Shown: positions 1 to 64,000 of the stretch, piece by piece
Position numbering within the stretch: position 1 is the stretch's first letter
Layout of the letters: each line of letters starts with the position of its first letter
Assembly (NCBI RefSeq): GCF_001646865.1
Contig: NZ_LRRB01000081.1
Location: 21,008-85,007, forward strand
Source: Aldersonia kunmingensis
Lineage (GTDB): Bacteria > Actinomycetota > Actinomycetes > Mycobacteriales > Mycobacteriaceae
Direction: 5' to 3'
Length of the DNA stretch: 64,000 nt
Position numbers and translations under genes: made by a program
Notes under the pieces: generated by a model
Told to the model about the DNA's origin: nothing
The model's database searches: none
Seen by the model: the letters and a program-made list of their open reading frames with translations, nothing else

Positions 1-401
1 ATGCGGGCCGCATTGGCCGTGCGGTTGGCCTCGAACACGGCGACAAACTCCGGATCCGCGCTGGCTGGGCCACGTAGCTGCGAGATATAAGCCTCGCGGT
101 TCTCGACGACGTAATCGACGTAGCGCTCGATCGAATCGCGCAGCATGTCGAACGGTTCGAGATCGCGATTCGGCTCAGTCGCCTCGAGCAGCATCTCGCT
201 TGCGCGACGCACGATCGCGAGGTGGAAGTCGCGCTTGGAAGAGAAGTAGTGGAACAGCAGGCCCTTCGAGATGCCGGCTTGTTTGGCGATCTCGTCCACC
301 GAAAGCGCCTCGAGTCCGCGCGACGCGAGCATCTCCACGCCCAGCTTGATCAGCTGCGCGCGGCGTGCCGCGGGGGCGAGTCGAACTCGTTTGATGTCCA
401 T
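1..401 (-). CDS. TetR-family regulator (partial, C-terminus beyond window)
   Basis: The gene reads leftward and leaves the window, so only about 133 N-terminal residues are seen. I translated it by hand from an ATG at 399-401. Residues 10-55 form a TetR helix-turn-helix: AKQAGISKGLLFHYFSSK is the typical recognition-helix region. The following helices are the start of a ligand-binding domain that cannot be classified. It is divergent from the monooxygenase operon and separated from it by 72 bases that hold a perfect 16-bp palindrome, so it probably represses that operon and itself. Effector unknown; a ketone or its lactone would fit the neighbours (inference). Confidence 0.85.
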   Translation of the reverse strand, partial: MDIKRVRLAPAARRAQLIKLGVEMLASRGLEALSVDEIAKQAGISKGLLFHYFSSKRDFHLAIVRRASEMLLEATEPNRDLEPFDMLRDSIERYVDYVVENREAYISQLRGPASADPEFVAVFEANRTANAAR

Positions 402-426
402 CGGTTGCCACTCTAATTGAATCCAG

Positions 427-442
427 GTCAATAGCTATTGAC
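427..442. promoter_or_regulatory. Perfect 16-bp palindrome, probable TetR operator
   Basis: GTCAATAGCTATTGAC is exactly self-complementary and lies between the divergent TetR gene and the monooxygenase gene. Size, perfection and position fit a TetR-dimer operator controlling both directions. It also covers an upstream TTG (438) that could be mistaken for the monooxygenase start, which argues for the ATG at 474. Confidence 0.6.
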
Positions 443-473
443 TACTACTCAGCAGTTCTCTACCCTACGTTAT

Positions 474-2048
474 ATGAGTCTTCCAGTTACAGATAACTCT
501 GCAGCCGCGGAATCCGTGCCCCGCCACGTACGCACGCTGATCATCGGAAGCGGCTTCGCCGGACTCGGCGCCGCGATCAAGCTGCAGCAGGACGGCCATA
601 GCGACTTCGTCGTACTCGAGCGGTCGAACGAGGTCGGCGGCACCTGGCGCGACAACACCTACCCCGGTGCGGCCTGCGACGTGCCGTCCCATCTGTACTC
701 GTACTCCTTCGCGCTCAACCCGGACTGGACGCGCTCGTTCTCCGCCCAGGGCGAGATTCAGCGCTACATTGTGTCCGTCGCAGATAAGTACGGCGTGCGC
801 GAGAAGCACGTCTTCGGTTGCGACGTCACCGGCGCCCGCTGGAATGCCGGCCGCGCGCACTGGGAGGTGGACACCACCGTCGGGTCCTACACCGCCGACT
901 TCGTTATCAGTGCCGTCGGCGCACTGTGTGAGCCGGCGCTGCCCGATATCAAGGGCATCGATTCGTTCCAGGGCGAGATCTTCCACTCGTCGCGCTGGGA
1001 CCACGATTCCGATCTCACCGGCAAGCGCGTGGCCGTGATCGGCACCGGCGCGTCGGCGATCCAGATCGTGCCGGCGATCGCACCCAAGGTCGCCCAGCTC
1101 GACGTTTACCAGCGCACCGCACCGTGGCTGTTGCCGCGCGGCGATCGCGCGTACACGCTGCCCGAGCGGCTCGCCTTCAAGCACCTCCCGGGTTTCCAGC
1201 GCCTGTCCCGATTCGGGATCTACGCCATGCGCGAGACCCAGGTGGTCGGCCTTGCCAAGGCGCCGACGTTCATGAAGCCGCTAGAGCTCGTTGCCCGCGC
1301 CAAGCTGCGCGCCGAGGTGCGCGACCCCGAGCTGCGCGCGAAGGTCACGCCGAACTTCAAGATCGGCTGCAAGCGCATGCTCATCTCGAACGATTACTAC
1401 CCCGCGCTCGGCCGGGAGAACGTCGATCTGGTCACCGCCGGCATTGCCGAGATCACCGAGAACGCCATCATCACCAAGGACGGCACGCTCCGCGAGGTCG
1501 ACGCCATCGTCGTTGCCACCGGTTTCCATGTGACCGACTCCCCCACCTTCGAGACAATCACCGGCCGCGACGGGCGCACGCTTGCAGCGACTTTCGATGA
1601 GGGTGGGCAGCAGGGCTACAAGGGCACCACGGTCGCGAACTTCCCGAACATGTTCTTCCTGGTCGGACCGAACACCGGCCTCGGCCACACCTCGATGGTG
1701 TACATGATCGAATCGCAGATCAATTACGTGGCCGACGCGCTGCGAACGGCCGAGCGCAAGTCCGTGCGCACTGTCGAGGTACGCCGCGAGGCCCAGGACC
1801 GCTACAACCGCGACTTGCAGGAACGGCTTTCGAAGAGCGTCTGGATGAACGGCGGCTGCGCCAGCTGGTACCTGGACAAGCACGGCAACAACACGACGCT
1901 GTGGCCGGGCTTCACCTTCGAATTCCGTAATATCACAAGGAATTTCGATCTCAGCGCGTACGAGACGACAACGGTCGCCGGTGGCGCCGATATCATCGCG
2001 ATCGGCGCGGACAGCAAGGACGACGATTCCAAGGTGGTTACTCGATGA
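474..2048 (+). CDS. Flavin-containing Baeyer-Villiger monooxygenase
   Basis: A 524-residue class B flavoprotein monooxygenase expected to insert oxygen next to a ketone carbonyl, giving an ester or lactone with NADPH and O2. An FAD Rossmann motif GSGFAG is at residues 25-30, the type I Baeyer-Villiger fingerprint FxGxxxHxxxW (FQGEIFHSSRW) is complete at 165-175, and a second nucleotide motif GTGASA is at 190-195. The block GGTWRDNTYPGAACDVPSH (about 55-73) is typical of the family. I chose the ATG at 474 over a TTG at 438 because the latter sits in an operator-like palindrome. The stop overlaps the next gene's ATG (ATGA), so the two are translationally coupled. Substrate (cyclic, aliphatic or steroid ketone) cannot be told from sequence. 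Confidence 0.92.
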   Translation: MSLPVTDNSAAAESVPRHVRTLIIGSGFAGLGAAIKLQQDGHSDFVVLERSNEVGGTWRDNTYPGAACDVPSHLYSYSFALNPDWTRSFSAQGEIQRYIVSVADKYGVREKHVFGCDVTGARWNAGRAHWEVDTTVGSYTADFVISAVGALCEPALPDIKGIDSFQGEIFHSSRWDHDSDLTGKRVAVIGTGASAIQIVPAIAPKVAQLDVYQRTAPWLLPRGDRAYTLPERLAFKHLPGFQRLSRFGIYAMRETQVVGLAKAPTFMKPLELVARAKLRAEVRDPELRAKVTPNFKIGCKRMLISNDYYPALGRENVDLVTAGIAEITENAIITKDGTLREVDAIVVATGFHVTDSPTFETITGRDGRTLAATFDEGGQQGYKGTTVANFPNMFFLVGPNTGLGHTSMVYMIESQINYVADALRTAERKSVRTVEVRREAQDRYNRDLQERLSKSVWMNGGCASWYLDKHGNNTTLWPGFTFEFRNITRNFDLSAYETTTVAGGADIIAIGADSKDDDSKVVTR

Positions 2049-2869
2049 GCTCATTCACAGGCAAGGTCGCCGTCGTCACCGGCGCCGGCTCCGGAATCGG
2101 GCGTGCGCTCTCGGTCGAACTCGCGCGCCGCGGCGCCAAGCTCGCGATATCCGATATCGACACCGAGGGGCTCGCGGAGACCGCACGGCAGTGCGAAGCC
2201 ATTGGCGCCGAGGTGAAGCAGGACCGGCTCAACGTCGCCGAGCGCGAGGCGGTGCTGCTCTACGCCGACGAGGTCAAGGCCCACTTCGGCAAGGTCAACC
2301 AGATCTACAACAACGCCGGCATCGCCCACCACGGCGAGGTGGAGACCACCGCGTTCAAGGACATCGAACGCATCATGGACGTCGATTTCTACGGTGTCGT
2401 GAACGGCACCAAGGCGTTCCTGCCGCACCTGATTTCGTCGGGCGACGGTCACGTCGTCAACATCTCCAGCCTGTTCGGCCTCATCGCGATTCCGGGCCAA
2501 AGCGCCTACAACGCAGCCAAGTTCGCGGTCCGCGGGTTCACCGAGGCGCTCCGGCAGGAAATGCTGATCAGCGGGCACCCGGTCAAGGTGACGTGTGTGC
2601 ACCCAGGCGGCATCAAGACGGCGGTGGCCCGAAACGCGACGGTCAACGAGGGCGCCGACCAGGAGTCGTTCGCCCAGCTCTTCGACCGCAAGCTCGCGAT
2701 TCACACGCCGGAGTACGCGGCGACGACGATCCTGGGCGCGGTCGAGAAGGGACACGGCCGTGTCCTGATCGGCTACGAGGCCAAGGCACTCGACTTGCTC
2801 GTGCGCGCGACCGGGTCCTGGTACCAGCGCCTGGTGGCTTTCTCCACTAAGCGCCTGATCCCCCAGTAG
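2045..2869 (+). CDS. Short-chain dehydrogenase/reductase
   Basis: A 274-residue classical SDR. It has the cofactor motif TGAGSGIG (12-19), the NNAG motif (89-92), and the catalytic Tyr155-x-x-x-Lys159 (YNAAK) with an upstream Ser in the NISS segment. An acidic residue after the second strand (SDID) suggests NAD(H) preference. It overlaps the monooxygenase stop by four bases. In context it probably oxidises an alcohol to the ketone used by the monooxygenase, or processes its product; this role is inferred from gene order only. Confidence 0.9.
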   Translation: MSSFTGKVAVVTGAGSGIGRALSVELARRGAKLAISDIDTEGLAETARQCEAIGAEVKQDRLNVAEREAVLLYADEVKAHFGKVNQIYNNAGIAHHGEVETTAFKDIERIMDVDFYGVVNGTKAFLPHLISSGDGHVVNISSLFGLIAIPGQSAYNAAKFAVRGFTEALRQEMLISGHPVKVTCVHPGGIKTAVARNATVNEGADQESFAQLFDRKLAIHTPEYAATTILGAVEKGHGRVLIGYEAKALDLLVRATGSWYQRLVAFSTKRLIPQ

Positions 2870-2890
2870 CGGTGCGCTAGGCTCCGCGAA

Positions 2891-3820
2891 ATGCGGACCC
2901 TGAACGTGCCCCTGCCGGTCGCAAAGGCAATGGCGCGCGGCGTACTCGGAAACATCCTCACCACCCGTTTCTCCTGGGCACGTCAGCGCTCGCTGATCGC
3001 GGGGATGGTGAAGATCATTCCGCTGCCGCCGGGCACAGAGGTCGAGCAATTGACGCTGGGTGGCCGCCCCGCCGACCGGGTCACCAACGGCACCCCCACG
3101 GCCGGGATTGCCGTGCTGTATTTGCATGGCGGCGGCTACACCACCGCGTCACCGGCCAGCCACCGCTCGCTGGCGAGTTTGATCGCGCGTGACACCGGCG
3201 CGCCGGTCTACGTTCTCGACTACCGACTGGCGCCGGAGGACCCGTTCCCCGCGGGAGTGGACGATTCGATCGCGGCGTTCGTGGATTTGGTTGAGAACCA
3301 CGGCTTCACACCCGATCGCATTGCGGTAGCGGGCGATTCGGCCGGCGGCGGGCTCACCCTCGCCGCCAGCCGCCGGCTCATCGACGACCGCGGCATGCGC
3401 CCGGCGGCTCTCGGGTTGCTTTCGCCGTGGGTGGATCCCGAGGCCGTCCTTCCCGGTTCCCGCGACACCCTGCTCAACGTTCCGTGGCTGCGAGCCTGCG
3501 CCGCCGCATACCGCGGATCGGCGAGCACCACCGACCCGGGCTACGCGCCGCTGCACGGCGACCTGTCCGGCCTGCCCGACACGCTGATTCAGATCGGCAC
3601 CACCGAGCTCTTCCATCCGCAGGCGCTGCGACTTGCCGCGAAGATTCAGGACGCCGGCGGCGACGTGACGCTGCAGGAGTTCCCCGTCCTCTGGCATGTC
3701 GCGCAGCTGCAGGCCGTGCAGATCAAGGAAGCGGCAGAGGCGGTCTCACAGTTCACCGATTTCCTGCGGGAGCGGCTACAGCCCGTGGATATCGAGCCAG
3801 GACCGGGCGACGTCGCCTGA
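2891..3820 (+). CDS. Alpha/beta hydrolase of the hormone-sensitive-lipase family
   Basis: A 309-residue carboxylesterase-type protein with the HSL-family oxyanion-hole motif HGGG (79-82) and the nucleophile elbow GDSAG (Ser150). A candidate catalytic His is in LWHVAQL near residue 278. The usual acidic residue in the D-E-(I/V)-L-L type motif before the last helices is not evident: here the segment reads GTTELFHPQ, so Glu or another residue would have to serve as the acid. It follows the SDR after 21 bases and completes a plausible ketone-to-ester-to-acid plus alcohol route. Its 3' end overlaps the convergent binding-protein gene by 45 bases. Confidence 0.85.
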   Translation: MRTLNVPLPVAKAMARGVLGNILTTRFSWARQRSLIAGMVKIIPLPPGTEVEQLTLGGRPADRVTNGTPTAGIAVLYLHGGGYTTASPASHRSLASLIARDTGAPVYVLDYRLAPEDPFPAGVDDSIAAFVDLVENHGFTPDRIAVAGDSAGGGLTLAASRRLIDDRGMRPAALGLLSPWVDPEAVLPGSRDTLLNVPWLRACAAAYRGSASTTDPGYAPLHGDLSGLPDTLIQIGTTELFHPQALRLAAKIQDAGGDVTLQEFPVLWHVAQLQAVQIKEAAEAVSQFTDFLRERLQPVDIEPGPGDVA

Positions 3821-4420
3821 CGATTCACCCGCCGCGACCGCGGCGGTCATCTCGGCCAGTCCGGCGGTGGTCAGTTCGCCCGCAACGATGTTGAGCCGCC
3901 GAATCTGATCCTCGGTGAGTGCGCCGGTGCGAAACACCGGCAGGACATTCTGGGCCGAGGTTTCATCTCGAGCATCGACCTGCGCCGCCGGTACCTCGGC
4001 CATTGCGTAGTCCGAAACCGAGATCCCCTCGGGCAGAGAGCGATTCAGCTCGGTGTAGACATCGTCGGCGTCGGTGACATCGGCCGATGGGTGCAGGTAG
4101 GCCAAGTAGGCACCAGACTGCTCGGGCAACAGGGTGATTCGGCCGGAATCCAGTGCACCGAGGTACGTGGTGCGCTCCCCCAGCCCGAGGTCGGTGCGGA
4201 CCTGTGCACCCGTGCCGCCTATCGCTCCCGCGTACAGCTCGGCAACGATTGCGCTTTCGGGCGAATCGGCCGAACCGACGACGATGACCTTGTCCTCCTG
4301 TGCGGCATCGACCGGTTCCACCGAACCGCATGCCGTTGCCGCCAGCACGGTGATCGGCACGACTGCCAATGCGAACCGCGCTACGGTGCCACGCCGCTTC
4401 GGCGTTCGATCCACGCTCAC
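3776..4420 (-). CDS. Shortened OpuAC-type substrate-binding lipoprotein
   Basis: About 214 residues from a GTG at 4420. A signal peptide runs RRGTVARFALAVVP... to an AATAC lipobox (Cys31). The mature part aligns by eye with the full-length binding protein encoded divergently next to it: SADSPESAIVAELYA matches SANFPESETVASIYA, and SAQNVLPVFR near the end matches PAQNVIPVVR. About 100 residues that form most of the second lobe of the full-length protein are missing, so this is a half-size paralogue. It may be an accessory sensor or scavenger, or a decaying duplicate. The start is uncertain; longer in-frame starts would overlap the divergent gene. Confidence 0.75.
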   Translation of the reverse strand: MSVDRTPKRRGTVARFALAVVPITVLAATACGSVEPVDAAQEDKVIVVGSADSPESAIVAELYAGAIGGTGAQVRTDLGLGERTTYLGALDSGRITLLPEQSGAYLAYLHPSADVTDADDVYTELNRSLPEGISVSDYAMAEVPAAQVDARDETSAQNVLPVFRTGALTEDQIRRLNIVAGELTTAGLAEMTAAVAAGESSGDVARSWLDIHGL

Positions 4421-4493
4421 TATCCCGTCCCGTCGCTCGACCGGCGCTATGGTAGCCGAGAGGCGTTCCGACACGGGTTCGGAAAGGTTGGTC

Positions 4494-5447
4494 ATGGGGA
4501 TTCGGTCACGACCCTGGTTCATCGCTCTCGCGATTTCGGCCATCGTCGCGGTATCCGGCGGCTGTGGCGATTCGGAAAGTCCGATCGGCGGGAACGAAAC
4601 CGGCACCAGCACCGATGCCACAAACTCGGTCATGATCGGTTCGGCGAACTTCCCCGAATCGGAGACGGTCGCGAGCATCTACGCCGCGGCATTGCGGGCC
4701 AATGGCTTCGATGTCAGTACCAAGCTGAATATCGGCAGCCGTGAGGCATACATGCCGGCGCTCAACGACGGATCCATCGACGTCATCCCTGATTACACCG
4801 GAAACCTGCTGCTCTACCTCGATCCGAATGCCACCGCCTCGTCGTCCCCGGATGTCGCGGCAGCGCTCACCAAGGCGATCGGACCCGATCTCGTGCTCGG
4901 CACGCCTGCTCCGGGCGAGGACAAGGACGCCGTCGTGGTCACCAAGGAGACCGCCGACCGCTGGCAGCTCACCGCTATCGGCGATCTGGCGTCCCATTCG
5001 GCGGAGATCAAGTTCGCCGGCCCGCCCGAGTTCGCGGAACGTCCGGCGGGCCTTCCCGGACTCGCCGCGAAGTACGGCGTTATTGTCGCGCCGCAGAACT
5101 TCGTGCCGATCGCGGACGGAGGCGGTCCCGCGACTGTCGATGCGCTGGCCAAGGGCGACGTCACCGCGGCGAATATCTTCACCACGTCGCCGTCGATCAA
5201 GGAGAACAACTTCGTCGTTCTCGCCGACCCGGCAAACAACTTCCCCGCGCAAAATGTCATCCCCGTCGTACGCAACGAGAAGTACTCGCCGAAGCTGATG
5301 GCCGTGTTGAACGCGGTCTCGCAGAAGCTCACCACCGACGAGTTGATCGCGCTCAACACGCAGGTGTCCGGAGACAGCAAGACCGAGCCGGATGACGCGG
5401 CACAGGAATGGATCCTGGCGCACCAGCTGGACAAACCGCTCGGCTGA
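4494..5447 (+). CDS. Glycine betaine/choline-type ABC substrate-binding lipoprotein
   Basis: A 317-residue OpuAC/ProX-type protein. The N-terminus MGIRSRPW plus a hydrophobic stretch ends in the lipobox SGGC (Cys24), so it should be a lipoprotein anchored outside the membrane. Typical family segments include IGSANFPES (about 50) and IDVIPDYTGNLLLYL (about 95), where the latter carries ligand-box aromatic residues. I chose the ATG at 4494, preceded by a GGAAAGG-like ribosome site, over a much longer in-frame start lying inside the divergent gene. It is the first gene of a four-gene transporter operon. Quaternary ammonium ligand is inferred from the family. Confidence 0.88.
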   Translation: MGIRSRPWFIALAISAIVAVSGGCGDSESPIGGNETGTSTDATNSVMIGSANFPESETVASIYAAALRANGFDVSTKLNIGSREAYMPALNDGSIDVIPDYTGNLLLYLDPNATASSSPDVAAALTKAIGPDLVLGTPAPGEDKDAVVVTKETADRWQLTAIGDLASHSAEIKFAGPPEFAERPAGLPGLAAKYGVIVAPQNFVPIADGGGPATVDALAKGDVTAANIFTTSPSIKENNFVVLADPANNFPAQNVIPVVRNEKYSPKLMAVLNAVSQKLTTDELIALNTQVSGDSKTEPDDAAQEWILAHQLDKPLG

Positions 5448-5457
5448 TCGTCCGGCA

Positions 5458-6582
5458 TTGATCGAATTCGATGGCGTCACCAAGACCTACGCGGACGGCA
5501 CGACGGCGGTCCGCGACCTGAACCTGCGTGTTGAGCCCGGTTCCCTGACCGTGTTCGTCGGACCGTCGGGATGCGGCAAGACCACCTCGATGCGAATGAT
5601 CAACGCGATGATCACACCGACGACCGGCACGGTTCGGGTGGATGGGCGGGATGTCACCAAGGGCAGCGCAGTCCGGCTGCGCCGCGGTATCGGCTACGTA
5701 ATTCAGAGCGGCGGCCTGCTGCCGCACCGCACCGTGGTGGACAACGTGGCGACCGTGCCAATGCTGACCGGTACCTCACGCCGGTCGGCACGCACCGCCG
5801 CACTCGGGCTGCTCGAGCAGGTGGGACTGGATCCGGAACTGGCTGGGCGCTATCCGGCTCAGCTGTCCGGCGGGCAGCAGCAGCGCGTCGGGGTGGCACG
5901 CGCCCTCGCCGCCGATCCGCCGATCCTGCTGATGGACGAACCGTTCAGCGCGGTCGACCCGGTGGTGCGCGCCGGATTGCAGCAGCAGATGCGGGAGCTA
6001 CAGGCCCGGCTGCACAAGACGATCGTGTTCGTCACCCACGACATCGACGAGGCAATCCGACTCGGCGACCGGATCGCGGTCTTCGGCACCGGCGGGGTAC
6101 TGCAGCAATACGACGAACCGCAGCGCGTTCTGGCAGCACCCGCGACGGAGTTCGTTGCCGATTTCGTCGGCCGGGACCGCGGCTACCGGGGGCTGTCCTT
6201 TCGGTCGGCCGACGGGGTGCCGGTGCACCCGATCGTCACCGTTCCTGCCGACCGTGTGGCCGAACTCGAACTGGCCGAGTCTGATTGGGCCCTCGTACTC
6301 ACCGATACGGGCGGAGCCCGCGGCTGGATCGACGCGCAAGGCATCGCGGCAGTGCGCGCGGGGAGCGCTAGCGCCGAGGTCATTGCGGCCGTCGGATCGC
6401 TCTATCGCCCTGGCGAATCGCTGCGTCAGGCGTTGGATGCTGCCATCTCCTCCCCCGCCGGGATCGGCGTCGCGGTTGACGAGCTCGGCGCGGTGCTGGG
6501 CGGGATCCGGGCCGGCGAGGTGCTCGATCAACTCACCCAACAGCGCCGGGGCGAGCGCGCGGTGGACGGACTGCCGGGGTGA
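5458..6582 (+). CDS. Osmoprotectant-type ABC transporter ATPase with CBS region
   Basis: A 374-residue ATPase of the OpuCA/ProV type. Walker A GPSGCGKT is at 35-42, the signature LSGGQ at 136-140, Walker B ILLMDE at 156-161, and an H-loop follows in VTHDIDEA. The C-terminal 130 residues look like one degenerate CBS-domain pair, which in this family senses ionic strength. The most likely start is the TTG at 5458, ten bases after the binding-protein stop; the only other in-frame start (ATG 5392) lies inside that gene. The stop overlaps the permease GTG. Confidence 0.88.
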   Translation: MIEFDGVTKTYADGTTAVRDLNLRVEPGSLTVFVGPSGCGKTTSMRMINAMITPTTGTVRVDGRDVTKGSAVRLRRGIGYVIQSGGLLPHRTVVDNVATVPMLTGTSRRSARTAALGLLEQVGLDPELAGRYPAQLSGGQQQRVGVARALAADPPILLMDEPFSAVDPVVRAGLQQQMRELQARLHKTIVFVTHDIDEAIRLGDRIAVFGTGGVLQQYDEPQRVLAAPATEFVADFVGRDRGYRGLSFRSADGVPVHPIVTVPADRVAELELAESDWALVLTDTGGARGWIDAQGIAAVRAGSASAEVIAAVGSLYRPGESLRQALDAAISSPAGIGVAVDELGAVLGGIRAGEVLDQLTQQRRGERAVDGLPG

Positions 6583-7250
6583 GGTACCTCGTCGAAAACT
6601 TCGATGACGTCCTCGAACTCGCTCGGACCCACCTCTACCTGTCGCTGGTTCCGCTGTTCATCGGACTGCTGATCGCGATACCGGTCGGCGCAGCGATCCG
6701 GTCGGTCCGCTGGTTGCGCCGTGGCACCCTCCTCGCGGCGAGTATCGCCTTCACCATCCCGTCGCTGGCGTTGTTCGTGATCCTGCCGCCGTTGCTCGGT
6801 ATCAAGGTGCTCGATCCACTGAACGTGATTGTCGCGCTGACGATCTACTCCACGGCACTGTTGGTGCGGGCCGTTCCCGAAGCACTCGATGCCGTGCCTT
6901 CAGATGTGGTCGACTCCTCGATTGCCATGGGATTCACCCGGATTCGGCGCGCACTCGGTGTGGAGCTGCCGCTTGCGACGCCGGTGCTGATCGCGAACAT
7001 TCGCGTCGTCGCGGTCACCAACATCTCGCTGGTATCAGTCGGCGCAGTGATCGGCATCGGCGGGCTTGGCAAGCTGTTCACGCAGGGCTACCAGCGTGAT
7101 TACCCGTCCGAGATCGTCGCCGGGATCATCGCGATCCTCACGCTGGCATTCGTCATCGACCTCACCTTGTTCCTCTTTGGGCGATTTCTGACGCCCTGGA
7201 CTCGGGGCAGTCGCAGGGCCATGTTCGCGCGGGCGGTGGGCCGCCGATGA
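6579..7250 (+). CDS. Osmoprotectant-type ABC permease 1
   Basis: A 223-residue integral membrane protein with five to six hydrophobic segments and the MetI/OpuCB-like permease loop (AMGFTRIRRALGVELPLATPVL, about 115-136) that docks on the ATPase. It starts at GTG 6579 within the ATPase stop (GTGA) and its own stop overlaps the second permease ATG, so the operon is tightly coupled. Together with the next gene it should form the heterodimeric channel. Confidence 0.87.
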   Translation: MRYLVENFDDVLELARTHLYLSLVPLFIGLLIAIPVGAAIRSVRWLRRGTLLAASIAFTIPSLALFVILPPLLGIKVLDPLNVIVALTIYSTALLVRAVPEALDAVPSDVVDSSIAMGFTRIRRALGVELPLATPVLIANIRVVAVTNISLVSVGAVIGIGGLGKLFTQGYQRDYPSEIVAGIIAILTLAFVIDLTLFLFGRFLTPWTRGSRRAMFARAVGRR

Positions 7251-7948
7251 CGCTCTTCACCGAAGCCTGGGCCTACCTGACCGACCCGGCGAACTGGTCC
7301 GGGCCGACCGGAATCGCCAGGCGGATCGCGCAGCACATCTGGTACAGCCTGCTCGCCGTCGGCTGCGCGAGCGTAATCGCGATCCCGCTCGGCGCACTGA
7401 TCGGCCACACCCGGCGCGGTGCCGGCCTGCTCGTCGGCCTGGTCAACGCGATGCGCGCGCTTCCCACCCTCGGCCTGATGACCCTGCTGGTACTGCTGTA
7501 CGGACTCGGCCTGATACCCCCGATTGCCGCGCTGGTGGTCCTGGCCGTTCCGCCGCTGCTGGCCGGCACCTATGCGGGAATCGTGAACGTCGATGCGGCG
7601 GCGGTGGATGCGTCCCGCGCGATGGGCATGACCGAATGGCAGATTCTCACCCGTGCGGAACTGCCGAATGCCCTGCCGCTCATCCTCGGTGGCCTGCGCG
7701 GCGCGACACTGCAGGTGATCGCGACCGCGACGATCGCCGCGTTCGTGAATCTGGGTGGGCTCGGGCGCTATATCTTCGACGGCCTCGCGCTCTACCAGTA
7801 CGACATCGTGCTGGTCGGAGCCATCCTGGTGGCGGTGCTCGCGTCCGCGGTGGACGGGATGCTCGCAGTCGCGGTGTGGTTCTCGATTCCCGGCACCGGC
7901 CGGGCCCGAAAAGCGCTCAACCCGGGCAAATCCCGTTCGGGGGTGTGA
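7247..7948 (+). CDS. Osmoprotectant-type ABC permease 2
   Basis: A 233-residue membrane protein, paralogous to the preceding permease, with the same type of ATPase-docking loop (RAMGMTEWQILTRAELP, about 125-141) and a C-terminal hydrophobic region. It completes the transporter. Its last ten or so codons (ALNPGKSRSGV) are encoded by the left half of a long perfect inverted repeat, so the C-terminus appears to have been captured from, or shaped by, a palindromic element that now forms the operon terminator. Confidence 0.87.
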   Translation: MTLFTEAWAYLTDPANWSGPTGIARRIAQHIWYSLLAVGCASVIAIPLGALIGHTRRGAGLLVGLVNAMRALPTLGLMTLLVLLYGLGLIPPIAALVVLAVPPLLAGTYAGIVNVDAAAVDASRAMGMTEWQILTRAELPNALPLILGGLRGATLQVIATATIAAFVNLGGLGRYIFDGLALYQYDIVLVGAILVAVLASAVDGMLAVAVWFSIPGTGRARKALNPGKSRSGV

Positions 7949-7985
7949 AACACCTTCCCCGCGAACACGATTTGCCCGGGTTGAG
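7916..7985. repeat. Long nested inverted repeat, terminator between convergent genes (repeat copy C)
   Basis: A perfect 16-bp inverted repeat (arms 7916-7931 and 7970-7985, core AACCCGGGCAAAT) encloses a second perfect hairpin GGTGT-GAA-ACACC (7942-7954). The permease stop lies in the inner loop. The right half (GCGAACACGATTTGCCCGG) resembles elements at 11633-11692 and 41702-41742, so this is probably a dispersed repeat used as a bidirectional terminator for the transporter operon and the convergent malic-enzyme gene. Confidence 0.65.
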
Positions 7986-8010
7986 GACCTGAGGGCTGAA
8001 ACTCAGGAAA

Positions 8011-9204
8011 TCAGGCGACGCCGTCCGCACGCGCGGCATCGGCAACCGCCGCGGCAACGGCCGGGGCGACGCGCGGGTCGAGTGGGCTCGGCACGATCTT
8101 CTCGGGGCCGAGCTCGTCGGCGACCACGGACAGGATCGCATTCGCGGCAGCGATCTTCATGTTCTCGGTGATCCGGCGCGCACCCGCGTCGAGGGCACCC
8201 TTGAAGACGCCCGGGAACGCGAGAACGTTGTTGATCTGGTTCGGAAAGTCGCTGCGGCCGGTCGCGACGATCGCCGCGTGCTTCTTGGCGTCCTCCGGCA
8301 GGATCTCCGGGTCCGGGTTCGATAGCGCGAACACGATCGAGTTCGGGGCCATCGAGGCGATGAGCTCCTCGGGGATCTTGCCCGCGGAAACGCCGAGGAA
8401 CACGTCCGCACCGTTCAGGGCTTCGGCGGCACCGCCGGTGACATTGCGCGGGTTGGTCCGCGAAGCCAGGTCGACCTTGACCGCGTTGAGGTCACCGCGG
8501 TCCTTGGACACGACGCCCTTCGAGTCGAGCACGACCACGTCGCTGATGCCCGCGGCGAGCAGGATGTTGGCGCACGCGACACCGGCCGCGCCGGCGCCGG
8601 AGATAACGACCTTCAGCGGCTCAATCTCACGGTCGAGCACGCGGGCGGCGCCGTTGAGCGCGGCGAGGACCACGATCGCGGTGCCGTGCTGGTCGTCGTG
8701 CATGACCGGGCAGTCCAGCGCCTCGATCACGCGCTGCTCGATCTCGAAGCAACGGGGCGCCGAGATGTCCTCGAGGTTTACTGCACCGAAGCTCGGGCGC
8801 AGACGAATCAGCGTCTCGACGATCTCGTCGACGTCCTTCGTGTCGAGGACGATCGGAATCGAGTTCAGTCCGGCGAACTTCTTGAAGAGCGCCGACTTGC
8901 CCTCCATCACCGGCAGCGACGCACGCGGGCCGATATCGCCGAGGCCGAGCACGGCCGAACCGTCACTGACCACGACCACGAGACGGTCCGTCCACGTGTA
9001 CCGCTTGGCCAGGGTCGCATCAGTCGCGATTGCACGGCTGACCTGCGCGACACCCGGGGTGTAGGCGATGGACAAGTCGCGCTGCGTATCGAGCGGAGCG
9101 GTCAGCTCCACCGAAAGCTTGCCGCCGATGTGGCCATCGAAGATGTCCTCATCGGTGATCGCGGAGACGGTCTGTGTTTCGTTCAACGCTTCGGTCACAC
9201 GCAT
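8011..9204 (-). CDS. NAD(P)-dependent malic enzyme
   Basis: A 397-residue malic enzyme of the short bacterial type, converting malate to pyruvate and CO2 with NAD(P)H formation. Family features are LSIAYTPGVAQV near residue 45 (containing the catalytic Tyr region), the DRLVVVVSDGSAVLGLGDIGP segment, MHDDQHGTA with metal-binding residues, the dinucleotide fold VVISGAGAAG near 200, and SNPDPEILPEDA. No phosphotransacetylase domain is fused. It is transcribed toward the transporter operon and ends at the shared terminator. NAD versus NADP use cannot be decided. Confidence 0.92.
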   Translation of the reverse strand: MRVTEALNETQTVSAITDEDIFDGHIGGKLSVELTAPLDTQRDLSIAYTPGVAQVSRAIATDATLAKRYTWTDRLVVVVSDGSAVLGLGDIGPRASLPVMEGKSALFKKFAGLNSIPIVLDTKDVDEIVETLIRLRPSFGAVNLEDISAPRCFEIEQRVIEALDCPVMHDDQHGTAIVVLAALNGAARVLDREIEPLKVVISGAGAAGVACANILLAAGISDVVVLDSKGVVSKDRGDLNAVKVDLASRTNPRNVTGGAAEALNGADVFLGVSAGKIPEELIASMAPNSIVFALSNPDPEILPEDAKKHAAIVATGRSDFPNQINNVLAFPGVFKGALDAGARRITENMKIAAANAILSVVADELGPEKIVPSPLDPRVAPAVAAAVADAARADGVA

Positions 9205-9312
9205 AGGGTTCCACTTCCCGTTTCATCCGGATATACCCGGGTCCGACATCACTACGGCCGCGCTGCCACGGTGAGCATTCCCGCACACCATTCGCACTGC
9301 TTGGGGCGGTTT

Positions 9313-9582
9313 TCAGCCCCACCACTGTGTCCAAAACAACAGCCCTACTGTTACCAAAACGACCAGGCAACCGGCATATCCCGCAAAGCCACGGCGGCGA
9401 TCGGCATAGATCTGCGCCGCAACAGCCACAATCGCGGCGACCACATGCCCGCCGATCGACACCCCACCGGGCCCCGCGAGACCGTGTTCGTCGCCGAGTA
9501 TCGCGCTCCCGATAACCACCACTGTCAGTACCACCAGGCCACCGGCAAGCAGGCCTGTGAACGCCCGCACGAATCGCAGCAT
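9313..9582 (-). CDS. Small membrane protein
   Basis: An 89-residue protein starting at ATG 9580-9582, four bases after the stop of the PHP-phosphoesterase gene, so they are probably co-transcribed. It has three hydrophobic helices (FVRAFTGLLAGGLVVLTVVVIG, ISIGG-HVVAAIVAVAAQIYA and AGCLVVLVTVGLLFW) with short polar loops. A longer in-frame start (9648) would overlap the upstream gene. It resembles unnamed actinobacterial membrane proteins; no function is suggested. Confidence 0.65.
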   Translation of the reverse strand: MLRFVRAFTGLLAGGLVVLTVVVIGSAILGDEHGLAGPGGVSIGGHVVAAIVAVAAQIYADRRRGFAGYAGCLVVLVTVGLLFWTQWWG

Positions 9583-9586
9583 GTGA

Positions 9587-10480
9587 TCAGCGCTCGCCGC
9601 GGGCGTCGGACCGGCCGTGCAGCACCGCTGCGCCACTCGCACGTGCAACGAGCGCGTCGAAAGCGTCCAGATCGGTCGTGCACGCGCCGAGCGCCTGTTC
9701 CTTGTGATCGCCGTGGTAATCCGACGAACCGGTGACGATCAGGCCGAGCCTGCGAGCCAGCCCATTCAGCAGCACCCGCTCGTCCTCGGGGTGGTCGGGA
9801 TGGTCGACTTCGAGACCGCCCAGACCGCGCTCGGCGAGCTCCTCGATGTGGTCGATCGCCAGCAACCGACCACGCATCCGCGCCCGTGCGTGGGCGATCA
9901 CGCTGACGCCACCCGCCGCCGCGATCATTGCGACCGCTTCGTCGATCGGGGCGTCCTGCTTGTTGACGAAGTACTTGCTCTTGCGTGAGAGCAGCTCCTC
10001 GAACGCCTCGGAGACCGAATCGACAACGCCGGCCTCGACCAGCGCCGCCGCCAGGTGCGGTCGGCCCGCCGAGGTGCCCACCCGTGCGAGCACCTCTTCC
10101 GGATCGATCGGGTAGTCGGCGGCGATATTGATGGCCATCGCCCGCAACCGGGAGACCCGTTCCTCGCGCTGCCGAATGCGCTCGGCGGCGAAGGTGGAAT
10201 CGGCGGGGTCGAACAGATAGGCCAGCAGATGCACCGGTACCGGGTCGCCGTCTTCGCCGCGACCCTCGCACGACATCTCCATCCCCCGGACCAAACGGAA
10301 GCTGGTGGGGGCGTCGTCGAGGGCGGCTTGGGCCTCGGCCCAGCCCGCAGTGGTGTCGTGGTCGGTTATGGCGACGACGTCGAGCCCGGAAGACACCGCT
10401 TTGGCGACCAGTTCCGCCGGAGTGTCCGTCCCGTCCGAAGCGTCCGAATGGGTGTGGAGATCGATGCGCACGACCTCCAT
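9587..10480 (-). CDS. PHP-domain metal-dependent phosphoesterase
   Basis: A 297-residue protein with the PHP-family metal ligands in order: DLHTHSDASDG at 6-16, ITDHDT near 36, a conserved Glu in RGMEMSCE, HARARM and SSDYHG near the C-terminus. It belongs to the YciV/RnaAM-like group acting on 3',5'-bisphosphate nucleotides or short oligonucleotide ends (known for family members, not proved here). I chose the ATG at 10480, immediately upstream of the catalytic domain; longer starts would overlap the divergent corA. It is divergent from corA. Confidence 0.87.
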   Translation of the reverse strand: MEVVRIDLHTHSDASDGTDTPAELVAKAVSSGLDVVAITDHDTTAGWAEAQAALDDAPTSFRLVRGMEMSCEGRGEDGDPVPVHLLAYLFDPADSTFAAERIRQREERVSRLRAMAINIAADYPIDPEEVLARVGTSAGRPHLAAALVEAGVVDSVSEAFEELLSRKSKYFVNKQDAPIDEAVAMIAAAGGVSVIAHARARMRGRLLAIDHIEELAERGLGGLEVDHPDHPEDERVLLNGLARRLGLIVTGSSDYHGDHKEQALGACTTDLDAFDALVARASGAAVLHGRSDARGER

Positions 10481-10533
10481 CCTGTCAGTCTTTCGACACC
10501 GATTGCCCTGCGTGCCGGGCGTACGATGCGCTC

Positions 10534-11610
10534 GTGCCGTCGATTCCCGCACTTCCATCGATCCGCGGACAGGCTCGCGTAGCGGGCGCGCCGCCGCGTA
10601 TCCGCGTGCCCGCGTCCGAGGCAATCGTCGACTGCGCGGTGTATCGCGGTGGGCACCGCCTGCGCGGGAAGTTCAGTCATTCCGCAGCGCTCGAGGAAGT
10701 GCGCGAACAAGGCACCGGATTCGCCTGGGTCGGCCTGCATGAGCCGGACGAGGGCCAGATGGCGGCGATCGCGGAAACCTACGGCCTGCACGAACTCGCC
10801 GTCGAGGACGCGGTGCACGCCCATCAGCGGCCCAAACTCGAGCGCTACGACGACCTGCTATTCGTCGTGCTGCGCACAGTGAAGTACGTCGAGCACGACT
10901 TGCGCATCCCCAGCGAGATCGTCGAAACCGGCGAAATCATGATCTTCATGGGTCCCGATTTTGTGGTGACCGTCCGCCACGGCGACCACACCCACCTCAG
11001 CGGGGTCCGCAAGGACCTCGAGGCCAATCCCGAGCAGCTCGAATTCGGCCCGTCGGCGGTGCTGCACGCTATCGCCGACCACGTCGTGGACTCGTATCTC
11101 GGCGCCGCGAACGCCCTCGAGCAGGACGTCGACGAGATGGAGGAAGCGGTTTTCAGTCCCGGCGGCGACGTCCCTATCGACGGGCTCTACCAGCTCAAGC
11201 GCGAGATCGTGGAGCTGCGGCGGTCGGTGAAACCGCTCGCGACGCCGCTCCAATCGCTCTCCCGCGGTGCCGCAGGGTCGATTCCCAAGGAAGTGCGCCG
11301 CTACCTGCGCGACGTCAGCGACCACCACGCCACCGTGTCCGAACGCATCACCGAATTCGACGAGACGATCAGCGCGCTGGTCGATACCGCGAGTGCGAAG
11401 ATCGCGATACGGCAGAGCACCGATATGCGCAAGATCTCGGCGTGGGTCGCGATCGCCGCGGTGCCGACCATGATCGCGGGCATCTACGGGATGAACTTCG
11501 ACAATATGCCCGAACTGCACTGGACCTACGGCTACCCACTCGTGGTCGGGTTCGTGGCGCTCGTGTGCGGTGGCCTGTTCTTCACCTTCCGCCGCAATCA
11601 CTGGCTGTAG
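10534..11610 (+). CDS. corA: Magnesium/cobalt channel CorA
   Basis: A 358-residue CorA protein: a long cytoplasmic domain with alpha-helical willow region, then two C-terminal transmembrane helices with the selectivity motif YGMNF between them (about residue 325) and a basic C-terminal end. Length matches the mycobacterial homologue (about 366). It starts at GTG 10534. It mediates Mg2+ (or Co2+) uptake across the inner membrane. An MgtE-like gene lies 2.3 kb downstream, as in the M. tuberculosis order. Confidence 0.95.
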   Translation: MPSIPALPSIRGQARVAGAPPRIRVPASEAIVDCAVYRGGHRLRGKFSHSAALEEVREQGTGFAWVGLHEPDEGQMAAIAETYGLHELAVEDAVHAHQRPKLERYDDLLFVVLRTVKYVEHDLRIPSEIVETGEIMIFMGPDFVVTVRHGDHTHLSGVRKDLEANPEQLEFGPSAVLHAIADHVVDSYLGAANALEQDVDEMEEAVFSPGGDVPIDGLYQLKREIVELRRSVKPLATPLQSLSRGAAGSIPKEVRRYLRDVSDHHATVSERITEFDETISALVDTASAKIAIRQSTDMRKISAWVAIAAVPTMIAGIYGMNFDNMPELHWTYGYPLVVGFVALVCGGLFFTFRRNHWL

Positions 11611-11632
11611 CCGTCCCGCGCGCGCTGCTTCA

Positions 11633-11692
11633 CGGGTGCAGATTGTGTTCCCGAGTGCGAAATTTCGGCCCCGGAAACAAGTTTTGCACCCG
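11633..11692. repeat. Intergenic palindromic repeat, copy A
   Basis: Outer arms CGGGTGCA (11633-11640) and TGCACCCG (11685-11692) flank an imperfectly paired interior containing GTGCGAAATTTCGGCCCC and a GGAAACAAG segment. The interior and right arm match copy B near 41.7 kb almost base for base. It lies between the convergent corA and SUFU-domain genes and may also serve as a terminator. Confidence 0.6.
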
Positions 11693-11717
11693 GTTAGGTG
11701 CGGACGGACCTGACCAC

Positions 11718-12302
11718 CTAGAGGGTGGCGGCGGACCGACCCGGATCGCGCGGGTCGATCCCGGCCTCGCGCCAGGCTTCGCGCAGTGCCTCCGCGCCCT
11801 TCAGCCGGATCCAGGCGGCCTCGGTGCCGGTGATCGGTGCGCCCTCGAAGAACTGGACCGGATCGGCGGGGGGATCGAGCGGCAGATCCGACACCTCCGA
11901 GGCACCGAGGAGGATCGCCGTGAACGGCGAACCGTGCCAGAGCGGTTCGCCCAGGTCCATCAGTCGGTCCACGCCGAGCACGACACCCTCCACCGCCGGC
12001 GCCGCGGCGAGCACCGCCAGGCTGCGGTGGATCCCCGACGCGGTACCGGCACCACCACGCAGGCGCACCAACACCTCGGCGCGCGGCCCGCGCACCGGGT
12101 CGGCGACAAGGTCGTTGGGGTCGGTCATCGGGTATCGGGAGCAGCCGAGCGTCGCGTAGGTCACCAGATCGTCGGTGTCCGGGCCGAAGCGCAGGACCTG
12201 CAGCGGTTCGAGCCCAACGAAGGTCACCGACGCCGCCGATGGGTTGTCATCGCCAAGCGCCGCGCACAGGTGCGCGCGCACGGAACTCACCACATCGGAC
12301 AC
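11718..12302 (-). CDS. Suppressor-of-fused (SUFU) domain protein
   Basis: A 194-residue soluble protein made up almost wholly of a bacterial SUFU domain: VLRFGPDTDDLVTYATLGCSRYPM (about 36-59), the ELLVRLRGG-like strand, and the C-terminal KGAEALREAWREAGIDPRDPGR. Bacterial SUFU proteins are often linked to toxin immunity or have no known role; here no toxin gene is adjacent, so a housekeeping role is more likely. It is convergent with corA. Confidence 0.75.
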   Translation of the reverse strand: MSDVVSSVRAHLCAALGDDNPSAASVTFVGLEPLQVLRFGPDTDDLVTYATLGCSRYPMTDPNDLVADPVRGPRAEVLVRLRGGAGTASGIHRSLAVLAAAPAVEGVVLGVDRLMDLGEPLWHGSPFTAILLGASEVSDLPLDPPADPVQFFEGAPITGTEAAWIRLKGAEALREAWREAGIDPRDPGRSAATL

Positions 12303-12390
12303 GCCTTCATTGTTTCACTGTGGCGCCCAGCGCCCGCACCGCCCGCCGCGCACCGGTCGGTCACCTTGCGCGCGAGCCGGTTTCGCGGTG

Positions 12391-12879
12391 TCAGATGGCG
12401 AGGCGGGCGAGTAGGTCGCGGGCGTGCTCGGCGGACTTCGGGTCGCACAACACGTCGTAGCGCCCGGCGACGAGTTGCATCGTCGAGGCGAAATCGCGCT
12501 GACCCCGGGTGGCCGCGTAGGGAATCGAGGTGGAGATCACTCCGAACACGATGCCGCCGACGATGCCGACGATCAGCGGCCCGAGCAGCCCGCCCGTGAA
12601 GATGCCGAGCAGCAAACCAAGGAAGACACCGAGCCACGCACCCGAAACCACGCCGCCACCAACGACTTTCGACCACGACAGTCGGCCGAGCACCCGCTCC
12701 ACCTGCATGAGGTCCACGCCGACGATCGTCACGTCCTCGACCGCGAACTGCTCGTCAGCCAGGAAGTCCACGGCGCGTTGCGCTTCGGCGTACGTGGGAT
12801 ACGAACCGACCGGCCATCCCGACGGGGGCGTCGGCAAACCTCGACTCGCACGGTTCCCTGGTCCGAGTGGATTCGTCAT
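12391..12879 (-). CDS. General-stress-protein-like membrane protein
   Basis: A 162-residue protein. Residues 22-65 (GSYPTYAEAQRAVDFLADEQFAVEDVTIVG) form the N-terminal domain seen in general stress protein 17M-like proteins, followed by a glycine-rich hydrophobic hairpin (VVGGGVVSGAWLGVFLGLLLGIFTGGLLGPLIVGIVGGIVFG) with two transmembrane helices, and a soluble tail. It corresponds in position and layout to M. tuberculosis Rv1234. Function is unknown. Confidence 0.8.
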   Translation of the reverse strand: MTNPLGPGNRASRGLPTPPSGWPVGSYPTYAEAQRAVDFLADEQFAVEDVTIVGVDLMQVERVLGRLSWSKVVGGGVVSGAWLGVFLGLLLGIFTGGLLGPLIVGIVGGIVFGVISTSIPYAATRGQRDFASTMQLVAGRYDVLCDPKSAEHARDLLARLAI

Positions 12880-12925
12880 CCCCCCATTGTGCCCCGATCA
12901 GGCTCGAATCGGTCTGTGGCGCCTG

Positions 12926-13870
12926 CTACGCGGGCGGGGTGAACGTTTCGGTCCGCGAAAGCCCGGCAGCTCGGCCCTTTGCCGCGATGACCAGCGCCAT
13001 CTTGCGGCTCGCCTCGTCGATCATCTCGTCGCCGAGCATCGCCGCGCCACGCGCGCCACCTGCCGCGGAGGTGTGGTACTCGTACGCGTCGAGGATCAAT
13101 TCCGCGTGGTCGTAATCGGACTGGCGCGGGCTGAAGATCTCGTTCGCCGCGTTGATCTGGTCGGGGTGCAGCACCCATTTGCCGTCGAATCCGAGTGCCG
13201 CGGTGCGACCGGCCGCCCGGCGGAACGCGTCCACGTCGCGGATCTGCAGGTACGGACCGTCGATGGCCTGCAGGCCGTGCGCCCGCGCGGCGAGCAGGAT
13301 CGTCATCAGGATGTGGTGGTACGCATCGCCCGTGTCGTAGCCCTCGGGCTGTTCACCGACCACGAGGGTCCGCATGTTGATGCTGGCCATGAAATCGGCA
13401 GGACCGAATACGAGCGTCTGCACACGCGGGCTGGCGGTGGCGATCGCGTCGATATTGCGCAGACCGATGGCGTTCTCGATCTGCGGCTCGATGCCGATCC
13501 GCCCCACCTCGAGGCCGTCTGCCTTCTCCAGCTGAGTGAGCAGCAGGTCAAGTGCGACAACCTGCGCCGCGTCGGTGACCTTGGGCAGCAGGATCGCGTC
13601 GATATTCGCTCCGGCGCCCTGCACCACGGCGATCACATCGGCGTAGGTCCACTCCGTGGTCCAGTCGTTGACCCGCACCACCCGGATCTGGCTGCCCCAC
13701 CCGGAGGAGTTCAGTCCAGCGACGATATTGGCGCGCGCTTCGGCCTTCGCCAGCGGCGCCACTGCGTCCTCGAGATCGAGAAATACCGCGTCGGCGGGCA
13801 GCCCTTTGGCCTTCTCGATCATCTTCGTGCTGCTCCCGGGCACGGCGAGTACCGAACGTCGCGGCCGCAT
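12926..13870 (-). CDS. CitE-like CoA-ester lyase (HpcH/HpaI family)
   Basis: A 314-residue TIM-barrel protein of the citrate-lyase-beta/malyl-CoA-lyase group. Motifs are RRSVLAVPGSS at the start, FLDLEDAV (about 30-37; metal and substrate contacts), IRVVRVND with the conserved Arg, LLPKV, and IGIEPQIENAIG carrying the metal-binding Glu. It would cleave or form a beta-hydroxyacyl-CoA such as malyl- or citramalyl-CoA. Precise substrate is not determined. It is divergent from the MgtE-like gene. Confidence 0.85.
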   Translation of the reverse strand: MRPRRSVLAVPGSSTKMIEKAKGLPADAVFLDLEDAVAPLAKAEARANIVAGLNSSGWGSQIRVVRVNDWTTEWTYADVIAVVQGAGANIDAILLPKVTDAAQVVALDLLLTQLEKADGLEVGRIGIEPQIENAIGLRNIDAIATASPRVQTLVFGPADFMASINMRTLVVGEQPEGYDTGDAYHHILMTILLAARAHGLQAIDGPYLQIRDVDAFRRAAGRTAALGFDGKWVLHPDQINAANEIFSPRQSDYDHAELILDAYEYHTSAAGGARGAAMLGDEMIDEASRKMALVIAAKGRAAGLSRTETFTPPA

Positions 13871-13923
13871 GACACTCCCTCCAGATAGGTCCGAACCAGC
13901 ACCGAAGCTTTAGCCTTGCAAGC

Positions 13924-15195
13924 ATGGCAGCGACAAAGGTGTTCGCCGCCAGGCTGGCCGGCCTGGTGGTGCTTGGCCCAGACGGGGAGTCTATCGGCCG
14001 AGTACGCGATGTCGTCATAGCCATCCGCATCAATCGAATGCAGCCACGAGTTCTCGGTCTTGTGGTCGAATTGCCCACGCGGAAAAGGATTTTCGTCCCG
14101 ATGCTGCGGGTGACCGCAATCGAGCCCGGGTCGATCACGCTCAACACCGGCAACGTGAGTTTGCGGCGTTTCGCGCGCAGGCCCAGCGAGATCCTCGTAC
14201 TCGCACAGGTTCTCGACTCCCATGTGCGGGTCGATGATCCAGAACTCGAGCAGCTCGCGGGAATCGACGTTGTGGTGGTCGATCTCGGCATCGAGCAGCT
14301 GCGCACCCGGGACTGGGTCGTGTCGCGGGTCGCGATCCGCCAGCACCAGCGCCGTCTCGCACGCCGCTCGGCCGTGCACGTGGTCGATTGGCAGCACGTG
14401 CAGGGGCTCACCCATCAGGACCTGTCGCTTCCCGGCCAGGGCGTTGACCAGTTGCTGCAGCAGTTCGAAGGACTGCGGCCTGCCGACGTCGCCAACGCGC
14501 TGCGGGAGCTGCCGGAAAAGCGGCGCATCGAGGTCGCGCTGGCCCTCGACGACGAACGCCTCGCCGATGTCGTGCAGGAATTGCCGGACGACGACCAGGT
14601 CGAGCTGCTCGGCAAGCTCGAGGCCGACCGGGCCGCGGACGTGCTCGAGGCGATGGATCCCGACGACGCGGCCGACCTTCTCGGCGAGTTGCCCGCGAAC
14701 GAGGCCGAATCGCTGCTGCGCCTGATGGACCCGCAGGAGTCCGAGCCGGTGCGCCGCCTGCTCGAGCACTCCCCCAATACGGCCGGCGGCATGATGACGC
14801 CGGAACCGGTCATCCTCACGCCCGCGACCACCATCGCTGAGGCACTCGCCCGCGTCCGCGATCCGGACCTCACGCCGGCGGTCGCGTCACTGGTGTTCGT
14901 GGTGCGGCCGCCGACCGCAACCCCGACCGGCACCTACCTCGGCTGTGTGCACCTGCAGCAGTTGTTGCGTGAGCCGCCGGCATCGCTGGTCGGCGGCATC
15001 CTCGATAGCGATTTGCCCAAACTCCAACCGGACGACAGCCTCGCCGGGGTGACCCGTTACTTCGCGACCTACAACCTCGTGTGCGGGCCCGTCGTCGACG
15101 AGGAAAACCACCTGCTCGGCGCGGTCACCGTCGACGACGTGCTCGACCACCTGCTCCCCGAGGACTGGCGCGAACAGGAGGCCGTCGATGAGTGA
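13924..15195 (+). CDS. MgtE N-terminal/CBS-domain protein without membrane part
   Basis: A 423-residue cytoplasmic protein. It begins with a PRC-barrel-like domain (about 1-95), continues with an MgtE N-terminal superhelical domain (about 160-265, with repeated LPDDDQVELLGKLEADRAADVLEAM-type helices), and ends with a CBS pair (about 285-415). The transmembrane channel domain of true MgtE is absent, so it cannot conduct Mg2+ itself. It matches the layout of M. tuberculosis Rv1232c. Its stop overlaps the next gene by eight bases, and it may sense Mg2+ for that membrane protein or for CorA (inference). Confidence 0.88.
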   Translation: MAATKVFAARLAGLVVLGPDGESIGRVRDVVIAIRINRMQPRVLGLVVELPTRKRIFVPMLRVTAIEPGSITLNTGNVSLRRFARRPSEILVLAQVLDSHVRVDDPELEQLAGIDVVVVDLGIEQLRTRDWVVSRVAIRQHQRRLARRSAVHVVDWQHVQGLTHQDLSLPGQGVDQLLQQFEGLRPADVANALRELPEKRRIEVALALDDERLADVVQELPDDDQVELLGKLEADRAADVLEAMDPDDAADLLGELPANEAESLLRLMDPQESEPVRRLLEHSPNTAGGMMTPEPVILTPATTIAEALARVRDPDLTPAVASLVFVVRPPTATPTGTYLGCVHLQQLLREPPASLVGGILDSDLPKLQPDDSLAGVTRYFATYNLVCGPVVDEENHLLGAVTVDDVLDHLLPEDWREQEAVDE

Positions 15196-15739
15196 GAAGT
15201 CCGCTCAGATCGCTCGGCAGCGCCTCGACACGCCACGCGAGTCGCGGATCCGATTCCAGGTCGACGTCGAGGCGGTCGGCCGGATCGGCGAGACCGTCGC
15301 GCACTTCCTCGGCACCGGGCGCTACCTCGCGATTCAGACCACGATCGTCATCTTCTGGATTGCACTCAACCTGTTCGCCATCCGACTGCAGTGGGATCCG
15401 TACCCGTTCATCCTGCTCAACCTTGCGTTCTCCACCCAGGCCGCCTACGCCGCGCCGCTGATCCTGCTCGCCCAGAACCGGCAGGAGAACCGCGACCGCG
15501 TCTCCCTCGAGGAAGACCGGATCCGGGCGGCGCAGACGAAGGCCGATACCGAGTTCCTCGCACGCGAGCTCGCGGCGCTGCGGATTGCACTTGGCGAGGT
15601 CACCACGCGCGATTACCTGCGTCGCGAACTCGAGGATTTGCGCGAGGACCTTCGCGAAGACCTGCTCGGCGAGCTCGAGGACGAGGGCGATTCCGACTCG
15701 CCAAAGGCCAAATCGCGCTCCCCCCGCAAGCCGAGCTGA
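15188..15739 (+). CDS. DUF1003 membrane protein
   Basis: A 183-residue protein with the DUF1003 core: GTGRYLAIQTTIVIFWIALN (about 41-60) and YPFILLNLAFSTQAAYAAPLILLAQNRQ form two transmembrane helices, followed by a long charged, probably coiled-coil tail rich in REDLRED repeats. It corresponds to Rv1231c. Its ATG lies inside the MgtE-like gene, so both products are made together; a partnership is likely but untested. Confidence 0.88.
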   Translation: MSEKSAQIARQRLDTPRESRIRFQVDVEAVGRIGETVAHFLGTGRYLAIQTTIVIFWIALNLFAIRLQWDPYPFILLNLAFSTQAAYAAPLILLAQNRQENRDRVSLEEDRIRAAQTKADTEFLARELAALRIALGEVTTRDYLRRELEDLREDLREDLLGELEDEGDSDSPKAKSRSPRKPS

Positions 15740-15934
15740 GCTTCTACCAAACCGGTCCCGGAGGCCCTTACCAAACCGAGCCGGGAACCTCAATATCGTG
15801 TCCCGCGCGTCACCGCTATGTAATGTTGGACACGTTATTGAGGGTGGCCACCGCGTCAACGTCGAGACCAGCAGAAATGCGGCCCAGCTGAGACGGTGGT
15901 CACCGTACGGTCTAACGGGGTGGGTGTTGCCGTA

Positions 15935-17191
15935 ATGCGTTGGAGAGGTCCGATCACTGTCTCGGCGTTGATCGCCGCAGGTCTGGTTACGGCAAGCTCA
16001 TCGACCGGCTGGTCAGCTACCGAGACGGACCCACCACAACCCGATAAACCCGATGTCACCACGCTCGCCGCCGCGCAATCAGCAGTTGGGGGAACTGCTG
16101 CACCCGTGGGCAAGGTCGGGCTGCTGCCAGCGTCACCCAAGCAGGGACGCACCCTCCGCGCGTACACGCCAGAGCCCGAAACACCGTTTGCCGGCGCGTT
16201 GCCGCTCTACAACGTCGCCATTCCAACGGCGTTCGGCCCGCTCGGCATCCCGGAGATGGTGCTCGCGGCATACCGCAATGCCGAACTCGCCCTCGCGACG
16301 TCCGAGCCGGGCTGCGGCGTGAGCTGGAACCTGCTCGCGGGAATCGGCCGCATCGAGTCCGGACATGCCGGCGGCGGCCGCACCGACGCGGCGGGTACCA
16401 CGGTGACCCGGATCCTCGGCCCGGTCCTCGACGGCCGCTTGGCCGGAAACGCGATCATCCGCGACACCGATGCGGGCGCCTTCGACGGCGACAACGGCCA
16501 CGACCGTGCGGTCGGGCCGATGCAGTTCATCCCGAGCACCTGGCGAGCCTGGGCAACCGACGGAAACGCGGACGGCGTAGCGGATCCGAACAACATCTTC
16601 GACGCCACCGTGTCCGCGGCGAAGTACTTGTGCGCCGGCGGACTGAACCTGCGTGACGCGCAGCAGGAAGTGCGCGCGGTGCTGCGCTACAACAACTCGA
16701 TCTCCTACGCCGCCAATGTGCTGAGTTGGTCGGCGGCCTACCGCACCGGCGGCGCACCGACGCAGGTGATGCTCTCCCCGGATTTGGTCCCGCCCGGTGC
16801 CTCGCCGGTCGACGCCGCCTCGCTGCTGCAGGCCGACGCGACGACAACCACCACAACAACGACCACTACAACGACAACCACCACGACTACTACGACGACG
16901 ACCCCGCCGATGATCACCATTCCGGGGTTGCCACCGATTCCCTGCGGCATCTTCTGCCCACCGCCTCCTCCGCCTCCTCCGTCTCCGCCGGCTCCGGTCA
17001 ACCAGGGCGAGGTCGCCCCGCCGGCACCGGGCGCGACGGCGGAGTCCCCTGTTCCGCCGCCGCCCGCGACAACGACAACCACGCCGCCCCCGCCACCACC
17101 GCCCGGTCTGCCGCAGCTGCCGGCGCTGCAGTTCGGTGCCGGATTGCCGGGCGTGCAGCCGGTACTCCCGGGTGGTCCCGCGCCGCGGTAG
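15935..17191 (+). CDS. Secreted lytic transglycosylase with Thr/Pro-rich tail
   Basis: A 418-residue exported protein. A signal peptide follows MRWRGPITVSALIAAGLV. Residues about 95-280 form an SLT_2/MltB-like lytic murein transglycosylase domain: the catalytic Glu is in AGIGRIESGH, and GPMQFIPSTWRAWATDGNADG and YNNSISYA follow. A run of 21 threonines (303-323) leads into a proline-rich tail with Cys-Gly-Ile-Phe-Cys, probably spanning the wall. ATG 15935 was preferred over GTG 15896 because it begins directly before the signal peptide. The next gene is a paralogue. Confidence 0.85.
   Translation: MRWRGPITVSALIAAGLVTASSSTGWSATETDPPQPDKPDVTTLAAAQSAVGGTAAPVGKVGLLPASPKQGRTLRAYTPEPETPFAGALPLYNVAIPTAFGPLGIPEMVLAAYRNAELALATSEPGCGVSWNLLAGIGRIESGHAGGGRTDAAGTTVTRILGPVLDGRLAGNAIIRDTDAGAFDGDNGHDRAVGPMQFIPSTWRAWATDGNADGVADPNNIFDATVSAAKYLCAGGLNLRDAQQEVRAVLRYNNSISYAANVLSWSAAYRTGGAPTQVMLSPDLVPPGASPVDAASLLQADATTTTTTTTTTTTTTTTTTTTTPPMITIPGLPPIPCGIFCPPPPPPPPSPPAPVNQGEVAPPAPGATAESPVPPPPATTTTTPPPPPPPGLPQLPALQFGAGLPGVQPVLPGGPAPR
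16841..16903 (+). repeat. ACN trinucleotide tract encoding 21 threonines
   Basis: Sixty-three bases made only of ACN codons (ACG, ACA, ACC, ACT mixed) in the transglycosylase gene. The run is long, but its codons are mixed rather than a pure microsatellite, suggesting selection for Thr (possible O-mannosylation) rather than recent slippage. Confidence 0.85.
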
Positions 17192-17309
17192 CCGAGCCTT
17201 CCGGACCGGCAAAAATCGGTCACGAGGGGGTAACGGAAATATCTCGAATCATGTACCGTCGGTTCCGATCTGAAATCGGGACGTCCCCTCGGGGCGACGG
17301 GAGGTTTTG

Positions 17310-18272
17310 GTGGGGCGCCACCGGACGAAGTCGAACAATGTCGGTCGGCACCACACCATCATCGCGCTCTCCGCGCTCGTACCCGGCGGGCTGATCGCAG
17401 CAGCCACTTCGGCGCACGCCAACGGGGCACATCTGGGGCCGTACCCCTCGCGAGACCACATCTCGGTCGATGCGGCCGCCTCCCCGCCACCGGACACCAT
17501 CCCACTCGAACGCGTCTACCCGGACTTGAACGCGACACCGCCGCCGGCGGACACGGCCCCGGCGCCGGTCCCGAGCGTCGCAGGCACCCACCCGCTCATC
17601 AAGGCGCGGATAACTGCCCCACCAGCCGGTTCGGCGGTACCCGCGCCGCCGCCTCCCGCCGTAGCTCCGCCACCTCCGCCGATGCCGGCCGAACCGCAGT
17701 TGCCGACGAGTCTCGCGGCCGGTCGACTCGGCGTGCCCGCAATCAACCTCGCCGCCTACAAGAATGCCGCGCACCTCCTCGCCGAGCAGGAACCCAACTG
17801 CGCAATCCCGTGGACGCTGATCGCCGGAATCGGGCGGGTCGAGTCCACGCACGCCAATGACGGCAAGGCGGACCCCGACGGCACACTCGACCCGCCGATC
17901 TACGGACCGGTGCTCGACGGCAGCCTGTGGGGCAACAACGTCATCCACGACACCGATGGCGGCGCACTCGACGGGATCGCCAGGTACGACCGCGCGGTCG
18001 GCCCGATGCAGTTCCTGCCCGAGACGTGGCACCGCTACGGCGCGGACGGCAACGGGGACGGCAAGGTGGACCCGCAGAACCTGTTCGACGCCGCACTCAC
18101 CACTGGTCGCTACCTGTGCTCCGGCGGCCTGGACATGCGCGACCTGTCCCAGCAGACACGAGCGATCCTGCGCTACAACAACTCCATGGCCTACGTCACG
18201 AACGTGATGGCCTGGTCCACCGGCTACCACACCGGCATCGCGCCGACACTCGAGGAGCTGCCCCGCATCTGA
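17310..18272 (+). CDS. Secreted lytic transglycosylase (paralogue)
   Basis: A 320-residue exported protein with a signal peptide (HHTIIALSALVPGGLIAAATSAHA), a proline-rich linker (about 55-130) and a C-terminal transglycosylase domain closely related to that of the preceding gene: AGIGRVESTH with the catalytic Glu, GPMQFLPETWHRYGADGNGDG, YNNSMAYV. Domain order is linker-then-enzyme, the reverse of its neighbour. The GTG at 17310 has a GGGAGG ribosome site five bases upstream. It corresponds to Rv1230c. It cleaves peptidoglycan glycan strands (family knowledge). Confidence 0.86.
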   Translation: MGRHRTKSNNVGRHHTIIALSALVPGGLIAAATSAHANGAHLGPYPSRDHISVDAAASPPPDTIPLERVYPDLNATPPPADTAPAPVPSVAGTHPLIKARITAPPAGSAVPAPPPPAVAPPPPPMPAEPQLPTSLAAGRLGVPAINLAAYKNAAHLLAEQEPNCAIPWTLIAGIGRVESTHANDGKADPDGTLDPPIYGPVLDGSLWGNNVIHDTDGGALDGIARYDRAVGPMQFLPETWHRYGADGNGDGKVDPQNLFDAALTTGRYLCSGGLDMRDLSQQTRAILRYNNSMAYVTNVMAWSTGYHTGIAPTLEELPRI

Positions 18273-18332
18273 TCGCGGCGTGGGTCGGACCAGGGCAAAT
18301 TCGTACCGGCGGCACTCCGTAGGATCGTAGGC

Positions 18333-19469
18333 ATGCCAGTCATTACGGAATCCGACGTTCGTGCTGCCCTCTCTCGGGTGAACGACCCGGAGATCCGCAA
18401 GCCGATAACCGAGCTCGGCATGATCAAGAGCATCCGCGTCGGCGATGATGCCAGCGTCGATGTCGAGGTCTACCTGACCACCGCGGGTTGCCCGATGCGC
18501 ACCGAGATCACCGACCGGGTCACCAAGGCAGTTGCCGACGTGCCCGGCGCCGGCCAGGTGCGCGTGGAGCTCGATGTAATGAACGACGAGCAGCGCACCG
18601 AACTTCGTAAGTCGCTGCGCGGCGACTCCGCCGAGCCGGTGATTCCGTTCGCCCAGCCGGGATCGTTGACGCGCGTGTACGCCGTCGCGTCCGGTAAGGG
18701 CGGCGTCGGCAAGTCAAGCGTGACAGTCAATCTCGCTGCTGCCATGGCAGCCCGCGGCCTGTCGGTCGGCCTGCTCGACGCCGATATCTACGGCCACTCC
18801 ATTCCCCGCATGCTCGGCACCGATGCCCGCCCGACCCAGGTCGAGCGGATGATCATGCCCCCGGTCGGGCACGACGTGAAGATGATTTCGATCGCGCAGT
18901 TCACCCAAGGCAATACCCCGGTGGTGTGGCGCGGCCCGATGCTGCACCGCGCGCTGCAGCAGTTCCTCGCCGACGTGTTCTGGGGCGACCTCGATGTGCT
19001 GCTGCTCGACCTCCCGCCCGGTACCGGCGACGTCGCCATCTCGGTCGCCCAGTTGATCCCGAACGCCGAGATCCTCGTCGTCACCACCCCGCAGCAGGCT
19101 GCGGCGGAGGTTGCCGAGCGGGCCGGCGCGATCGCGCTGCAGACGCGGCAGCGCGTGGTCGGCGTGGTGGAGAACATGTCCTGGCTCGAACTGCCCGACG
19201 GCACCCGAATGGACGTGTTCCAGTCCGGCGGCGGCCAGGCCGTCTCCGAGCGGCTCAGTCTCGCGGTCGGCGCAGACGTTCCACTCCTCGGGCAGATCCC
19301 GCTCGATCCGGCGGTCGCGAAGGCCGGTGACGACGGTGTGCCGATCGTGCTCGGGATGCCCGAGTCCCCCGCCGCGAAGGCGCTCCAGGCGATCTCCGAG
19401 AAGCTCGCGGTGCGTTCGCGCGGTCTCGCGGGCATGTCGCTGTCGATCGACACCACCCGCAACCTTTAG
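18333..19469 (+). CDS. mrp: Iron-sulfur cluster carrier protein Mrp/ApbC
   Basis: A 378-residue P-loop NTPase. The N-terminal 90 residues are a DUF59/FeS-assembly domain (Cys53 in TAGCPMRTEI), then a deviant Walker A GKGGVGKS at 121-128, LLDADIYGHSIPRMLG, and LLLDLPPGTGD. It should bind and transfer Fe-S clusters to apoproteins. The CxxC motif used by many homologues near the C-terminus is not seen, as I recall is also true of the mycobacterial protein. It marks the left edge of the hopanoid insertion relative to M. tuberculosis. Confidence 0.93.
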   Translation: MPVITESDVRAALSRVNDPEIRKPITELGMIKSIRVGDDASVDVEVYLTTAGCPMRTEITDRVTKAVADVPGAGQVRVELDVMNDEQRTELRKSLRGDSAEPVIPFAQPGSLTRVYAVASGKGGVGKSSVTVNLAAAMAARGLSVGLLDADIYGHSIPRMLGTDARPTQVERMIMPPVGHDVKMISIAQFTQGNTPVVWRGPMLHRALQQFLADVFWGDLDVLLLDLPPGTGDVAISVAQLIPNAEILVVTTPQQAAAEVAERAGAIALQTRQRVVGVVENMSWLELPDGTRMDVFQSGGGQAVSERLSLAVGADVPLLGQIPLDPAVAKAGDDGVPIVLGMPESPAAKALQAISEKLAVRSRGLAGMSLSIDTTRNL

Positions 19470-19573
19470 GGCGTTCTCAGCGCACAACCGACCTCTCTCG
19501 GGCCCCGCCGCTAGGCTTGGAACGATCAACGGCACATTCCGCTGAGGCGATTCGCCGACCGCGAGGAGACACC

Positions 19574-20380
19574 GTGCAGCTCGACGACAAGGTGGTACTT
19601 GTCACGGGCGCGTCGGCGGGAATCGGGCGCGCCATCGCGGCCCGGGCCGGCGCTGCGGGCGCGCGCGTGCTCGTGCACGGCCGAGACGAGGAGCGCACCC
19701 GTCTGGTTGCCGCCGAAGTCGACGGATTTCCCCTGGTCGCAGACCTGTCTGTGGGAGCCGAGCGGGCCCGGCTCTGCGACGAGGCGCTCGAGCAGTTCGG
19801 TCGCGTCGACGTGCTGGTCAACAATGCGGGCGTCGGCTGGGCCGGACCGCTGACCGAGATGACGGTCGCGCAGTTGCGCGCCGTGATCGAGGTGGACCTG
19901 CTGGCCGCCCTGGAACTCACGCATGAACTGCTTCCCCCGATGGTGAACCGGGGCGAGGGCGCGATCTGCTTCGTTTCCTCGATCGCCGGGCGCACCGGCG
20001 TCGCGGGCGAGGCGGTGTACTCGGCCGCGAAGGCCGGCGTCGACATGTTCGCCGAAAGCCTGCGCGCCGAGACCGCCGGCACCGGTGTCGGCGTGAGTGT
20101 GGTGGTCCCTGGAGCGGTGAGCACCGGATTCTTCGAGACCCGCGGCCGGCCGTACACGCGAAGCCGGCCGCGTCCGGTGCCGCCCGAGGACGTGGCGAAT
20201 GCGGTGCTGACGACCATCACGCGCGGGCGCGCCGAGGCGTGGGTGCCCGGTTGGCTGCGGATCGCGCCGGCCGTGCGGGTGCTCGCGCCCGGCGCCTACC
20301 GCCAGTTGAGCACGCGCTTCGGTGAGCAGGTCCGCGTCAGTCCCGAGCCGAACCACACGTCCCACGAGGGCGCGTCATGA
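19574..20380 (+). CDS. Short-chain dehydrogenase/reductase
   Basis: A 268-residue classical SDR with TGASAGIG (about 11-18), VNNAGVGW and the catalytic Tyr-x-x-x-Lys in YSAAK. The GTG at 19574 follows an AGGAGA ribosome site and was preferred to an upstream TTG. The short loop GRDEER after the second strand suggests NADP(H). The stop overlaps the next gene's ATG by four bases. Substrate unknown. Confidence 0.88.
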   Translation: MQLDDKVVLVTGASAGIGRAIAARAGAAGARVLVHGRDEERTRLVAAEVDGFPLVADLSVGAERARLCDEALEQFGRVDVLVNNAGVGWAGPLTEMTVAQLRAVIEVDLLAALELTHELLPPMVNRGEGAICFVSSIAGRTGVAGEAVYSAAKAGVDMFAESLRAETAGTGVGVSVVVPGAVSTGFFETRGRPYTRSRPRPVPPEDVANAVLTTITRGRAEAWVPGWLRIAPAVRVLAPGAYRQLSTRFGEQVRVSPEPNHTSHEGAS

Positions 20381-21336
20381 TCCTGGTCCTCATCCTCGGA
20401 CTGCTGGCGTCGTTCCTGTTCGCCCTCGCCGCGTGGTTCCAGCAGCGCGCGGCACGCGCGACGGTCGCGCCGGACATAACGACGGGCGCCGACATCCCCC
20501 GTGCGACCAGCCTCATCAAGGTGCTGCTGCGCAGCCGCACCTGGCTGACCGGCTGGGCGACCAACCTCGGCGGCTTCCTCACCCAGGCAATTGCGCTGCA
20601 TTTCGGATCGGTGGCCGTAGTGCAGCCGCTGATGTCGACGCAGCTCCTGTTCGCGCTGCCGCTGTCCGCGGCCGAACAGCGCCGCTGGCCGACGCGGCGC
20701 GACTGGTGCGCGGCAATTCTGGTGGTCGGTGGTCTGGTGCTGCTGCTCACCGCCGACGATGCCGCGCCGCTGTCCGGCGACCCCCGGCGCTCACGGGTCC
20801 TGCTGGCAATCGTGAGCGCGGTCGGGCTCATCGCGATCCTGCTCGCGGTGAGCCGCCGGGCATCGCTGCGGACGGCCAGCATGCTGATCGCGGTGGGCGC
20901 GGGGGTTTGTTTCGCGCTGAGCGCGGTATTCATGAAGATGACCGTTGACAACCTGGTACACGTCGGGATACCGGGAACCGCCGTGGACTGGCCCGGCTAC
21001 GCGCTCGCCGGTTCGACGTTGGCGGGGCTGCTCCTCGAACAGCAGGCGTTCGCCAGCGGAACACTGCCCTCCGCGGTCGCCGCAATGAGCGTCACCAATC
21101 CAGTGGTCAGTCTCACAATCGGGCTGATGGCATTCGAGGTTCCAGCGCCCACAACGCCGGGCACTCTGGCCGCCATCGCGGGTGCGGGAGTGCTTATCGC
21201 CGTGGGCATCACGGGCCTCGCGAACTCGCCCAGCGTGCAGGCGATGTATGGCTCGGGCGCGGCCGCCACGCCGTCCGGACGGGTACCCCCGCAGGGCATA
21301 ACCAGGGCGAATGCACCAGCCACGCCGAAAAGCTAG
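20377..21336 (+). CDS. DMT-superfamily (EamA/NIPA-like) transporter
   Basis: A 319-residue membrane protein with about nine hydrophobic helices starting at the very N-terminus (ILVLILGLLASFLFALAAWFQQ). The segment LHFGSVAVVQPLMSTQLLFALPL, repeated in looser form as AMSVTNPVVSLTIGLMAFEVP, is the paired helix-4-like motif of drug/metabolite and NIPA-type carriers. It is coupled to the upstream SDR. Substrate is not predictable. Confidence 0.78.
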   Translation: MILVLILGLLASFLFALAAWFQQRAARATVAPDITTGADIPRATSLIKVLLRSRTWLTGWATNLGGFLTQAIALHFGSVAVVQPLMSTQLLFALPLSAAEQRRWPTRRDWCAAILVVGGLVLLLTADDAAPLSGDPRRSRVLLAIVSAVGLIAILLAVSRRASLRTASMLIAVGAGVCFALSAVFMKMTVDNLVHVGIPGTAVDWPGYALAGSTLAGLLLEQQAFASGTLPSAVAAMSVTNPVVSLTIGLMAFEVPAPTTPGTLAAIAGAGVLIAVGITGLANSPSVQAMYGSGAAATPSGRVPPQGITRANAPATPKS

Positions 21337-21353
21337 GGGCGACTTTGACGAAC

Positions 21354-22127
21354 ATGCATGGCATATTGGCCCATATGCCAATCGACGCTGATGCTGCCGA
21401 TTCGGCCCTTCTCGGTCCCACTGCTGGCGTTGCTACGGCCCAACCGGATCGCTTTACGGGCTCTACGACGGACACGCAGGAACACGACCACCACCACTTG
21501 ATCGTCGAGCTCGGAAAGCTCCGGCCCACGCTGCTGCGCGGACTGCGCCTGTTGTTGGAGACGGTCGTTATCCCGACGATGCTGCTCTACGCGTGCACCC
21601 TCACCGTCGGTTCCTTCTGGGGTTTGATCGCCGTGCTCGCCTGGTGTGCGTTCACCGTCGGCGTCCGGTTCATCGCCCGGGCCCGCGTGCCCGGCACCCT
21701 GCTACTCGCGGTCGGGATGATCGTCGGCCGCACCACCATCTCGCTGGCGTTCTCGAGCGTCTACGTCTACCTGTTCCAGCCGATCATCGGCTCGCTGTTC
21801 ATGGCGGCACTGTTCCTCGGTAGCGCGGCGATCGGCCGCCCGGTGACGATGCGGCTCGCGCAGGACTTCGTCGCATTGCCGAACCGGTTGTTCCACGACA
21901 AGCGGGTCCGCCGGATGTTCACCGAGGTCGCCCTGATCTGGGGTGCGTCACGGCTGATCGATGCCAGCCTCGGTTACAGCATGCTGCAGTTCGGCGGCGT
22001 CGACGCCGGCCTGCTCTCCCGCGGGACGTTCAGCGCACTGCTGACGGTCACCGCCGTCGCGGCGTGCGCAGCGTGGGGCTGGAACAAGCTCCGCCGCATG
22101 CCGGGCGTGACGTTCCGGATGGCATGA
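21354..22127 (+). CDS. VC0807-like conserved membrane protein
   Basis: About 257 residues with a hydrophilic His-rich N-terminus (DTQEHDHHHL, a possible metal site) and six hydrophobic helices. Segments such as RGLRLLLETVVIPTMLLY, GTLLLAVGMIVGRTTISLAFSSVYVYLFQPIIG and FTEVALIWGASRLIDASLGYSML resemble the VC0807-family membrane proteins; function is unknown. Start is uncertain: TTG 21345, with AGGGG five bases upstream, is equally possible. Confidence 0.68.
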   Translation: MHGILAHMPIDADAADSALLGPTAGVATAQPDRFTGSTTDTQEHDHHHLIVELGKLRPTLLRGLRLLLETVVIPTMLLYACTLTVGSFWGLIAVLAWCAFTVGVRFIARARVPGTLLLAVGMIVGRTTISLAFSSVYVYLFQPIIGSLFMAALFLGSAAIGRPVTMRLAQDFVALPNRLFHDKRVRRMFTEVALIWGASRLIDASLGYSMLQFGGVDAGLLSRGTFSALLTVTAVAACAAWGWNKLRRMPGVTFRMA

Positions 22128-22202
22128 CACTTTAAGCACGCTGTACGGCGCTCCGAGGGCTTCGCACTTGCGGGCACGCCCGGGTGTGTTATTACCGAGG
22201 GT

Positions 22203-24287
22203 GTGACCGTCGCCTTCGACGCACCACCCTCACGGCCCAATCCGGTTCGGGAAGTCGCCGCCGGACTCGCGGTGTTCGGCTTCTATCTGGTCGTCGATTT
22301 TCTCGGCGGCCCCGACCGCCAAGCGACGGCTGACCACAATGCCGAGCAGCTGATCGATCTCGAGCGCTGGCTGCACATCGACAACGAGCGCGCGCTCAAC
22401 GACTGGCTGCATCCGCACGAGACACTCACCACCCTGGCGAACTACGAGTACGCCATCACCTACGTCATCAGCGCGTTCGCGCTGCTGGGCTGGCTGTACT
22501 GGCGCGACCCGATCGACTATCGCCGGGCGCGCAGTTCGTTCATCGTGCTCAACCTGCTCGCCATCACGTGCTTCGCGTTCTATCCCGTCACCCCACCCCG
22601 GCTGCTGCCCGAACTCGGCTACACCGACACGGTCCTGCAGGGCGGCACTATCGGCTCGTGGGGTACGCCGCTGGTGGGCAACGCCAATCAGTTGGCGGCG
22701 ATGCCGTCGCTGCATATCGCATGGGCCTTGTGGGTCAGCGTTGTGCTCGCCCGCCTCGCCCGCGGACGGTTCGTGCAGGGCGTCAGCGGCATACACGTCG
22801 CTGTCACCCTGTTCGTCATCATCGCGACGGCGAACCACTACTGGGTGGACGCGCTCGCCGCGGTGCCCTTCATCTGTGTCAGCGTCGTGGTGGTGGACTG
22901 GCATCGCACCCGCACCACCCGCGCCAAAGTGCCCGCCTCCGACGCATTCTTCCTCCATGTCGAGAGCGATCAGGCGCCGCAGCACGTCGGCGGCATGGTC
23001 GTCCTGGATACGTCCGCCCCTGGAGTGCCGAGCCTCGACGAGGTTCGTGCGCTCATCCACGACGAACTCGGGAACCTGCCCCGGTTCCGGCAGCGCATCG
23101 TGCCGCCCACCAGGTGGCGCCGGGCGCGCTGGGTCGACACGGACCACGTCGACTGGGAGTGGCATGTGTGCGAACGCATCGCGCGCCCGCCCGACGGCGT
23201 GACGGACGGCGGTGTCGACGCCGCAGCGGCGGCGCAGAGTCTCGCCATCGCCGATCTCGCCGCCGAGCGGCTGCCGCTCGACCGGCCGCCGTGGCGGATG
23301 GTGCTGATCCGCGAGATCACTCCCGGCCGAACCGGCCTAGCGTTCCTGGTGCACCACAGCGTGGCCGACGGGATCGGCACCGTCGTGCAGGCGCTCAACC
23401 TGCTTCGCCCGCGCTACGACTTGCCGGAGTCCGACCGGCCGCCGCTGAGCCGCACACGCAAGGCGGCGGCAATCGGCGCTGGTCTCGCGCAGCTCGCCAC
23501 GGATGGCTCTCCGGCGGATCGGCTGCAAATAGCCTCTCCAGCAAGAGAATTCGCAACCGCCCGACTGCCGATGTCGATGGCCCGTGCCGTTGCGCACGCG
23601 AACGGCGCCCGAGTGACCGATCTCGTGCTCGCGCTCGTTGCCACCGCGATCGTGCGGACGAATCCCCATTTCGCCTTGGCCGCCGGCGGGCGCCTACGGG
23701 TATCGGTGCCGATCATGCTGCGCGAACCGGGTGCCGCCGCCGAGGGCAATGTGACCGCGGCCGTCATGATCGATGTGCCGCTCGGCGACCTAAGCACCGC
23801 TGAACGATTGGCGGAGATTCGCAGCCGCAGCGACCGGTTGCGCACACCGACGCGGGCGCTCGCGTCGCGCTTCGTGATGAGTTCGGCACTCGGCCTGTTC
23901 CCTGTTCCCGCGCAACGCTGGTTCGCGCGAACCGTCTACGGCCCGGCCATCTTCCAGTCGATCGTGTCGAATATGCCGGGTCCGGACGTCCAGATGAGCT
24001 TCTGCGATGTCCCGATCGAATACGTGGTGCCGATCCTGCCGTTGGCCCCCGGCGTCCCCGTCGCCGTCGGGGCACTGAGCTGGAACGGCTACCTCGGTCT
24101 CGGCATCGCCACCGATCCCGCAGGGGTGCATGCGCGCCCGTTGGCCGACGAAATCGCCCGCGCGCTGGACGAACTCGCCGCCGGGCACCCCGTGGTGCCC
24201 GCTCAGTCCTCCTCGGCGCTGCCCCACTCGAGTGCAAGCAACATCTGGGCGCGTGCCCGCGGCGAATCGAGCGCCCCTCCGAAGTAG
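22203..24287 (+). CDS. Fused PAP2 phosphatase and WS/DGAT acyltransferase
   Basis: A 694-residue two-domain protein. Residues 15-235 are a PAP2-type membrane domain with about six helices, PSLH at 168-171 and NHYWVD at 211-216 (catalytic His and Asp). Residues 243-690 are a complete wax-ester synthase/diacylglycerol acyltransferase domain with the catalytic HHSVADG at 384-390 and a conserved SNMPGP near the C-terminus. It could dephosphorylate phosphatidic acid and acylate the resulting diacylglycerol, joining the last two steps of triacylglycerol synthesis (inference). Its last 85 bases overlap the convergent PucR-type gene. Such bifunctional proteins are known in actinobacteria. Confidence 0.88.
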   Translation: MTVAFDAPPSRPNPVREVAAGLAVFGFYLVVDFLGGPDRQATADHNAEQLIDLERWLHIDNERALNDWLHPHETLTTLANYEYAITYVISAFALLGWLYWRDPIDYRRARSSFIVLNLLAITCFAFYPVTPPRLLPELGYTDTVLQGGTIGSWGTPLVGNANQLAAMPSLHIAWALWVSVVLARLARGRFVQGVSGIHVAVTLFVIIATANHYWVDALAAVPFICVSVVVVDWHRTRTTRAKVPASDAFFLHVESDQAPQHVGGMVVLDTSAPGVPSLDEVRALIHDELGNLPRFRQRIVPPTRWRRARWVDTDHVDWEWHVCERIARPPDGVTDGGVDAAAAAQSLAIADLAAERLPLDRPPWRMVLIREITPGRTGLAFLVHHSVADGIGTVVQALNLLRPRYDLPESDRPPLSRTRKAAAIGAGLAQLATDGSPADRLQIASPAREFATARLPMSMARAVAHANGARVTDLVLALVATAIVRTNPHFALAAGGRLRVSVPIMLREPGAAAEGNVTAAVMIDVPLGDLSTAERLAEIRSRSDRLRTPTRALASRFVMSSALGLFPVPAQRWFARTVYGPAIFQSIVSNMPGPDVQMSFCDVPIEYVVPILPLAPGVPVAVGALSWNGYLGLGIATDPAGVHARPLADEIARALDELAAGHPVVPAQSSSALPHSSASNIWARARGESSAPPK

Positions 24288-25438
24288 TTGCGCAGCTGCG
24301 CCATTCGATAGCGAACGGTCTGCGGATGCACGTACAACTCCTCGGCGACCGCGGATCGGTCACCCATATGCCGCAGCCAGGCTGCGAGCGTCTCTGTCAG
24401 CCGCTCGCGCGTCGCCGGTGCGAGGTCGGCGAGCGGCGCGAGCACCTGCCGCCGCAGCGCATTGATCGGCCGCGGGTCCCTGTGCACGATCAGCGTGTCG
24501 AGGTGTTCGGTGACGAAGAGCGGGTCGCCTGCGAGGAGCCCGCGCCGCTGCAGGTCCATTGCGATCTGCGGCAGTCGCATGCTTGCGGGAAGCAGATCGA
24601 GCGGAACCGATGGTCCGACAATGGCATTCGCGCCACGGAGCGCCGTCTCCGCGCGGTCGCGACGGGCGCGACCGATCGGGCCGGGCACGATCGCGCCGTA
24701 CAGCGTGGGTGTTCGCACCGGGAGGCACTGGGAGTCGAGGCGATCCACCACCGCGCGAGCCGTCGCCTCGGCCGGGTCGACGAGCACGACGCAGGCCTGC
24801 TCGGGTAGCTCCCATCTGGCCCGCTCGGCCGCACTGCCGACAGCGACGCTGTCCGACCGGTCGGACAGCAGCAGATCCGAGAGCTCGCGTCGGAATCGCT
24901 CGCGCTCGGCGACGGCCTCGGACTGTTCGAGCACGTAGCCGTTCGCGGACGCTGAGGACAGCTGATCGACGAAGACGAAGACCGCCTCGGCGAGTGCGGC
25001 GAGCACCTCGGAGGACAGGTGCATCTCGAGGGCGATCATCGAGACCTGCCGCCACGCCGCGCGGGCTCCGACCTGGTACGCGCTCAACAGGGAGGTGAGG
25101 TCGCGGCCGTGCATCCACTGCAGGCGGCCGATCTGCTCGAACACCAACTGCACGGTCGGCTCGGTGTTGAGCGGTTCCGGTTCGCGGTGCTCGAGTCCGC
25201 GCAGGGCCATCTCGATGAGTCGGTGCACGAACAACCCCGCGGCCTCGGCAACATCGAGGCCGTTCTCGTCGAGGAACTCCGCATAGTCCGGCCAGTCCAT
25301 CCGGAGTAGGTCACCGACCTGATCGAGCAACCCCGGCAAGCGAGCCACGAGCGACCGCTCCAGGCGTTCGAGGTCTGGAGCACTCCGCAATACGGAGCCT
25401 TCGGGGTGCTCCGCAGGCTGCGTACCCGAGTTTTCCAT
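24203..25438 (-). CDS. PucR/CdaR-type transcriptional regulator
   Basis: A 411-residue protein. The N-terminal half is an all-helical sensor-like region with an MHGRDLTSLLSAYQVGARAAWR segment (about 114-135) typical of RsbT-co-antagonist-like regulators, then a GGDEF-like central region, and a C-terminal PucR helix-turn-helix (RSAVAEELYVHPQTVRYRMAQLRNYFG, about 365-391). It is divergent from hpnC with a 119-base gap and is the best candidate to control the hopanoid operon; the signal is unknown. Confidence 0.82.
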   Translation of the reverse strand: MENSGTQPAEHPEGSVLRSAPDLERLERSLVARLPGLLDQVGDLLRMDWPDYAEFLDENGLDVAEAAGLFVHRLIEMALRGLEHREPEPLNTEPTVQLVFEQIGRLQWMHGRDLTSLLSAYQVGARAAWRQVSMIALEMHLSSEVLAALAEAVFVFVDQLSSASANGYVLEQSEAVAERERFRRELSDLLLSDRSDSVAVGSAAERARWELPEQACVVLVDPAEATARAVVDRLDSQCLPVRTPTLYGAIVPGPIGRARRDRAETALRGANAIVGPSVPLDLLPASMRLPQIAMDLQRRGLLAGDPLFVTEHLDTLIVHRDPRPINALRRQVLAPLADLAPATRERLTETLAAWLRHMGDRSAVAEELYVHPQTVRYRMAQLRNYFGGALDSPRARAQMLLALEWGSAEED

Positions 25439-25557
25439 TTGTCAGAAATAGCACGATTTGGGACGGCGTGTCGGCTTTGTTTTATCACCGCATGACAAAA
25501 ATGCGTTCCAAGAACTACGCGGAGCAGTGCAGATTTAGCCCCTGACGGCGGGAAACA

Positions 25558-26439
25558 ATGATCAACATGTGCGCGATGCACTTCGCATCGGAATCGGATT
25601 CGATGCACGCCAAAGAGAGCGCGGAGAATTTTCCGGTCGCCCTCCGGTTGTTGCCCGCCGGTATTCGCAATGATCTGCACGCGCTCTATTCGGTCGCCCG
25701 AACCATCGATGATCTCGGTGACGAGGCGCCCGGAAATCGGGTCGCCGCACTCACCGAGTTCCGCGACGACATGCGCCTCATCTGGGCCGGCGAGACACCC
25801 TTCAACCCGGTGCTCCGCGCACTCGTGCCGACCGTCCGGGCACACAATCTCCACCCAGAACCGTTCGAGCGACTGGTCGAGGCCAACCTCGTCGATCAGC
25901 GCGTCACCCGCTACGGGACCTACGAGGATCTGATCGGGTACTGCCATTTCTCCGCCGACCCGATCGGCCACCTGGTGCTGGCGGTCTTTGACGCGGCCTC
26001 CCCCGCACGCATCGAGCTGTCGGATCGGGTCTGCCGCGCGCTGCAACTGCTCGAGCACTGGCAGGACGTGGCCGAGGACCGCGCCGCCGGACGGGTGTAT
26101 CTCCCGCTCGAGGACCTCGAACGATTCGACGTCGCGGAGTCCGAATTGGACCGGCCGTTCGCGAGCGCGGCCCTGCGCCAGCTGATGCGTTTCGAAATCG
26201 AGCGGGCTGCCGCGCTATTGGAGTCCGGCGCTGCACTGGTCGGGCACCTGCGCGGCTGGGCAAGGGTCGCCGTCGCCGGCTATGTGGCCGGCGGCCGGGC
26301 CACCGCGCACGCGTTGCGCCGTTCGAACGGTGATGTGCTCGCCGCCAAAACCAGCCCCAGCCGGGGCCGCACTGCCGCGAGCGCGGCCCGACTGTTGATC
26401 GCACCACCGCGATCGAAGAGTGAAAGGGGCGGTGTTTGA
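25558..26439 (+). CDS. hpnC: Squalene synthase-like HpnC
   Basis: A 293-residue trans-isoprenyl diphosphate synthase-like protein, first gene of the hopanoid operon. HpnC converts presqualene diphosphate to hydroxysqualene. It has [11 protein letters not shown] near residue 22, the first Asp-rich site [11 protein letters not shown] (about 46-56) and the second in [29 protein letters not shown] 25558 has a GGCGGGA ribosome site; later ATGs at codons 5, 7 and 16 are possible. The stop overlaps the next gene's TTG. Confidence 0.92.
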
Positions 26440-27302
26440 CCACACTCGACGACGCCTACTCGGCGTGCGCACACATCACCCGCACCGAGGCGAAGAACTT
26501 CTACTACGGAATCCGCCTGCTACCAGCGCCGAAACGCTCGGCGCTGTGTGCCGTGTACGCCCTTGCCCGGCGCATCGACGATATTGGCGACGGCGACCTG
26601 CCCACCGCACAGAAGGTCGCCGAACTGGCCAAGATCCGCAAGTTGCTCGAAGAAATCGACAGCGCCGGCGATCCGGTGTTGCTGGCCGTTGCCGACGCGG
26701 CACGCCGATTCCCGGTGCCGCTCGGTGCCTTCGAGGAATTGATCGACGGCGTGCAGATGGATCTCGACGCGGTTCACTACGCCGATTTCCCCGCGCTCGT
26801 GGTCTATTGCCGTCGCGTGGCCGGCTCGGTTGGCCGGTTGTGCCTGTCCATCTTCGGTACCGAGGAAGGACACATCGACCCACGCACCTCGACGTACGCC
26901 GATCAACTCGGCATCGCGCTGCAGCAGACCAACATCCTGCGCGACGTGCGTGAGGACCTGCTGAACGGGCGGATCTATCTGCCCCAGGACGATCTCGACC
27001 GGTTCGGGGTGGTGTTGCGGGTCGACGAATCCGGCGAACTCGCCGACCCCGAGGCCCGGCTTGCGGCCCTGCTGCGGGATTCCGCGGCCCGCGCCGAGGA
27101 CTGGTACGCGCTGGGGATGCGCCTTGTGCCGTACCTCGATCGGCGCAGCGCCGCGTGTTGCCTGGCCATGGCCGGTATCTACCGGCACTTGCTCAACCGG
27201 ATCGAGGAGGACCCCACGAGCATCTACCGCTCACGCATGTCGTTGTCGGGCGGAGAAAAGGCGCGGGTCGCGGCCGCGGCGCTGCTGAGGGCGGCGCGAT
27301 GA
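26436..27302 (+). CDS. hpnD: Presqualene diphosphate synthase HpnD
   Basis: A 288-residue protein that condenses two farnesyl diphosphates to presqualene diphosphate. It has [10 protein letters not shown] near residue 21, the first Asp-rich motif [11 protein letters not shown] (about 43-53), and the second [25 protein letters not shown] (about 165-190). The TTG at 26436 overlaps the HpnC stop. The stop itself overlaps the next ATG. Sequence similarity to HpnC reflects an old duplication. Confidence 0.93.
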
Positions 27303-28660
27303 CAATAGCTCGGGGGGCGCGCTCGCATGAGCATCGCGTTGCTGTCATCGGCGGCGGACTTGCCGGCATCACCGCTGCGCTGGACTGCGCCGACGCAGGT
27401 TCGGCCGTAACGCTTTTCGAATCGCGTTCATTCCTAGGCGGACTCACGTTCTCCTTCCGCCGAGGCGATCTCTGGGTGGACAACGGGCAGCACGTCTTCC
27501 TGCGCTGTTGCACGAGCTACCTTGCGCTGCTCGAACGGCTCGGGGTCACCGACAAGACGGTGTTGCAACCGCGCCTGGACATACCGGTGCGTAGTCCGGC
27601 CACCGCGGGTCGGCTGCACCGCAACGGTTTTCCTGCCCCGCTGCATCTCTCCGGCTCGCTGCTTCGCTATCCGTGGCTGTCGCACGCCGAGCGGGTACGG
27701 TTCGCCCGCGCGGCGCTTGCCCTGAAGAACGTCAATCGCGCCGACCCACGCACGGACGAGCAGAGCTTCGGCGACTGGCTGCGCGCGCACCGACAGAGCG
27801 AGCGCGCTATTGCGACGCTGTGGGATCTGGTCGGAATAGCGACGCTCAATGCGCGGGCTGACGATGCCTCACTGTCTCTGGCGGCGACCGTCTTTCAAAT
27901 CGGCATGCTCAACGCCAACTCGACGGGCGACATCGGCTGGGCCAGCGTGCCATTGCAGGAGCTGCACGGCGATGCCGCGATGACCGCGCTCGACCGGGCC
28001 GGTGCACGGGTCCGGCTGCGCGCCAAGGTAACCGGGCTGCGGGCCAGCGGTGCCGGCTGGACGGTTACGACGGACTGCGGCGCGGATGGCTTCGATGCCG
28101 TCGTCCTCGCCGTCCCACCCTCGGTCGCCGAACAACTCGCGCCTGCGGCGCTGCGGCCGGGACTGGCGGACGAACTCGGCAGCGCGCCGATCGTGAATGT
28201 GCATGTGGTGGTGGACCGTCAGGTGCTCGACGCGCCGTTCCTCGCCGGCGTGGACAGCCCGGTGCAGTGGGTTTTCGACCGCACCGAACAGTCCGGTCTC
28301 ACACGCGGACAGTATCTGGCGATCTCGCTCTCCGCCGCCGACGACGTCATCGACGTGCCGACGGCCGACCTACGGGACCGGTTCCTCCCCGCACTACGAG
28401 ACCTGCTGCCGCGGTTGCGTGAGGCCAACGAAATGGACTTCTTCGTCACACGCGAGCGCGCCGCCACGTTCCGCCCGGTGCCCGGTAGTGCCCATCATCG
28501 GCCCGGACCGGTGACCGCGAGCCATGGTCTGTTTCTCGCCGGCGCATGGACCGACACCGGCTGGCCCGCAACGATGGAGGGTGCGGTGCGCAGCGGCGCC
28601 GCCGCGGCCTCCGCCGTCCTCGACAGTTCCCGAATCCGGGCAACGAAGGAGGTTGCGTGA
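27299..28660 (+). CDS. hpnE: Hydroxysqualene dehydroxylase HpnE
   Basis: A 453-residue FAD amine-oxidase-type protein that completes squalene synthesis by reducing hydroxysqualene. It has the dinucleotide motif VIGGGLAG (about 15-22), [26 protein letters not shown] (about 60-71) and a C-terminal [22 protein letters not shown] flavin-binding segment. ATG 27299 overlaps the HpnD stop; a longer in-frame start at 27155 lies deep in hpnD and is rejected. Confidence 0.93.
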
Positions 28661-29676
28661 CCGCAACACTGAATGGACTGGGCTACGGTCGGGACCTCAT
28701 CGATGCGGCGCTGCGCAACGCGGTAGCCCGGCTCGACCCGGACACCGGGCTAGTCGTCTCATACCACCTCGGCTGGTGCGATCCGCAGGGCAATCCGCTG
28801 ACCGGTAACGGCGGCAAGGCAATTCGGCCCATCATGACGTTGCTCGCTGCCCGTGCCTGCGGGGCCGCCGACACCGCCGCACTGCCCGGTGCGGTCGCCG
28901 TTGAGCTGGTGCACAACTTCTCACTGGTGCACGACGACCTGATGGACCGCGACCGCGAACGCCGCCATCGCGCGACGGTGTGGGCGGTGTGGGGTGACGC
29001 GACCGCGGTCCTGGCCGGGGACATGATGCTGTCGCTCGCGCATGACGTCCTGCTCGAGAGCGACTCACCGCACGCGGCACCAGCGGGCAGAGTGATCGCC
29101 GCCGCGACGCGCGATCTCATCCGCGGGCAGGCCCAAGACATTGCGTTCGAGCGGCGCAACGACGTTGGCCTACAGGAGTGCCTCGACATGGCGTTCGGCA
29201 AGACGGGCGCACTACTCGGGGCGAGCTCGGCGGTGGGCGCGGTCCTGGCAGGAGCGGACGAGCCGACGGTCGCAGCGATGTCGGATTACGGCCGCCACGT
29301 TGGGCTGGCATTCCAACTCGTCGACGATGTGCTCGGCATCTGGGGCGAGCCCGAGATCACGGGAAAGCCGGTCTATTCCGATCTGCGTTCACACAAGAAG
29401 TCGTTGCCGATCACGTGGACGCTGGAACAAGACGACACAACGGCGAGTGAGCTACGCGAATGGCTTGCAGCCGAACCGGATTCGATGGTGACCGAGTCCG
29501 AACTCCGCTCTGTCGCCACACTGATCGACCACAGCGGTGCGCGCGACTGGACACTCGCCGAGGCCCGCCGCCGCGTCGAACTCGCCCAGCGCGCCCTGGA
29601 CAGCATCGACCTGCTCACCACGCCCCGCGCAGCGCTGTGCGATCTCGCGCAATACATCGTCGACCGGGAGGCATGA
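28657..29676 (+). CDS. Polyprenyl diphosphate synthase in hopanoid operon
   Basis: A 339-residue trans-prenyltransferase. The first Asp-rich motif is DDLMD (93-97); the second is DDVLG (223-227), with Gly in place of the usual last Asp, a common variant. The segment GGKAIRP (52-58) replaces GGKR(L)RP. It should chain isopentenyl diphosphate onto an allylic primer, most usefully giving farnesyl diphosphate for HpnD. GTG 28657 has an ideal AAGGAGG site four bases upstream and overlaps the HpnE stop. Homologues occupy the same position in Streptomyces hopanoid clusters. Confidence 0.9.
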   Translation: MTATLNGLGYGRDLIDAALRNAVARLDPDTGLVVSYHLGWCDPQGNPLTGNGGKAIRPIMTLLAARACGAADTAALPGAVAVELVHNFSLVHDDLMDRDRERRHRATVWAVWGDATAVLAGDMMLSLAHDVLLESDSPHAAPAGRVIAAATRDLIRGQAQDIAFERRNDVGLQECLDMAFGKTGALLGASSAVGAVLAGADEPTVAAMSDYGRHVGLAFQLVDDVLGIWGEPEITGKPVYSDLRSHKKSLPITWTLEQDDTTASELREWLAAEPDSMVTESELRSVATLIDHSGARDWTLAEARRRVELAQRALDSIDLLTTPRAALCDLAQYIVDREA

Positions 29677-31647
29677 ATGACGCAGACCGCCGATCGCACC
29701 GACACCTCCGCTTCGGCTGCACAGGTCTCGCTCGATGCCAACGCGCGGGCCGCGCTCGACACCGCGGTAGGACTGCTCCGCTCGCAGCAGCACGAGAACG
29801 GTTGGTGGAAGGGCGCGCTCGACACGAATGTCACGATGGATGCCGAGGACCTGCTGATGCGCGCGTTCCTCGGTATCTCCTCCCCCGAGGTCACAATTCC
29901 CGCGGCGCGCTGGATTCGGTCCCAGCAGCGCGCGGACGGCACCTGGGCCACCTTCCACCATGGGCCCGGCGACCTGTCCACCACGATCGAGGCGTGGGTG
30001 GCGCTGCGGCTGGCCGGTGACGAGCCCGACGACCCGCATATGCAGGCGGCGGCCGAGTTCGTGCGGGCTCAGGGCGGTATCGAGGCAAGCCGGGTGTTCA
30101 CCCGAATCTGGTTGGCGCTGTTCGGCCTCTGGTCCTGGGACGACTGCCCGAATATGCCGCCCGAGATCATGTTCCTGCCGTCCTGGGCACCGTTGAATAT
30201 CTACGACTGGGGCTGCTGGGCGCGCCAGACCATCGTCCCGCTCACCATCGTCGGCACGCTGCGTCCGGTCCGGCCGTTGCGCACCGCCACTGGTGACCCG
30301 ATCGGTATCGACGAATTACATACTGGGGCAATCTCTCCTGAGCCGCGACTGTTCTCGGCGAAGGGTGCGTTCGCCCGGCTCGACTCCGTGCTGCACACCT
30401 ACGCCCGCCGTCCGATCGGGCCGGTCCGCCGGCTCGCGATGCGGCAGGCCACCGAATGGATCCTGGCCCGCCAGGAGGCCGACGGCGGCTGGGGCGGCAT
30501 CCAGCCGCCATGGGTGTACTCGCTCCTCGCCCTGAACCTGATGGGCTACCCGATCGACCACCCGGCGATGAAGGCCGGACTCGACGGCCTCGACACCTTC
30601 GTGCTGCACGGACAGACCCCGGAGGGACCCACCCGGCGGCTGGAAGCCTGCCAGTCGCCGGTGTGGGACACCGCCCTCGCGCTCGCGGCCCTGCTGGATG
30701 CCGGTGCGCCATCGGATGATCCGGCCGTACTGCGCGCCGCGAACTGGCTGCTCGACGAGCAGGTCACCGGTGCGGGCGGCGACTGGCAGGTGCGCCGGCC
30801 CGATCTCCCGCTCGGCGGTTGGGCATTCGAGTTCGCCAACGACAACTACCCCGACACCGACGACTCCGCGGAGATCATCCTGAGCCTGCGCCGGGTCGCG
30901 CACCCGGAACCCGGCAGGCTCACCGACGCGCTGGACCGCGCGGTGGAGTGGACCGCGGGTATGCAGTCGCGTGACGGCGGCTGGGGCGCGTTCGATGCCG
31001 ACAACACAAGCACCGTGCCGACCATGCTGCCGTTCTGCGATTTCGGCGCGGTGATCGATCCGCCCTCGGCCGACGTCACCGCCCACGTCGTGGAGATGCT
31101 CGCCCGCGAAGGCGATCGACATACCGAGCGGGTACAGCGCGGGGTGCGCTGGCTGCTCGACAATCAAGAGCCGGACGGTTCGTGGTTCGGCCGGTGGGGG
31201 GCCAACTACATCTACGGGACCGGCGCGGCGGTGCCCGCGCTCATCGAGGCAGGCGTTGATCCTGGATCGTCGGCCATCCGATCGGCGGTGCGCTGGCTGA
31301 CCGAACACCAGAATCCTGATGGCGGCTGGGGCGAGGATCTGCGCTCGTATCGCGACCGGGACAAATGGGCGGGTCGCGGCGAGTCGACGCCCTCGCAGAC
31401 CGGCTGGGCACTGATCGCACTGCTCGCTGCGGGCTGCGGGTCGGCGGCGTTCCGCACCGACAGCGACTCATCCGCGGTGCGGGCCGGCGTCGAGTACCTG
31501 GTTGTGACGCAACGTATCGATGGCGGCTGGGACGAGGACTATTTCACCGGCACCGGATTTCCCGGTGACTTCTACATCAACTACCACATGTATCGGCTGG
31601 TCTTTCCGATCTGGGCGCTCGGCCGATACCTGAGGGGCCGACCATGA
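29677..31647 (+). CDS. shc: Squalene-hopene cyclase
   Basis: A 656-residue class II triterpene cyclase that turns squalene into hopene/hopanol at the membrane. The acid motif is DTDDSA at 393-398 (consensus DxDDTA). Several QW repeats are visible (for example QQRADGTW near 84, QEADGGWGG near 266, QSRDGGWGAF near 431, QEPDGSWFGRWG near 491, QNPDGGWGED near 548). Length is usual for the family. It starts with the ATG right after the synthase stop. Confidence 0.96.
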   Translation: MTQTADRTDTSASAAQVSLDANARAALDTAVGLLRSQQHENGWWKGALDTNVTMDAEDLLMRAFLGISSPEVTIPAARWIRSQQRADGTWATFHHGPGDLSTTIEAWVALRLAGDEPDDPHMQAAAEFVRAQGGIEASRVFTRIWLALFGLWSWDDCPNMPPEIMFLPSWAPLNIYDWGCWARQTIVPLTIVGTLRPVRPLRTATGDPIGIDELHTGAISPEPRLFSAKGAFARLDSVLHTYARRPIGPVRRLAMRQATEWILARQEADGGWGGIQPPWVYSLLALNLMGYPIDHPAMKAGLDGLDTFVLHGQTPEGPTRRLEACQSPVWDTALALAALLDAGAPSDDPAVLRAANWLLDEQVTGAGGDWQVRRPDLPLGGWAFEFANDNYPDTDDSAEIILSLRRVAHPEPGRLTDALDRAVEWTAGMQSRDGGWGAFDADNTSTVPTMLPFCDFGAVIDPPSADVTAHVVEMLAREGDRHTERVQRGVRWLLDNQEPDGSWFGRWGANYIYGTGAAVPALIEAGVDPGSSAIRSAVRWLTEHQNPDGGWGEDLRSYRDRDKWAGRGESTPSQTGWALIALLAAGCGSAAFRTDSDSSAVRAGVEYLVVTQRIDGGWDEDYFTGTGFPGDFYINYHMYRLVFPIWALGRYLRGRP

Positions 31648-33119
31648 CGGCCCACACGCCGGCCACGGTCTGCACCCCGCTACGCAGCGAATACGCGGCG
31701 CTGCGCGGCAGGGTCGCGGTGCCGGTGCACAGGACCGGCCGCGGGCCAGAACGGCCACTGCCCGCGGCCGGCCCGGTGCTTATCGCCGGGGTAGCCGGTG
31801 CGCTGGACACCAACCTGCGTCCCGGCGATGTCATCGTCGCCAGCGAATTGCGCACCCCGACGAGCACTCTCACCAGCCCGGCGGCAGTGCTGCTCGCGAA
31901 CGAACTGCGCCGACTCGGACTGCCCACCCATTTCGGCCCACTGCTCTCGACGGATCGGGTGGTGGACGGAAAGGCGCGCACCGCAGCAGCCGCAACCGGC
32001 GCCCTCGCTGTCGACACCGAGTCCGCCTTCCTCGCCGCGCAGGCACCGCCCGGTCAGGCCGTCGCGCTGCGCACCATCGTGGACACACCCGTTGCCCCGC
32101 TGTTGCGGCCGGGAACCCCATGGCGCGGGTACTCCGCGCTGCGGGCGCTGCGGACTGCGGCACCGGCGATCGATGCCTGGGCCGCGGCCACCGGCGCGCG
32201 CGAACTGCTGTTGGCCGGTCCGCGCTCGTTCTGCGCCGGGGTGGAACGAGCCGTCGAGATCGTCGAGCGCGCGCTGGCCCAGTACTCGGTGCCGGTCTAT
32301 GTGCGACGACAGATCGTGCACAACCGCCACGTCATCGACGACCTGCGCAGCCGGGGTGCGGTCTTCGTCGAAGAGGTCGAGCAGATTCCGGAGGGCTCGG
32401 TCGCGGTCCTCGCCGCGCACGGCGTGGCGCCTGCCGTGCGCCGCGCGGCCGCGGCACGTTCACTGCGCGTCATAGATGCGACGTGCCCGCTGGTTGCGAA
32501 GGTGCACTCCGAGGTGCGCCGCTTCGCTGCAAAAGGCAACACCGTGCTGTTGATCGGCCACGACGACCACGAGGAAGTTGTCGGCACCCGCGGCGAGGCA
32601 CAGGACAACGTGATTGTTGTGCCCGATCCGGCTGCCGCGGAGCAGGTTTCGGTACCCGATCCCGAGAGGGTTTCCTACGTCATGCAGACCACCCTGGCCG
32701 TGGACGAGGCTGAGGGGATCGCCGCAGTGCTGCGCGAGCGGTTCCCCGCGGTGGAGCGGCCGGCCAGCGACGACATCTGCTACGCCACCACCAACCGGCA
32801 GCGGGCCGTCCGCGTCGTCGCGGAACAGTCCGATCTCGTCCTGGTGGTCGGCTCGCAGAACTCGTCGAACTCGCACCGGCTCGCCGAGGTCGCCGGCCGG
32901 ACCGGAATCCCCGCACACCTGATCGACGATGCGTCCGAAGTCGAGCTGTCCTGGCTCGCCAGTGCTCGTCGAGTCGGGATCACCGCCGGGGCCTCCGCGC
33001 CACCGCAATTGGTCAGCGAGCTCATCACGTGCCTGTCCGGGCTCGGCACCACCACGACTCGTGAAGTCACCGTCGTCAACGAGGACATCCAATTCACACT
33101 CCCGAGAGAGGTGAGCTGA
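31644..33119 (+). CDS. HpnG-like phosphorylase fused to IspH
   Basis: A 491-residue fusion. Residues 1-165 resemble the hopanoid-associated phosphorylase HpnG (nucleoside phosphorylase fold: GVAGALDTNLRPGDVIVAS at 49-67 and AVDTESAFLA at 122-131, where the ribose-binding Glu is kept). Residues 185-485 are a complete 4-hydroxy-3-methylbut-2-enyl diphosphate reductase: Fe-S cysteines 197, 281 and 379, substrate histidines 226, 259 and 309, and Glu311. HpnG removes adenine from adenosylhopane; IspH makes IPP and DMAPP. The HpnG part is shorter than stand-alone forms, so activity is not certain. It overlaps the cyclase stop. Confidence 0.88.
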   Translation: MTAHTPATVCTPLRSEYAALRGRVAVPVHRTGRGPERPLPAAGPVLIAGVAGALDTNLRPGDVIVASELRTPTSTLTSPAAVLLANELRRLGLPTHFGPLLSTDRVVDGKARTAAAATGALAVDTESAFLAAQAPPGQAVALRTIVDTPVAPLLRPGTPWRGYSALRALRTAAPAIDAWAAATGARELLLAGPRSFCAGVERAVEIVERALAQYSVPVYVRRQIVHNRHVIDDLRSRGAVFVEEVEQIPEGSVAVLAAHGVAPAVRRAAAARSLRVIDATCPLVAKVHSEVRRFAAKGNTVLLIGHDDHEEVVGTRGEAQDNVIVVPDPAAAEQVSVPDPERVSYVMQTTLAVDEAEGIAAVLRERFPAVERPASDDICYATTNRQRAVRVVAEQSDLVLVVGSQNSSNSHRLAEVAGRTGIPAHLIDDASEVELSWLASARRVGITAGASAPPQLVSELITCLSGLGTTTTREVTVVNEDIQFTLPREVS

Positions 33120-33120
33120 T

Positions 33121-34125
33121 ATGGCCATGCCCCTGCACCTGTCGCTGCGGCTCGGCGGCTACCTGTTCAAGCAGAAGCTGTTGCGCCGGGAGAAGTTCCC
33201 GATCCTCGTCGAACTCGAACCACTCTTCGCGTGCAACCTCGCCTGTGCGGGTTGCGGCAAGATCGCGCATCCCGCCGCAATTCTCAAGCAGCGCATGCCG
33301 GTCGAGCAGGCGGTGAACGCGGTGGTGGAGACCGGTGCACCGATGGTGTCGATTGCCGGCGGAGAACCGTTGATGCACAAGCAGATCGACGAGATCGTGC
33401 AGCAGCTGCTGGACAAGCACAAGATCGTCTTCCTGTGCACGAACGCGGTGCTGCTGCCCAAGCACCTGCACCGGTTCAAGCCACATCGCAACTTCGCCTG
33501 GATCGTGCATATCGATGGGCTGCGCGAGCGCCACGACGCATCGGTGTGCAAGGAGGGCGTGTTCGATCAGGCGATCGCGGCGATCAAACAGGCCCAGGCC
33601 GCCGGCTTCCGGGTGATGACCAATACGACGTTCTTCGATACGGACACCCCGCAGGACGTCATCGATGTGCTCGACTACCTCAACGACGAGCTCGGCGTCG
33701 ACAACATGCAGATCTCACCCGGGTACGCGTATGAGCGCGCACCTGATCAGGAGCACTGGCTGGGCCCCGCCCAGACCAAGGCGCTGTTCGCAAAGGCGTT
33801 CTCGGACGGCCGGCGCAAGAAGTGGCGACTCAACCACTCCCCCATATTCCTCGACTTCCTCGAGGGCAAGGTGGACCTGGACTGCACGGCCTGGGCGATT
33901 CCGTCGTACTCGATCAAGGGCTGGCAGCGGCCGTGCTACCTGCTCGACGACGGCTACGTCGAGACCTACAAGGAGCTGTTGGAGTCGACCGATTGGGACG
34001 CGTTCGGCCGCGGCAAGGATGAGCGCTGCGCGAACTGCATGGCGCACTGCGGCTACGAGCCGACCGCGGTGGTCGCCACGCTCGGGTCGCTGCGAGAGAC
34101 GATCCGCGCCGCTGTCGGCTCCTGA
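33121..34125 (+). CDS. hpnH: Adenosyl-hopene transferase HpnH (radical SAM)
   Basis: A 334-residue radical SAM enzyme that links 5'-deoxyadenosyl to hopene to start the side chain. The cluster motif CxxxCxxC is Cys38, Cys42 and Cys45. The C-terminal part is the DUF3463-type extension with a Cys-rich segment ERCANCMAHCGYEPTAVV. It is the last gene of the operon. No hpnO, hpnP or hpnN is nearby, so later tailoring must be encoded elsewhere or be absent. Confidence 0.95.
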   Translation: MAMPLHLSLRLGGYLFKQKLLRREKFPILVELEPLFACNLACAGCGKIAHPAAILKQRMPVEQAVNAVVETGAPMVSIAGGEPLMHKQIDEIVQQLLDKHKIVFLCTNAVLLPKHLHRFKPHRNFAWIVHIDGLRERHDASVCKEGVFDQAIAAIKQAQAAGFRVMTNTTFFDTDTPQDVIDVLDYLNDELGVDNMQISPGYAYERAPDQEHWLGPAQTKALFAKAFSDGRRKKWRLNHSPIFLDFLEGKVDLDCTAWAIPSYSIKGWQRPCYLLDDGYVETYKELLESTDWDAFGRGKDERCANCMAHCGYEPTAVVATLGSLRETIRAAVGS

Positions 34126-34152
34126 GCCGCCGTCGATACGGTCGGCTCCTGA

Positions 34153-34347
34153 TCAGTCGGGAGCTTCGTCGCCGCTGTCGACCGGTGGCATCTGCTTGCG
34201 CTCACCGGCGTGACCAGGCACGTCGTCGTCCTCGCGTTCGTCCTCGACACGTTGCTCGAGGTTGTCGAGCAGCTTGTCGAGGTTGCTCGGGTCGGAGTAG
34301 TAGACCGGCTCGCCGCGGCGGCCACTCCTTCGGCTCGAATCAGTCAT
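34153..34347 (-). CDS. Small charged hypothetical protein
   Basis: A 64-residue, strongly charged protein (SNLDKLLDNLEQRVEDEREDDD in the middle). I do not recognise it. Codon third positions are GC-rich in this frame (CTC GAC AAG CTG CTC GAC), which supports a real gene. An AAGGGA sequence lies just before the ATG. It sits between convergent hpnH and tatB. Confidence 0.5.
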   Translation of the reverse strand: MTDSSRRSGRRGEPVYYSDPSNLDKLLDNLEQRVEDEREDDDVPGHAGERKQMPPVDSGDEAPD

Positions 34348-34431
34348 GGTCCCTTAGTACCCGAAACCGGCGCGACACACGCGGGCATGCCCGATTGGTC
34401 GTATCTTGCCGCGATCCGCGGAATCGACGCG

Positions 34432-34824
34432 TCAGGTGGCGTCGGGATCGATCGGCGGGGCCTCGTTCGCCTTCAGCGGCTTCTGCCGCCGGGCAGGCTG
34501 CTGAGGTGCGCCGGCCTGCTCCGCGGCCTTGTCGAAATTGCCGGTGAAGAGCGAATCGTCGCCGTCGAGGAGATGCTTGGTGATCGCCGAGCGCGGTGTC
34601 ATGCCACGCATCTTGTTGAGCTCCGACAGCGGCTGACGCAGTTCATCGAAGTCCGTGCCTAGCTCATCCTTCAGCTGGGCGGTCGCGCCGCTGGCGTAAT
34701 CACGTACCTGGCGCAGGGAACGCGAGGTCCACTGCACAGCCCCGGGCAGCCGTTCCGGGCCCAGGATCACGAGGGCGGCGACGAGCAAGACAACCATCTC
34801 GCCCCAGCCGATATTGCCGAACAC
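34432..34824 (-). CDS. tatB: Sec-independent translocase subunit TatB
   Basis: A 130-residue Tat[27 protein letters not shown] holds the single N-terminal transmembrane helix and the conserved Gly-Pro hinge, followed by the amphipathic helix [17 protein letters not shown] and a variable hydrophilic tail. TatB recognises twin-arginine signal peptides with TatC. It starts at GTG 34824 and lies downstream of htrA, as in M. tuberculosis Rv1224. Confidence 0.93.
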
Positions 34825-34855
34825 CCAGCCAGGATACCTGCGCTCGTTTGGATGC

Positions 34856-36758
<1,903 letters not shown>

Positions 36759-36786
36759 CGATTCCTCCTTCGTTGTCATCCTCGCG

Positions 36787-37476
36787 CTACGCGCTCGTTG
36801 CTCGTACTGCCGTGTCCTCGCTGTGCTCGGACAAATACTCACGTATCGCTTGTCGGCCGCGGTGGATCCGACTCCGCACAGTACCGAGCTTCACACCCAG
36901 TGTGGCACCGATCTCCTCGTAGGAGAGTCCTTCGATGTCACACAGGACGACCGCGGCGCGAAACTCCGGCGCCAGCGAGTCGAGCGCGGACTGCAGATCC
37001 GGGGCCAGACGCGCGTCGTGATAGGCCTGCTCGGGGCTCGGCCCGTCCGACGGAACCCGGTCGTAGTCCTCAGGCAGCGCCTCCATCCGGATGCGATTAC
37101 GCCGGCGGACCATGTCCAGGAACAGGTTGGTCGTAATGCGGTGCAGCCAGCCCTCGAACGTGCCGGGCTGGTAGTTCTGCAGCGACCTGAAAACCCTGAT
37201 GAAGGTGTCCTGGGTCAGGTCTTCGGCGTCTTGGGCGTTGCCGGACAGCCGGTAGGCCAGGCGGTACACACGATCTCCGTGCTCGCGCACAAGCTCTTCC
37301 CAGGATGGCATCCCAGCCTTGCCGTCGGTCGCGTCGAACGCGGCCATTCCGGACAATGGCATCACGCCATCGGGATCGATATCGCCGCCGAATTCGGCGG
37401 ACGGCACAACTTCGATCATGCCCGCACGCACAGCGTTCTCGGGCAGGTCAACGGATTCGCGCACAACATCGACCAT
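36787..37476 (-). CDS. sigE: ECF RNA polymerase sigma factor SigE
   Basis: About 229 residues from ATG 37476 (246 from ATG 37527). Region 2 contains [36 protein letters not shown] sequence and region 4 contains [29 protein letters not shown], both nearly identical to mycobacterial SigE. The start is uncertain: a predicted promoter (37541-37566) would put the transcript start only about 7 bases before ATG 37527, so the downstream ATG may be used. The mycobacterial gene is also known to use several starts. It directs envelope-stress transcription. Confidence 0.93.
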
Positions 37477-37540
37477 GTGGATGGTGCCTACCTCCTCGTC
37501 AGGATCGCGCGTCGCCTTGCAAGACATCGCATCAACAGAG

Positions 37541-37566
37541 AACTACCTGAACACCCGGTTTGTTCC
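37541..37566 (-). promoter_or_regulatory. ECF-type promoter upstream of sigE
   Basis: On the minus strand GGAAC (37562-37566), an 18-base spacer and GTT (37541-37543) match the GGAAC-N18-GTT consensus of SigE/SigH-type promoters in mycobacteria. Its orientation and position suggest autoregulation or control of sigE by another ECF factor. Confidence 0.6.
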
Positions 37567-37755
37567 CGTTTTCCGCATCGCCTATGCGTCGATTTCGCGT
37601 TCGACCACCTCCTGTGTAGGCATCACTCTCTCCGTTGCGCCTGAGGGATGGCCTAGGAGAAACCTGAGGTGCCGCTGAGAATATTTGCCGCGACCAGGGA
37701 AATCCTTCGTCGTGCCTGCCCGACCTGCGCCGACGGGAGCGATAGCCTCGGCATC

Positions 37756-38409
37756 GTGGCCACGAACGCGGAGAAGACTCTGAGCTACGTCGAGGAGTCG
37801 GTGATCGAGGACGACGTCCTGATCGCGGCGCGCGAACGCGCCGAGGATCTCGGCGCCGAACCCGTGTCACCGGCGGTCGGTGCGGTATTGAGCATGTTCG
37901 CGCAGTTGCTCGATGCGAAAACTGTGGTTGAGGTCGGCACGGGAGCTGGAATCAGTGGGTTGTGGCTGCTCGACGGCATGCGCGAGGACGGCACCCTCAC
38001 GACGATCGACGCCGAACCCGAGCACCAGCGGGCCGCGAAGGAAGCTTTCAAGGCCGGCGGCATCCCCGCCACCCGCACCCGCCTGATCAACGGCCGTGCC
38101 CTCGACGTCCTCCCCCGGCTCGCCGACGGCTCCTACGACCTGGTCTTCATTGACGCCACCCCGACCGACCACCCGCTCTACGTCCAGCAGGCCGTGCGCC
38201 TGCTGCGCCCGGGCGGGCTGATCGTGTTCCACAACGCCCTGCTCTCCGGCAAGGTGCCGGATTCCTCGGAGCGCGAAGCGGCGACGGTCGCGGTGCGCGC
38301 GGCGACGCGGGCGATTGCCGAGGACGAGCAGTTGACCAAGGTGATCGTGCCGCTGGGCGACGGACTGCTTTGCGCCGTGCGAGACGGGGATTCCGGCCCG
38401 AACACCTAG
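37756..38409 (+). CDS. Class I SAM-dependent O-methyltransferase
   Basis: About 217 residues with [16 protein letters not shown] (SAM-binding glycine motif), TIDAEPEHQ, and [15 protein letters not shown] of the catechol-O-methyltransferase-like family 3. It matches M. tuberculosis Rv1220c in sequence style and place, divergent from sigE. I placed the start at GTG 37756 because the family domain starts there; GTG 37669 is possible. Substrate is not known. Confidence 0.85.
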
Positions 38410-38442
38410 CGCCTCCTCGCGGTGGACAACCTTGCCACTCGC

Positions 38443-38456
38443 TGAACGCGCGTTTA
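38443..38456. promoter_or_regulatory. Operator-like palindrome 1 before TetR-ABC operon
   Basis: TGAACGCGCGTTTA contains the perfect palindrome AACGCGCGTT (38445-38454). It shares TGAAC and CGTT halves with a second palindrome 20 bases downstream, as expected for two TetR sites. Confidence 0.5.
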
Positions 38457-38462
38457 GCATAT

Positions 38463-38478
38463 TGAACATGCGTTCAAC
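38463..38478. promoter_or_regulatory. Operator-like palindrome 2 overlapping TetR start
   Basis: TTGAACATGCGTTCAA has perfect 6-base arms around ATGC and includes the ATG of the TetR gene (38468-38470). A dimeric repressor bound here would block its own transcription and translation start. Confidence 0.55.
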
Positions 38479-39112
38479 CGACGCCGACCTGTCCACCCCG
38501 GCCAGGATCCGGGACGCGGCAATCGACACCTTCGGCACGAAGGGGTTCGACACCGGAGTTCGCGCTATTTCGGCTGCGGCGGGCGTTTCCCCTGGCTTGG
38601 TCATCCACCATTTCGGGTCCAAGGACGGCCTGCGCGCGGCGTGCGATGAGCGGGTGCTCGAGATCATCCGCGACCAGAAGCTGGCCAACATCCGCGAGCC
38701 CGGGCCGGGCCGGATGCTCACCGCGCTTGCCGAGGTCGACGAGTACGCCACCGTCGTCGCATACATGGTCCGGAGCTTCGCCGCCGGAGGCCCGCTGGCC
38801 GAGTCGCTCCTCGAGCACATGATTGCCGACGCCGAGGAGTACCTGGCCGAGGGCGTCGCCACCGGAGTGCTGCGCGAAAGCCGCGATCCGCAGGCCCGGG
38901 CGCGCTACCTCACGCTGGCCAATGTCGGCGCGATGATCCTGCACCTGCAGTTGCATCCGGTCCCCGAGGACAGCGACCATCGCGCAGCCCTGCGCGATGT
39001 CGCCGAGACGCTGGCGCTGCCCGCCCTCGAGCTGTACACCCAGGGACTCCTCACCGATTCGACCATGCTCGACGGCTATCTCGCTGCCCGAGCACCGACT
39101 ACACAGGAGTGA
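38468..39112 (+). CDS. TetR-family repressor of the adjacent ABC exporter
   Basis: A 214-residue TetR protein: helix-turn-helix in [29 protein letters not shown] (about 31-58) and a larger C-terminal domain. It matches Rv1219c, the repressor of the Rv1218c-Rv1217c drug exporter, in position and orientation. Two palindromes cover its start. Its stop overlaps the ATPase start region, so the three genes form one operon. Confidence 0.88.
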
Positions 39113-39114
39113 TG

Positions 39115-40017
39115 ATGGCAACGGTCATCGACGTCTCGGGAGTGACCAAGAAATTCGGCAAGTCGGTCGCACTCGACCAACTCGATCTCCGCGTCGAGGA
39201 GGGCGAAACACACGGCTTCCTCGGTCCCAACGGCGCGGGCAAGTCGACGACGCTGCGGATCCTGCTCGGCATGTTGAGCATCGACGGTGGAACCGTCCGC
39301 GTCCTCGACCGTGATCCCTGGCGCGACGCGGTAGCACTCCACCGCGAAATCGCCTATGTACCTGGCGATGTCACGCTTTGGCCATCGCTCTCCGGTGGGG
39401 AGACCATCGACCTGCTCGGCCGGATGCGCGGCGGTATCGATCTGGCGCGGCGCGATGAGCTCATCGAGCGGTTCGGGCTCGACCCACGCAAGCGGAACCG
39501 CGCCTACTCGAAGGGCAACCGCCAGAAGGTCGCCCTCGTCTCGGCGCTCTCCTCTTCCGCACGCGTGCTGTTGCTCGATGAACCGACGTCCGGACTGGAT
39601 CCGCTGATGGAGCAGGTCTTTCGCGAGTGCGTCGCAGAGGCGCGCGAACGCGGTGCCACCATCTTGCTGTCGAGCCACATCCTCTCCGAGGTCGAGCGGC
39701 TGTGCGAACGCGTGACCATCATCCGCGCCGGACGCACGATCGAGAGCGGCTCCCTGGCCTCGATGCGACACCTGAGCCGCACCTCTGTCACCGCCGAATT
39801 ACTCAGTGAACCAGTCGATCTCGAACGTTTACCCGGTGTATCGGATGTGCATGTCGACGGCCGGATACTGCACTGCCAGGTGGACAGCGAGCACCTCGGC
39901 GAGCTGATCCGCCTGCTCGGCGACACCGGCGTGCGAAGTCTCGTCAGCAATCCCCCGACGCTCGAGGACCTCTTCCTGCGCCACTACCGCGTCGGCCCGG
40001 CCGAGGTGGCGGTATGA
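39115..40017 (+). CDS. ABC exporter ATPase (tetronasin/DrrA-like)
   Basis: A 300-residue ATPase with Walker A GPNGAGKS (about 38-45), a Q-loop region [16 protein letters not shown], signature YSKGNRQK in place of LSGGQ, Walker [12 protein letters not shown] and a DrrA-like C-terminal extension. Of three adjacent starts (GTG 39109, ATG 39112, ATG 39115) the last has the best spacing from AGGAG. It energises the following permease for export of a hydrophobic compound or drug; substrate is unknown. Confidence 0.9.
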
Positions 40018-41645
40018 CCATGACGCTCGCTCGGCCCGCGGCCGCGCCGGTAGCGGCGGGCGATTTCGCCGGCACGGCGGGATTGCTCCGGCTGTACCTG
40101 CGTCGCGACCGAATTGTCTTGCCGCTCTGGGTACTTCTGCTGTCGCTACCGCTCGCTCCGGTCTACGTGGACAGCGTTGCGAGCCTCTACACCACCGAGG
40201 CCGAACGCGCTGGGTTCGCGGCGATGATTCTGTCCAGCCCGGCCCAGCTCGCCATGTACGGCCCGCTGTACAACACCAGCATTGGGGCAACCGGCGTATG
40301 GAAAGCCGGCATGTTCTACACGCTGATCGGCGTGGCGGTGATTCTCACCGTGGTCCGGCATACCCGGGCCGAGGAGGAAACCGGCCGCGCCGAGCTGATC
40401 GATTCCACCGCGGTGGGCCGATTCGCCGGCCTGACGGCTGCCATGCTGCTCGGCTTCGGCGCCTCGCTGGCGACCGGATTGCTCGGCGCGGCAAGCCTGT
40501 TCACCGCCGATGTGCCGAAGTCCGGGTCGCTCGCATTCGGTCTCGCGTTGGCGGGGAGCGGGTTTGTCTACACGGCGGTGGCTGCGGTCGCCGCACAGCT
40601 GAGCGCGAACGCCCGGACCACCCGCGGTATCGCGTTCGCCGTGCTCGGCACCGCCTATGCGCTGCGGGCGATCGGTGATGCCAGTGGCGACGAGGCATTG
40701 TCGTGGCTATCCCCGCAAGGCTGGTCGCTGCAAGTCCGCCCGTACGCCGGGGACCGGTGGTGGGTGCTGTTGCTCCACCTGGCCGCGACAGTCGTCCTGA
40801 CCGTGCTGGCCTACGACCTGCAGCGCCGACGCGACCTAGGCTCTGGCCTGATCGCCGCCCGACTCGGGCCGCCCAACGCCTCGCCATGGTTGAGCAGTCC
40901 GTTCGGCCTGTCGTGGCGACTACAGCGCGGCAGCCTGCTGGTGTGGACCATCGGTCTAGCGCTCTACGCAGCGCTTGCCGGGTCGGTGGTTCATGGCATC
41001 GCAGACAACCTCGGCACCAACGACACCATGCGCGAGATCGTCACCCGGATCGGCGGCACGACCACCATCGAGGACGCGTTCATCCGGCTCGCCTTCACCA
41101 TGCTCGGGGTCGGCGCCTCCGCGTATGCGATCTCGGCGACGCTGCGGCTGCATGGCGAGGAGGAGGCGCACCACGCCGAGACCATCCTGTCCAGATCGGT
41201 CGGCAGATTGCGCTGGGCGGCAAGCCATCTCCTTTTTGCACTACTCGGCCCGGTGCTGTTGATGGCCGTTGCGGCCACCGCATGCGGGGTGACCTACGGC
41301 ATCTCGGCGAACGATGTTCCTGGCAAGCTCACCGACTCCTTCGGCGCCGCCCTGCTGCAACTGCCGTCCATCTGGCTGATAGCAGGGACCGCGATCCTGT
41401 TGTTCGGTGCACTCCCCCGGTTCGCGCCGGTCGCCTGGGGGGTGTTGTCGGCGTTCATTGCGCTGTACCTGCTCGGGTCGGTCTCCGGCATCCCGCACTG
41501 GGTGCTCGACCTTGCCCCGTTCGCGCACACGCCGGTGATCCCGGGCGGGCAGTTCGAGGCCACCGCCACGATCTGGTTGCTGGTGATCGACGCCGCGCTG
41601 ATCGGGTTGGGGCTCTGGGCTTTTCGCCGCCGCGACCTCCGCTGA
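40014..41645 (+). CDS. ABC exporter permease (tetronasin-resistance type)
   Basis: A 543-residue membrane protein made of two similar six-helix halves (about 30-265 and 300-540), the two-in-one design of tetronasin-resistance permeases. Each half carries the charged segment [14 protein letters not shown] or [14 protein letters not shown] after the second helix. The ATG overlaps the ATPase stop. It corresponds to Rv1217c. Confidence 0.9.
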
Positions 41646-41653
41646 GCCCGCTC

Positions 41654-41683
41654 GAGCGCACGCTTCCCGAGCGCACGCTTCCC
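41654..41683 (+). repeat. Two tandem copies of a 15-bp unit
   Basis: GAGCGCACGCTTCCC occurs twice in direct succession, and the following GAGTGCG starts like a diverged third copy that leads into intergenic repeat B. It lies just after the exporter permease stop. Confidence 0.7.
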
Positions 41684-41701
41684 GAGTGCGAACTGTGTAA
41701 A

Positions 41702-41742
41702 CGGGTGCAAAGTTTTGGCCCCACGAACACAATTTGCACCCG
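41702..41742. repeat. Intergenic palindromic repeat, copy B
   Basis: Perfect 10-base arms CGGGTGCAAA (41702-41711) and TTTGCACCCG (41733-41742) enclose GTTTTGGCCCCACGAACACAA. The interior matches copy A (GGCCCC, then GAACA-like) and the right half matches copy C. It lies between the convergent permease and glgC and could end transcription from both sides. Confidence 0.65.
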
Positions 41743-41760
41743 CGGAGGAAGTGCGAAGCG

Positions 41761-42975
41761 TTAGATCCAGACGCCCTTGCCGATCGCGACGACGCCGCCG
41801 TTGGAGACGGCGAACCGCTGGCGATCACGCTCGAGGTCGACGCCGATGATCTCGCCGTCGTTCACCACCACGTTCTTGTCGAGGATCGCCTTGCGCACGA
41901 CCGCGCCGCGGCCGATCCGGACACCGGGCATGATCACGCTGCCCTCGACGGTGGCGCCTTCCTCGATGTAGACGTTGCTAGACAGCACCGAGTTGCGCAC
42001 AGTCGCCGCCGAGAGGATGCAGCCCGCGCCGACCACCGATTCCTGCGCGAGGCCGCCCTGCACGAACTTCGCCGGCGGGAAGTTCTCCGCCTCACCGCGG
42101 ATAGGCCAGCGGCGGTTGTACAGGTTGAACACCGGGTGCGTGGAGACGAGGTCCATGTGCGCGTCGTAGAACGCGTCGATGGTTCCGACGTCGCGCCAAT
42201 AGCCTCGGTCCCGGTCCGTCGCGCCCGGCACGACGTTGTCCTTGAAGTCGTAGACCGCGGCCTCACCCTTGCCGACGAGGAACGGAATGATGTCGCCGCC
42301 CATGTCGTGGTCGGAGTCCGTGTTCTCGGAGTCGGCGCGAATCGAGTCGACGAGCACCTTCGTGGTGAAGACGTAGTTGCCCATCGACGCGAAGGTCATA
42401 TTCGGATCATCCGGGGTACCCGGCGGATGGGTCGGCTTCTCCAGGAACTGGATGATCCGGCCGGACTCGTCGGTGTCGATGCACCCGAATGCGGTCGCCT
42501 CGCTGCGCGGGACGCGAATACCCGCGACGGTCACGCCCGCGCCCGATTCGATGTGCTGGCGAACCATCTGCTCCGGGTCCATCCGGTACACGTGGTCGGC
42601 ACCGAAGACGACGATGTACTCGGGGTCCTCGTCGTAGATCAGGTTCAGCGACTGCAAGATCGCGTCGGCGCTGCCGGTGTACCAGCGCGGGCCGAGCCGC
42701 TGCTGCGCCGGGACCGGGGTGATGTACTCGCCGCCGAACCCGGACAGCCGCCACGTCTGCGAGATGTGCCGGTCCAGGGAGTGCGACTTGTACTGGGTCA
42801 GCACACAGATCCGGAGGTAGCCGGCGTTCACGAGATTGCTCAGTACGAAGTCGATCAGGCGGTACGCGCCTCCGAACGGAACGGCAGGCTTCGCCCGATC
42901 AGCCGTCAGGGGGAACAGTCGCTTTCCGGCGCCCCCGGCGAGCACTATTCCGAGCACATGCGGCTGGCTCCTCAC
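41761..42975 (-). CDS. glgC: Glucose-1-phosphate adenylyltransferase
   Basis: A 404-residue ADP-glucose pyrophosphorylase making ADP-glucose from glucose-1-phosphate and ATP. It has the nucleotidyltransferase motif [23 protein letters not shown] (about 14-36), [19 protein letters not shown], and a C-terminal left-handed beta-helix with [13 protein letters not shown] repeats. It starts at GTG 42975. It is divergent from glgM, which uses its product. Confidence 0.96.
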
Positions 42976-43098
42976 ATGTCCAAACTATCGGCAGCGGGTA
43001 GACCTCGCTAGCGATACGGCCAGCGTTTTGCGATCGAATGGCTCACTCCGGCGACGCGGACGGTCGCCGACTTCAGCGGAGCGGACTAGGTTTGACTC

Positions 43099-44274
43099 GT
43101 GCGAGTGGCGATGATGACGCGCGAGTACCCGCCCGAGGTGTACGGCGGCGCTGGAGTACACGTGACGCAGCTCGTCGCTCAGTTGCAGCGACTCTGCGAT
43201 GTCGACGTGCATTGCATGGGCGCCCCCCGCGACGGTGCGCAGGTGCATGCCCCCGATCCGGAACTGGCAAAGGCCAACTCGGCGCTGCAGATCATTTCGG
43301 CCGAACTCCGGATGGCCGATGCCGCGCGCGAGGCGCAGGTGGTGCATTCCCACACCTGGTACGCAGGGTTGGCCGGACACCTGGCGTCCGCCCTGTACGA
43401 CGTGCCACATGTGCTGACGGCCCATTCGCTCGAGCCGCGCCGGCCGTGGAAGGCCGAGCAGCTTGGCGGCGGTTACCGGGTGTCGTCGTGGTCCGAGCGC
43501 ACTGCCGTGGAGAACGCCGACGCGGTCATCGCGGTGAGTGAGGGCATGCGTCTCGACGTGCTCGACGCCTACCCCGCGCTCGACCCCGGCCGCGTGCATG
43601 TCGTGCACAACGGCATCGACACCGACGCTTGGTATGCCGGTCCAGCGAAACCCGGGGAGCGAGCGGTGCTCGACGAACTCGGTGTGCGCCGCGACGCGCC
43701 CATCGCGGCCTTCGTCGGCCGGATCACTCGGCAGAAGGGCGTGCCCCATCTCCTCGCTGCCGCACGGGAATTCGATCCCGATATCTCGCTGGTGTTCTGC
43801 GCCGGCGCACCGGACACGCCGGAGATTGCGGCCGAGGTGCGCGATGGCGTCGCGGAGCTGGCGAAACAGCGGAACAACGTGTTCTGGGTGCAGGAGATGC
43901 TACCCACCGAGCAAATACGCGAAATCGTCTCCGCCGCAGATGTTTTCATCTGCCCCTCGGTGTACGAGCCGCTCGGCATCGTCAATCTCGAGGCGATGGC
44001 CGCCGAAACGGCGGTCGTCGCATCGGATGTGGGCGGTATCCCCGAGGTCGTCGAGGACGGTGTCACGGGCCGGCTGGTGCACTACGACCCGGCCGAGCAC
44101 GAGACCTACGAGCACGCGCTCGCCCAGGCGGTGAACGAGGTTGCCGGAGACCGGGCGCGGGCCGCAGCGATGGGTCAGGCCGGCCGGGCACGCGCCATCG
44201 ATCACTTCTCCTGGCCGGAGATCGCCCGGCAGACCCTCGCCATCTACTCCGACGTGATCGCCAAGCGCCCCTAA
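43099..44274 (+). CDS. glgM: GlgM-type glycosyltransferase (alpha-maltose-1-phosphate synthase)
   Basis: A 391-residue GT-B family 4 enzyme with VYGGAGVHVTQL (about 15-26), AFVGRITRQKGVPHLL, and the donor-binding EPLGIVNLEAMA with its two glutamates. It matches Rv1212c, shown in mycobacteria to make maltose-1-phosphate from ADP-glucose and glucose-1-phosphate for the GlgE pathway. It starts at GTG 43099, divergent from glgC. Confidence 0.9.
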   Translation: MRVAMMTREYPPEVYGGAGVHVTQLVAQLQRLCDVDVHCMGAPRDGAQVHAPDPELAKANSALQIISAELRMADAAREAQVVHSHTWYAGLAGHLASALYDVPHVLTAHSLEPRRPWKAEQLGGGYRVSSWSERTAVENADAVIAVSEGMRLDVLDAYPALDPGRVHVVHNGIDTDAWYAGPAKPGERAVLDELGVRRDAPIAAFVGRITRQKGVPHLLAAAREFDPDISLVFCAGAPDTPEIAAEVRDGVAELAKQRNNVFWVQEMLPTEQIREIVSAADVFICPSVYEPLGIVNLEAMAAETAVVASDVGGIPEVVEDGVTGRLVHYDPAEHETYEHALAQAVNEVAGDRARAAAMGQAGRARAIDHFSWPEIARQTLAIYSDVIAKRP

Positions 44275-45101
44275 TCCGCGGCGCGGTAGTGCGTCAACTG
44301 CACCGAGGCGGTCACTGACATCGGTTCGGGTAGTAGCTCGATGAGTTCTGCCCGCCGCTCCGGCGTGACGTGGTGCGCCGATGGCCCCATCCCGACGAGC
44401 GTGGCGACCTCATCACGATGCAGGGTCATGGTGAACTCGACCGGAACCTGCTCGACCCGTTCGAAATCCCCGGACAACGACTCGTCGAGTCGGCGATCCT
44501 TCTGCTCGTCCACGCCGATCATGCCGAGCGGTCCGATCAGTTCACGAAGGTGCCGCGTCGTCGGGGTGACGACGAGGAACGCGCCGCCCGGCGCGAGCAC
44601 GCGCCGAATCTCCGGCGCATTTCGCGGCGCGAACACCGTCAGGACGGCGCTCATGCTGTCGTCGCGCACGGGCAAACCCTGCCACGCGTCCGCGACCACC
44701 GCGGCAGCCCGCTCGTGCGCCCGCGCGAGCCGGCGCGCTGCGGGCTTGGAGACGTCGAGACCGATGCCGACTGCGTCGGGTAGCTGGTCGAGCACGCGGC
44801 TCAGATAAAACCCCGTGCCGGCGCCGATATCGAGGATCCGCCGCTGGTGACCGCCCAGGCGTGCGATGAGGTCGGCCACCGCGGCCGCGATCGGGTCGTA
44901 GTGACCGGCAGCGAGGAATCGCACGCGGGCATCCACCATCGCGACCGTGTCCCCCACCATCGGTGACCGCCCGGCCAGCAGGGCAACGTAGCCCTGCCGA
45001 GCGATATCGAAGCTGTGCCCCCGTTCGCACTGCAGGCGCGCGTCCTCGGCGAGAAGCGTGCCCTCGCATACCGGGCAGCGCAGCAGCCCGACTGCAGACA
45101 T
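44271..45101 (-). CDS. RlmA-type 23S rRNA guanine methyltransferase
   Basis: A 276-residue protein with an N-terminal zinc site (CPVC near 9-12, then CERGH) and a SAM-binding domain with ILDIGAGTGFYLSRVL (about 88-103). The fold order matches RlmA(I)/(II), which methylate G745 or G748 in hairpin 35 of 23S rRNA. Start ATG 45101 is next to the zinc site. It is convergent with glgM, overlapping by four bases. Confidence 0.8.
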   Translation of the reverse strand: MSAVGLLRCPVCEGTLLAEDARLQCERGHSFDIARQGYVALLAGRSPMVGDTVAMVDARVRFLAAGHYDPIAAAVADLIARLGGHQRRILDIGAGTGFYLSRVLDQLPDAVGIGLDVSKPAARRLARAHERAAAVVADAWQGLPVRDDSMSAVLTVFAPRNAPEIRRVLAPGGAFLVVTPTTRHLRELIGPLGMIGVDEQKDRRLDESLSGDFERVEQVPVEFTMTLHRDEVATLVGMGPSAHHVTPERRAELIELLPEPMSVTASVQLTHYRAAD

Positions 45102-45156
45102 AAATGAGCCCCGTAACCCACGACGGGGTGTACGGGGCTCGCCGGGGGGATTCCCG

Positions 45157-45324
45157 CTAGCTCGTGACACCCTTGAGTTCATCGCCGAGAGCTGCAGCTT
45201 CCTCCGGGGTCAGTTCGACGACCAGGCGTCCACCACCCTCGAGTGGAACCCGCATGACGATTCCCCGACCTTCCTTGGTTGCCTCGAGGGGACCGTCCCC
45301 AGTGCGGGGCTTCATGGCCGCCAT
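45157..45324 (-). CDS. DUF3117 conserved actinobacterial protein
   Basis: A 55-residue protein (MAAMKPRTGDGPLEATKEGR...) almost identical to M. tuberculosis Rv1211. Such proteins are strongly conserved in Actinobacteria but have no known role. ATG 45324 has GGAGGG seven bases upstream; a longer start at 45381 adds an unconserved N-terminus. Confidence 0.9.
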   Translation of the reverse strand: MAAMKPRTGDGPLEATKEGRGIVMRVPLEGGGRLVVELTPEEAAALGDELKGVTS

Positions 45325-45503
45325 CCCTACTCCCTCCGGATTTGCGCCAGACTTCGACGCGTTGGGTTCCTCATCCGGCACGCCCGTGGACGCGCCTCAA
45401 TCGTCCATTCTTCCCTATCCCAGCGAGATGCGGGTATTGAGTCCATAATGTCGGCCCGCGAGTCGCGTTAGCCAGCGCTTGCGCGGGCTACTGAGAATGC
45501 TGG

Positions 45504-46091
45504 TTAACCAGCGCGCATGCTGGTTTTGGGGGCCTCGACGTCGACCCAGCAATCCGCAACGTGATCGTTCACGATCCCAGTCGCCTGCATGAGCGCATAT
45601 GCGGTGGTTGGGCCAACGAACGCGAAGCCCCGGCGACGTAGCTCCTTCGCCATGGCAACCGATTCCGGAGTCGTCGCCGGAACGTCTGCCATCGTGGCGG
45701 GACGCGAATGCCCCTTCGGTGCGAAAGACCAGAGCAACTCGCCGAGATCGGTGTCGAGGTCGAGCACGGCTTGCGCATTGCGGACCGACGCGCGGATTTT
45801 GGCCTTGTTGCGCACGATCCCAGCGTCCGCGAGCAGGCGCTGCTCGTCGTCGTCACCGAATCGCGCAACCACTTCCGGGTCGAAGCCGGCGAAGGCCTCC
45901 CTGAACGCCGGGCGTTTGCGCAGGATCGTGATCCACGACAGCCCCGACTGGAACGCCTCGAGGCAGATGCGCTCGAACAACTCGTCACGGTCGTGCAGCG
46001 GCCTGCCCCACTCGGTGTCGTGGTAGTCCGCGTAGAGCTGCGATGAGGTCGCCCACCCGCATCGAACGAGTCCGTCAGCGATCTCGGTCAT
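45504..46091 (-). CDS. tag: DNA-3-methyladenine glycosylase I
   Basis: A 195-residue TAG-family base-excision glycosylase removing 3-methyladenine. Zinc ligands appear as Cys11, His24 (YADYHDTEWG), and the C-terminal NDHVADC; FQSGLSWITILRKRPAFREAF is the substrate-pocket region. ATG 46091 overlaps the stop of the DivIVA-like gene. A palindrome GCTGGTTAACCAGC spans its stop codon (45499-45512) and may help end transcription. Confidence 0.93.
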   Translation of the reverse strand: MTEIADGLVRCGWATSSQLYADYHDTEWGRPLHDRDELFERICLEAFQSGLSWITILRKRPAFREAFAGFDPEVVARFGDDDEQRLLADAGIVRNKAKIRASVRNAQAVLDLDTDLGELLWSFAPKGHSRPATMADVPATTPESVAMAKELRRRGFAFVGPTTAYALMQATGIVNDHVADCWVDVEAPKTSMRAG

Positions 46092-46396
46092 CGGTGCTGT
46101 CCCCGGGCCAGTTCCTCGGACAGCGACTGCACCTGCCCCCGGAGCGCATCGATCTCCCCCGCGAGGCGGTCCAGCGCCCAATCCACCTCCGCGGCCTTGT
46201 AACCGCGCAGCGTCTGCTGGAAGCGCAGTGCGCGCACGTCACGGCCATTCACGTCCTCGGCGGGCAGGACAGTGGCAGTGGTGCCGCGCGGCAACGGGCC
46301 GAGCTCCTCGGACCTGCCGAACACCGCGCTGGCGACCACAAACAGGATGGCGGCGATCACGGCGACGACCAGGACGTACAGCAGCATCGTCAGCAT
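46088..46396 (-). CDS. DivIVA-domain membrane protein
   Basis: A 102-residue protein with one N-terminal transmembrane helix (LLYVLVVAVIAAILFVVASAVFG) and a short DivIVA-like coiled coil (FQQTLRGYKAAEVDWALDRLAGEIDALR, about 59-86). It corresponds to Rv1209. A role at the cell pole or septum is inferred from the domain. It is coupled to tag. Confidence 0.82.
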   Translation of the reverse strand: MLTMLLYVLVVAVIAAILFVVASAVFGRSEELGPLPRGTTATVLPAEDVNGRDVRALRFQQTLRGYKAAEVDWALDRLAGEIDALRGQVQSLSEELARGQHR

Positions 46397-46454
46397 GCGT
46401 CGATCCTGCCAGTTGCCGCCGACAACGACATCGACAGCGTGATCGCCGCGCGAG

Positions 46455-47393
46455 CTAGGGGCGCAGCGTGTTCATCGGCGGCCGGTCGGCCAGCGACACA
46501 TCGGTGCTCGCCGGCACGAACAGGCCCTGCTCCAGCGGGAACTGAGTCAGCGGAGCACCGGAATCCTTCACGCCGCAGCGGCCGAGGATCGTGCCCACGA
46601 TCTGGCGGCTCATCGCACCGAGCTCGTTGAGCGGCCTGTTGCGATGCTTGCGGACCCCGAGATTGACCTGCCCGATCGCGGCCAGCCCGAGCTTGTCGTA
46701 GGTGTCGAGCAGCAGCCCGATCTCCACTCCGTAACCGGGCGCGAACGGCACCGAGGTGAGCAGCTCCCGGGTGCCGGCGTACTCGCCACCGAGCGGCTGC
46801 AGCACGCTGGACAGATCCGGCCGCAATGCGGACAGCATGGGCCGGGCGACGAGTTCGGTCACCCGTCCGCCGCCGTTCGCGTCCTCGGCCTCGCCCACCT
46901 TGAGCGGCCGCCGGTAATACCCCTTGACGAGGTGAATGCCCTCGCCGGTGAGCAGTGGGCCGAGCAGATTGGGCACGAAGGACGGGTCGGGATCGATCAG
47001 ATCGGCGTCGATGAAGGCAACCAGGTCGCCGTCGGTGGCGGCCAGCGAGCGCCAGAGCACCTCGCCCTTCCCCGGCACGGGCAGCAACTCAGGGACCGCC
47101 TGCTCCCGGTTGATCACCTTCGCACCCGCCGCGCGGGCCCGTGCCGCGGTGGCGTCGACGGATCCGGAGTCGAGCACAACCAGCTCATCAACAAGATTGC
47201 CGAGCAGTGGGCGGATCGTCTCGATCACGCCGGCCACGGTCGCTTCCTCATTGAGCGCCGGAAGGACGACCGAGACTGTGCGACCCTTCTTCGCCGCAAT
47301 CAGCTCCGCGACCGTCCAGTTCGGTGCGTCCCAGGTGTTGGCCTCCGCCCAATAGCGATGTGCGGGGCCGTTCTCGATGTCGGTAACGGTCAT
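46455..47393 (-). CDS. gpgS: Glucosyl-3-phosphoglycerate synthase
   Basis: A 312-residue GT-A retaining glycosyltransferase making glucosyl-3-phosphoglycerate, the first step toward methylglucose lipopolysaccharide. It has VSVVLPALNEEATV (about 33-46), VLDSGSVDAT, the metal motif DAD in FIDADLIDPDPSF, and a conserved C-terminal GYGVEIGLLLDTY. The ATG at 47391-47393 overlaps the corrected stop of folP2 as ATGA. In the raw sequence the reading frame runs open from folP2 into this gene, giving an apparent fusion that I attribute to a single-base frameshift. Confidence 0.9.
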   Translation of the reverse strand: MTVTDIENGPAHRYWAEANTWDAPNWTVAELIAAKKGRTVSVVLPALNEEATVAGVIETIRPLLGNLVDELVVLDSGSVDATAARARAAGAKVINREQAVPELLPVPGKGEVLWRSLAATDGDLVAFIDADLIDPDPSFVPNLLGPLLTGEGIHLVKGYYRRPLKVGEAEDANGGGRVTELVARPMLSALRPDLSSVLQPLGGEYAGTRELLTSVPFAPGYGVEIGLLLDTYDKLGLAAIGQVNLGVRKHRNRPLNELGAMSRQIVGTILGRCGVKDSGAPLTQFPLEQGLFVPASTDVSLADRPPMNTLRP

Positions 47394-48299
47394 GCCAAAC
47401 CTCGCAGGGTGTGTGCCGGCCTGCGGGCACCGATGATCGCAGCGACCATATCGACGACTCGGCGAGTCTGAGCCACTTCGTGCACACGGAAAACTTCGCG
47501 CGCCGCCCGCGGCTGCTATCGCCGTTGCCGCCAAGGTGCCCTCCAACCGCTCGTCGAGTGCTACACCCAGAGTCTCCCCGATAAAGTCTTTGTTGCTCAG
47601 CGCCATAAGCACTGGCCACCCGGTGTTTACAAGAACGTCCACTCGACGCAACAACTCGAGCCCGTGGAAGGTGTTTTTCCCGAAATCATGGGTCGGATCG
47701 ATGAGGATCGCGTCCTTGGGCACCCCGAGTTCGCACGCCCGCTCGGCCGCGCCGACCACCTCGTCGAGCACCGAAGCGACGACATCCGGGTACCGCACCC
47801 GATGCGGGCGGGTGCGCGGGACGGCACCGCCGGTGTGGCTGCAGACGATTCCCACGCCGAGTTCGGCCGCCACCGCGACCAGCTCGGGATCAGCCCCCGC
47901 CCACGTGTCGTTGATCAGGTCGGCGCCCTCGGCAACCGCCTGCCGCGCGACGTCGCTGCGCCACGTGTCGACGCTGATGAGCAGCTCGGGATACCGCCGG
48001 CGGATCTCGGCGACGAACGGGACGACCCGCCGCGACTCCTCGGTGGCGTCCACGACATCGCCAGGACCGGCCTTCACACCGCCGATGTCGACCAGGTCGG
48101 CGCCCTCGTCGACCGCGCGTTCCACCGCGGCCATCGCGGCCGTATCGGTGAAGGTCGCGCCCCGGTCGTAGAACGAGTCCGGAGTGCGGTTGACGATGGC
48201 CATGACCAGCGCGCGGTCGGTGGCGACCGGCTTTCCGCACAGCGTCGCCGAAGGCATCGGCGGTGGCGCAGTCGGCGAGGTCACCCCTCCATGAAACAC
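47390..48299 (-). pseudogene. folP2: Dihydropteroate synthase homologue FolP2 with single-base frameshift
   Basis: The first 265 or so codons encode a dihydropteroate-synthase-type barrel (MAIVNRTPDSFYDRG, DLVDIGGVKAGPG, ISVDTWR, LINDTWAG, LIDPTHDFGKNTFHG). Near 47497-47510 one extra base shifts the frame: the normal C-terminus (AREVFRVHEVAQTRR to LRGLA and stop, ending 47390) is intact in another frame, and reading on leads into gpgS. It is either a sequencing error or a recent mutation. Mycobacterial FolP2 is known not to be the main folate enzyme. GTG 48299 has GGAG five bases upstream. Confidence 0.82.
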
Positions 48300-48331
48300 G
48301 ACCGCTCCGGATCGCTCGCCGTGCGCATTGG

Positions 48332-50098
48332 CTACTTGCCGGGTTTGCGGCCCGCGGCGACCTCGTCGGGGTATTCCTCGTAGAACTCGACGTAGCCCTC
48401 GCCGCGCCCGGCGAGCACGTACAGCTCGCTGTCCTCGTTGTTCTCGAAGCCCTGTTTGCGCAGCGTCACCTTCATGCTCTTGAACGTGGAGGTCTGTTCC
48501 AGTTCTTCGACCACCCGGACAAATAGCGGTACGGCGTAGGACGGCAGATCCTTGTACAGCTGATTCGCTGTGGCCCCGCCGTCGAAGGACTGCCCGTCAC
48601 GCAGCGTCACCGCGGCCATGCCTGCCTTGCCGTCCGCACCGGGCACCTCGACGCCGTACACAACGGCATCTCCGACGGTGTCGAGTTTGCGCACTGCCTC
48701 CTCGACCTCGGTGGTTGCCACGTTCTCGCCCTTCCAGCGGAACGTGTCGCCGAGCCGGTCGATGAACGCGACATGGAACCAGCCCTGTTGGCGCACCAGA
48801 TCGCCGGTGTCGAACCAGCAGTCGCCGTCCTTGAACGCATCCCGGACCAGTTTCGACTCGGATTGCTTGGAATCGGTGTAGCCGTCGTAGGGCGCGAGTG
48901 CGGTCACCTTGCCCAGCAACAGCCCGACCTCCCCGCTCTCTACCCGGCGCAGTCGCCCATCCTTCCCGCGCCGCGGAGAGCCCTGCTCCTCGTCGTACTC
49001 CACCACCGCATGCGGCAGCGGGCACAGGCCCGCGGTGTGATCCATGTTCAGCACATTGACGAACGCGATGTTCGCCTCACTGGCGCCGTAGAACTCCACC
49101 ACCCGGTCAATCCCGAAGCGCTGCTTGAACTCATCCCAGATATCGGGCCGCAGGCCGTTGCCTGCCATCAGCCGGATCCCGTTGTCCGCGTCGTCGGGCC
49201 GCTCAGGTTGCTTGAGCAGGTAGCGGCACAGTTCGCCGATATAGACGAAACCGGTGGCGCCGTTTCGCTTCGCGTCCTCCCAGAAGTTGGTGGCCGAGAA
49301 CTTGCGGCCGAGAGCCAGGGTCGCGTTCCCGGCGAGGACGGACGACAGCGCCACCGTCAGCGCATTGTTGTGATAGAGCGGGAGGCAGCAGTACAGGACG
49401 TCACGGCCGTGCAGCCGGATCGCCATGTTGCCCAGCCCGGATGATGCCTTCAGCCACCGTCCGTGTGTCATGACACTGGCCTTGGGCATGCCGGTCGTGC
49501 CGGACGTGAAGATCAGGAAGGCGCGCTCGCGCGCGGTGATCTTCGCGCACACCTCGGGATCGCCGATCGTCCCGGACAGCTCATCCGCGGCTGTCGAAAG
49601 CTCTTCGAACGAAACAGCATTGGCGGGACGCTCGGGCAGCGAGTCGAGTGCCTCCTCGGATTCCTCACCGCACACCACCAGTGCGGCCTCGAGCACCCCG
49701 ATGCTGTGCTCGAGCACATCGCCACGCTGGTTGTGGTTGAGCAGGCCTGCGGTGCCGCCGATCTTGACGATCGCGAGCACGATCAGCAGCGTGTCCGGCC
49801 GGTTGTGCATCAGCACACCGACCACGTCACCGCGCTCGACGCCACGATCGGAAAGGACGCGGGCGAGCCGGTTCACGCGCTCATTGGCGGCCCGGTAGGT
49901 AATCGACTCCCCCTCGAACCGAATGAAGTCGCGATCCGGGTGCCGGTGCGCGGCGTGCTGGAACCGCTGGCCGAGCGAGTCCGCGCCGATAAGGCCCTGA
50001 ACCAGCCCGATTCCCCCCGCGGCCAGCGTCGGCAGATCCGCGATGAGGCCCGGCAGCCGTTGCGCGATGTCCAGCAAACCGACGGTTCGCGAACTCAT
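48332..50098 (-). CDS. fadD6: Long-chain acyl-CoA synthetase FadD6-like
   Basis: A 588-residue ANL-family enzyme forming acyl-CoA from fatty acid, ATP and CoA. The AMP-binding P-loop is FLIFTSGTTGMPKASVMTH; later core motifs are YGASEANIAF and WFDTGDLVRQ with GDTFRWKGENVATTEVEE near the C-terminus. It has the very-long-chain (FATP-like) layout of M. tuberculosis FadD6, a known transporter-coupled activator. ATG 50098 has AGGAGGGA upstream and overlaps the LOG stop; a longer start is unsupported. Confidence 0.9.
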   Translation of the reverse strand: MSSRTVGLLDIAQRLPGLIADLPTLAAGGIGLVQGLIGADSLGQRFQHAAHRHPDRDFIRFEGESITYRAANERVNRLARVLSDRGVERGDVVGVLMHNRPDTLLIVLAIVKIGGTAGLLNHNQRGDVLEHSIGVLEAALVVCGEESEEALDSLPERPANAVSFEELSTAADELSGTIGDPEVCAKITARERAFLIFTSGTTGMPKASVMTHGRWLKASSGLGNMAIRLHGRDVLYCCLPLYHNNALTVALSSVLAGNATLALGRKFSATNFWEDAKRNGATGFVYIGELCRYLLKQPERPDDADNGIRLMAGNGLRPDIWDEFKQRFGIDRVVEFYGASEANIAFVNVLNMDHTAGLCPLPHAVVEYDEEQGSPRRGKDGRLRRVESGEVGLLLGKVTALAPYDGYTDSKQSESKLVRDAFKDGDCWFDTGDLVRQQGWFHVAFIDRLGDTFRWKGENVATTEVEEAVRKLDTVGDAVVYGVEVPGADGKAGMAAVTLRDGQSFDGGATANQLYKDLPSYAVPLFVRVVEELEQTSTFKSMKVTLRKQGFENNEDSELYVLAGRGEGYVEFYEEYPDEVAAGRKPGK

Positions 50099-50658
50099 CC
50101 TCGATTCCCTCCTGCAGCGGCCGCGGCACACGCGTCGAGCGCGGCCTCGACCTCGGTCGTCCGGATCAGCCGGTCCAGTGCGCCGGAACCGACGAACCCA
50201 CGGGTGCGCAGCCCGTCGAGCCAATCCAGTAGTCCGTCGTAATGTCCGATCGGGTCGAGCAGGACCACGGGCTTCGCATGCATACCGAGATACCCCGCCG
50301 TCCAGGTTTCGAACAGTTCCTCGAGCGTGCCGATGCCGCCGGGCAGCGCAATGAACGCGTCCGCCCGGTCCTCCATGATCTGTTTGCGCTGCCGCATTGT
50401 GTCGGTGACGACGAGTTCATCGGCCTCGGTGTCGGCGACCTCGCGGTGCACGAGTTGCTTCGGTATCACTCCGATGGTGTGTGCGCCCGCGACGCGCGCC
50501 GACTCGGCCAGCACGCCCATCATGGACACGTTGCCGCCGCCGGATACCAACCGCCACCCGCGCCGGCCGATCGCCGTGCCGAGTTCGGCAGCCAGTTCCA
50601 GGCACGATGGATCGTCGGTTCCCGAAGCGCAGTAGACACAGATCGACAGCGAAGTCAC
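50095..50658 (-). CDS. LOG-family cytokinin-nucleotide phosphoribohydrolase
   Basis: A 187-residue lysine-decarboxylase-like protein of the LOG family, with the signature PGGIGTLEELFE (about 105-116) and SGGGNVSMMG binding the substrate phosphate. Members release free cytokinin-type bases from nucleoside monophosphates; Rv1205 in M. tuberculosis does this. It starts at GTG 50658 and is coupled to fadD6. Confidence 0.9.
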   Translation of the reverse strand: MTSLSICVYCASGTDDPSCLELAAELGTAIGRRGWRLVSGGGNVSMMGVLAESARVAGAHTIGVIPKQLVHREVADTEADELVVTDTMRQRKQIMEDRADAFIALPGGIGTLEELFETWTAGYLGMHAKPVVLLDPIGHYDGLLDWLDGLRTRGFVGSGALDRLIRTTEVEAALDACAAAAAGGNRG

Positions 50659-50706
50659 GGCGGTCAGGGTAGTAGTGCTGCGGCAATGCTGTGCCGATAC
50701 GCCACC

Positions 50707-51984
50707 TCACGCCACGGCCGGCGGCACAGTATCGGTATAGAAGCGCATACGTTCCCGCAGACCGTCGGGGTCGATGCCGAATTGATCGGCCCCGTAGCGG
50801 TGTTTGCCTTTGCCGTCGCGCGGTTGGGCACTGTGGTGCTGTGCGATCATCCCGGCGGTGTCGGCGCTGTCGAGTCCCGCTGCTTCGTAGATTCGCCGCA
50901 GGGCGGCTTCGGGGTCGGAGACCAGATCCGCGTACTGGATGTCGAGCCACGTAACCGACTGTGCCTCAGGTGATTTCCGCACCGCGACGGAACGCCGCAG
51001 CCATAGTTCGGTTTGGTCGGTCTGGAACCGACCCACATCCACACCGTCGACGTGATCGCTGTAGGTGGATCGGTAGGTCGCGAACAGGCTCGCGCCCGAC
51101 GCGACTGTTTCGACGATGTCGCGGTGCAAGTGCACCACGACGGCTCCCGGGTATGTCGCGATCAGATGGTCGAGCTCGGCAGTGTGCGCAGGTGCCTTGA
51201 GCACCCAGCGCCGACCGTCCTGGGCGTCGAGGATCTGCAGCAGGCGGCGATGCCGCAGGTACTCCTCGGTAAAAGATTCCCCGCCCAGCCAGTTCGCGTA
51301 GCTGTCCAGGCGGGTCGTCGCGGTGAACCCCCAGTTGTGCAGCGTGGTGCCCATCCCAAGCACGCACTCTTCGGGCAGCTCAGGCCCGGAATCGTGCACG
51401 GCGGCCATCGTGGGGTTGAGTACATGCAAGATGTGATGACCGGCGGCACTCGCCTCCAGCCGCTGGGCTCGCTCCCCCGGTTCCAGATCACCGGCCAGCT
51501 TCCACGGCGCACCGAGTTCGGCAGGCAACGGCGCCCGCAGTCGCGGATCGCGCGCGAGGAGCCGGAACAGGAAGGTGGTCCCGGTCCGCCACCCACCGGT
51601 GATCACGATCGGCGGATCCAGCGGCCGTTCCCTCACCTCGGGGTGCTCATCCAGGTACTCGGCGATGCTGGCCCGGGCGATCAGCCTGCCGGTCGCGGTG
51701 CTCTGCGCCATGCGCGCTCCGAGGGCATTGAGCCGGCCATCCTCGGCCGCTGAGCCGAGGTATTGGGAGAGGCCCGGCCGCCACCCCTCGGGATCGCCGA
51801 ACACTTCGCCGCCACCGCTGCCGGAGGCGCGCTCCGCCACGCCTCGTGAAGCGCGATCGACCACGAAGTCGACGGCGTCGACGCCGAGGCGGTACTTGTC
51901 GGGGTTGGCGACCCGGTCGTTCTCCGCGGCCTCGTAAGCCGCGCGCGCCGCCGGTGTCCGCGGCGGTGCCTCCCACAGTGTCAT
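50707..51984 (-). CDS. PAPS-dependent sulfotransferase
   Basis: A 425-residue sulfotransferase of the Stf3-like actinobacterial group. The 5'-phosphosulfate-binding loop is GGWRTGTTFLFRLLA (about 128-142), and the 3'-phosphate region is VVVHLHRDIVETVASGASLF (about 283-302). A long N-terminal extension (1-120) is typical of this group, which often acts on lipids. The stop-side neighbour is LOG; the start overlaps the DUF1214 gene stop, so those two are coupled. Acceptor is unknown. Confidence 0.85.
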   Translation of the reverse strand: MTLWEAPPRTPAARAAYEAAENDRVANPDKYRLGVDAVDFVVDRASRGVAERASGSGGGEVFGDPEGWRPGLSQYLGSAAEDGRLNALGARMAQSTATGRLIARASIAEYLDEHPEVRERPLDPPIVITGGWRTGTTFLFRLLARDPRLRAPLPAELGAPWKLAGDLEPGERAQRLEASAAGHHILHVLNPTMAAVHDSGPELPEECVLGMGTTLHNWGFTATTRLDSYANWLGGESFTEEYLRHRRLLQILDAQDGRRWVLKAPAHTAELDHLIATYPGAVVVHLHRDIVETVASGASLFATYRSTYSDHVDGVDVGRFQTDQTELWLRRSVAVRKSPEAQSVTWLDIQYADLVSDPEAALRRIYEAAGLDSADTAGMIAQHHSAQPRDGKGKHRYGADQFGIDPDGLRERMRFYTDTVPPAVA

Positions 51985-53096
51985 GACTGCTCCGGGAGAT
52001 CCGCGATAGCCACCCGTCGCACCACGGGGAGTTCGGGCGGACGTTCGGGCTGCAGGAACCGCATCACGATGATGCCGAACGGGCGCTGTTCGGTGTCGAT
52101 CCAGTCGGCGTCGGCCACCCCCGGGTCGGTGCCGGCGACGACGAATCGATAGTGGCTACCAACAACGCTTGCCGTCGCACCCGTGTACGAGACATTGCGA
52201 TAGCGGTGATCGAGCGAGTTGAGAAACCTGCTGTACGCCAGGATGTTCCAGAATCGGCAGTCCACCAACTCGCCCTCGATCAGTAAGGCCTCGTCCGGAG
52301 CAAGTTCCCAACCGCCGCGCAGATAGTGAATTCCGGGCTCGGTGAACACCGCACCGCCGCTCATCTCCTCCCAGTGCCGAAACTGGTTGGGCTGCGCCTG
52401 ATCCGCAGCCTTGGCGGCATTCCAGATATGGGGCAGATAGTTCGTCGCGGTCGCGAGTTTCGACAGCTGCTTGGTGAACCGCGCCGGATCGATCGGCGGG
52501 GGCACCTCTGGACGCACAACGGGATCGATGGCGCACCAACCGATGTGATCGGTGCGCGCATCGTTGTGGAAGTGCCGTACCCACACCACCGTCGCTCTGT
52601 CGGGGAGTGCGAGCCAGTCACCATCGGCGGGAGCATCGCCGCCGAGCACTAGTTGGTAGCCGCCGGATTCGTCGAAGGTGAGCGTGTCACTGTCTATCCG
52701 GGCAGTGGCCTGAGCGTCCGTGCCGCCAGCGCTGGCATAGACGGTGATCGAGACATAGGCGGCGTCGCCCCGGTTGCCGCGAATTCGGTAGTGCCCGTCG
52801 GCGCGGATATCCGCGACCCAGTATTGGAAGTCCGGATTGTCCATTAGGAACTTCTGGCGCCACTGATTGAACGCGACGAGTTCGGGTCGGTCTCGGTCGA
52901 CTTCGAGCCGGCCCAGTTGGTTCGTGACAGACCTCAGCAGCGCCCGGAATCCGTCTGCCTGTTCGGTTTTGGAGAGATCCGCAGTATCAGCGGCGACCTG
53001 TTCCCCGGCGGACCGCAATGCCTCGACGAACCCGTTCCATGCGTTGACTTCGGCGCGCGGCTGCGGTTCGGGTCCACCCGCGAAATCATCTGCCAT
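51981..53096 (-). CDS. DUF1214-domain protein
   Basis: A 371-residue soluble protein. The C-terminal third (GELVDCRFWNILAYSRFLNSLDHRYRN and the following strands) is DUF1214-like, and the central part holds beta-rich segments (FQYWVADIRADGHYRIRGNRGDAAYVSITVY). ATG 53096 has GGGAGGCA upstream. Function is unknown; coupling to a sulfotransferase suggests a shared substrate (inference). Confidence 0.75.
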   Translation of the reverse strand: MADDFAGGPEPQPRAEVNAWNGFVEALRSAGEQVAADTADLSKTEQADGFRALLRSVTNQLGRLEVDRDRPELVAFNQWRQKFLMDNPDFQYWVADIRADGHYRIRGNRGDAAYVSITVYASAGGTDAQATARIDSDTLTFDESGGYQLVLGGDAPADGDWLALPDRATVVWVRHFHNDARTDHIGWCAIDPVVRPEVPPPIDPARFTKQLSKLATATNYLPHIWNAAKAADQAQPNQFRHWEEMSGGAVFTEPGIHYLRGGWELAPDEALLIEGELVDCRFWNILAYSRFLNSLDHRYRNVSYTGATASVVGSHYRFVVAGTDPGVADADWIDTEQRPFGIIVMRFLQPERPPELPVVRRVAIADLPEQS

Positions 53097-53205
53097 GAAC
53101 TGCCTCCCAGTGCCGGTCGTCGACGTCACTAGTGCATCTTGATTGTGCGGCGTGCCCGCCGCGGCGAGATCGGCAAAGCCGCCGCGACGGGCCACCAACG
53201 TCGTT

Positions 53206-53949
53206 CTACTTGCTGAATCGCCGGCCGATCTTCTGCACGACCGCCGGGATCTTCGACGCCCCCATCAGGGTGCGGAACGCGAAGCTGTCGTCGCGCGGCA
53301 AGATTCCGGCGCGCTGCACGCCATCGAGGAAGTCGTAGAGCGTCTCACCCTCGATCATGAGACCGTCCTTGTTGAAGTGGTAGCGGTCCACGGCCGGCGC
53401 CTGGATGAAGCGTCCGGTGCCGTGGATGGTCGGCGCGCTGTCGTCGTACGGGTACAGGCGAAGGGGGCCGCTCCAGTGCCCGCTGCCCATGTACCGGATC
53501 ACCGTGCGGACCGTGCCGTCGGGCTGGACGTCGATGTAGGCCTGCTCGGGCAGCGGGTCGTAGCGCCAGTCGGGGATGGCATCGAAGAAGGCGAAGTTGT
53601 ACTTCACGAACTCGTCGATGCCGACGATGGTCCGGCCGAACGTGGTGACGTCGGTGTAGCGGACGTCCTGTGCGTACAGCTCGTCGTTGATGCTCATGTC
53701 ACGGACGAGAAAGCTCCACCAGTACTTCTTGGCCCAGGTCATGATCCACGACAGGTCTTGGTCATGGCACTCGCTGAGATAGTCCAGCTTGAGGGCGAAC
53801 CACTCGAACCACTCCTTCGTGGTCTGCTGCAGCTCGCTTTCCGGGATCGCGCGGATCTCGACCGAGCGGTTGGAATTCAGGAATTCCGGCACCGGGCGCG
53901 ACAGGCGCGGCTGGGCCAGTGAGCGCTGGAACTCTTCCTCGTCGAACAT
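53206..53949 (-). CDS. SnoaL-like/NTF2-fold protein
   Basis: A 247-residue protein with an NTF2-like core (LYAQDVRYTDVTTFGRTIVGIDEFVKYNFAFFDAIPDWRYD, about 92-132) after an acidic helical N-terminus. SnoaL-like domains bind polyketides or steroids, or act as isomerases or cyclases, but the catalytic residues are not clear here. ATG 53949 has GAGGAG upstream and was preferred over ATG 53961. It is divergent from a TetR gene. Confidence 0.7.
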   Translation of the reverse strand: MFDEEEFQRSLAQPRLSRPVPEFLNSNRSVEIRAIPESELQQTTKEWFEWFALKLDYLSECHDQDLSWIMTWAKKYWWSFLVRDMSINDELYAQDVRYTDVTTFGRTIVGIDEFVKYNFAFFDAIPDWRYDPLPEQAYIDVQPDGTVRTVIRYMGSGHWSGPLRLYPYDDSAPTIHGTGRFIQAPAVDRYHFNKDGLMIEGETLYDFLDGVQRAGILPRDDSFAFRTLMGASKIPAVVQKIGRRFSK

Positions 53950-54011
53950 GCGACTCCTCATGCGTGGGATCGGGCTCCGCAGTGAACGCCCAAATTGGAA
54001 TCGTATGATTC

Positions 54012-54036
54012 ATGTTGAATCAAGTGATGTCAACAT
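54012..54036. promoter_or_regulatory. Inverted repeat between SnoaL-like and TetR genes
   Basis: ATGTTGA (54012-54018) and TCAACAT (54030-54036) form perfect 7-base arms around an 11-base spacer in the divergent promoter region, consistent with a TetR operator. Confidence 0.45.
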
Positions 54037-54072
54037 TGCCGCATGGAGCCGGTGCGATGCGAGGATGAACGG

Positions 54073-54699
54073 ATGAGTGGACCGAAACTGTGGCGCGGGC
54101 AGACCCTGCAGGATCGGTCCAGCGAACGGCGTGAGCAGATACTCGACGTCGGCGAGCACCTGCTCGGAACGGGCGGCGCGACCGCCGTGACGATGCGCGC
54201 GGTGACCCGCGAGGCCAACCTGAGCCCCCGCTACTTTTACGAGAGCTTCGCGACGCGGGAAGAGCTGATCATCGCGATTTACGACCGGCTCGAAGCACAA
54301 CTACTGGAACGACTGCTCGGCATCTCGCTCGACGGCGGCCTTCGCGTGACATTGCGGGAGGTGTTCGAGCGATTCGGCGATTTCTTCGACGAGGATCCGC
54401 GACGCGCGCGAATCCTGCTACGCGAACCACTCGCCGACGACACGCTGCACAACCACAGTGTCAGCCGCACACCGACTTTCATCCGCGCGGTGATTCCACT
54501 GCTCGGCGCCGAAGCCGGCGAACTCGCGCCGCCCAATGACGAGGACCTCGCGATTGCCGCTGCGGCACTGTCAGGGGCGTTGGTGTCGATCTATCTGGAG
54601 TACGCGGACGGGCGGCTGGTGCCCGACCGGGACCGGATTGCCCAGGCCGCTGTGGAAGTGGTCTTCGCACTCTCGAGCGCAATCCGCACCGGGAATTGA
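54073..54699 (+). CDS. TetR-family regulator
   Basis: A 208-residue TetR protein; helix-turn-helix in VTMRAVTREANLSPRYFYESFATREELIIAIYD (about 37-69). ATG 54073 has GAGGA seven bases upstream; ATG 54043 is possible. It is divergent from the SnoaL-like, DUF1214 and sulfotransferase genes and probably controls them. Confidence 0.85.
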   Translation: MSGPKLWRGQTLQDRSSERREQILDVGEHLLGTGGATAVTMRAVTREANLSPRYFYESFATREELIIAIYDRLEAQLLERLLGISLDGGLRVTLREVFERFGDFFDEDPRRARILLREPLADDTLHNHSVSRTPTFIRAVIPLLGAEAGELAPPNDEDLAIAAAALSGALVSIYLEYADGRLVPDRDRIAQAAVEVVFALSSAIRTGN

Positions 54700-54800
54700 T
54701 GCAGCCACGGGGACGCTGAACAACCACTCTTCGCCCGTTTCAACGGAATCCCGCCAATTCGAACGCCGAGCGGTTACCCAGCGCCAACCATCCACAATCT

Positions 54801-54815
54801 AAAAAACGTCTAACC
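54801..54815. repeat. 15-base element flanking a TetR gene (left copy)
   Basis: AAAAAACGTCTAACC matches the inverted copy at 55609-55623 at 14 of 15 positions. The two copies bracket one TetR gene. The intergenic region here (54700-54829, between convergent TetR genes) shows nothing else. Confidence 0.5.
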
Positions 54816-54829
54816 AACCGTCCGAGGGT

Positions 54830-55504
54830 CTACGACGCGACGACGTCTCGCCGGCCAACCCGCTTCGGCGTAGGCGTGATAGCCAAACCGCCCATGGCCC
54901 GCATCAGGTGCGGATACACGATCGCCGGGCCGACCCACCTGTTGAGGTATCGGCGCAGTTCCTGCGGTGAGCGCGCTTCGTTGCCCTCGTCGATGAGGAA
55001 CGAATGCATCACTCGGATCCCGAACTCCGCCAACTCATCGAGGTCATCCTCGCCGAAACCGTGGTCCTCCCAGTCGACGTCGTAGCGGTGCAACATGGCA
55101 CGGCCAAAAGTCCTCGCGGTGTCGGACGTAATCGACGTGACCATCCCACCCTGCTTCGTGCGCTTGCCGAGTAGGTACATGACCTGGGCATCCTTGGACA
55201 AAGCCTCAATGGCGAAGGCCATCCCCTCGACCATCGCTGCTACGGGGTCCGTGACGCCCCGGCCGTGCGCCGCGAGCTGGTCGAGGAAACCATTCGCCGA
55301 CCGCATGGCCGTCGCGAGCAACAGCGCATCGGTTCCGGGAAAGTACCGATAAACGGTCTGACGGGTCACGCCGAGCACCCTCGCCACGTCGGCGATTCGC
55401 ATAGCCGACCCACGCTCGGCGATGATCTCGTCCGCGGTATCGAGAATCCGATCGATCGCTTCCTCGTCGGACTTCGGCGCGTTTCCACCCCACCCGCTAC
55501 GCAT
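54830..55504 (-). CDS. TetR-family regulator
   Basis: A 224-residue TetR protein; helix-turn-helix in MRIADVARVLGVTRQTVYRYFPGTDALLLATAM (about 36-68). ATG 55504 starts just before the domain; a far longer open frame to 55831 crosses the divergent gene and is rejected. It is divergent from the PF10118 hydrolase gene and likely represses it. Confidence 0.87.
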   Translation of the reverse strand: MRSGWGGNAPKSDEEAIDRILDTADEIIAERGSAMRIADVARVLGVTRQTVYRYFPGTDALLLATAMRSANGFLDQLAAHGRGVTDPVAAMVEGMAFAIEALSKDAQVMYLLGKRTKQGGMVTSITSDTARTFGRAMLHRYDVDWEDHGFGEDDLDELAEFGIRVMHSFLIDEGNEARSPQELRRYLNRWVGPAIVYPHLMRAMGGLAITPTPKRVGRRDVVAS

Positions 55505-55608
55505 CGAGTGTTCGCCCGCTGGCGTCGGCGTCACCCCTGTGCATGTGTGGATGATAGCCGCGATCAAGGCCCAGGGTTGACTCCCGCCGAACCGTCGCCA
55601 ACAATTCT

Positions 55609-55623
55609 GGTTAGACGTTCTTT
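55609..55623. repeat. 15-base element flanking a TetR gene (right copy)
   Basis: GGTTAGACGTTCTTT is the near-exact reverse complement of the element at 54801-54815. It lies in the promoter region of the PF10118 hydrolase gene and may be an operator half or a relic of a flanking repeat. Confidence 0.5.
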
Positions 55624-55658
55624 CAAAAGTGTATGACTGCCGGCCGAAGGACTGGACG

Positions 55659-56588
55659 ATGAGCGATCTACAGGTCCGGCGCGTGCGCTTCGATTTCTCC
55701 GGCGCCGACGTGCCGTTCAACTGGAATCCCGAGCGGCCGGCATTTGCGGTGCAGTGCAATCTTGTTTCGTTCTTCGCGCCGGGATTCGAGAAGTTCATCG
55801 TCGACGCGACGCGTGAGGCCATACCGCTCATGCCGAATCCCGCTGACGCCGAGGAAGCCGACCTGTACCTACGTCAGGAAGCCCAGCATTCGGCGGCGCA
55901 TCGCAGTCATATCCGCGCTCTGGTCCGGCGGTGGCCAGGGCTTCAGGAGACTGTCGATGAAGTCATCGCCTCGTACGACCAGCTCACCGCGACCAAATCC
56001 CTGGAGTGGCGGCTCGCATACCCGGCCATCGTGGAGGCGACGTTCACGCCGTACTTCAAGGTGTTCCTCGATCACGAGGACAAGCTGTTCCGGCCGGGAG
56101 ATGAGCGCGTTTCGTCACTCTTCATCTGGCACTTCGTCGAGGAGATGGAACACCGCAGCTCTGCATTGGTCGTCTACAACGCCGTCCACAACGACTACCG
56201 ATATCGGGCGAAGACCATTCCGAGCGTGGTCAAGCACCTCAACGAGATCATGCGCATCGTCATCCGCGGCTTCAAGGCGCACGTGCCCGCCGAGGATGGT
56301 GGCGACATCGCCGCGCTCCTGCCGGAAGGCGTGTCGTTCAAGACGATCCGTGAGTCGCGCCAAGTGGCCAAGCGACTACAAGAGCCTGGACAAGCCACGT
56401 ACGACGGTGTGCCGAAGCGCGAATTGGTTGCCATGATCGTCGGACTCGTGCGCTCGCAAGGCCCGAGATTCGATCCAGCGGACGAAAGACTTCCAGTCCT
56501 TGCCGAGCGCTGGTTTGAGCGCTACGACGAAGATCCCAACAGCGCGGCCCGCTGGTACTCGGTCGGACGATCGGGCAGCACGCGATGA
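55659..56588 (+). CDS. Predicted metal-dependent hydrolase (PF10118 type)
   Basis: A 309-residue protein rich in His and Glu: EADLYLRQEAQHSAAHRSH (about 77-95) and FIWHFVEEMEHRSSALVVYN look like a di-metal helical-bundle site as in the PF10118 family. ATG 55659 follows GAAGGA by seven bases. It overlaps the next gene by four bases. Reaction unknown. Confidence 0.82.
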   Translation: MSDLQVRRVRFDFSGADVPFNWNPERPAFAVQCNLVSFFAPGFEKFIVDATREAIPLMPNPADAEEADLYLRQEAQHSAAHRSHIRALVRRWPGLQETVDEVIASYDQLTATKSLEWRLAYPAIVEATFTPYFKVFLDHEDKLFRPGDERVSSLFIWHFVEEMEHRSSALVVYNAVHNDYRYRAKTIPSVVKHLNEIMRIVIRGFKAHVPAEDGGDIAALLPEGVSFKTIRESRQVAKRLQEPGQATYDGVPKRELVAMIVGLVRSQGPRFDPADERLPVLAERWFERYDEDPNSAARWYSVGRSGSTR

Positions 56589-57468
56589 GCCCGGTCATCA
56601 TCAACGACCCGTTCGATCTTCCGTGGCAGACGAACGTGTACGACACGCTGATCCTGGCGCTGTTCGTCGCCGCGGTGATCAACGCGGTCCGCCAATATCG
56701 CCGTGGCACACGGATGTACGCATTCGTCTTGGCCAGCGCGCTCGTCTACGGCATCGTGTTGGAACTTGCTGGGATGGCAACGCTGAATATGTACCTGCAG
56801 GGCGATTTCGCGATCATGCTGAACTTCCCCGCGATCCCACTCTTCGCCGGCACCACGGCAATGCCGCTCTACGTCACGCTGTTCTACCCGGTGATCTTCA
56901 CGGTCGGATTCAAGGTCGTCGAGGCGCTTGGCATCGAAAAGAATTGGCAGGCAGCAATAACCGGCGGTCTGTTCATGATCTTCCTCGATGCTCCGTACAT
57001 CATCGAGGGCAATCTGCGGCACGTGGTGTGGTGGACCTGGGACACCGATTTCATCATGTTCCAGTTCTGGGAAGGCTGGCCCCTCGCCGACATGGCATGG
57101 CAGGCGATATGGGGCAGCGCCTTCTACTTCCTCATGCTGCACGCGCGGCCGCGCCTCGACGGGGACATCGATCCATGGACCACATCGCGAGACTTCGTCA
57201 TGCCCAGCCGCCGCGAGGCCGGATCGACGGTTGGACCGCCGGGGCAATCGCGGCATTCTCCCTCGCCTTCGCGGCGATGATCATCGGCAATGTTGTGCAC
57301 GAGGGCGGCGTGACGTCGTACATCGTCGTTCAGACGCTTGGCCTGTGCGGTGTGCTCGCCTTCGCCACATTTCCGGTTTGGTCTCCGCGCCAGGACTCGG
57401 ATGCCGCCGTTGCACGGACGATTCTCAGGCGGTCAAGTAGCCGCGCAACACCCGCTCAGCGTCGATGA
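56585..57468 (+). pseudogene. Multi-spanning membrane protein split by a frameshift near 57,220
   Basis: The frame from ATG 56585 encodes five hydrophobic helices (for example VYDTLILALFVAAVINAV and YAFVLASALVYGIVLELAG) and ends at a stop at 57280 after an unnatural Ser/Pro/Arg tail. The next frame, from about 57220 to 57468, encodes two more clear helices (AGAIAAFSLAFAAMIIGNVV and VQTLGLCGVLAFATFPVW). One missing base near 57215-57225 would join them into a seven-helix protein of about 294 residues. Otherwise a separate 97-residue gene could start at ATG 57175. It is coupled to the PF10118 gene. I do not recognise the family. Confidence 0.6.
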
Positions 57469-58507
57469 TCCGGTCGATGCGCACGTGCTCGTCACGCTTG
57501 TGCGCGAGGTTCGGATCGCCCGGGCCGTAGTTCACCGCAGGGATCCCGAGGGCCGCGAACCGCGCCACGTCGGTCCAGCCGTACTTGGCCCGCACCTCGC
57601 CGCCGGCGGCGGCGATCAGGTCCGCGGCGGCCGGAGCGCTCAGGCCCGGCAGCGCGCCGGACGCGGCATCGGTGCGCTCGATTTCGGCGTCGAGCCCGGC
57701 AAACACCTCGAGCACATGCTCGGTCGCCTCATCGATCGAACGGTCCGGCGCGAAGCGGAAATTGACGTCGAGCTCGGCCGCATCGGGAATGACATTGCCG
57801 GCGACACCACCCTCGATGCGCACTGCGGACAAACCCTCCCGGTACACGCAGCCGTCGATGTCCACCGAGCGCGCCGAGTACTCGGACAGCCGGGTGAGGA
57901 TCGGAGCGAGCCGGTGAATCGCATTGTCGCCCAGCCACGAACGGGCGGAGTGGGCGCGAGTGCCCTTGGTGCGCACCCGCATTCGCAGCGTGCCCTGACA
58001 GCCCGCCTCGATCCAGCCGTCCGATGGTTCGCCGAGCACCGCCACGTCGCCGCGCAGCCACTCCGGCAACTCGCGCTCGATTCGGCCGAGCCCGTTGAAC
58101 TTGGCCGCGATTTCCTCGCAGTCGTACATGATCAGGGTGATGTCGTGCACCGGCTCTGCGATCGTTGCGGCCAGGTGCAGGAACACCGCGTCGCCCGACT
58201 TCATGTCGGCCGTACCGCAGCCGTACATCACCTCTGCACCGTCGAGCAGCGCACGCGTGCTCGGCACGTTGTCCGCGATCGGCACCGTATCCAGGTGACC
58301 GGCGAGGATCACTCGGCTCGGCCGACCGAGGTTGGTGCGGGCCAGGACGGCATCGCCATTGCGGACCACCTCGAACCCCGGGGCCTGCGTGCGCAGCGCC
58401 GCCTCGACGGCGTCCGCGATCACGGCCTCGTCGTGCGATTCGCTCGCGATGTCCACGAGCGCGGCGGTCAGCGTTACGGGGTCGGCGTGCAGATCGAGTG
58501 CGGTCAC
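57425..58507 (-). CDS. dapE: Succinyl-diaminopimelate desuccinylase
   Basis: A 360-residue M20-family enzyme of lysine/diaminopimelate synthesis. Metal motifs: AGHLDTVP (His), [13 protein letters not shown] (bridging Asp), [14 protein letters not shown] (catalytic Glu pair), LGEPSD and HKRDEHV near the C-terminus. GTG 58507 fits the homologous N-terminus. It matches Rv1202. In M. tuberculosis dapE and dapD are near neighbours; here a gluconate module separates them. The 3' end overlaps the membrane gene by 44 bases. Confidence 0.93.
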
Positions 58508-58517
58508 GCCGTTCACC

Positions 58518-59300
58518 CTATGCGCCGCGTCCGCGGCCCTCGGGCTTACCGCTGCCGCCCTGCTTGTACCCAGCTTCCGGTGGGGTGGGCCGCTGAGTTC
58601 GTTCGCCGCCAACCGCGGAGGCGGCCTCGTCGATGATCGCCCGCATCGCCCGTTCGGCTCCCTCAGCGTCGCGGCGGCGGATCGCCCGCGAGACCTCGTC
58701 GTGCAGATCGACGGCCACCGGATTCGGCGTGGTGGGCATCATCCCGTGGTGCGTGCGGCCGGTGAGCACCTCGGCCACGACGTCGTAGAGCGAGCGCAAC
58801 ATCTCGTTGCCGCTCGCCTCGAGCAGTGTCTTGTGAAAGATCTTGTCCGCGAGCAGGTACTGCTCGAGATCACCGCTGCGGGCATGCACTGCCATGTCCG
58901 AGACCGCGGCCGCCAGAATCCGGCAGTGGTGTCCGTCTGCGCGCCGTGCGGCGAGTGCGGCGGCAATCGGCTCGAAGCCGCGCCGCAGCTCCGACAACGA
59001 CGCCAACTGCGCCGCGCGGTCACCGGCATCGAGGCGCCAGCGGATCACCCGCGGATCGAAGACATTCCAGCGCTCGCGCGGCTGAATCGTGATGCCAACC
59101 CGTCGCCGCGACGCGACAAGGCCCATCGACTCGAGGACGCGGATCGCTTCCCGAGCGACGCCGCGGGACACGGTGTACTCGGCGCCGATGCCATCGAGGG
59201 TGATCACGTCACCGATCGCGAGGCGGCCGGAGACGATCCCTGTACCAAGCGCGGCCACCACGCTGCCGTGCAATTCCCCGACATTCACGGTTGCGGTCAC
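58518..59300 (-). CDS. GntR/FadR-family regulator, probable gluconate repressor
   Basis: A 260-residue protein. The winged helix is in the first 75 residues ([28 protein letters not shown]) and an FCD domain follows (about 95-225, with [17 protein letters not shown] carrying metal-binding positions). It is divergent from gntK and the gluconate permease, so it most likely represses them until gluconate or its phosphate is present. It starts at GTG 59300. Confidence 0.86.
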
Positions 59301-59426
59301 GGAATCATCATCTCATCAGTTCATCGATCCAGATAAAGAATCGATGTATTTCGGAGATCTAGTTGCAAAAGTAGGACTATTCGTTCCATGATGTGACGGC
59401 AACCACAGTTCTGAAGGAGTGCTGCG

Positions 59427-59927
59427 ATGCGAGAACTCGTCGTCATGGGTGTATCCGGTTCCGGCAAGTCCACCGTCGGAGCGGCGCTGGCGCAGCGGCT
59501 GCGCGTGCCGTTCGCCGACGCCGACGACTTCCATCCGCCGGCCAATATCGCCAAGATGACCGCCGGTCATCCCCTCGACGATGTGGACCGCCTGCCTTGG
59601 CTGGACGCTCTCGGGGCCTGGCTGGACGCACATCCGGATGGCGCAGTACTGAGTTGCTCTGCCCTGAAGCGGTCCTACCGGGACCGGCTGCGCAGCTATT
59701 GCCCAGACCTCGAATTCCTGCATCTGCACGGTGAGCGGCACGTGATCGAACGCCGCCAGGCCAGCCGACCCGGACATTTCATGCCCGCGTCCCTGCTCGA
59801 CTCGCAGTTCAACACGCTCGAGCCGCTCGCCGCGGATGAGCGCGGACTGCTCGTCGACGTCGATCAGAGCGTCGACAACATCGTCACCGCCTATCTCGCC
59901 GGTACCGCAACGTCCGAGGAGAACTGA
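59427..59927 (+). CDS. gntK: Gluconokinase
   Basis: A 166-residue P-loop kinase phosphorylating gluconate to 6-phosphogluconate. Walker A is GVSGSGKST (about 8-16); ADADDFHPPANIAKMTAGHPLDDVDRLPWL is the gluconate-binding signature. AAGGAG lies seven bases before the ATG. The stop shares bases with the permease ATG. Confidence 0.95.
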   Translation: MRELVVMGVSGSGKSTVGAALAQRLRVPFADADDFHPPANIAKMTAGHPLDDVDRLPWLDALGAWLDAHPDGAVLSCSALKRSYRDRLRSYCPDLEFLHLHGERHVIERRQASRPGHFMPASLLDSQFNTLEPLAADERGLLVDVDQSVDNIVTAYLAGTATSEEN

Positions 59928-61315
59928 TGTCCCCCACCGCCACACTCGCAGCCACCGACATGGTCGAGCCGGTTGCCGCAGGCTGGCAGCTCATCGTCGC
60001 GGCACTGGTGGGCATTGCCGTCATCGTTGTGCTGATCACGGTCGCGAAACTGCACCCGTTCCTCGCGCTGATCTTCGGCGCCCTGACCGTCGGCATCCTC
60101 GCGGGCGAGAACCCCCAAACCGTCCTCGAGTCGTTCGCGAAGGGCTTCGGTTCCACCGCGGCAGGAGTCGGCATTCTTATCGCGTTGGGCGCGATGTTCG
60201 CCAAACTGCTCGCCGATTCCGGTGGCGCGGACGAGATCGTGGACACGATCATCGGGCACGCATCGGTGCGCGCGCTGCCGTGGGCAATGGCGTTGGTAGG
60301 CGCGATCATCGGCCTGCCGATGTTCTTCGAAATCGGGCTCGTGCTGCTGATGCCGGTGATCTATCTGGTCGCGCGGCGCGCCGAAGTCTCGATCGTCACG
60401 ATCGGAATTCCGACGCTGGCGGGCCTCTCGGTCATGCACGGACTGGTGCCGCCCCATCCCGGTCCGCTGATCGCCATCGACGCGCTCGGCGCCGACCTCG
60501 GTATCACACTGGCGCTCGGCGTGGTCGTCGCGATCCCGACGCTGATCCTGGCCGGCCCGTTGTTCGGCAAGGTCGCCGGCCGATGGGTCAACGTGCCCCC
60601 GCCGACCACCTTCGACGCGGACGCCTTCGCAAAGGATCTCCCGCGCCGCCCTTCGTTTGGCATCACGCTGTTCAGTGTCCTGCTGCCCGTCGTGTTGATG
60701 ATGGGCAAGGCGATGGTGGACATCTTCATCGAAGACGAGGATCAGCCGCTGCGCCAGGTGTGGGACATCCTCGGCACTCCACTGATCGCGCTACTCATCG
60801 CGGTGATCGTCGCGATGTTCACGCTCGGCCGCGGCTCCGGCATGGGTAAGGCGGAGATCTCCAAGTGCGTCGAATCCGCGCTGCCGGCAATCGCTGGGAT
60901 CCTGCTGATCGTCGCCGCCGGTGGTGGGTTCAAGCAGGTGCTCATCGATACCGGCATCGGCACCCTGCTCGCCGACTGGGCGAAGGATGCGAACATCTCG
61001 GTGATTCTGCTGGCGTGGGTGCTCGCGGTGCTCATCCGCCTCGCGACCGGCTCCGCGACCGTCGCCACCATCACCGCCTCCTCCCTCATGGCCGGCCTCG
61101 TGGAGGGCATGAGCTCGGGCGAGACCTCGTTGGTGGTGCTGGCCGTCGGTGCCGGTTCGCTGTTCTTCTCACACGTCAACGACGCCGGGTTCTGGCTGGT
61201 GAAGGAGTTCTTCGGACTCAGCGTCGGCCAGACGATCAAGACGTGGTCGATCATGGAGACAGTTCTGTCGGTGGCCGGTCTGGTCTTCGTGATGTTGCTC
61301 AGCCTGTTGATGTAG
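59927..61315 (+). CDS. Gluconate permease (GntP family)
   Basis: A 462-residue membrane protein with about 12-14 helices. Family segments: [29 protein letters not shown] (about 65-93), [12 protein letters not shown], and [16 protein letters not shown] with [18 protein letters not shown] near the C-terminus. It imports gluconate by proton symport (family knowledge) and is coupled to gntK. Confidence 0.93.
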
Positions 61316-61373
61316 GGCATGCGCCTCGGGTGGCGGGCGACGTCCGGTCCCGCCACCAGTAACCTCTTCTCCC

Positions 61374-62321
61374 GTGAGCGCAACGGGAGCAGCAGCAGTC
61401 GGAATTGCCACCATCACGACGGACGGCACCGTCCTCGACACCTGGTACCCGAGCCCCAAGCTCGACGAGTACGAGGAGTCGGCGACCACCGAGATCGACG
61501 ACGCGCCGGCCGATATCGCCGCGCTGGTCGGCGAAGACGAGGCGCGCGGTGTCCGCCAGGTCGCGGTGCGCACGACCATCGCCGACATCTCGCAGCCCCC
61601 GGTCGACACGCACGACGTGTACCTGCGCCTGCACCTGCTGTCCCACCGTCTGGTCCAGCCGCACGGCGTCAACCTCGACGGCATCTTCGGAAAGCTCGCC
61701 AACGTGGTGTGGACCAACTACGGTCCCGCCGCGGTTGAGGGATTCGAGACCGTTCGCACAAAGCTGCGAGCGCGTGGGCCGGTGACGGTATTCGGCGTGG
61801 ACAAGTTCCCGCGCATGGTCGACTACGTGGTGCCGTCGGGCGTCCGTATCGCCGACGCGGACCGTGTCCGGCTCGGCGCGCACCTGGCTTCGGGCACCAC
61901 TGTCATGCACGAGGGCTTCGTGAACTTCAATGCCGGGACGCTCGGCACCTCCATGGTCGAAGGACGGATCTCCGGCGGCGTCGTCGTCGACGACGGCAGC
62001 GACGTGGGTGGCGGCGCCTCGATCATGGGCACCCTGTCCGGTGGTGGCAAGGAAGTGATCTCGGTCGGCAAGCGCTGCCTGCTCGGCGCGAACTCGGGCC
62101 TTGGCATCTCGCTCGGCGACGACTGCGTGATCGAGGCCGGCCTTTACGTCACCGCGGGCACCAAGGTCACCGGGCCGGACGGCACGGTCGTGAAGGCCGG
62201 TGCGCTGTCCGGCAAGAACAACATGCTGTTCCGCCGCAACTCGGTGTCCGGCGCGGTCGAGGTCGTGCCGTGGAAGGGCGGCGGCGTGGAGCTCAACGCC
62301 GCCCTACACGCCAACGACTGA
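61374..62321 (+). CDS. dapD: Tetrahydrodipicolinate N-succinyltransferase
   Basis: A 315-residue actinobacterial-type DapD of the lysine/diaminopimelate pathway. The C-terminal half is a left-handed beta-helix of hexapeptide repeats ([54 protein letters not shown]). It starts at GTG 61374. It matches Rv1201c. It makes the substrate chain that DapE later cleaves. Confidence 0.95.
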
Positions 62322-62327
62322 CGCGGC

Positions 62328-62972
62328 TCAGTTCTCCCAGATCTTGCCGTAGGTCGTCACCGAGTCGCCCTTCGAACTCGTCAATGTGACGAATGGGCGG
62401 ATGTTCGTGCTGCCAATGACGCCGGTAACGGTGCAGTGCACGCCGTGCACGACGAACGAGCCGCCCGCGCCGGACACGTCGCCGCTGGCAACCTCGAAGA
62501 CCTGGACGCCCGGCCCATACCCGACCGAAAGGGCGAAACCGGCGGTGGGTATGAGGTTCTTCAGCTGAATGCCCTCGCCGGGAGGGGGCCTGGAGTCGAT
62601 CCCGGGCGTCGAGTAATTCAGGTTGATCTGGCCGGTCGGACTGAACGGGTAACCGACCTGGTAGCCCATCGTGATCGTGCCGGAGAAGCTACTGGCCTTG
62701 CTGCCACGGACCACGAAAGCGGTCTTGCCGTCCTGGAACCATTCGCGGGTCAGCGGGTTTCGATCCAGTGGGGGCACGAACTGCAGGCTCGTGTCCCACT
62801 GCTGGACCTCCATCGAGTAGCCGTTCGGGGTCTCGATGACGGTCCAGTTGTCGAGACCGGCATTCGCGGTACCGCTGCCGAGCAGCGCCGCGGTGCCGGC
62901 CGAAACCGCGACGACGACCGCGGACACCATCGGCGCGAACCGCGCACGGATACGCGACGGACGAAGCTTCAT
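62328..62972 (-). CDS. MspA-family outer-membrane porin
   Basis: A 214-residue exported protein. The signal peptide ends at TANA-G (about residue 38). The mature part has the MspA pattern: GLDNWTVIETPNGYSMEVQQWDTSLQFVPPLDRNPLTREWFQDGKT at the start and alternating beta-strands to a C-terminal GKIWEN. It forms water-filled channels in the mycolic-acid outer membrane (family knowledge) and is a marker of mycolate bacteria. AAAGGTGAT lies before the ATG. The 227 bases upstream hold its promoter; I see no clear element there. Confidence 0.9.
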   Translation of the reverse strand: MKLRPSRIRARFAPMVSAVVVAVSAGTAALLGSGTANAGLDNWTVIETPNGYSMEVQQWDTSLQFVPPLDRNPLTREWFQDGKTAFVVRGSKASSFSGTITMGYQVGYPFSPTGQINLNYSTPGIDSRPPPGEGIQLKNLIPTAGFALSVGYGPGVQVFEVASGDVSGAGGSFVVHGVHCTVTGVIGSTNIRPFVTLTSSKGDSVTTYGKIWEN

Positions 62973-63199
62973 GACCTGATCACCTTTTTCGGTTGTCGAC
63001 CGGTCTCAATTGCCGAAAGCGCCGACCGCAGCGGTGTTTTCGTTAACCGCCCCAGCAACTCATCCGCACATGCGGAACAGGCGTGCACAACGCCACCTCG
63101 CGGGTAGGGAGAATCGATCACCCGCACGTGATGCGTAATTGATCCAGATCGCCTTCGAGAATAGTGATCAGAGACCGCACAAGTGACCGAAACGAGAGG

Positions 63200-64000
63200 T
63201 TAGGGCGTTGCGGTGCGAGCGTGCGGGTCGAAGCCGCCTGGAATCTCGTAGATGGCGCCGTCGAAGCCCGCGCGATAGAGATGGCCCTGCGCGAATCCCG
63301 TCGTCCCGCGGCCGTAGCTGAGCACGCTCGATGACGGAAGGCCACTGGCGAGCACGCAATACCGGTTCGGGCCGTCAACCCGAATGATCTGGCCGGCCGC
63401 ATTGAGCGGCACTACCGGACGGTCGCGCGAATCGAGGGTCAGCCCGTCCGGTGCCGACAGGACTTCTCCGCCGGTGAAGGTGAGCAGCGACTCCGCCGCA
63501 ACCGGGTTCGCAAGCGGGATCCGGCTCACGCCCGGATCGGCGAACGTCCGCGACACGTAGAGGTAGGTGTCATCGGCTCCGAGCACGGCGCCATTGGCAC
63601 TCGGCAACCGCGCCCAGTCAGCTGCGACGGCTCCGTTTGAATAGACCCGACCCACCAATTGCCCGAAATCGTTGGTGGCGTAGATCGTTCCATCGCGAGC
63701 GACATCCATGCCGTCCGCGGCGCTGAGCCCGGCGGCAAACGGGGTGAGGCGGTTGGTAGCGATGTCGAGTTTCGCGATGGCGCCGGGACGCAACGAGTCG
63801 CCGAGGATGACGCGCGGGTCGGCACCAAAACCGACCAGCAGGGTGCCGTCCGGCGCCCAGGCCAGCGCGCCGGCGCCCGACCCACCTGGAACGGTCGCGA
63901 CCGGAACCGCCGGCGCGCCCGGCGCATCGACGCGATACACCCGCCCGAAGATGAGGTCGGTGACGTATAGCCGTCCGGCCGGATCCACGGTCAGACCTTC
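63200..64000 (-). CDS. SMP-30/gluconolactonase-like beta-propeller protein (partial)
   Basis: The 3' portion of a gene whose start lies beyond the window; about 266 residues are seen. Repeated strands with Asp-Gly motifs (TVDPAGRLYVTDL, GALAWAPDGTLLVGFG, GMDVARDGTIYATNDFG, GLTLDSRDRPVVPLN) indicate a six-bladed propeller of the SMP-30/NHL type, commonly lactonases or secreted sensors. Without the N-terminus neither a signal peptide nor metal ligands can be judged. Confidence 0.72.
   Translation of the reverse strand, partial: EGLTVDPAGRLYVTDLIFGRVYRVDAPGAPAVPVATVPGGSGAGALAWAPDGTLLVGFGADPRVILGDSLRPGAIAKLDIATNRLTPFAAGLSAADGMDVARDGTIYATNDFGQLVGRVYSNGAVAADWARLPSANGAVLGADDTYLYVSRTFADPGVSRIPLANPVAAESLLTFTGGEVLSAPDGLTLDSRDRPVVPLNAAGQIIRVDGPNRYCVLASGLPSSSVLSYGRGTTGFAQGHLYRAGFDGAIYEIPGGFDPHARTATP

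Follow-up and report, generated by a model that had tools for sequence, protein, structure and literature searches.

A fused HpnG-like and IspH protein in the hopanoid operon of Aldersonia kunmingensis and other actinomycetes

The hopanoid operon of Aldersonia kunmingensis carries a gene in which an HpnG-like nucleosidase domain runs directly into IspH (LytB), raising the question of why functions in side-chain tailoring and in precursor supply should be found in one protein. The window examined here is a 64,000 nt stretch of contig NZ_LRRB01000081.1 (nt 21008 – 85007), and it was compared with related loci in other genomes. The reading that we favour, with good confidence, is that the fused chain combines two enzymes that can be separated, HpnG serving side-chain tailoring and a predicted second IspH serving precursor supply. 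Each half would carry out the reaction of its own family: the HpnG half would remove adenine from adenosylhopane, and the IspH half would make extra IPP/DMAPP for hopanoid synthesis. The benefit would lie in joint expression from one operon and in a private top-up of isoprenoid precursor.

The fused frame and its operon

The genes of the operon all lie on the forward strand. Squalene synthase gene hpnC (nt 25558 – 26439; TIGR03464, 269.8 bits, cut-off 250.45) overlaps by 4 bases with hpnD, encoding presqualene diphosphate synthase (nt 26436 – 27302; TIGR03465, 296.4 bits, cut-off 278.6), and these are followed by hpnE (hydroxysqualene dehydroxylase, nt 27299 – 28660; TIGR03467, 421.6 bits) and a polyprenyl diphosphate synthase gene (nt 28657 – 29676; PF00348, 195.2 bits). 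The starts given for the last two are putative, that of hpnE being an ATG overlapping the stop of hpnD (listed ORF start, nt 27155) and that of the synthase a GTG that follows AAGGAGG and overlaps the hpnE stop (listed ORF start, nt 28546). The squalene-hopene cyclase gene, shc (nt 29677 – 31647; TIGR01507, 742.3 bits), overlaps the fusion start with its stop codon (ATGA), and the radical SAM adenosyl-hopene transferase gene, hpnH, lies at nt 33121 – 34125 (TIGR03470, 498.6 bits, cut-off 225.05). Judged by the family matches of the window ORFs, the fusion is thus placed directly between shc and hpnH, which is the hpnG slot. A Shine-Dalgarno-like stretch, GAGAGGTGA (nt 33106 – 33114), is found before hpnH within the last codons of the fusion, and may serve that gene.

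The fusion itself (nt 31644 – 33119) is a single ATG-started frame of 491 aa without internal stops. A stop between the two domains, masked by an error of sequencing, had been considered in the preliminary description, but this is not the case, because 57 of 80 named loci carry both halves in one frame, among them that of Aldersonia sp. NBC_00410 (87% identity). One of the 57, L022, has a frame that is broken further on, inside the IspH half. The original account of the protein as an N-terminal part (residues 1 – 165) followed by a complete IspH with Cys197, Cys281 and Cys379 holds as to frame, IspH and cysteines, while the N-domain ends at about residue 184 rather than 165.

The two halves and their families

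The IspH half (nt 32196 – 33119, residues ~185 – 491 plus the stop) exceeds the cut-offs of TIGR00216 (302.4 bits, cut-off 187.85, residues 188 – 464), PF02401 (301.9 bits, cut-off 24.5) and PRK01045.1-4 (391.2 bits, cut-off 389), and narrowly misses those of two stricter IspH model variants (419.2 of 444 and 404.3 of 420 bits). Its best PDB match is an E. coli-type IspH (E 6e-95, residues 184 – 490). Present in the window protein are the three cysteines that we take to be the cluster ligands, as well as His41, His74, His124, Glu126, Thr167, Ser225 and Asn227, presumably the substrate residues. Across the alignment, C12, H41, H74, C96, H124, E126, T167, C197 and S225 (E. coli numbering) are kept in all of the 59 rows that were scored as fused, of which 58 are true fusions (the window's included) and one, L039_f1, is a stand-alone ispH, and likewise in each of the 41 other rows. 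The half is complete and looks fully functional, and is predicted from these residues to be an HMBPP reductase. Like stand-alone bacterial IspH (LytB), it has the whole domain with the residues for cluster and substrate, but it differs in being joined, within a hopanoid operon, to a domain of nucleosidase type and in grouping with other fused forms. A curated fusion of IspH to an unrelated protein already exists in the bifunctional IspH/ribosomal protein S1 (PRK00087); there, however, IspH is the N-terminal part and S1 the partner, and with 221.8 bits the window protein falls short of that model's cut-off (624).

The N-domain (nt 31644 – 32195, residues ~1 – 184) matches Pfam PNP_UDP_1 with 26.8 bits (cut-off 25.1), and among the nucleosidase-type models of NCBIfam the window protein matches HpnG (TIGR03468) best, at 54.3 bits and below the curated cut-off of 187.1. 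Both families are matched by all members of a set of 19 N-domains (11 intact fusions, one eroded fusion and seven without an IspH half), and of the families listed HpnG, which gives 54 – 56 bits for the present N-domain, has the lowest E-value. None of the proteins tested reaches the TIGR03468 cut-off: the HpnG-slot proteins of a Streptomyces, a Saccharopolyspora and a myxococcote also miss it, as does the N-terminal part of a Nonomuraea fusion, all at 64 – 90 bits. Stand-alone HpnG of streptomycetes resembles the N-half of the fusion in its slot between shc and hpnH, its nucleosidase-type motifs and its low HpnG score (63.9 bits in L081), but unlike the fusion is without an IspH part.

Sequence profiles group the N-domain with MTA/SAH nucleosidases. 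It matches the MTAN structure PDB 3bl6 (E 7e-13) with its AVxxE and VRxxxD motifs aligned, and the motifs that hold Glu126 and Asp147 correspond to AVEME and VRAVSD in 3bl6. These two motifs presumably supply the catalytic Glu and Asp of the MTA nucleosidase superfamily. E16, D124, E126, R143 and D147 are invariant in 19/19 N-domains, Glu16 lying outside the stretch aligned with 3bl6. Compared with 3bl6 the domain is shorter, is expected to act on another substrate, and is set in a hopanoid operon. It is likely, on these similarities, to be an HpnG-type nucleosidase/phosphorylase that removes adenine from adenosylhopane, and this genome yielded no second HpnG match above 23.5 bits. The domain had also been called shorter than stand-alone HpnG; it is indeed shortened after the GxGP motif, but the C-terminal stretch of HpnG-like proteins is present.

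This shortening, together with the conservation of both halves in intact fusions, could be taken to favour a regulatory role, as had originally been suggested; the N-domain would then bind a hopanoid nucleoside (adenosylhopane) and tune IspH, giving end-product control of precursor supply. We regard this as improbable: the domain occupies the hpnG slot, keeps the nucleosidase-type Glu and Asp, is the sole HpnG match above 23.5 bits in the genome, and is maintained in eight Nocardia (see below) that have no IspH half to regulate. An obligate regulatory N-domain is unlikely. Hand-over of a substrate between the halves is unlikely as well, the two reactions having no metabolite in common. The covalent link is likely a side effect of the genes lying next to each other, not a coupling that the enzymes require, since the fusion is found in the hpnG slot, its Glu and Asp are kept, the genome gave no other HpnG match above 23.5 bits, and the N-domain outlives IspH in the eight Nocardia. 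Retention of the fusion in so many lineages nevertheless means that being physically joined may bring some advantage.

Distribution, second IspH copies and relationships

Whether other IspH proteins carry this N-terminal domain was among the checks first proposed, and the same fusion is indeed found in many actinomycete hopanoid operons. Besides the 57 of 80 loci mentioned above, an even draw of the class (148 genomes, 33 of them with a squalene-hopene cyclase) gave the fusion in 20 of the 33 and stand-alone HpnG in 13; outside genus g49, 20 of 23 cyclase-bearing genomes have the fusion. In 49 of the 57 fused loci no more than 1 kb separates the end of the shc match from the start of the N-domain match, and where the IspH half is missing, a lone HpnG precedes hpnH in an operon of similar make-up. 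Among database matches (the best 120 of 138 listed), 90 have at least 450 residues, and all 90 carry the three IspH cysteine motifs. Where sources name full-length fusions at all, they are labelled as IspH alone, and under that name the nucleosidase half, likely the hpnG of many actinomycetes, can be overlooked in surveys of HpnG.

Liu et al. reportedly carried out genetic work on hopanoid genes of S. coelicolor. The sections consulted of a review (PMC10301674) state that orf14 and orf18 of this species have been identified. In Acidobacteria subdivision 1, a cluster of shc and hpnH with 'ispH' ('ispA' elsewhere in the text) is given in the portion of PMC5462960 available to us; these are separate genes, and that portion contains no HpnG-IspH fusion. 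No description of such a fusion was found in the accessible parts of the literature searched, which included PMC10663253, PMC11218510, PMC12583986, PMC5462960, PMC10301674, PMC8537080 and PMC4447401 and covered few subscription papers.

Hosts of the fusion were also found to carry another ispH, as had been asked at the outset. A further IspH is encoded elsewhere in 44 of 44 fusion genomes (drawn from 50 of the 80 loci, with L020 left out), in 6/6 further Nocardia with the fusion, and in 20/20 fusion genomes of the even draw from the class, whose second match lacks the N-domain. In A. kunmingensis the IspH half and the genome's own stand-alone IspH are 55% identical. More than one IspH also occurs without the fusion, in two of six cyclase-less genomes, two of 20 Nocardia without the operon and two of seven eroded Nocardia, and extra IspH copies are not tied to the fusion alone. 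The proposal that the fusion ties precursor supply to hopanoid output fares best at the level of the operon, because the gene belongs to a hopanoid operon, its IspH half looks functional, and its hosts have another ispH. The fusion opens a way to test whether general and terpenoid metabolism are served by separate IspH copies in bacteria, and for hopanoid engineering it offers a ready-made tied pair.

In the IspH tree, from which L022 was left out, the fused type does not group with the housekeeping IspH of its hosts. Such a separation, and the position of the fusion immediately before hpnH (hpnH start within 100 bases of the IspH match end in 49 of 57 fused loci), would suit a re-purposed IspH half that reduces another substrate of the hopanoid pathway or acts as iron-sulphur electron partner of radical-SAM HpnH; both families bind [4Fe-4S] clusters. 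The IspH substrate residues are, however, kept, and HpnH persists without an IspH half in Nocardia and in streptomycetes, and we give re-purposing hardly any credence. On the two-enzyme reading, the fusion would have arisen from adjacent hpnG and ispH genes of a hopanoid operon that merged into one frame. That the fused IspH halves go back to one origin is not established: the tree needs four label changes. A one-clade constraint was not rejected (p-AU 0.38) when the fused set was enlarged by three nested stand-alone rows and E. coli was omitted. These three stand-alone rows adjoin polyprenyl synthase genes; two of them also have ispG, and one of these has dxs as well.

Erosion of the IspH half in Nocardia

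Twenty Nocardia species have the operon (22 matches less G281 and G287, which are weak matches without an operon and were not counted). The IspH half is kept in 12 of these, while in the other eight it is eroded or lost and the HpnG half retained. The eight are without all three IspH cysteine motifs, and in seven of them a partial match to the last third of IspH remains. On the operon tree (built from the 87 of 90 rows in which enough of HpnH was present) the label 'eroded' needs two changes, or at least one by starred branches, i.e. few events. Pairwise dN/dS for the N-half of eroded Nocardia is 0.05 – 0.17 in four pairs and 0.32 in the most distant, and for the IspH remnant of the same pairs 0.39 – 0.64; seven intact pairs show 0.07 – 0.24 in both halves (pairs share sequences). 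The N-domain is under purifying selection in the eight Nocardia without a working IspH half, and the two halves can probably work apart. The Nocardia series (intact, eroding, gone) amounts to a natural domain-deletion experiment.

The dispensability of the IspH half in 8 of 20 operons, the possession of another IspH by the hosts, and the surviving part of the last third in seven of the eight could all be cited for an IspH half without an HMBPP reductase role, serving as spacer or stabiliser of the HpnG half or being a leftover on its way out. Intact fusions, however, keep cluster and substrate residues and a low dN/dS, neither of which a spacer needs, making this a very unlikely explanation. 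The survival of the fusion's last stretch after IspH loss likely has another reason, namely that it carries the apparent ribosome-binding site of hpnH: GGGAGGTGAG is present at the fusion end in 8/8 eroded Nocardia loci, and the end of the frame would hold this putative site.

A broader scenario is that Actinomycetes run a private MEP line for hopanoids (dxs, ispG and a special IspH), with IspH fixed to HpnG for end-product tuning, and that where the line was given up the IspH half eroded and HpnG was left. In Nocardia, in keeping with the two-enzyme reading and its extra precursor supply, dxs and ispG lie behind hpnH in 12 of 12 intact species; among the eroded ones, ispG is found there in none of eight and dxs in one of eight. 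This scenario is doubtful. A phylum-wide pairing of IspH with dxs/ispG was rejected, as it holds inside Nocardia only: 37 fused rows whose downstream sequence extends for 3 kb or more, that of the window included, have neither dxs nor ispG behind hpnH, and among 15 streptomycete loci, all without an IspH half, dxs is found behind hpnH in nine and ispG in eight.

The fused gene and its operon in the window

The fusion is real and is built from known kinds of enzyme rather than being a new system, and appears to be an overlooked architecture; no description of it was found in the open-access papers searched. The preliminary description had reported a single 491-residue frame with a complete IspH, and both points hold: the frame runs from ATG to TGA (window nt 31644–33119, + strand), residues 184–490 make up the IspH, with matches to TIGR00216 (302.4 bits) and PF02401 (301.9 bits), and the best PDB match of this part is an E. 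coli-type IspH (phmmer, 6e-95). In the N-terminal half, PNP_UDP_1 is matched at residues 45–134, barely above the cut-off, and HpnG at residues 48–147, with 54.3 bits, far under the curated 187.1. The low score is no bar to its identity as HpnG, since proteins occupying the hpnG slot elsewhere score 63.9 (Streptomyces), 77.1 (Saccharopolyspora) and 90.1 bits (a myxococcote).

Across 19 aligned N-domains (11 from intact fusions, one from an eroded fusion and seven from loci lacking the IspH half), residues E16, D124, E126, R143 and D147 are invariant. All 19 match both PNP_UDP_1 and HpnG, and of the families listed HpnG has the lowest E-value. A profile built from them finds MTA/SAH nucleosidase structures (7e-13), pairing AVDtE with AVEME and vRavvD with VRAVSD, motifs that carry catalytic residues in MTAN. 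The N-domain had been called shorter than stand-alone HpnG; in the alignment this is true only after GxGP, where it has about 5–10 residues fewer than several other N-domains.

The operon is tightly packed in the order hpnC, hpnD, hpnE, polyprenyl synthase, shc, fusion, hpnH (the starts of hpnE and the polyprenyl synthase gene are inferred), with 4-base overlaps at several joints, including the shc stop and fusion start. A different order, shc, then hpnC, hpnD and hpnE, then the fusion and hpnH, occurs in three Thermoleophilia MAG loci (L042, L063, L068). The A. kunmingensis genome (5.6 Mb, 330 contigs) encodes a second IspH (a 365-residue frame on contig C14) and one IspG (contig C11); apart from the fusion, nothing in it scores above 23.5 bits against HpnG. 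Directly behind the hopanoid operon are an HtrA-type serine protease with a PDZ domain and, near it, a sigma-70-family factor (nt 34856–36478 and 36790–37527, both – strand). Elsewhere in the window, a PAP2 phosphatase domain and both wax ester synthase/DGAT domains share one 694-residue frame (nt 22203–24284, + strand).

Distribution of the fusion and state of its IspH half

The fusion is widespread among actinomycete hopanoid operons. A word-based protein search scored on the N-part gave 138 proteins; among the best 120 of these, 90 have at least 450 residues, and all 90 carry the three IspH cysteine motifs. In the matches listed, full-length fusions, where named, are called IspH, and the short forms from Nocardia go by hypothetical, phosphorylase family or IspH. 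Scanning genomes with the N-domain alignment gave 353 loci, of which the best 80 comprise 57 with both halves in one frame, one eroded (Nocardia wallacei) and 22 without the IspH half. As these had been selected by likeness, an even class draw of 148 genomes was added. A squalene-hopene cyclase (E 1e-100 or better) was present in 33, of which 20 had a frame spanning both halves close to it (match start at residue 1–44, end at 490–491) and 13 had a stand-alone HpnG (ten of them from one genus, g49, likely Streptomyces). Counted by genus, the fusion occurs in 12 of the 16 that bear the cyclase. The N-domain was found in none of six cyclase-less control genomes, and is rare in the window's own family (six matches in a 121-genome draw, five convincing, including the window).

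Nine cluster and substrate positions of IspH are identical in every row scored, fused and stand-alone alike; deviations among the 59 rows scored as fused are Ser226 to Ala (4/59), Asn227 to Asp (1/59) and a gap at position 269 (1/59). Pairwise dN/dS in seven pairs of intact fusions is 0.07–0.24 for the N-half and 0.13–0.24 for the IspH half. Micromonospora pattaloongensis carries a solitary fusion (locus L074, about nt 10001–11317), with no other hopanoid-protein match within the stretches read (L074, L174). Its isolation, together with a His in place of the Asp of VRxxxD and an Asp for Asn227, makes it look like a decaying leftover. One Thermoleophilia MAG locus, L039, has a stand-alone ispH (about nt 11297–12127) some 1 kb behind hpnH as well as the fusion.

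Intact and eroded operons in Nocardia

Nocardia offers an unusually clean natural test of both halves. The N-domain was matched in 22 of 150 genomes from the genus to which N. wallacei belongs, 20 times within a hopanoid operon. The fusion is intact in 12 of these operons (one truncated by a contig end), while in the other eight all three IspH cysteine motifs are gone. An altered remnant of about 100–205 residues follows the N-domain in seven of the eight, and one of about 14 residues in L151; the N-domain motifs and matches to shc and hpnH are present in all eight. In five pairwise comparisons of eroded loci, which share sequences and include one remnant comparison of 14 codons, dN/dS of the N-half lies at 0.05–0.17 for four pairs and reaches 0.32 for the most distant pair, versus 0.39–0.64 for the remnant. 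Judged by these substitution ratios, the HpnG half is under selection in the absence of the IspH half. In three eroded loci (L146–L148) the end of the frame is shifted and the last residues are altered, but the stretch GGGAGGTGAG before the hpnH start persists; it is likely to be retained as the ribosome-binding site of hpnH and not as peptide.

All 12 intact operons have co-oriented dxs and ispG downstream of hpnH, while the eroded operons have ispG in 0/8 and dxs in 1/8 (genome G296). Within Nocardia, then, the IspH half accompanies an operon-borne precursor gene set. Few events underlie this contrast: the eroded label requires two changes on the operon tree (at least one by the starred branches). 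As a rule outside the genus this was rejected: 37 fused rows with at least 3 kb of downstream sequence, the window's included, have neither gene behind hpnH. Aldersonia does have dxs; the window has neither dxs nor ispG. Among 15 streptomycete loci without the IspH half, dxs occurs in nine and ispG in eight. Operon-borne dxs copies (e.g. G019:C9:237860–238573 and those of Nocardia) match DXP_synthase_N in two pieces, with about 40 profile positions skipped; the best dxs match in these genomes does not show this pattern.

On the operon tree, the spread of fused forms extends from Acidimicrobiaceae and Thermoleophilia as far as Nocardia; the IspH half is absent or eroded in Streptomycetaceae, Saccharopolyspora, Sphaerisporangium and Nocardia. 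Six changes are needed in all. This fits, but does not prove, an old gain of the fusion followed by several losses.

IspH copies and possible benefit of the fusion

IspH acts early in the pathway, and HpnH and then HpnG act late, an established order (see also PMC12583986). The product is likely one chain with two enzymes, of which the HpnG half would act on adenosylhopane, downstream of HpnH, and the IspH half would supply IPP and DMAPP at the opposite end. Channelling makes little sense, because HpnG and IspH share no metabolite; the benefit would lie in joint dosage from one operon. There may be a further benefit, and the retention of the fusion in most cyclase-bearing genera of the even class draw is a reason to look for one.

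Whether fusion hosts carry another ispH had been proposed as a check, and they do, in 44/44, 6/6 and 20/20 genomes counted. A single IspH is found in 11 of 13 genomes of the even class draw whose operon lacks the IspH half, in five of seven eroded Nocardia and also in N. wallacei, in 18 of 20 Nocardia without the operon, and in four of six cyclase-less genomes. The fused IspH shares 55% identity with the stand-alone IspH of its own genome and 50% with that of E. coli, and in the IspH tree it clusters with other fused forms, apart from the housekeeping IspH of the same hosts. The data do not reject a single clade made up of the fused type and three stand-alone rows nested within it (p-AU 0.38). 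These three ispH genes (L170, L171, L172; source genomes Amycolatopsis deserti and Saccharopolyspora elongata) all adjoin polyprenyl synthase genes, with ispG in L170, neither dxs nor ispG in L171, and both in L172. Two of the three thus lie in small supply sets, as expected of a terpenoid-supply IspH. In Nocardia genome G300, whose hopanoid operon has lost the working IspH half, genes for polyprenyl synthase, dxs, ispG and ispH lie together in a cluster of their own (L173).
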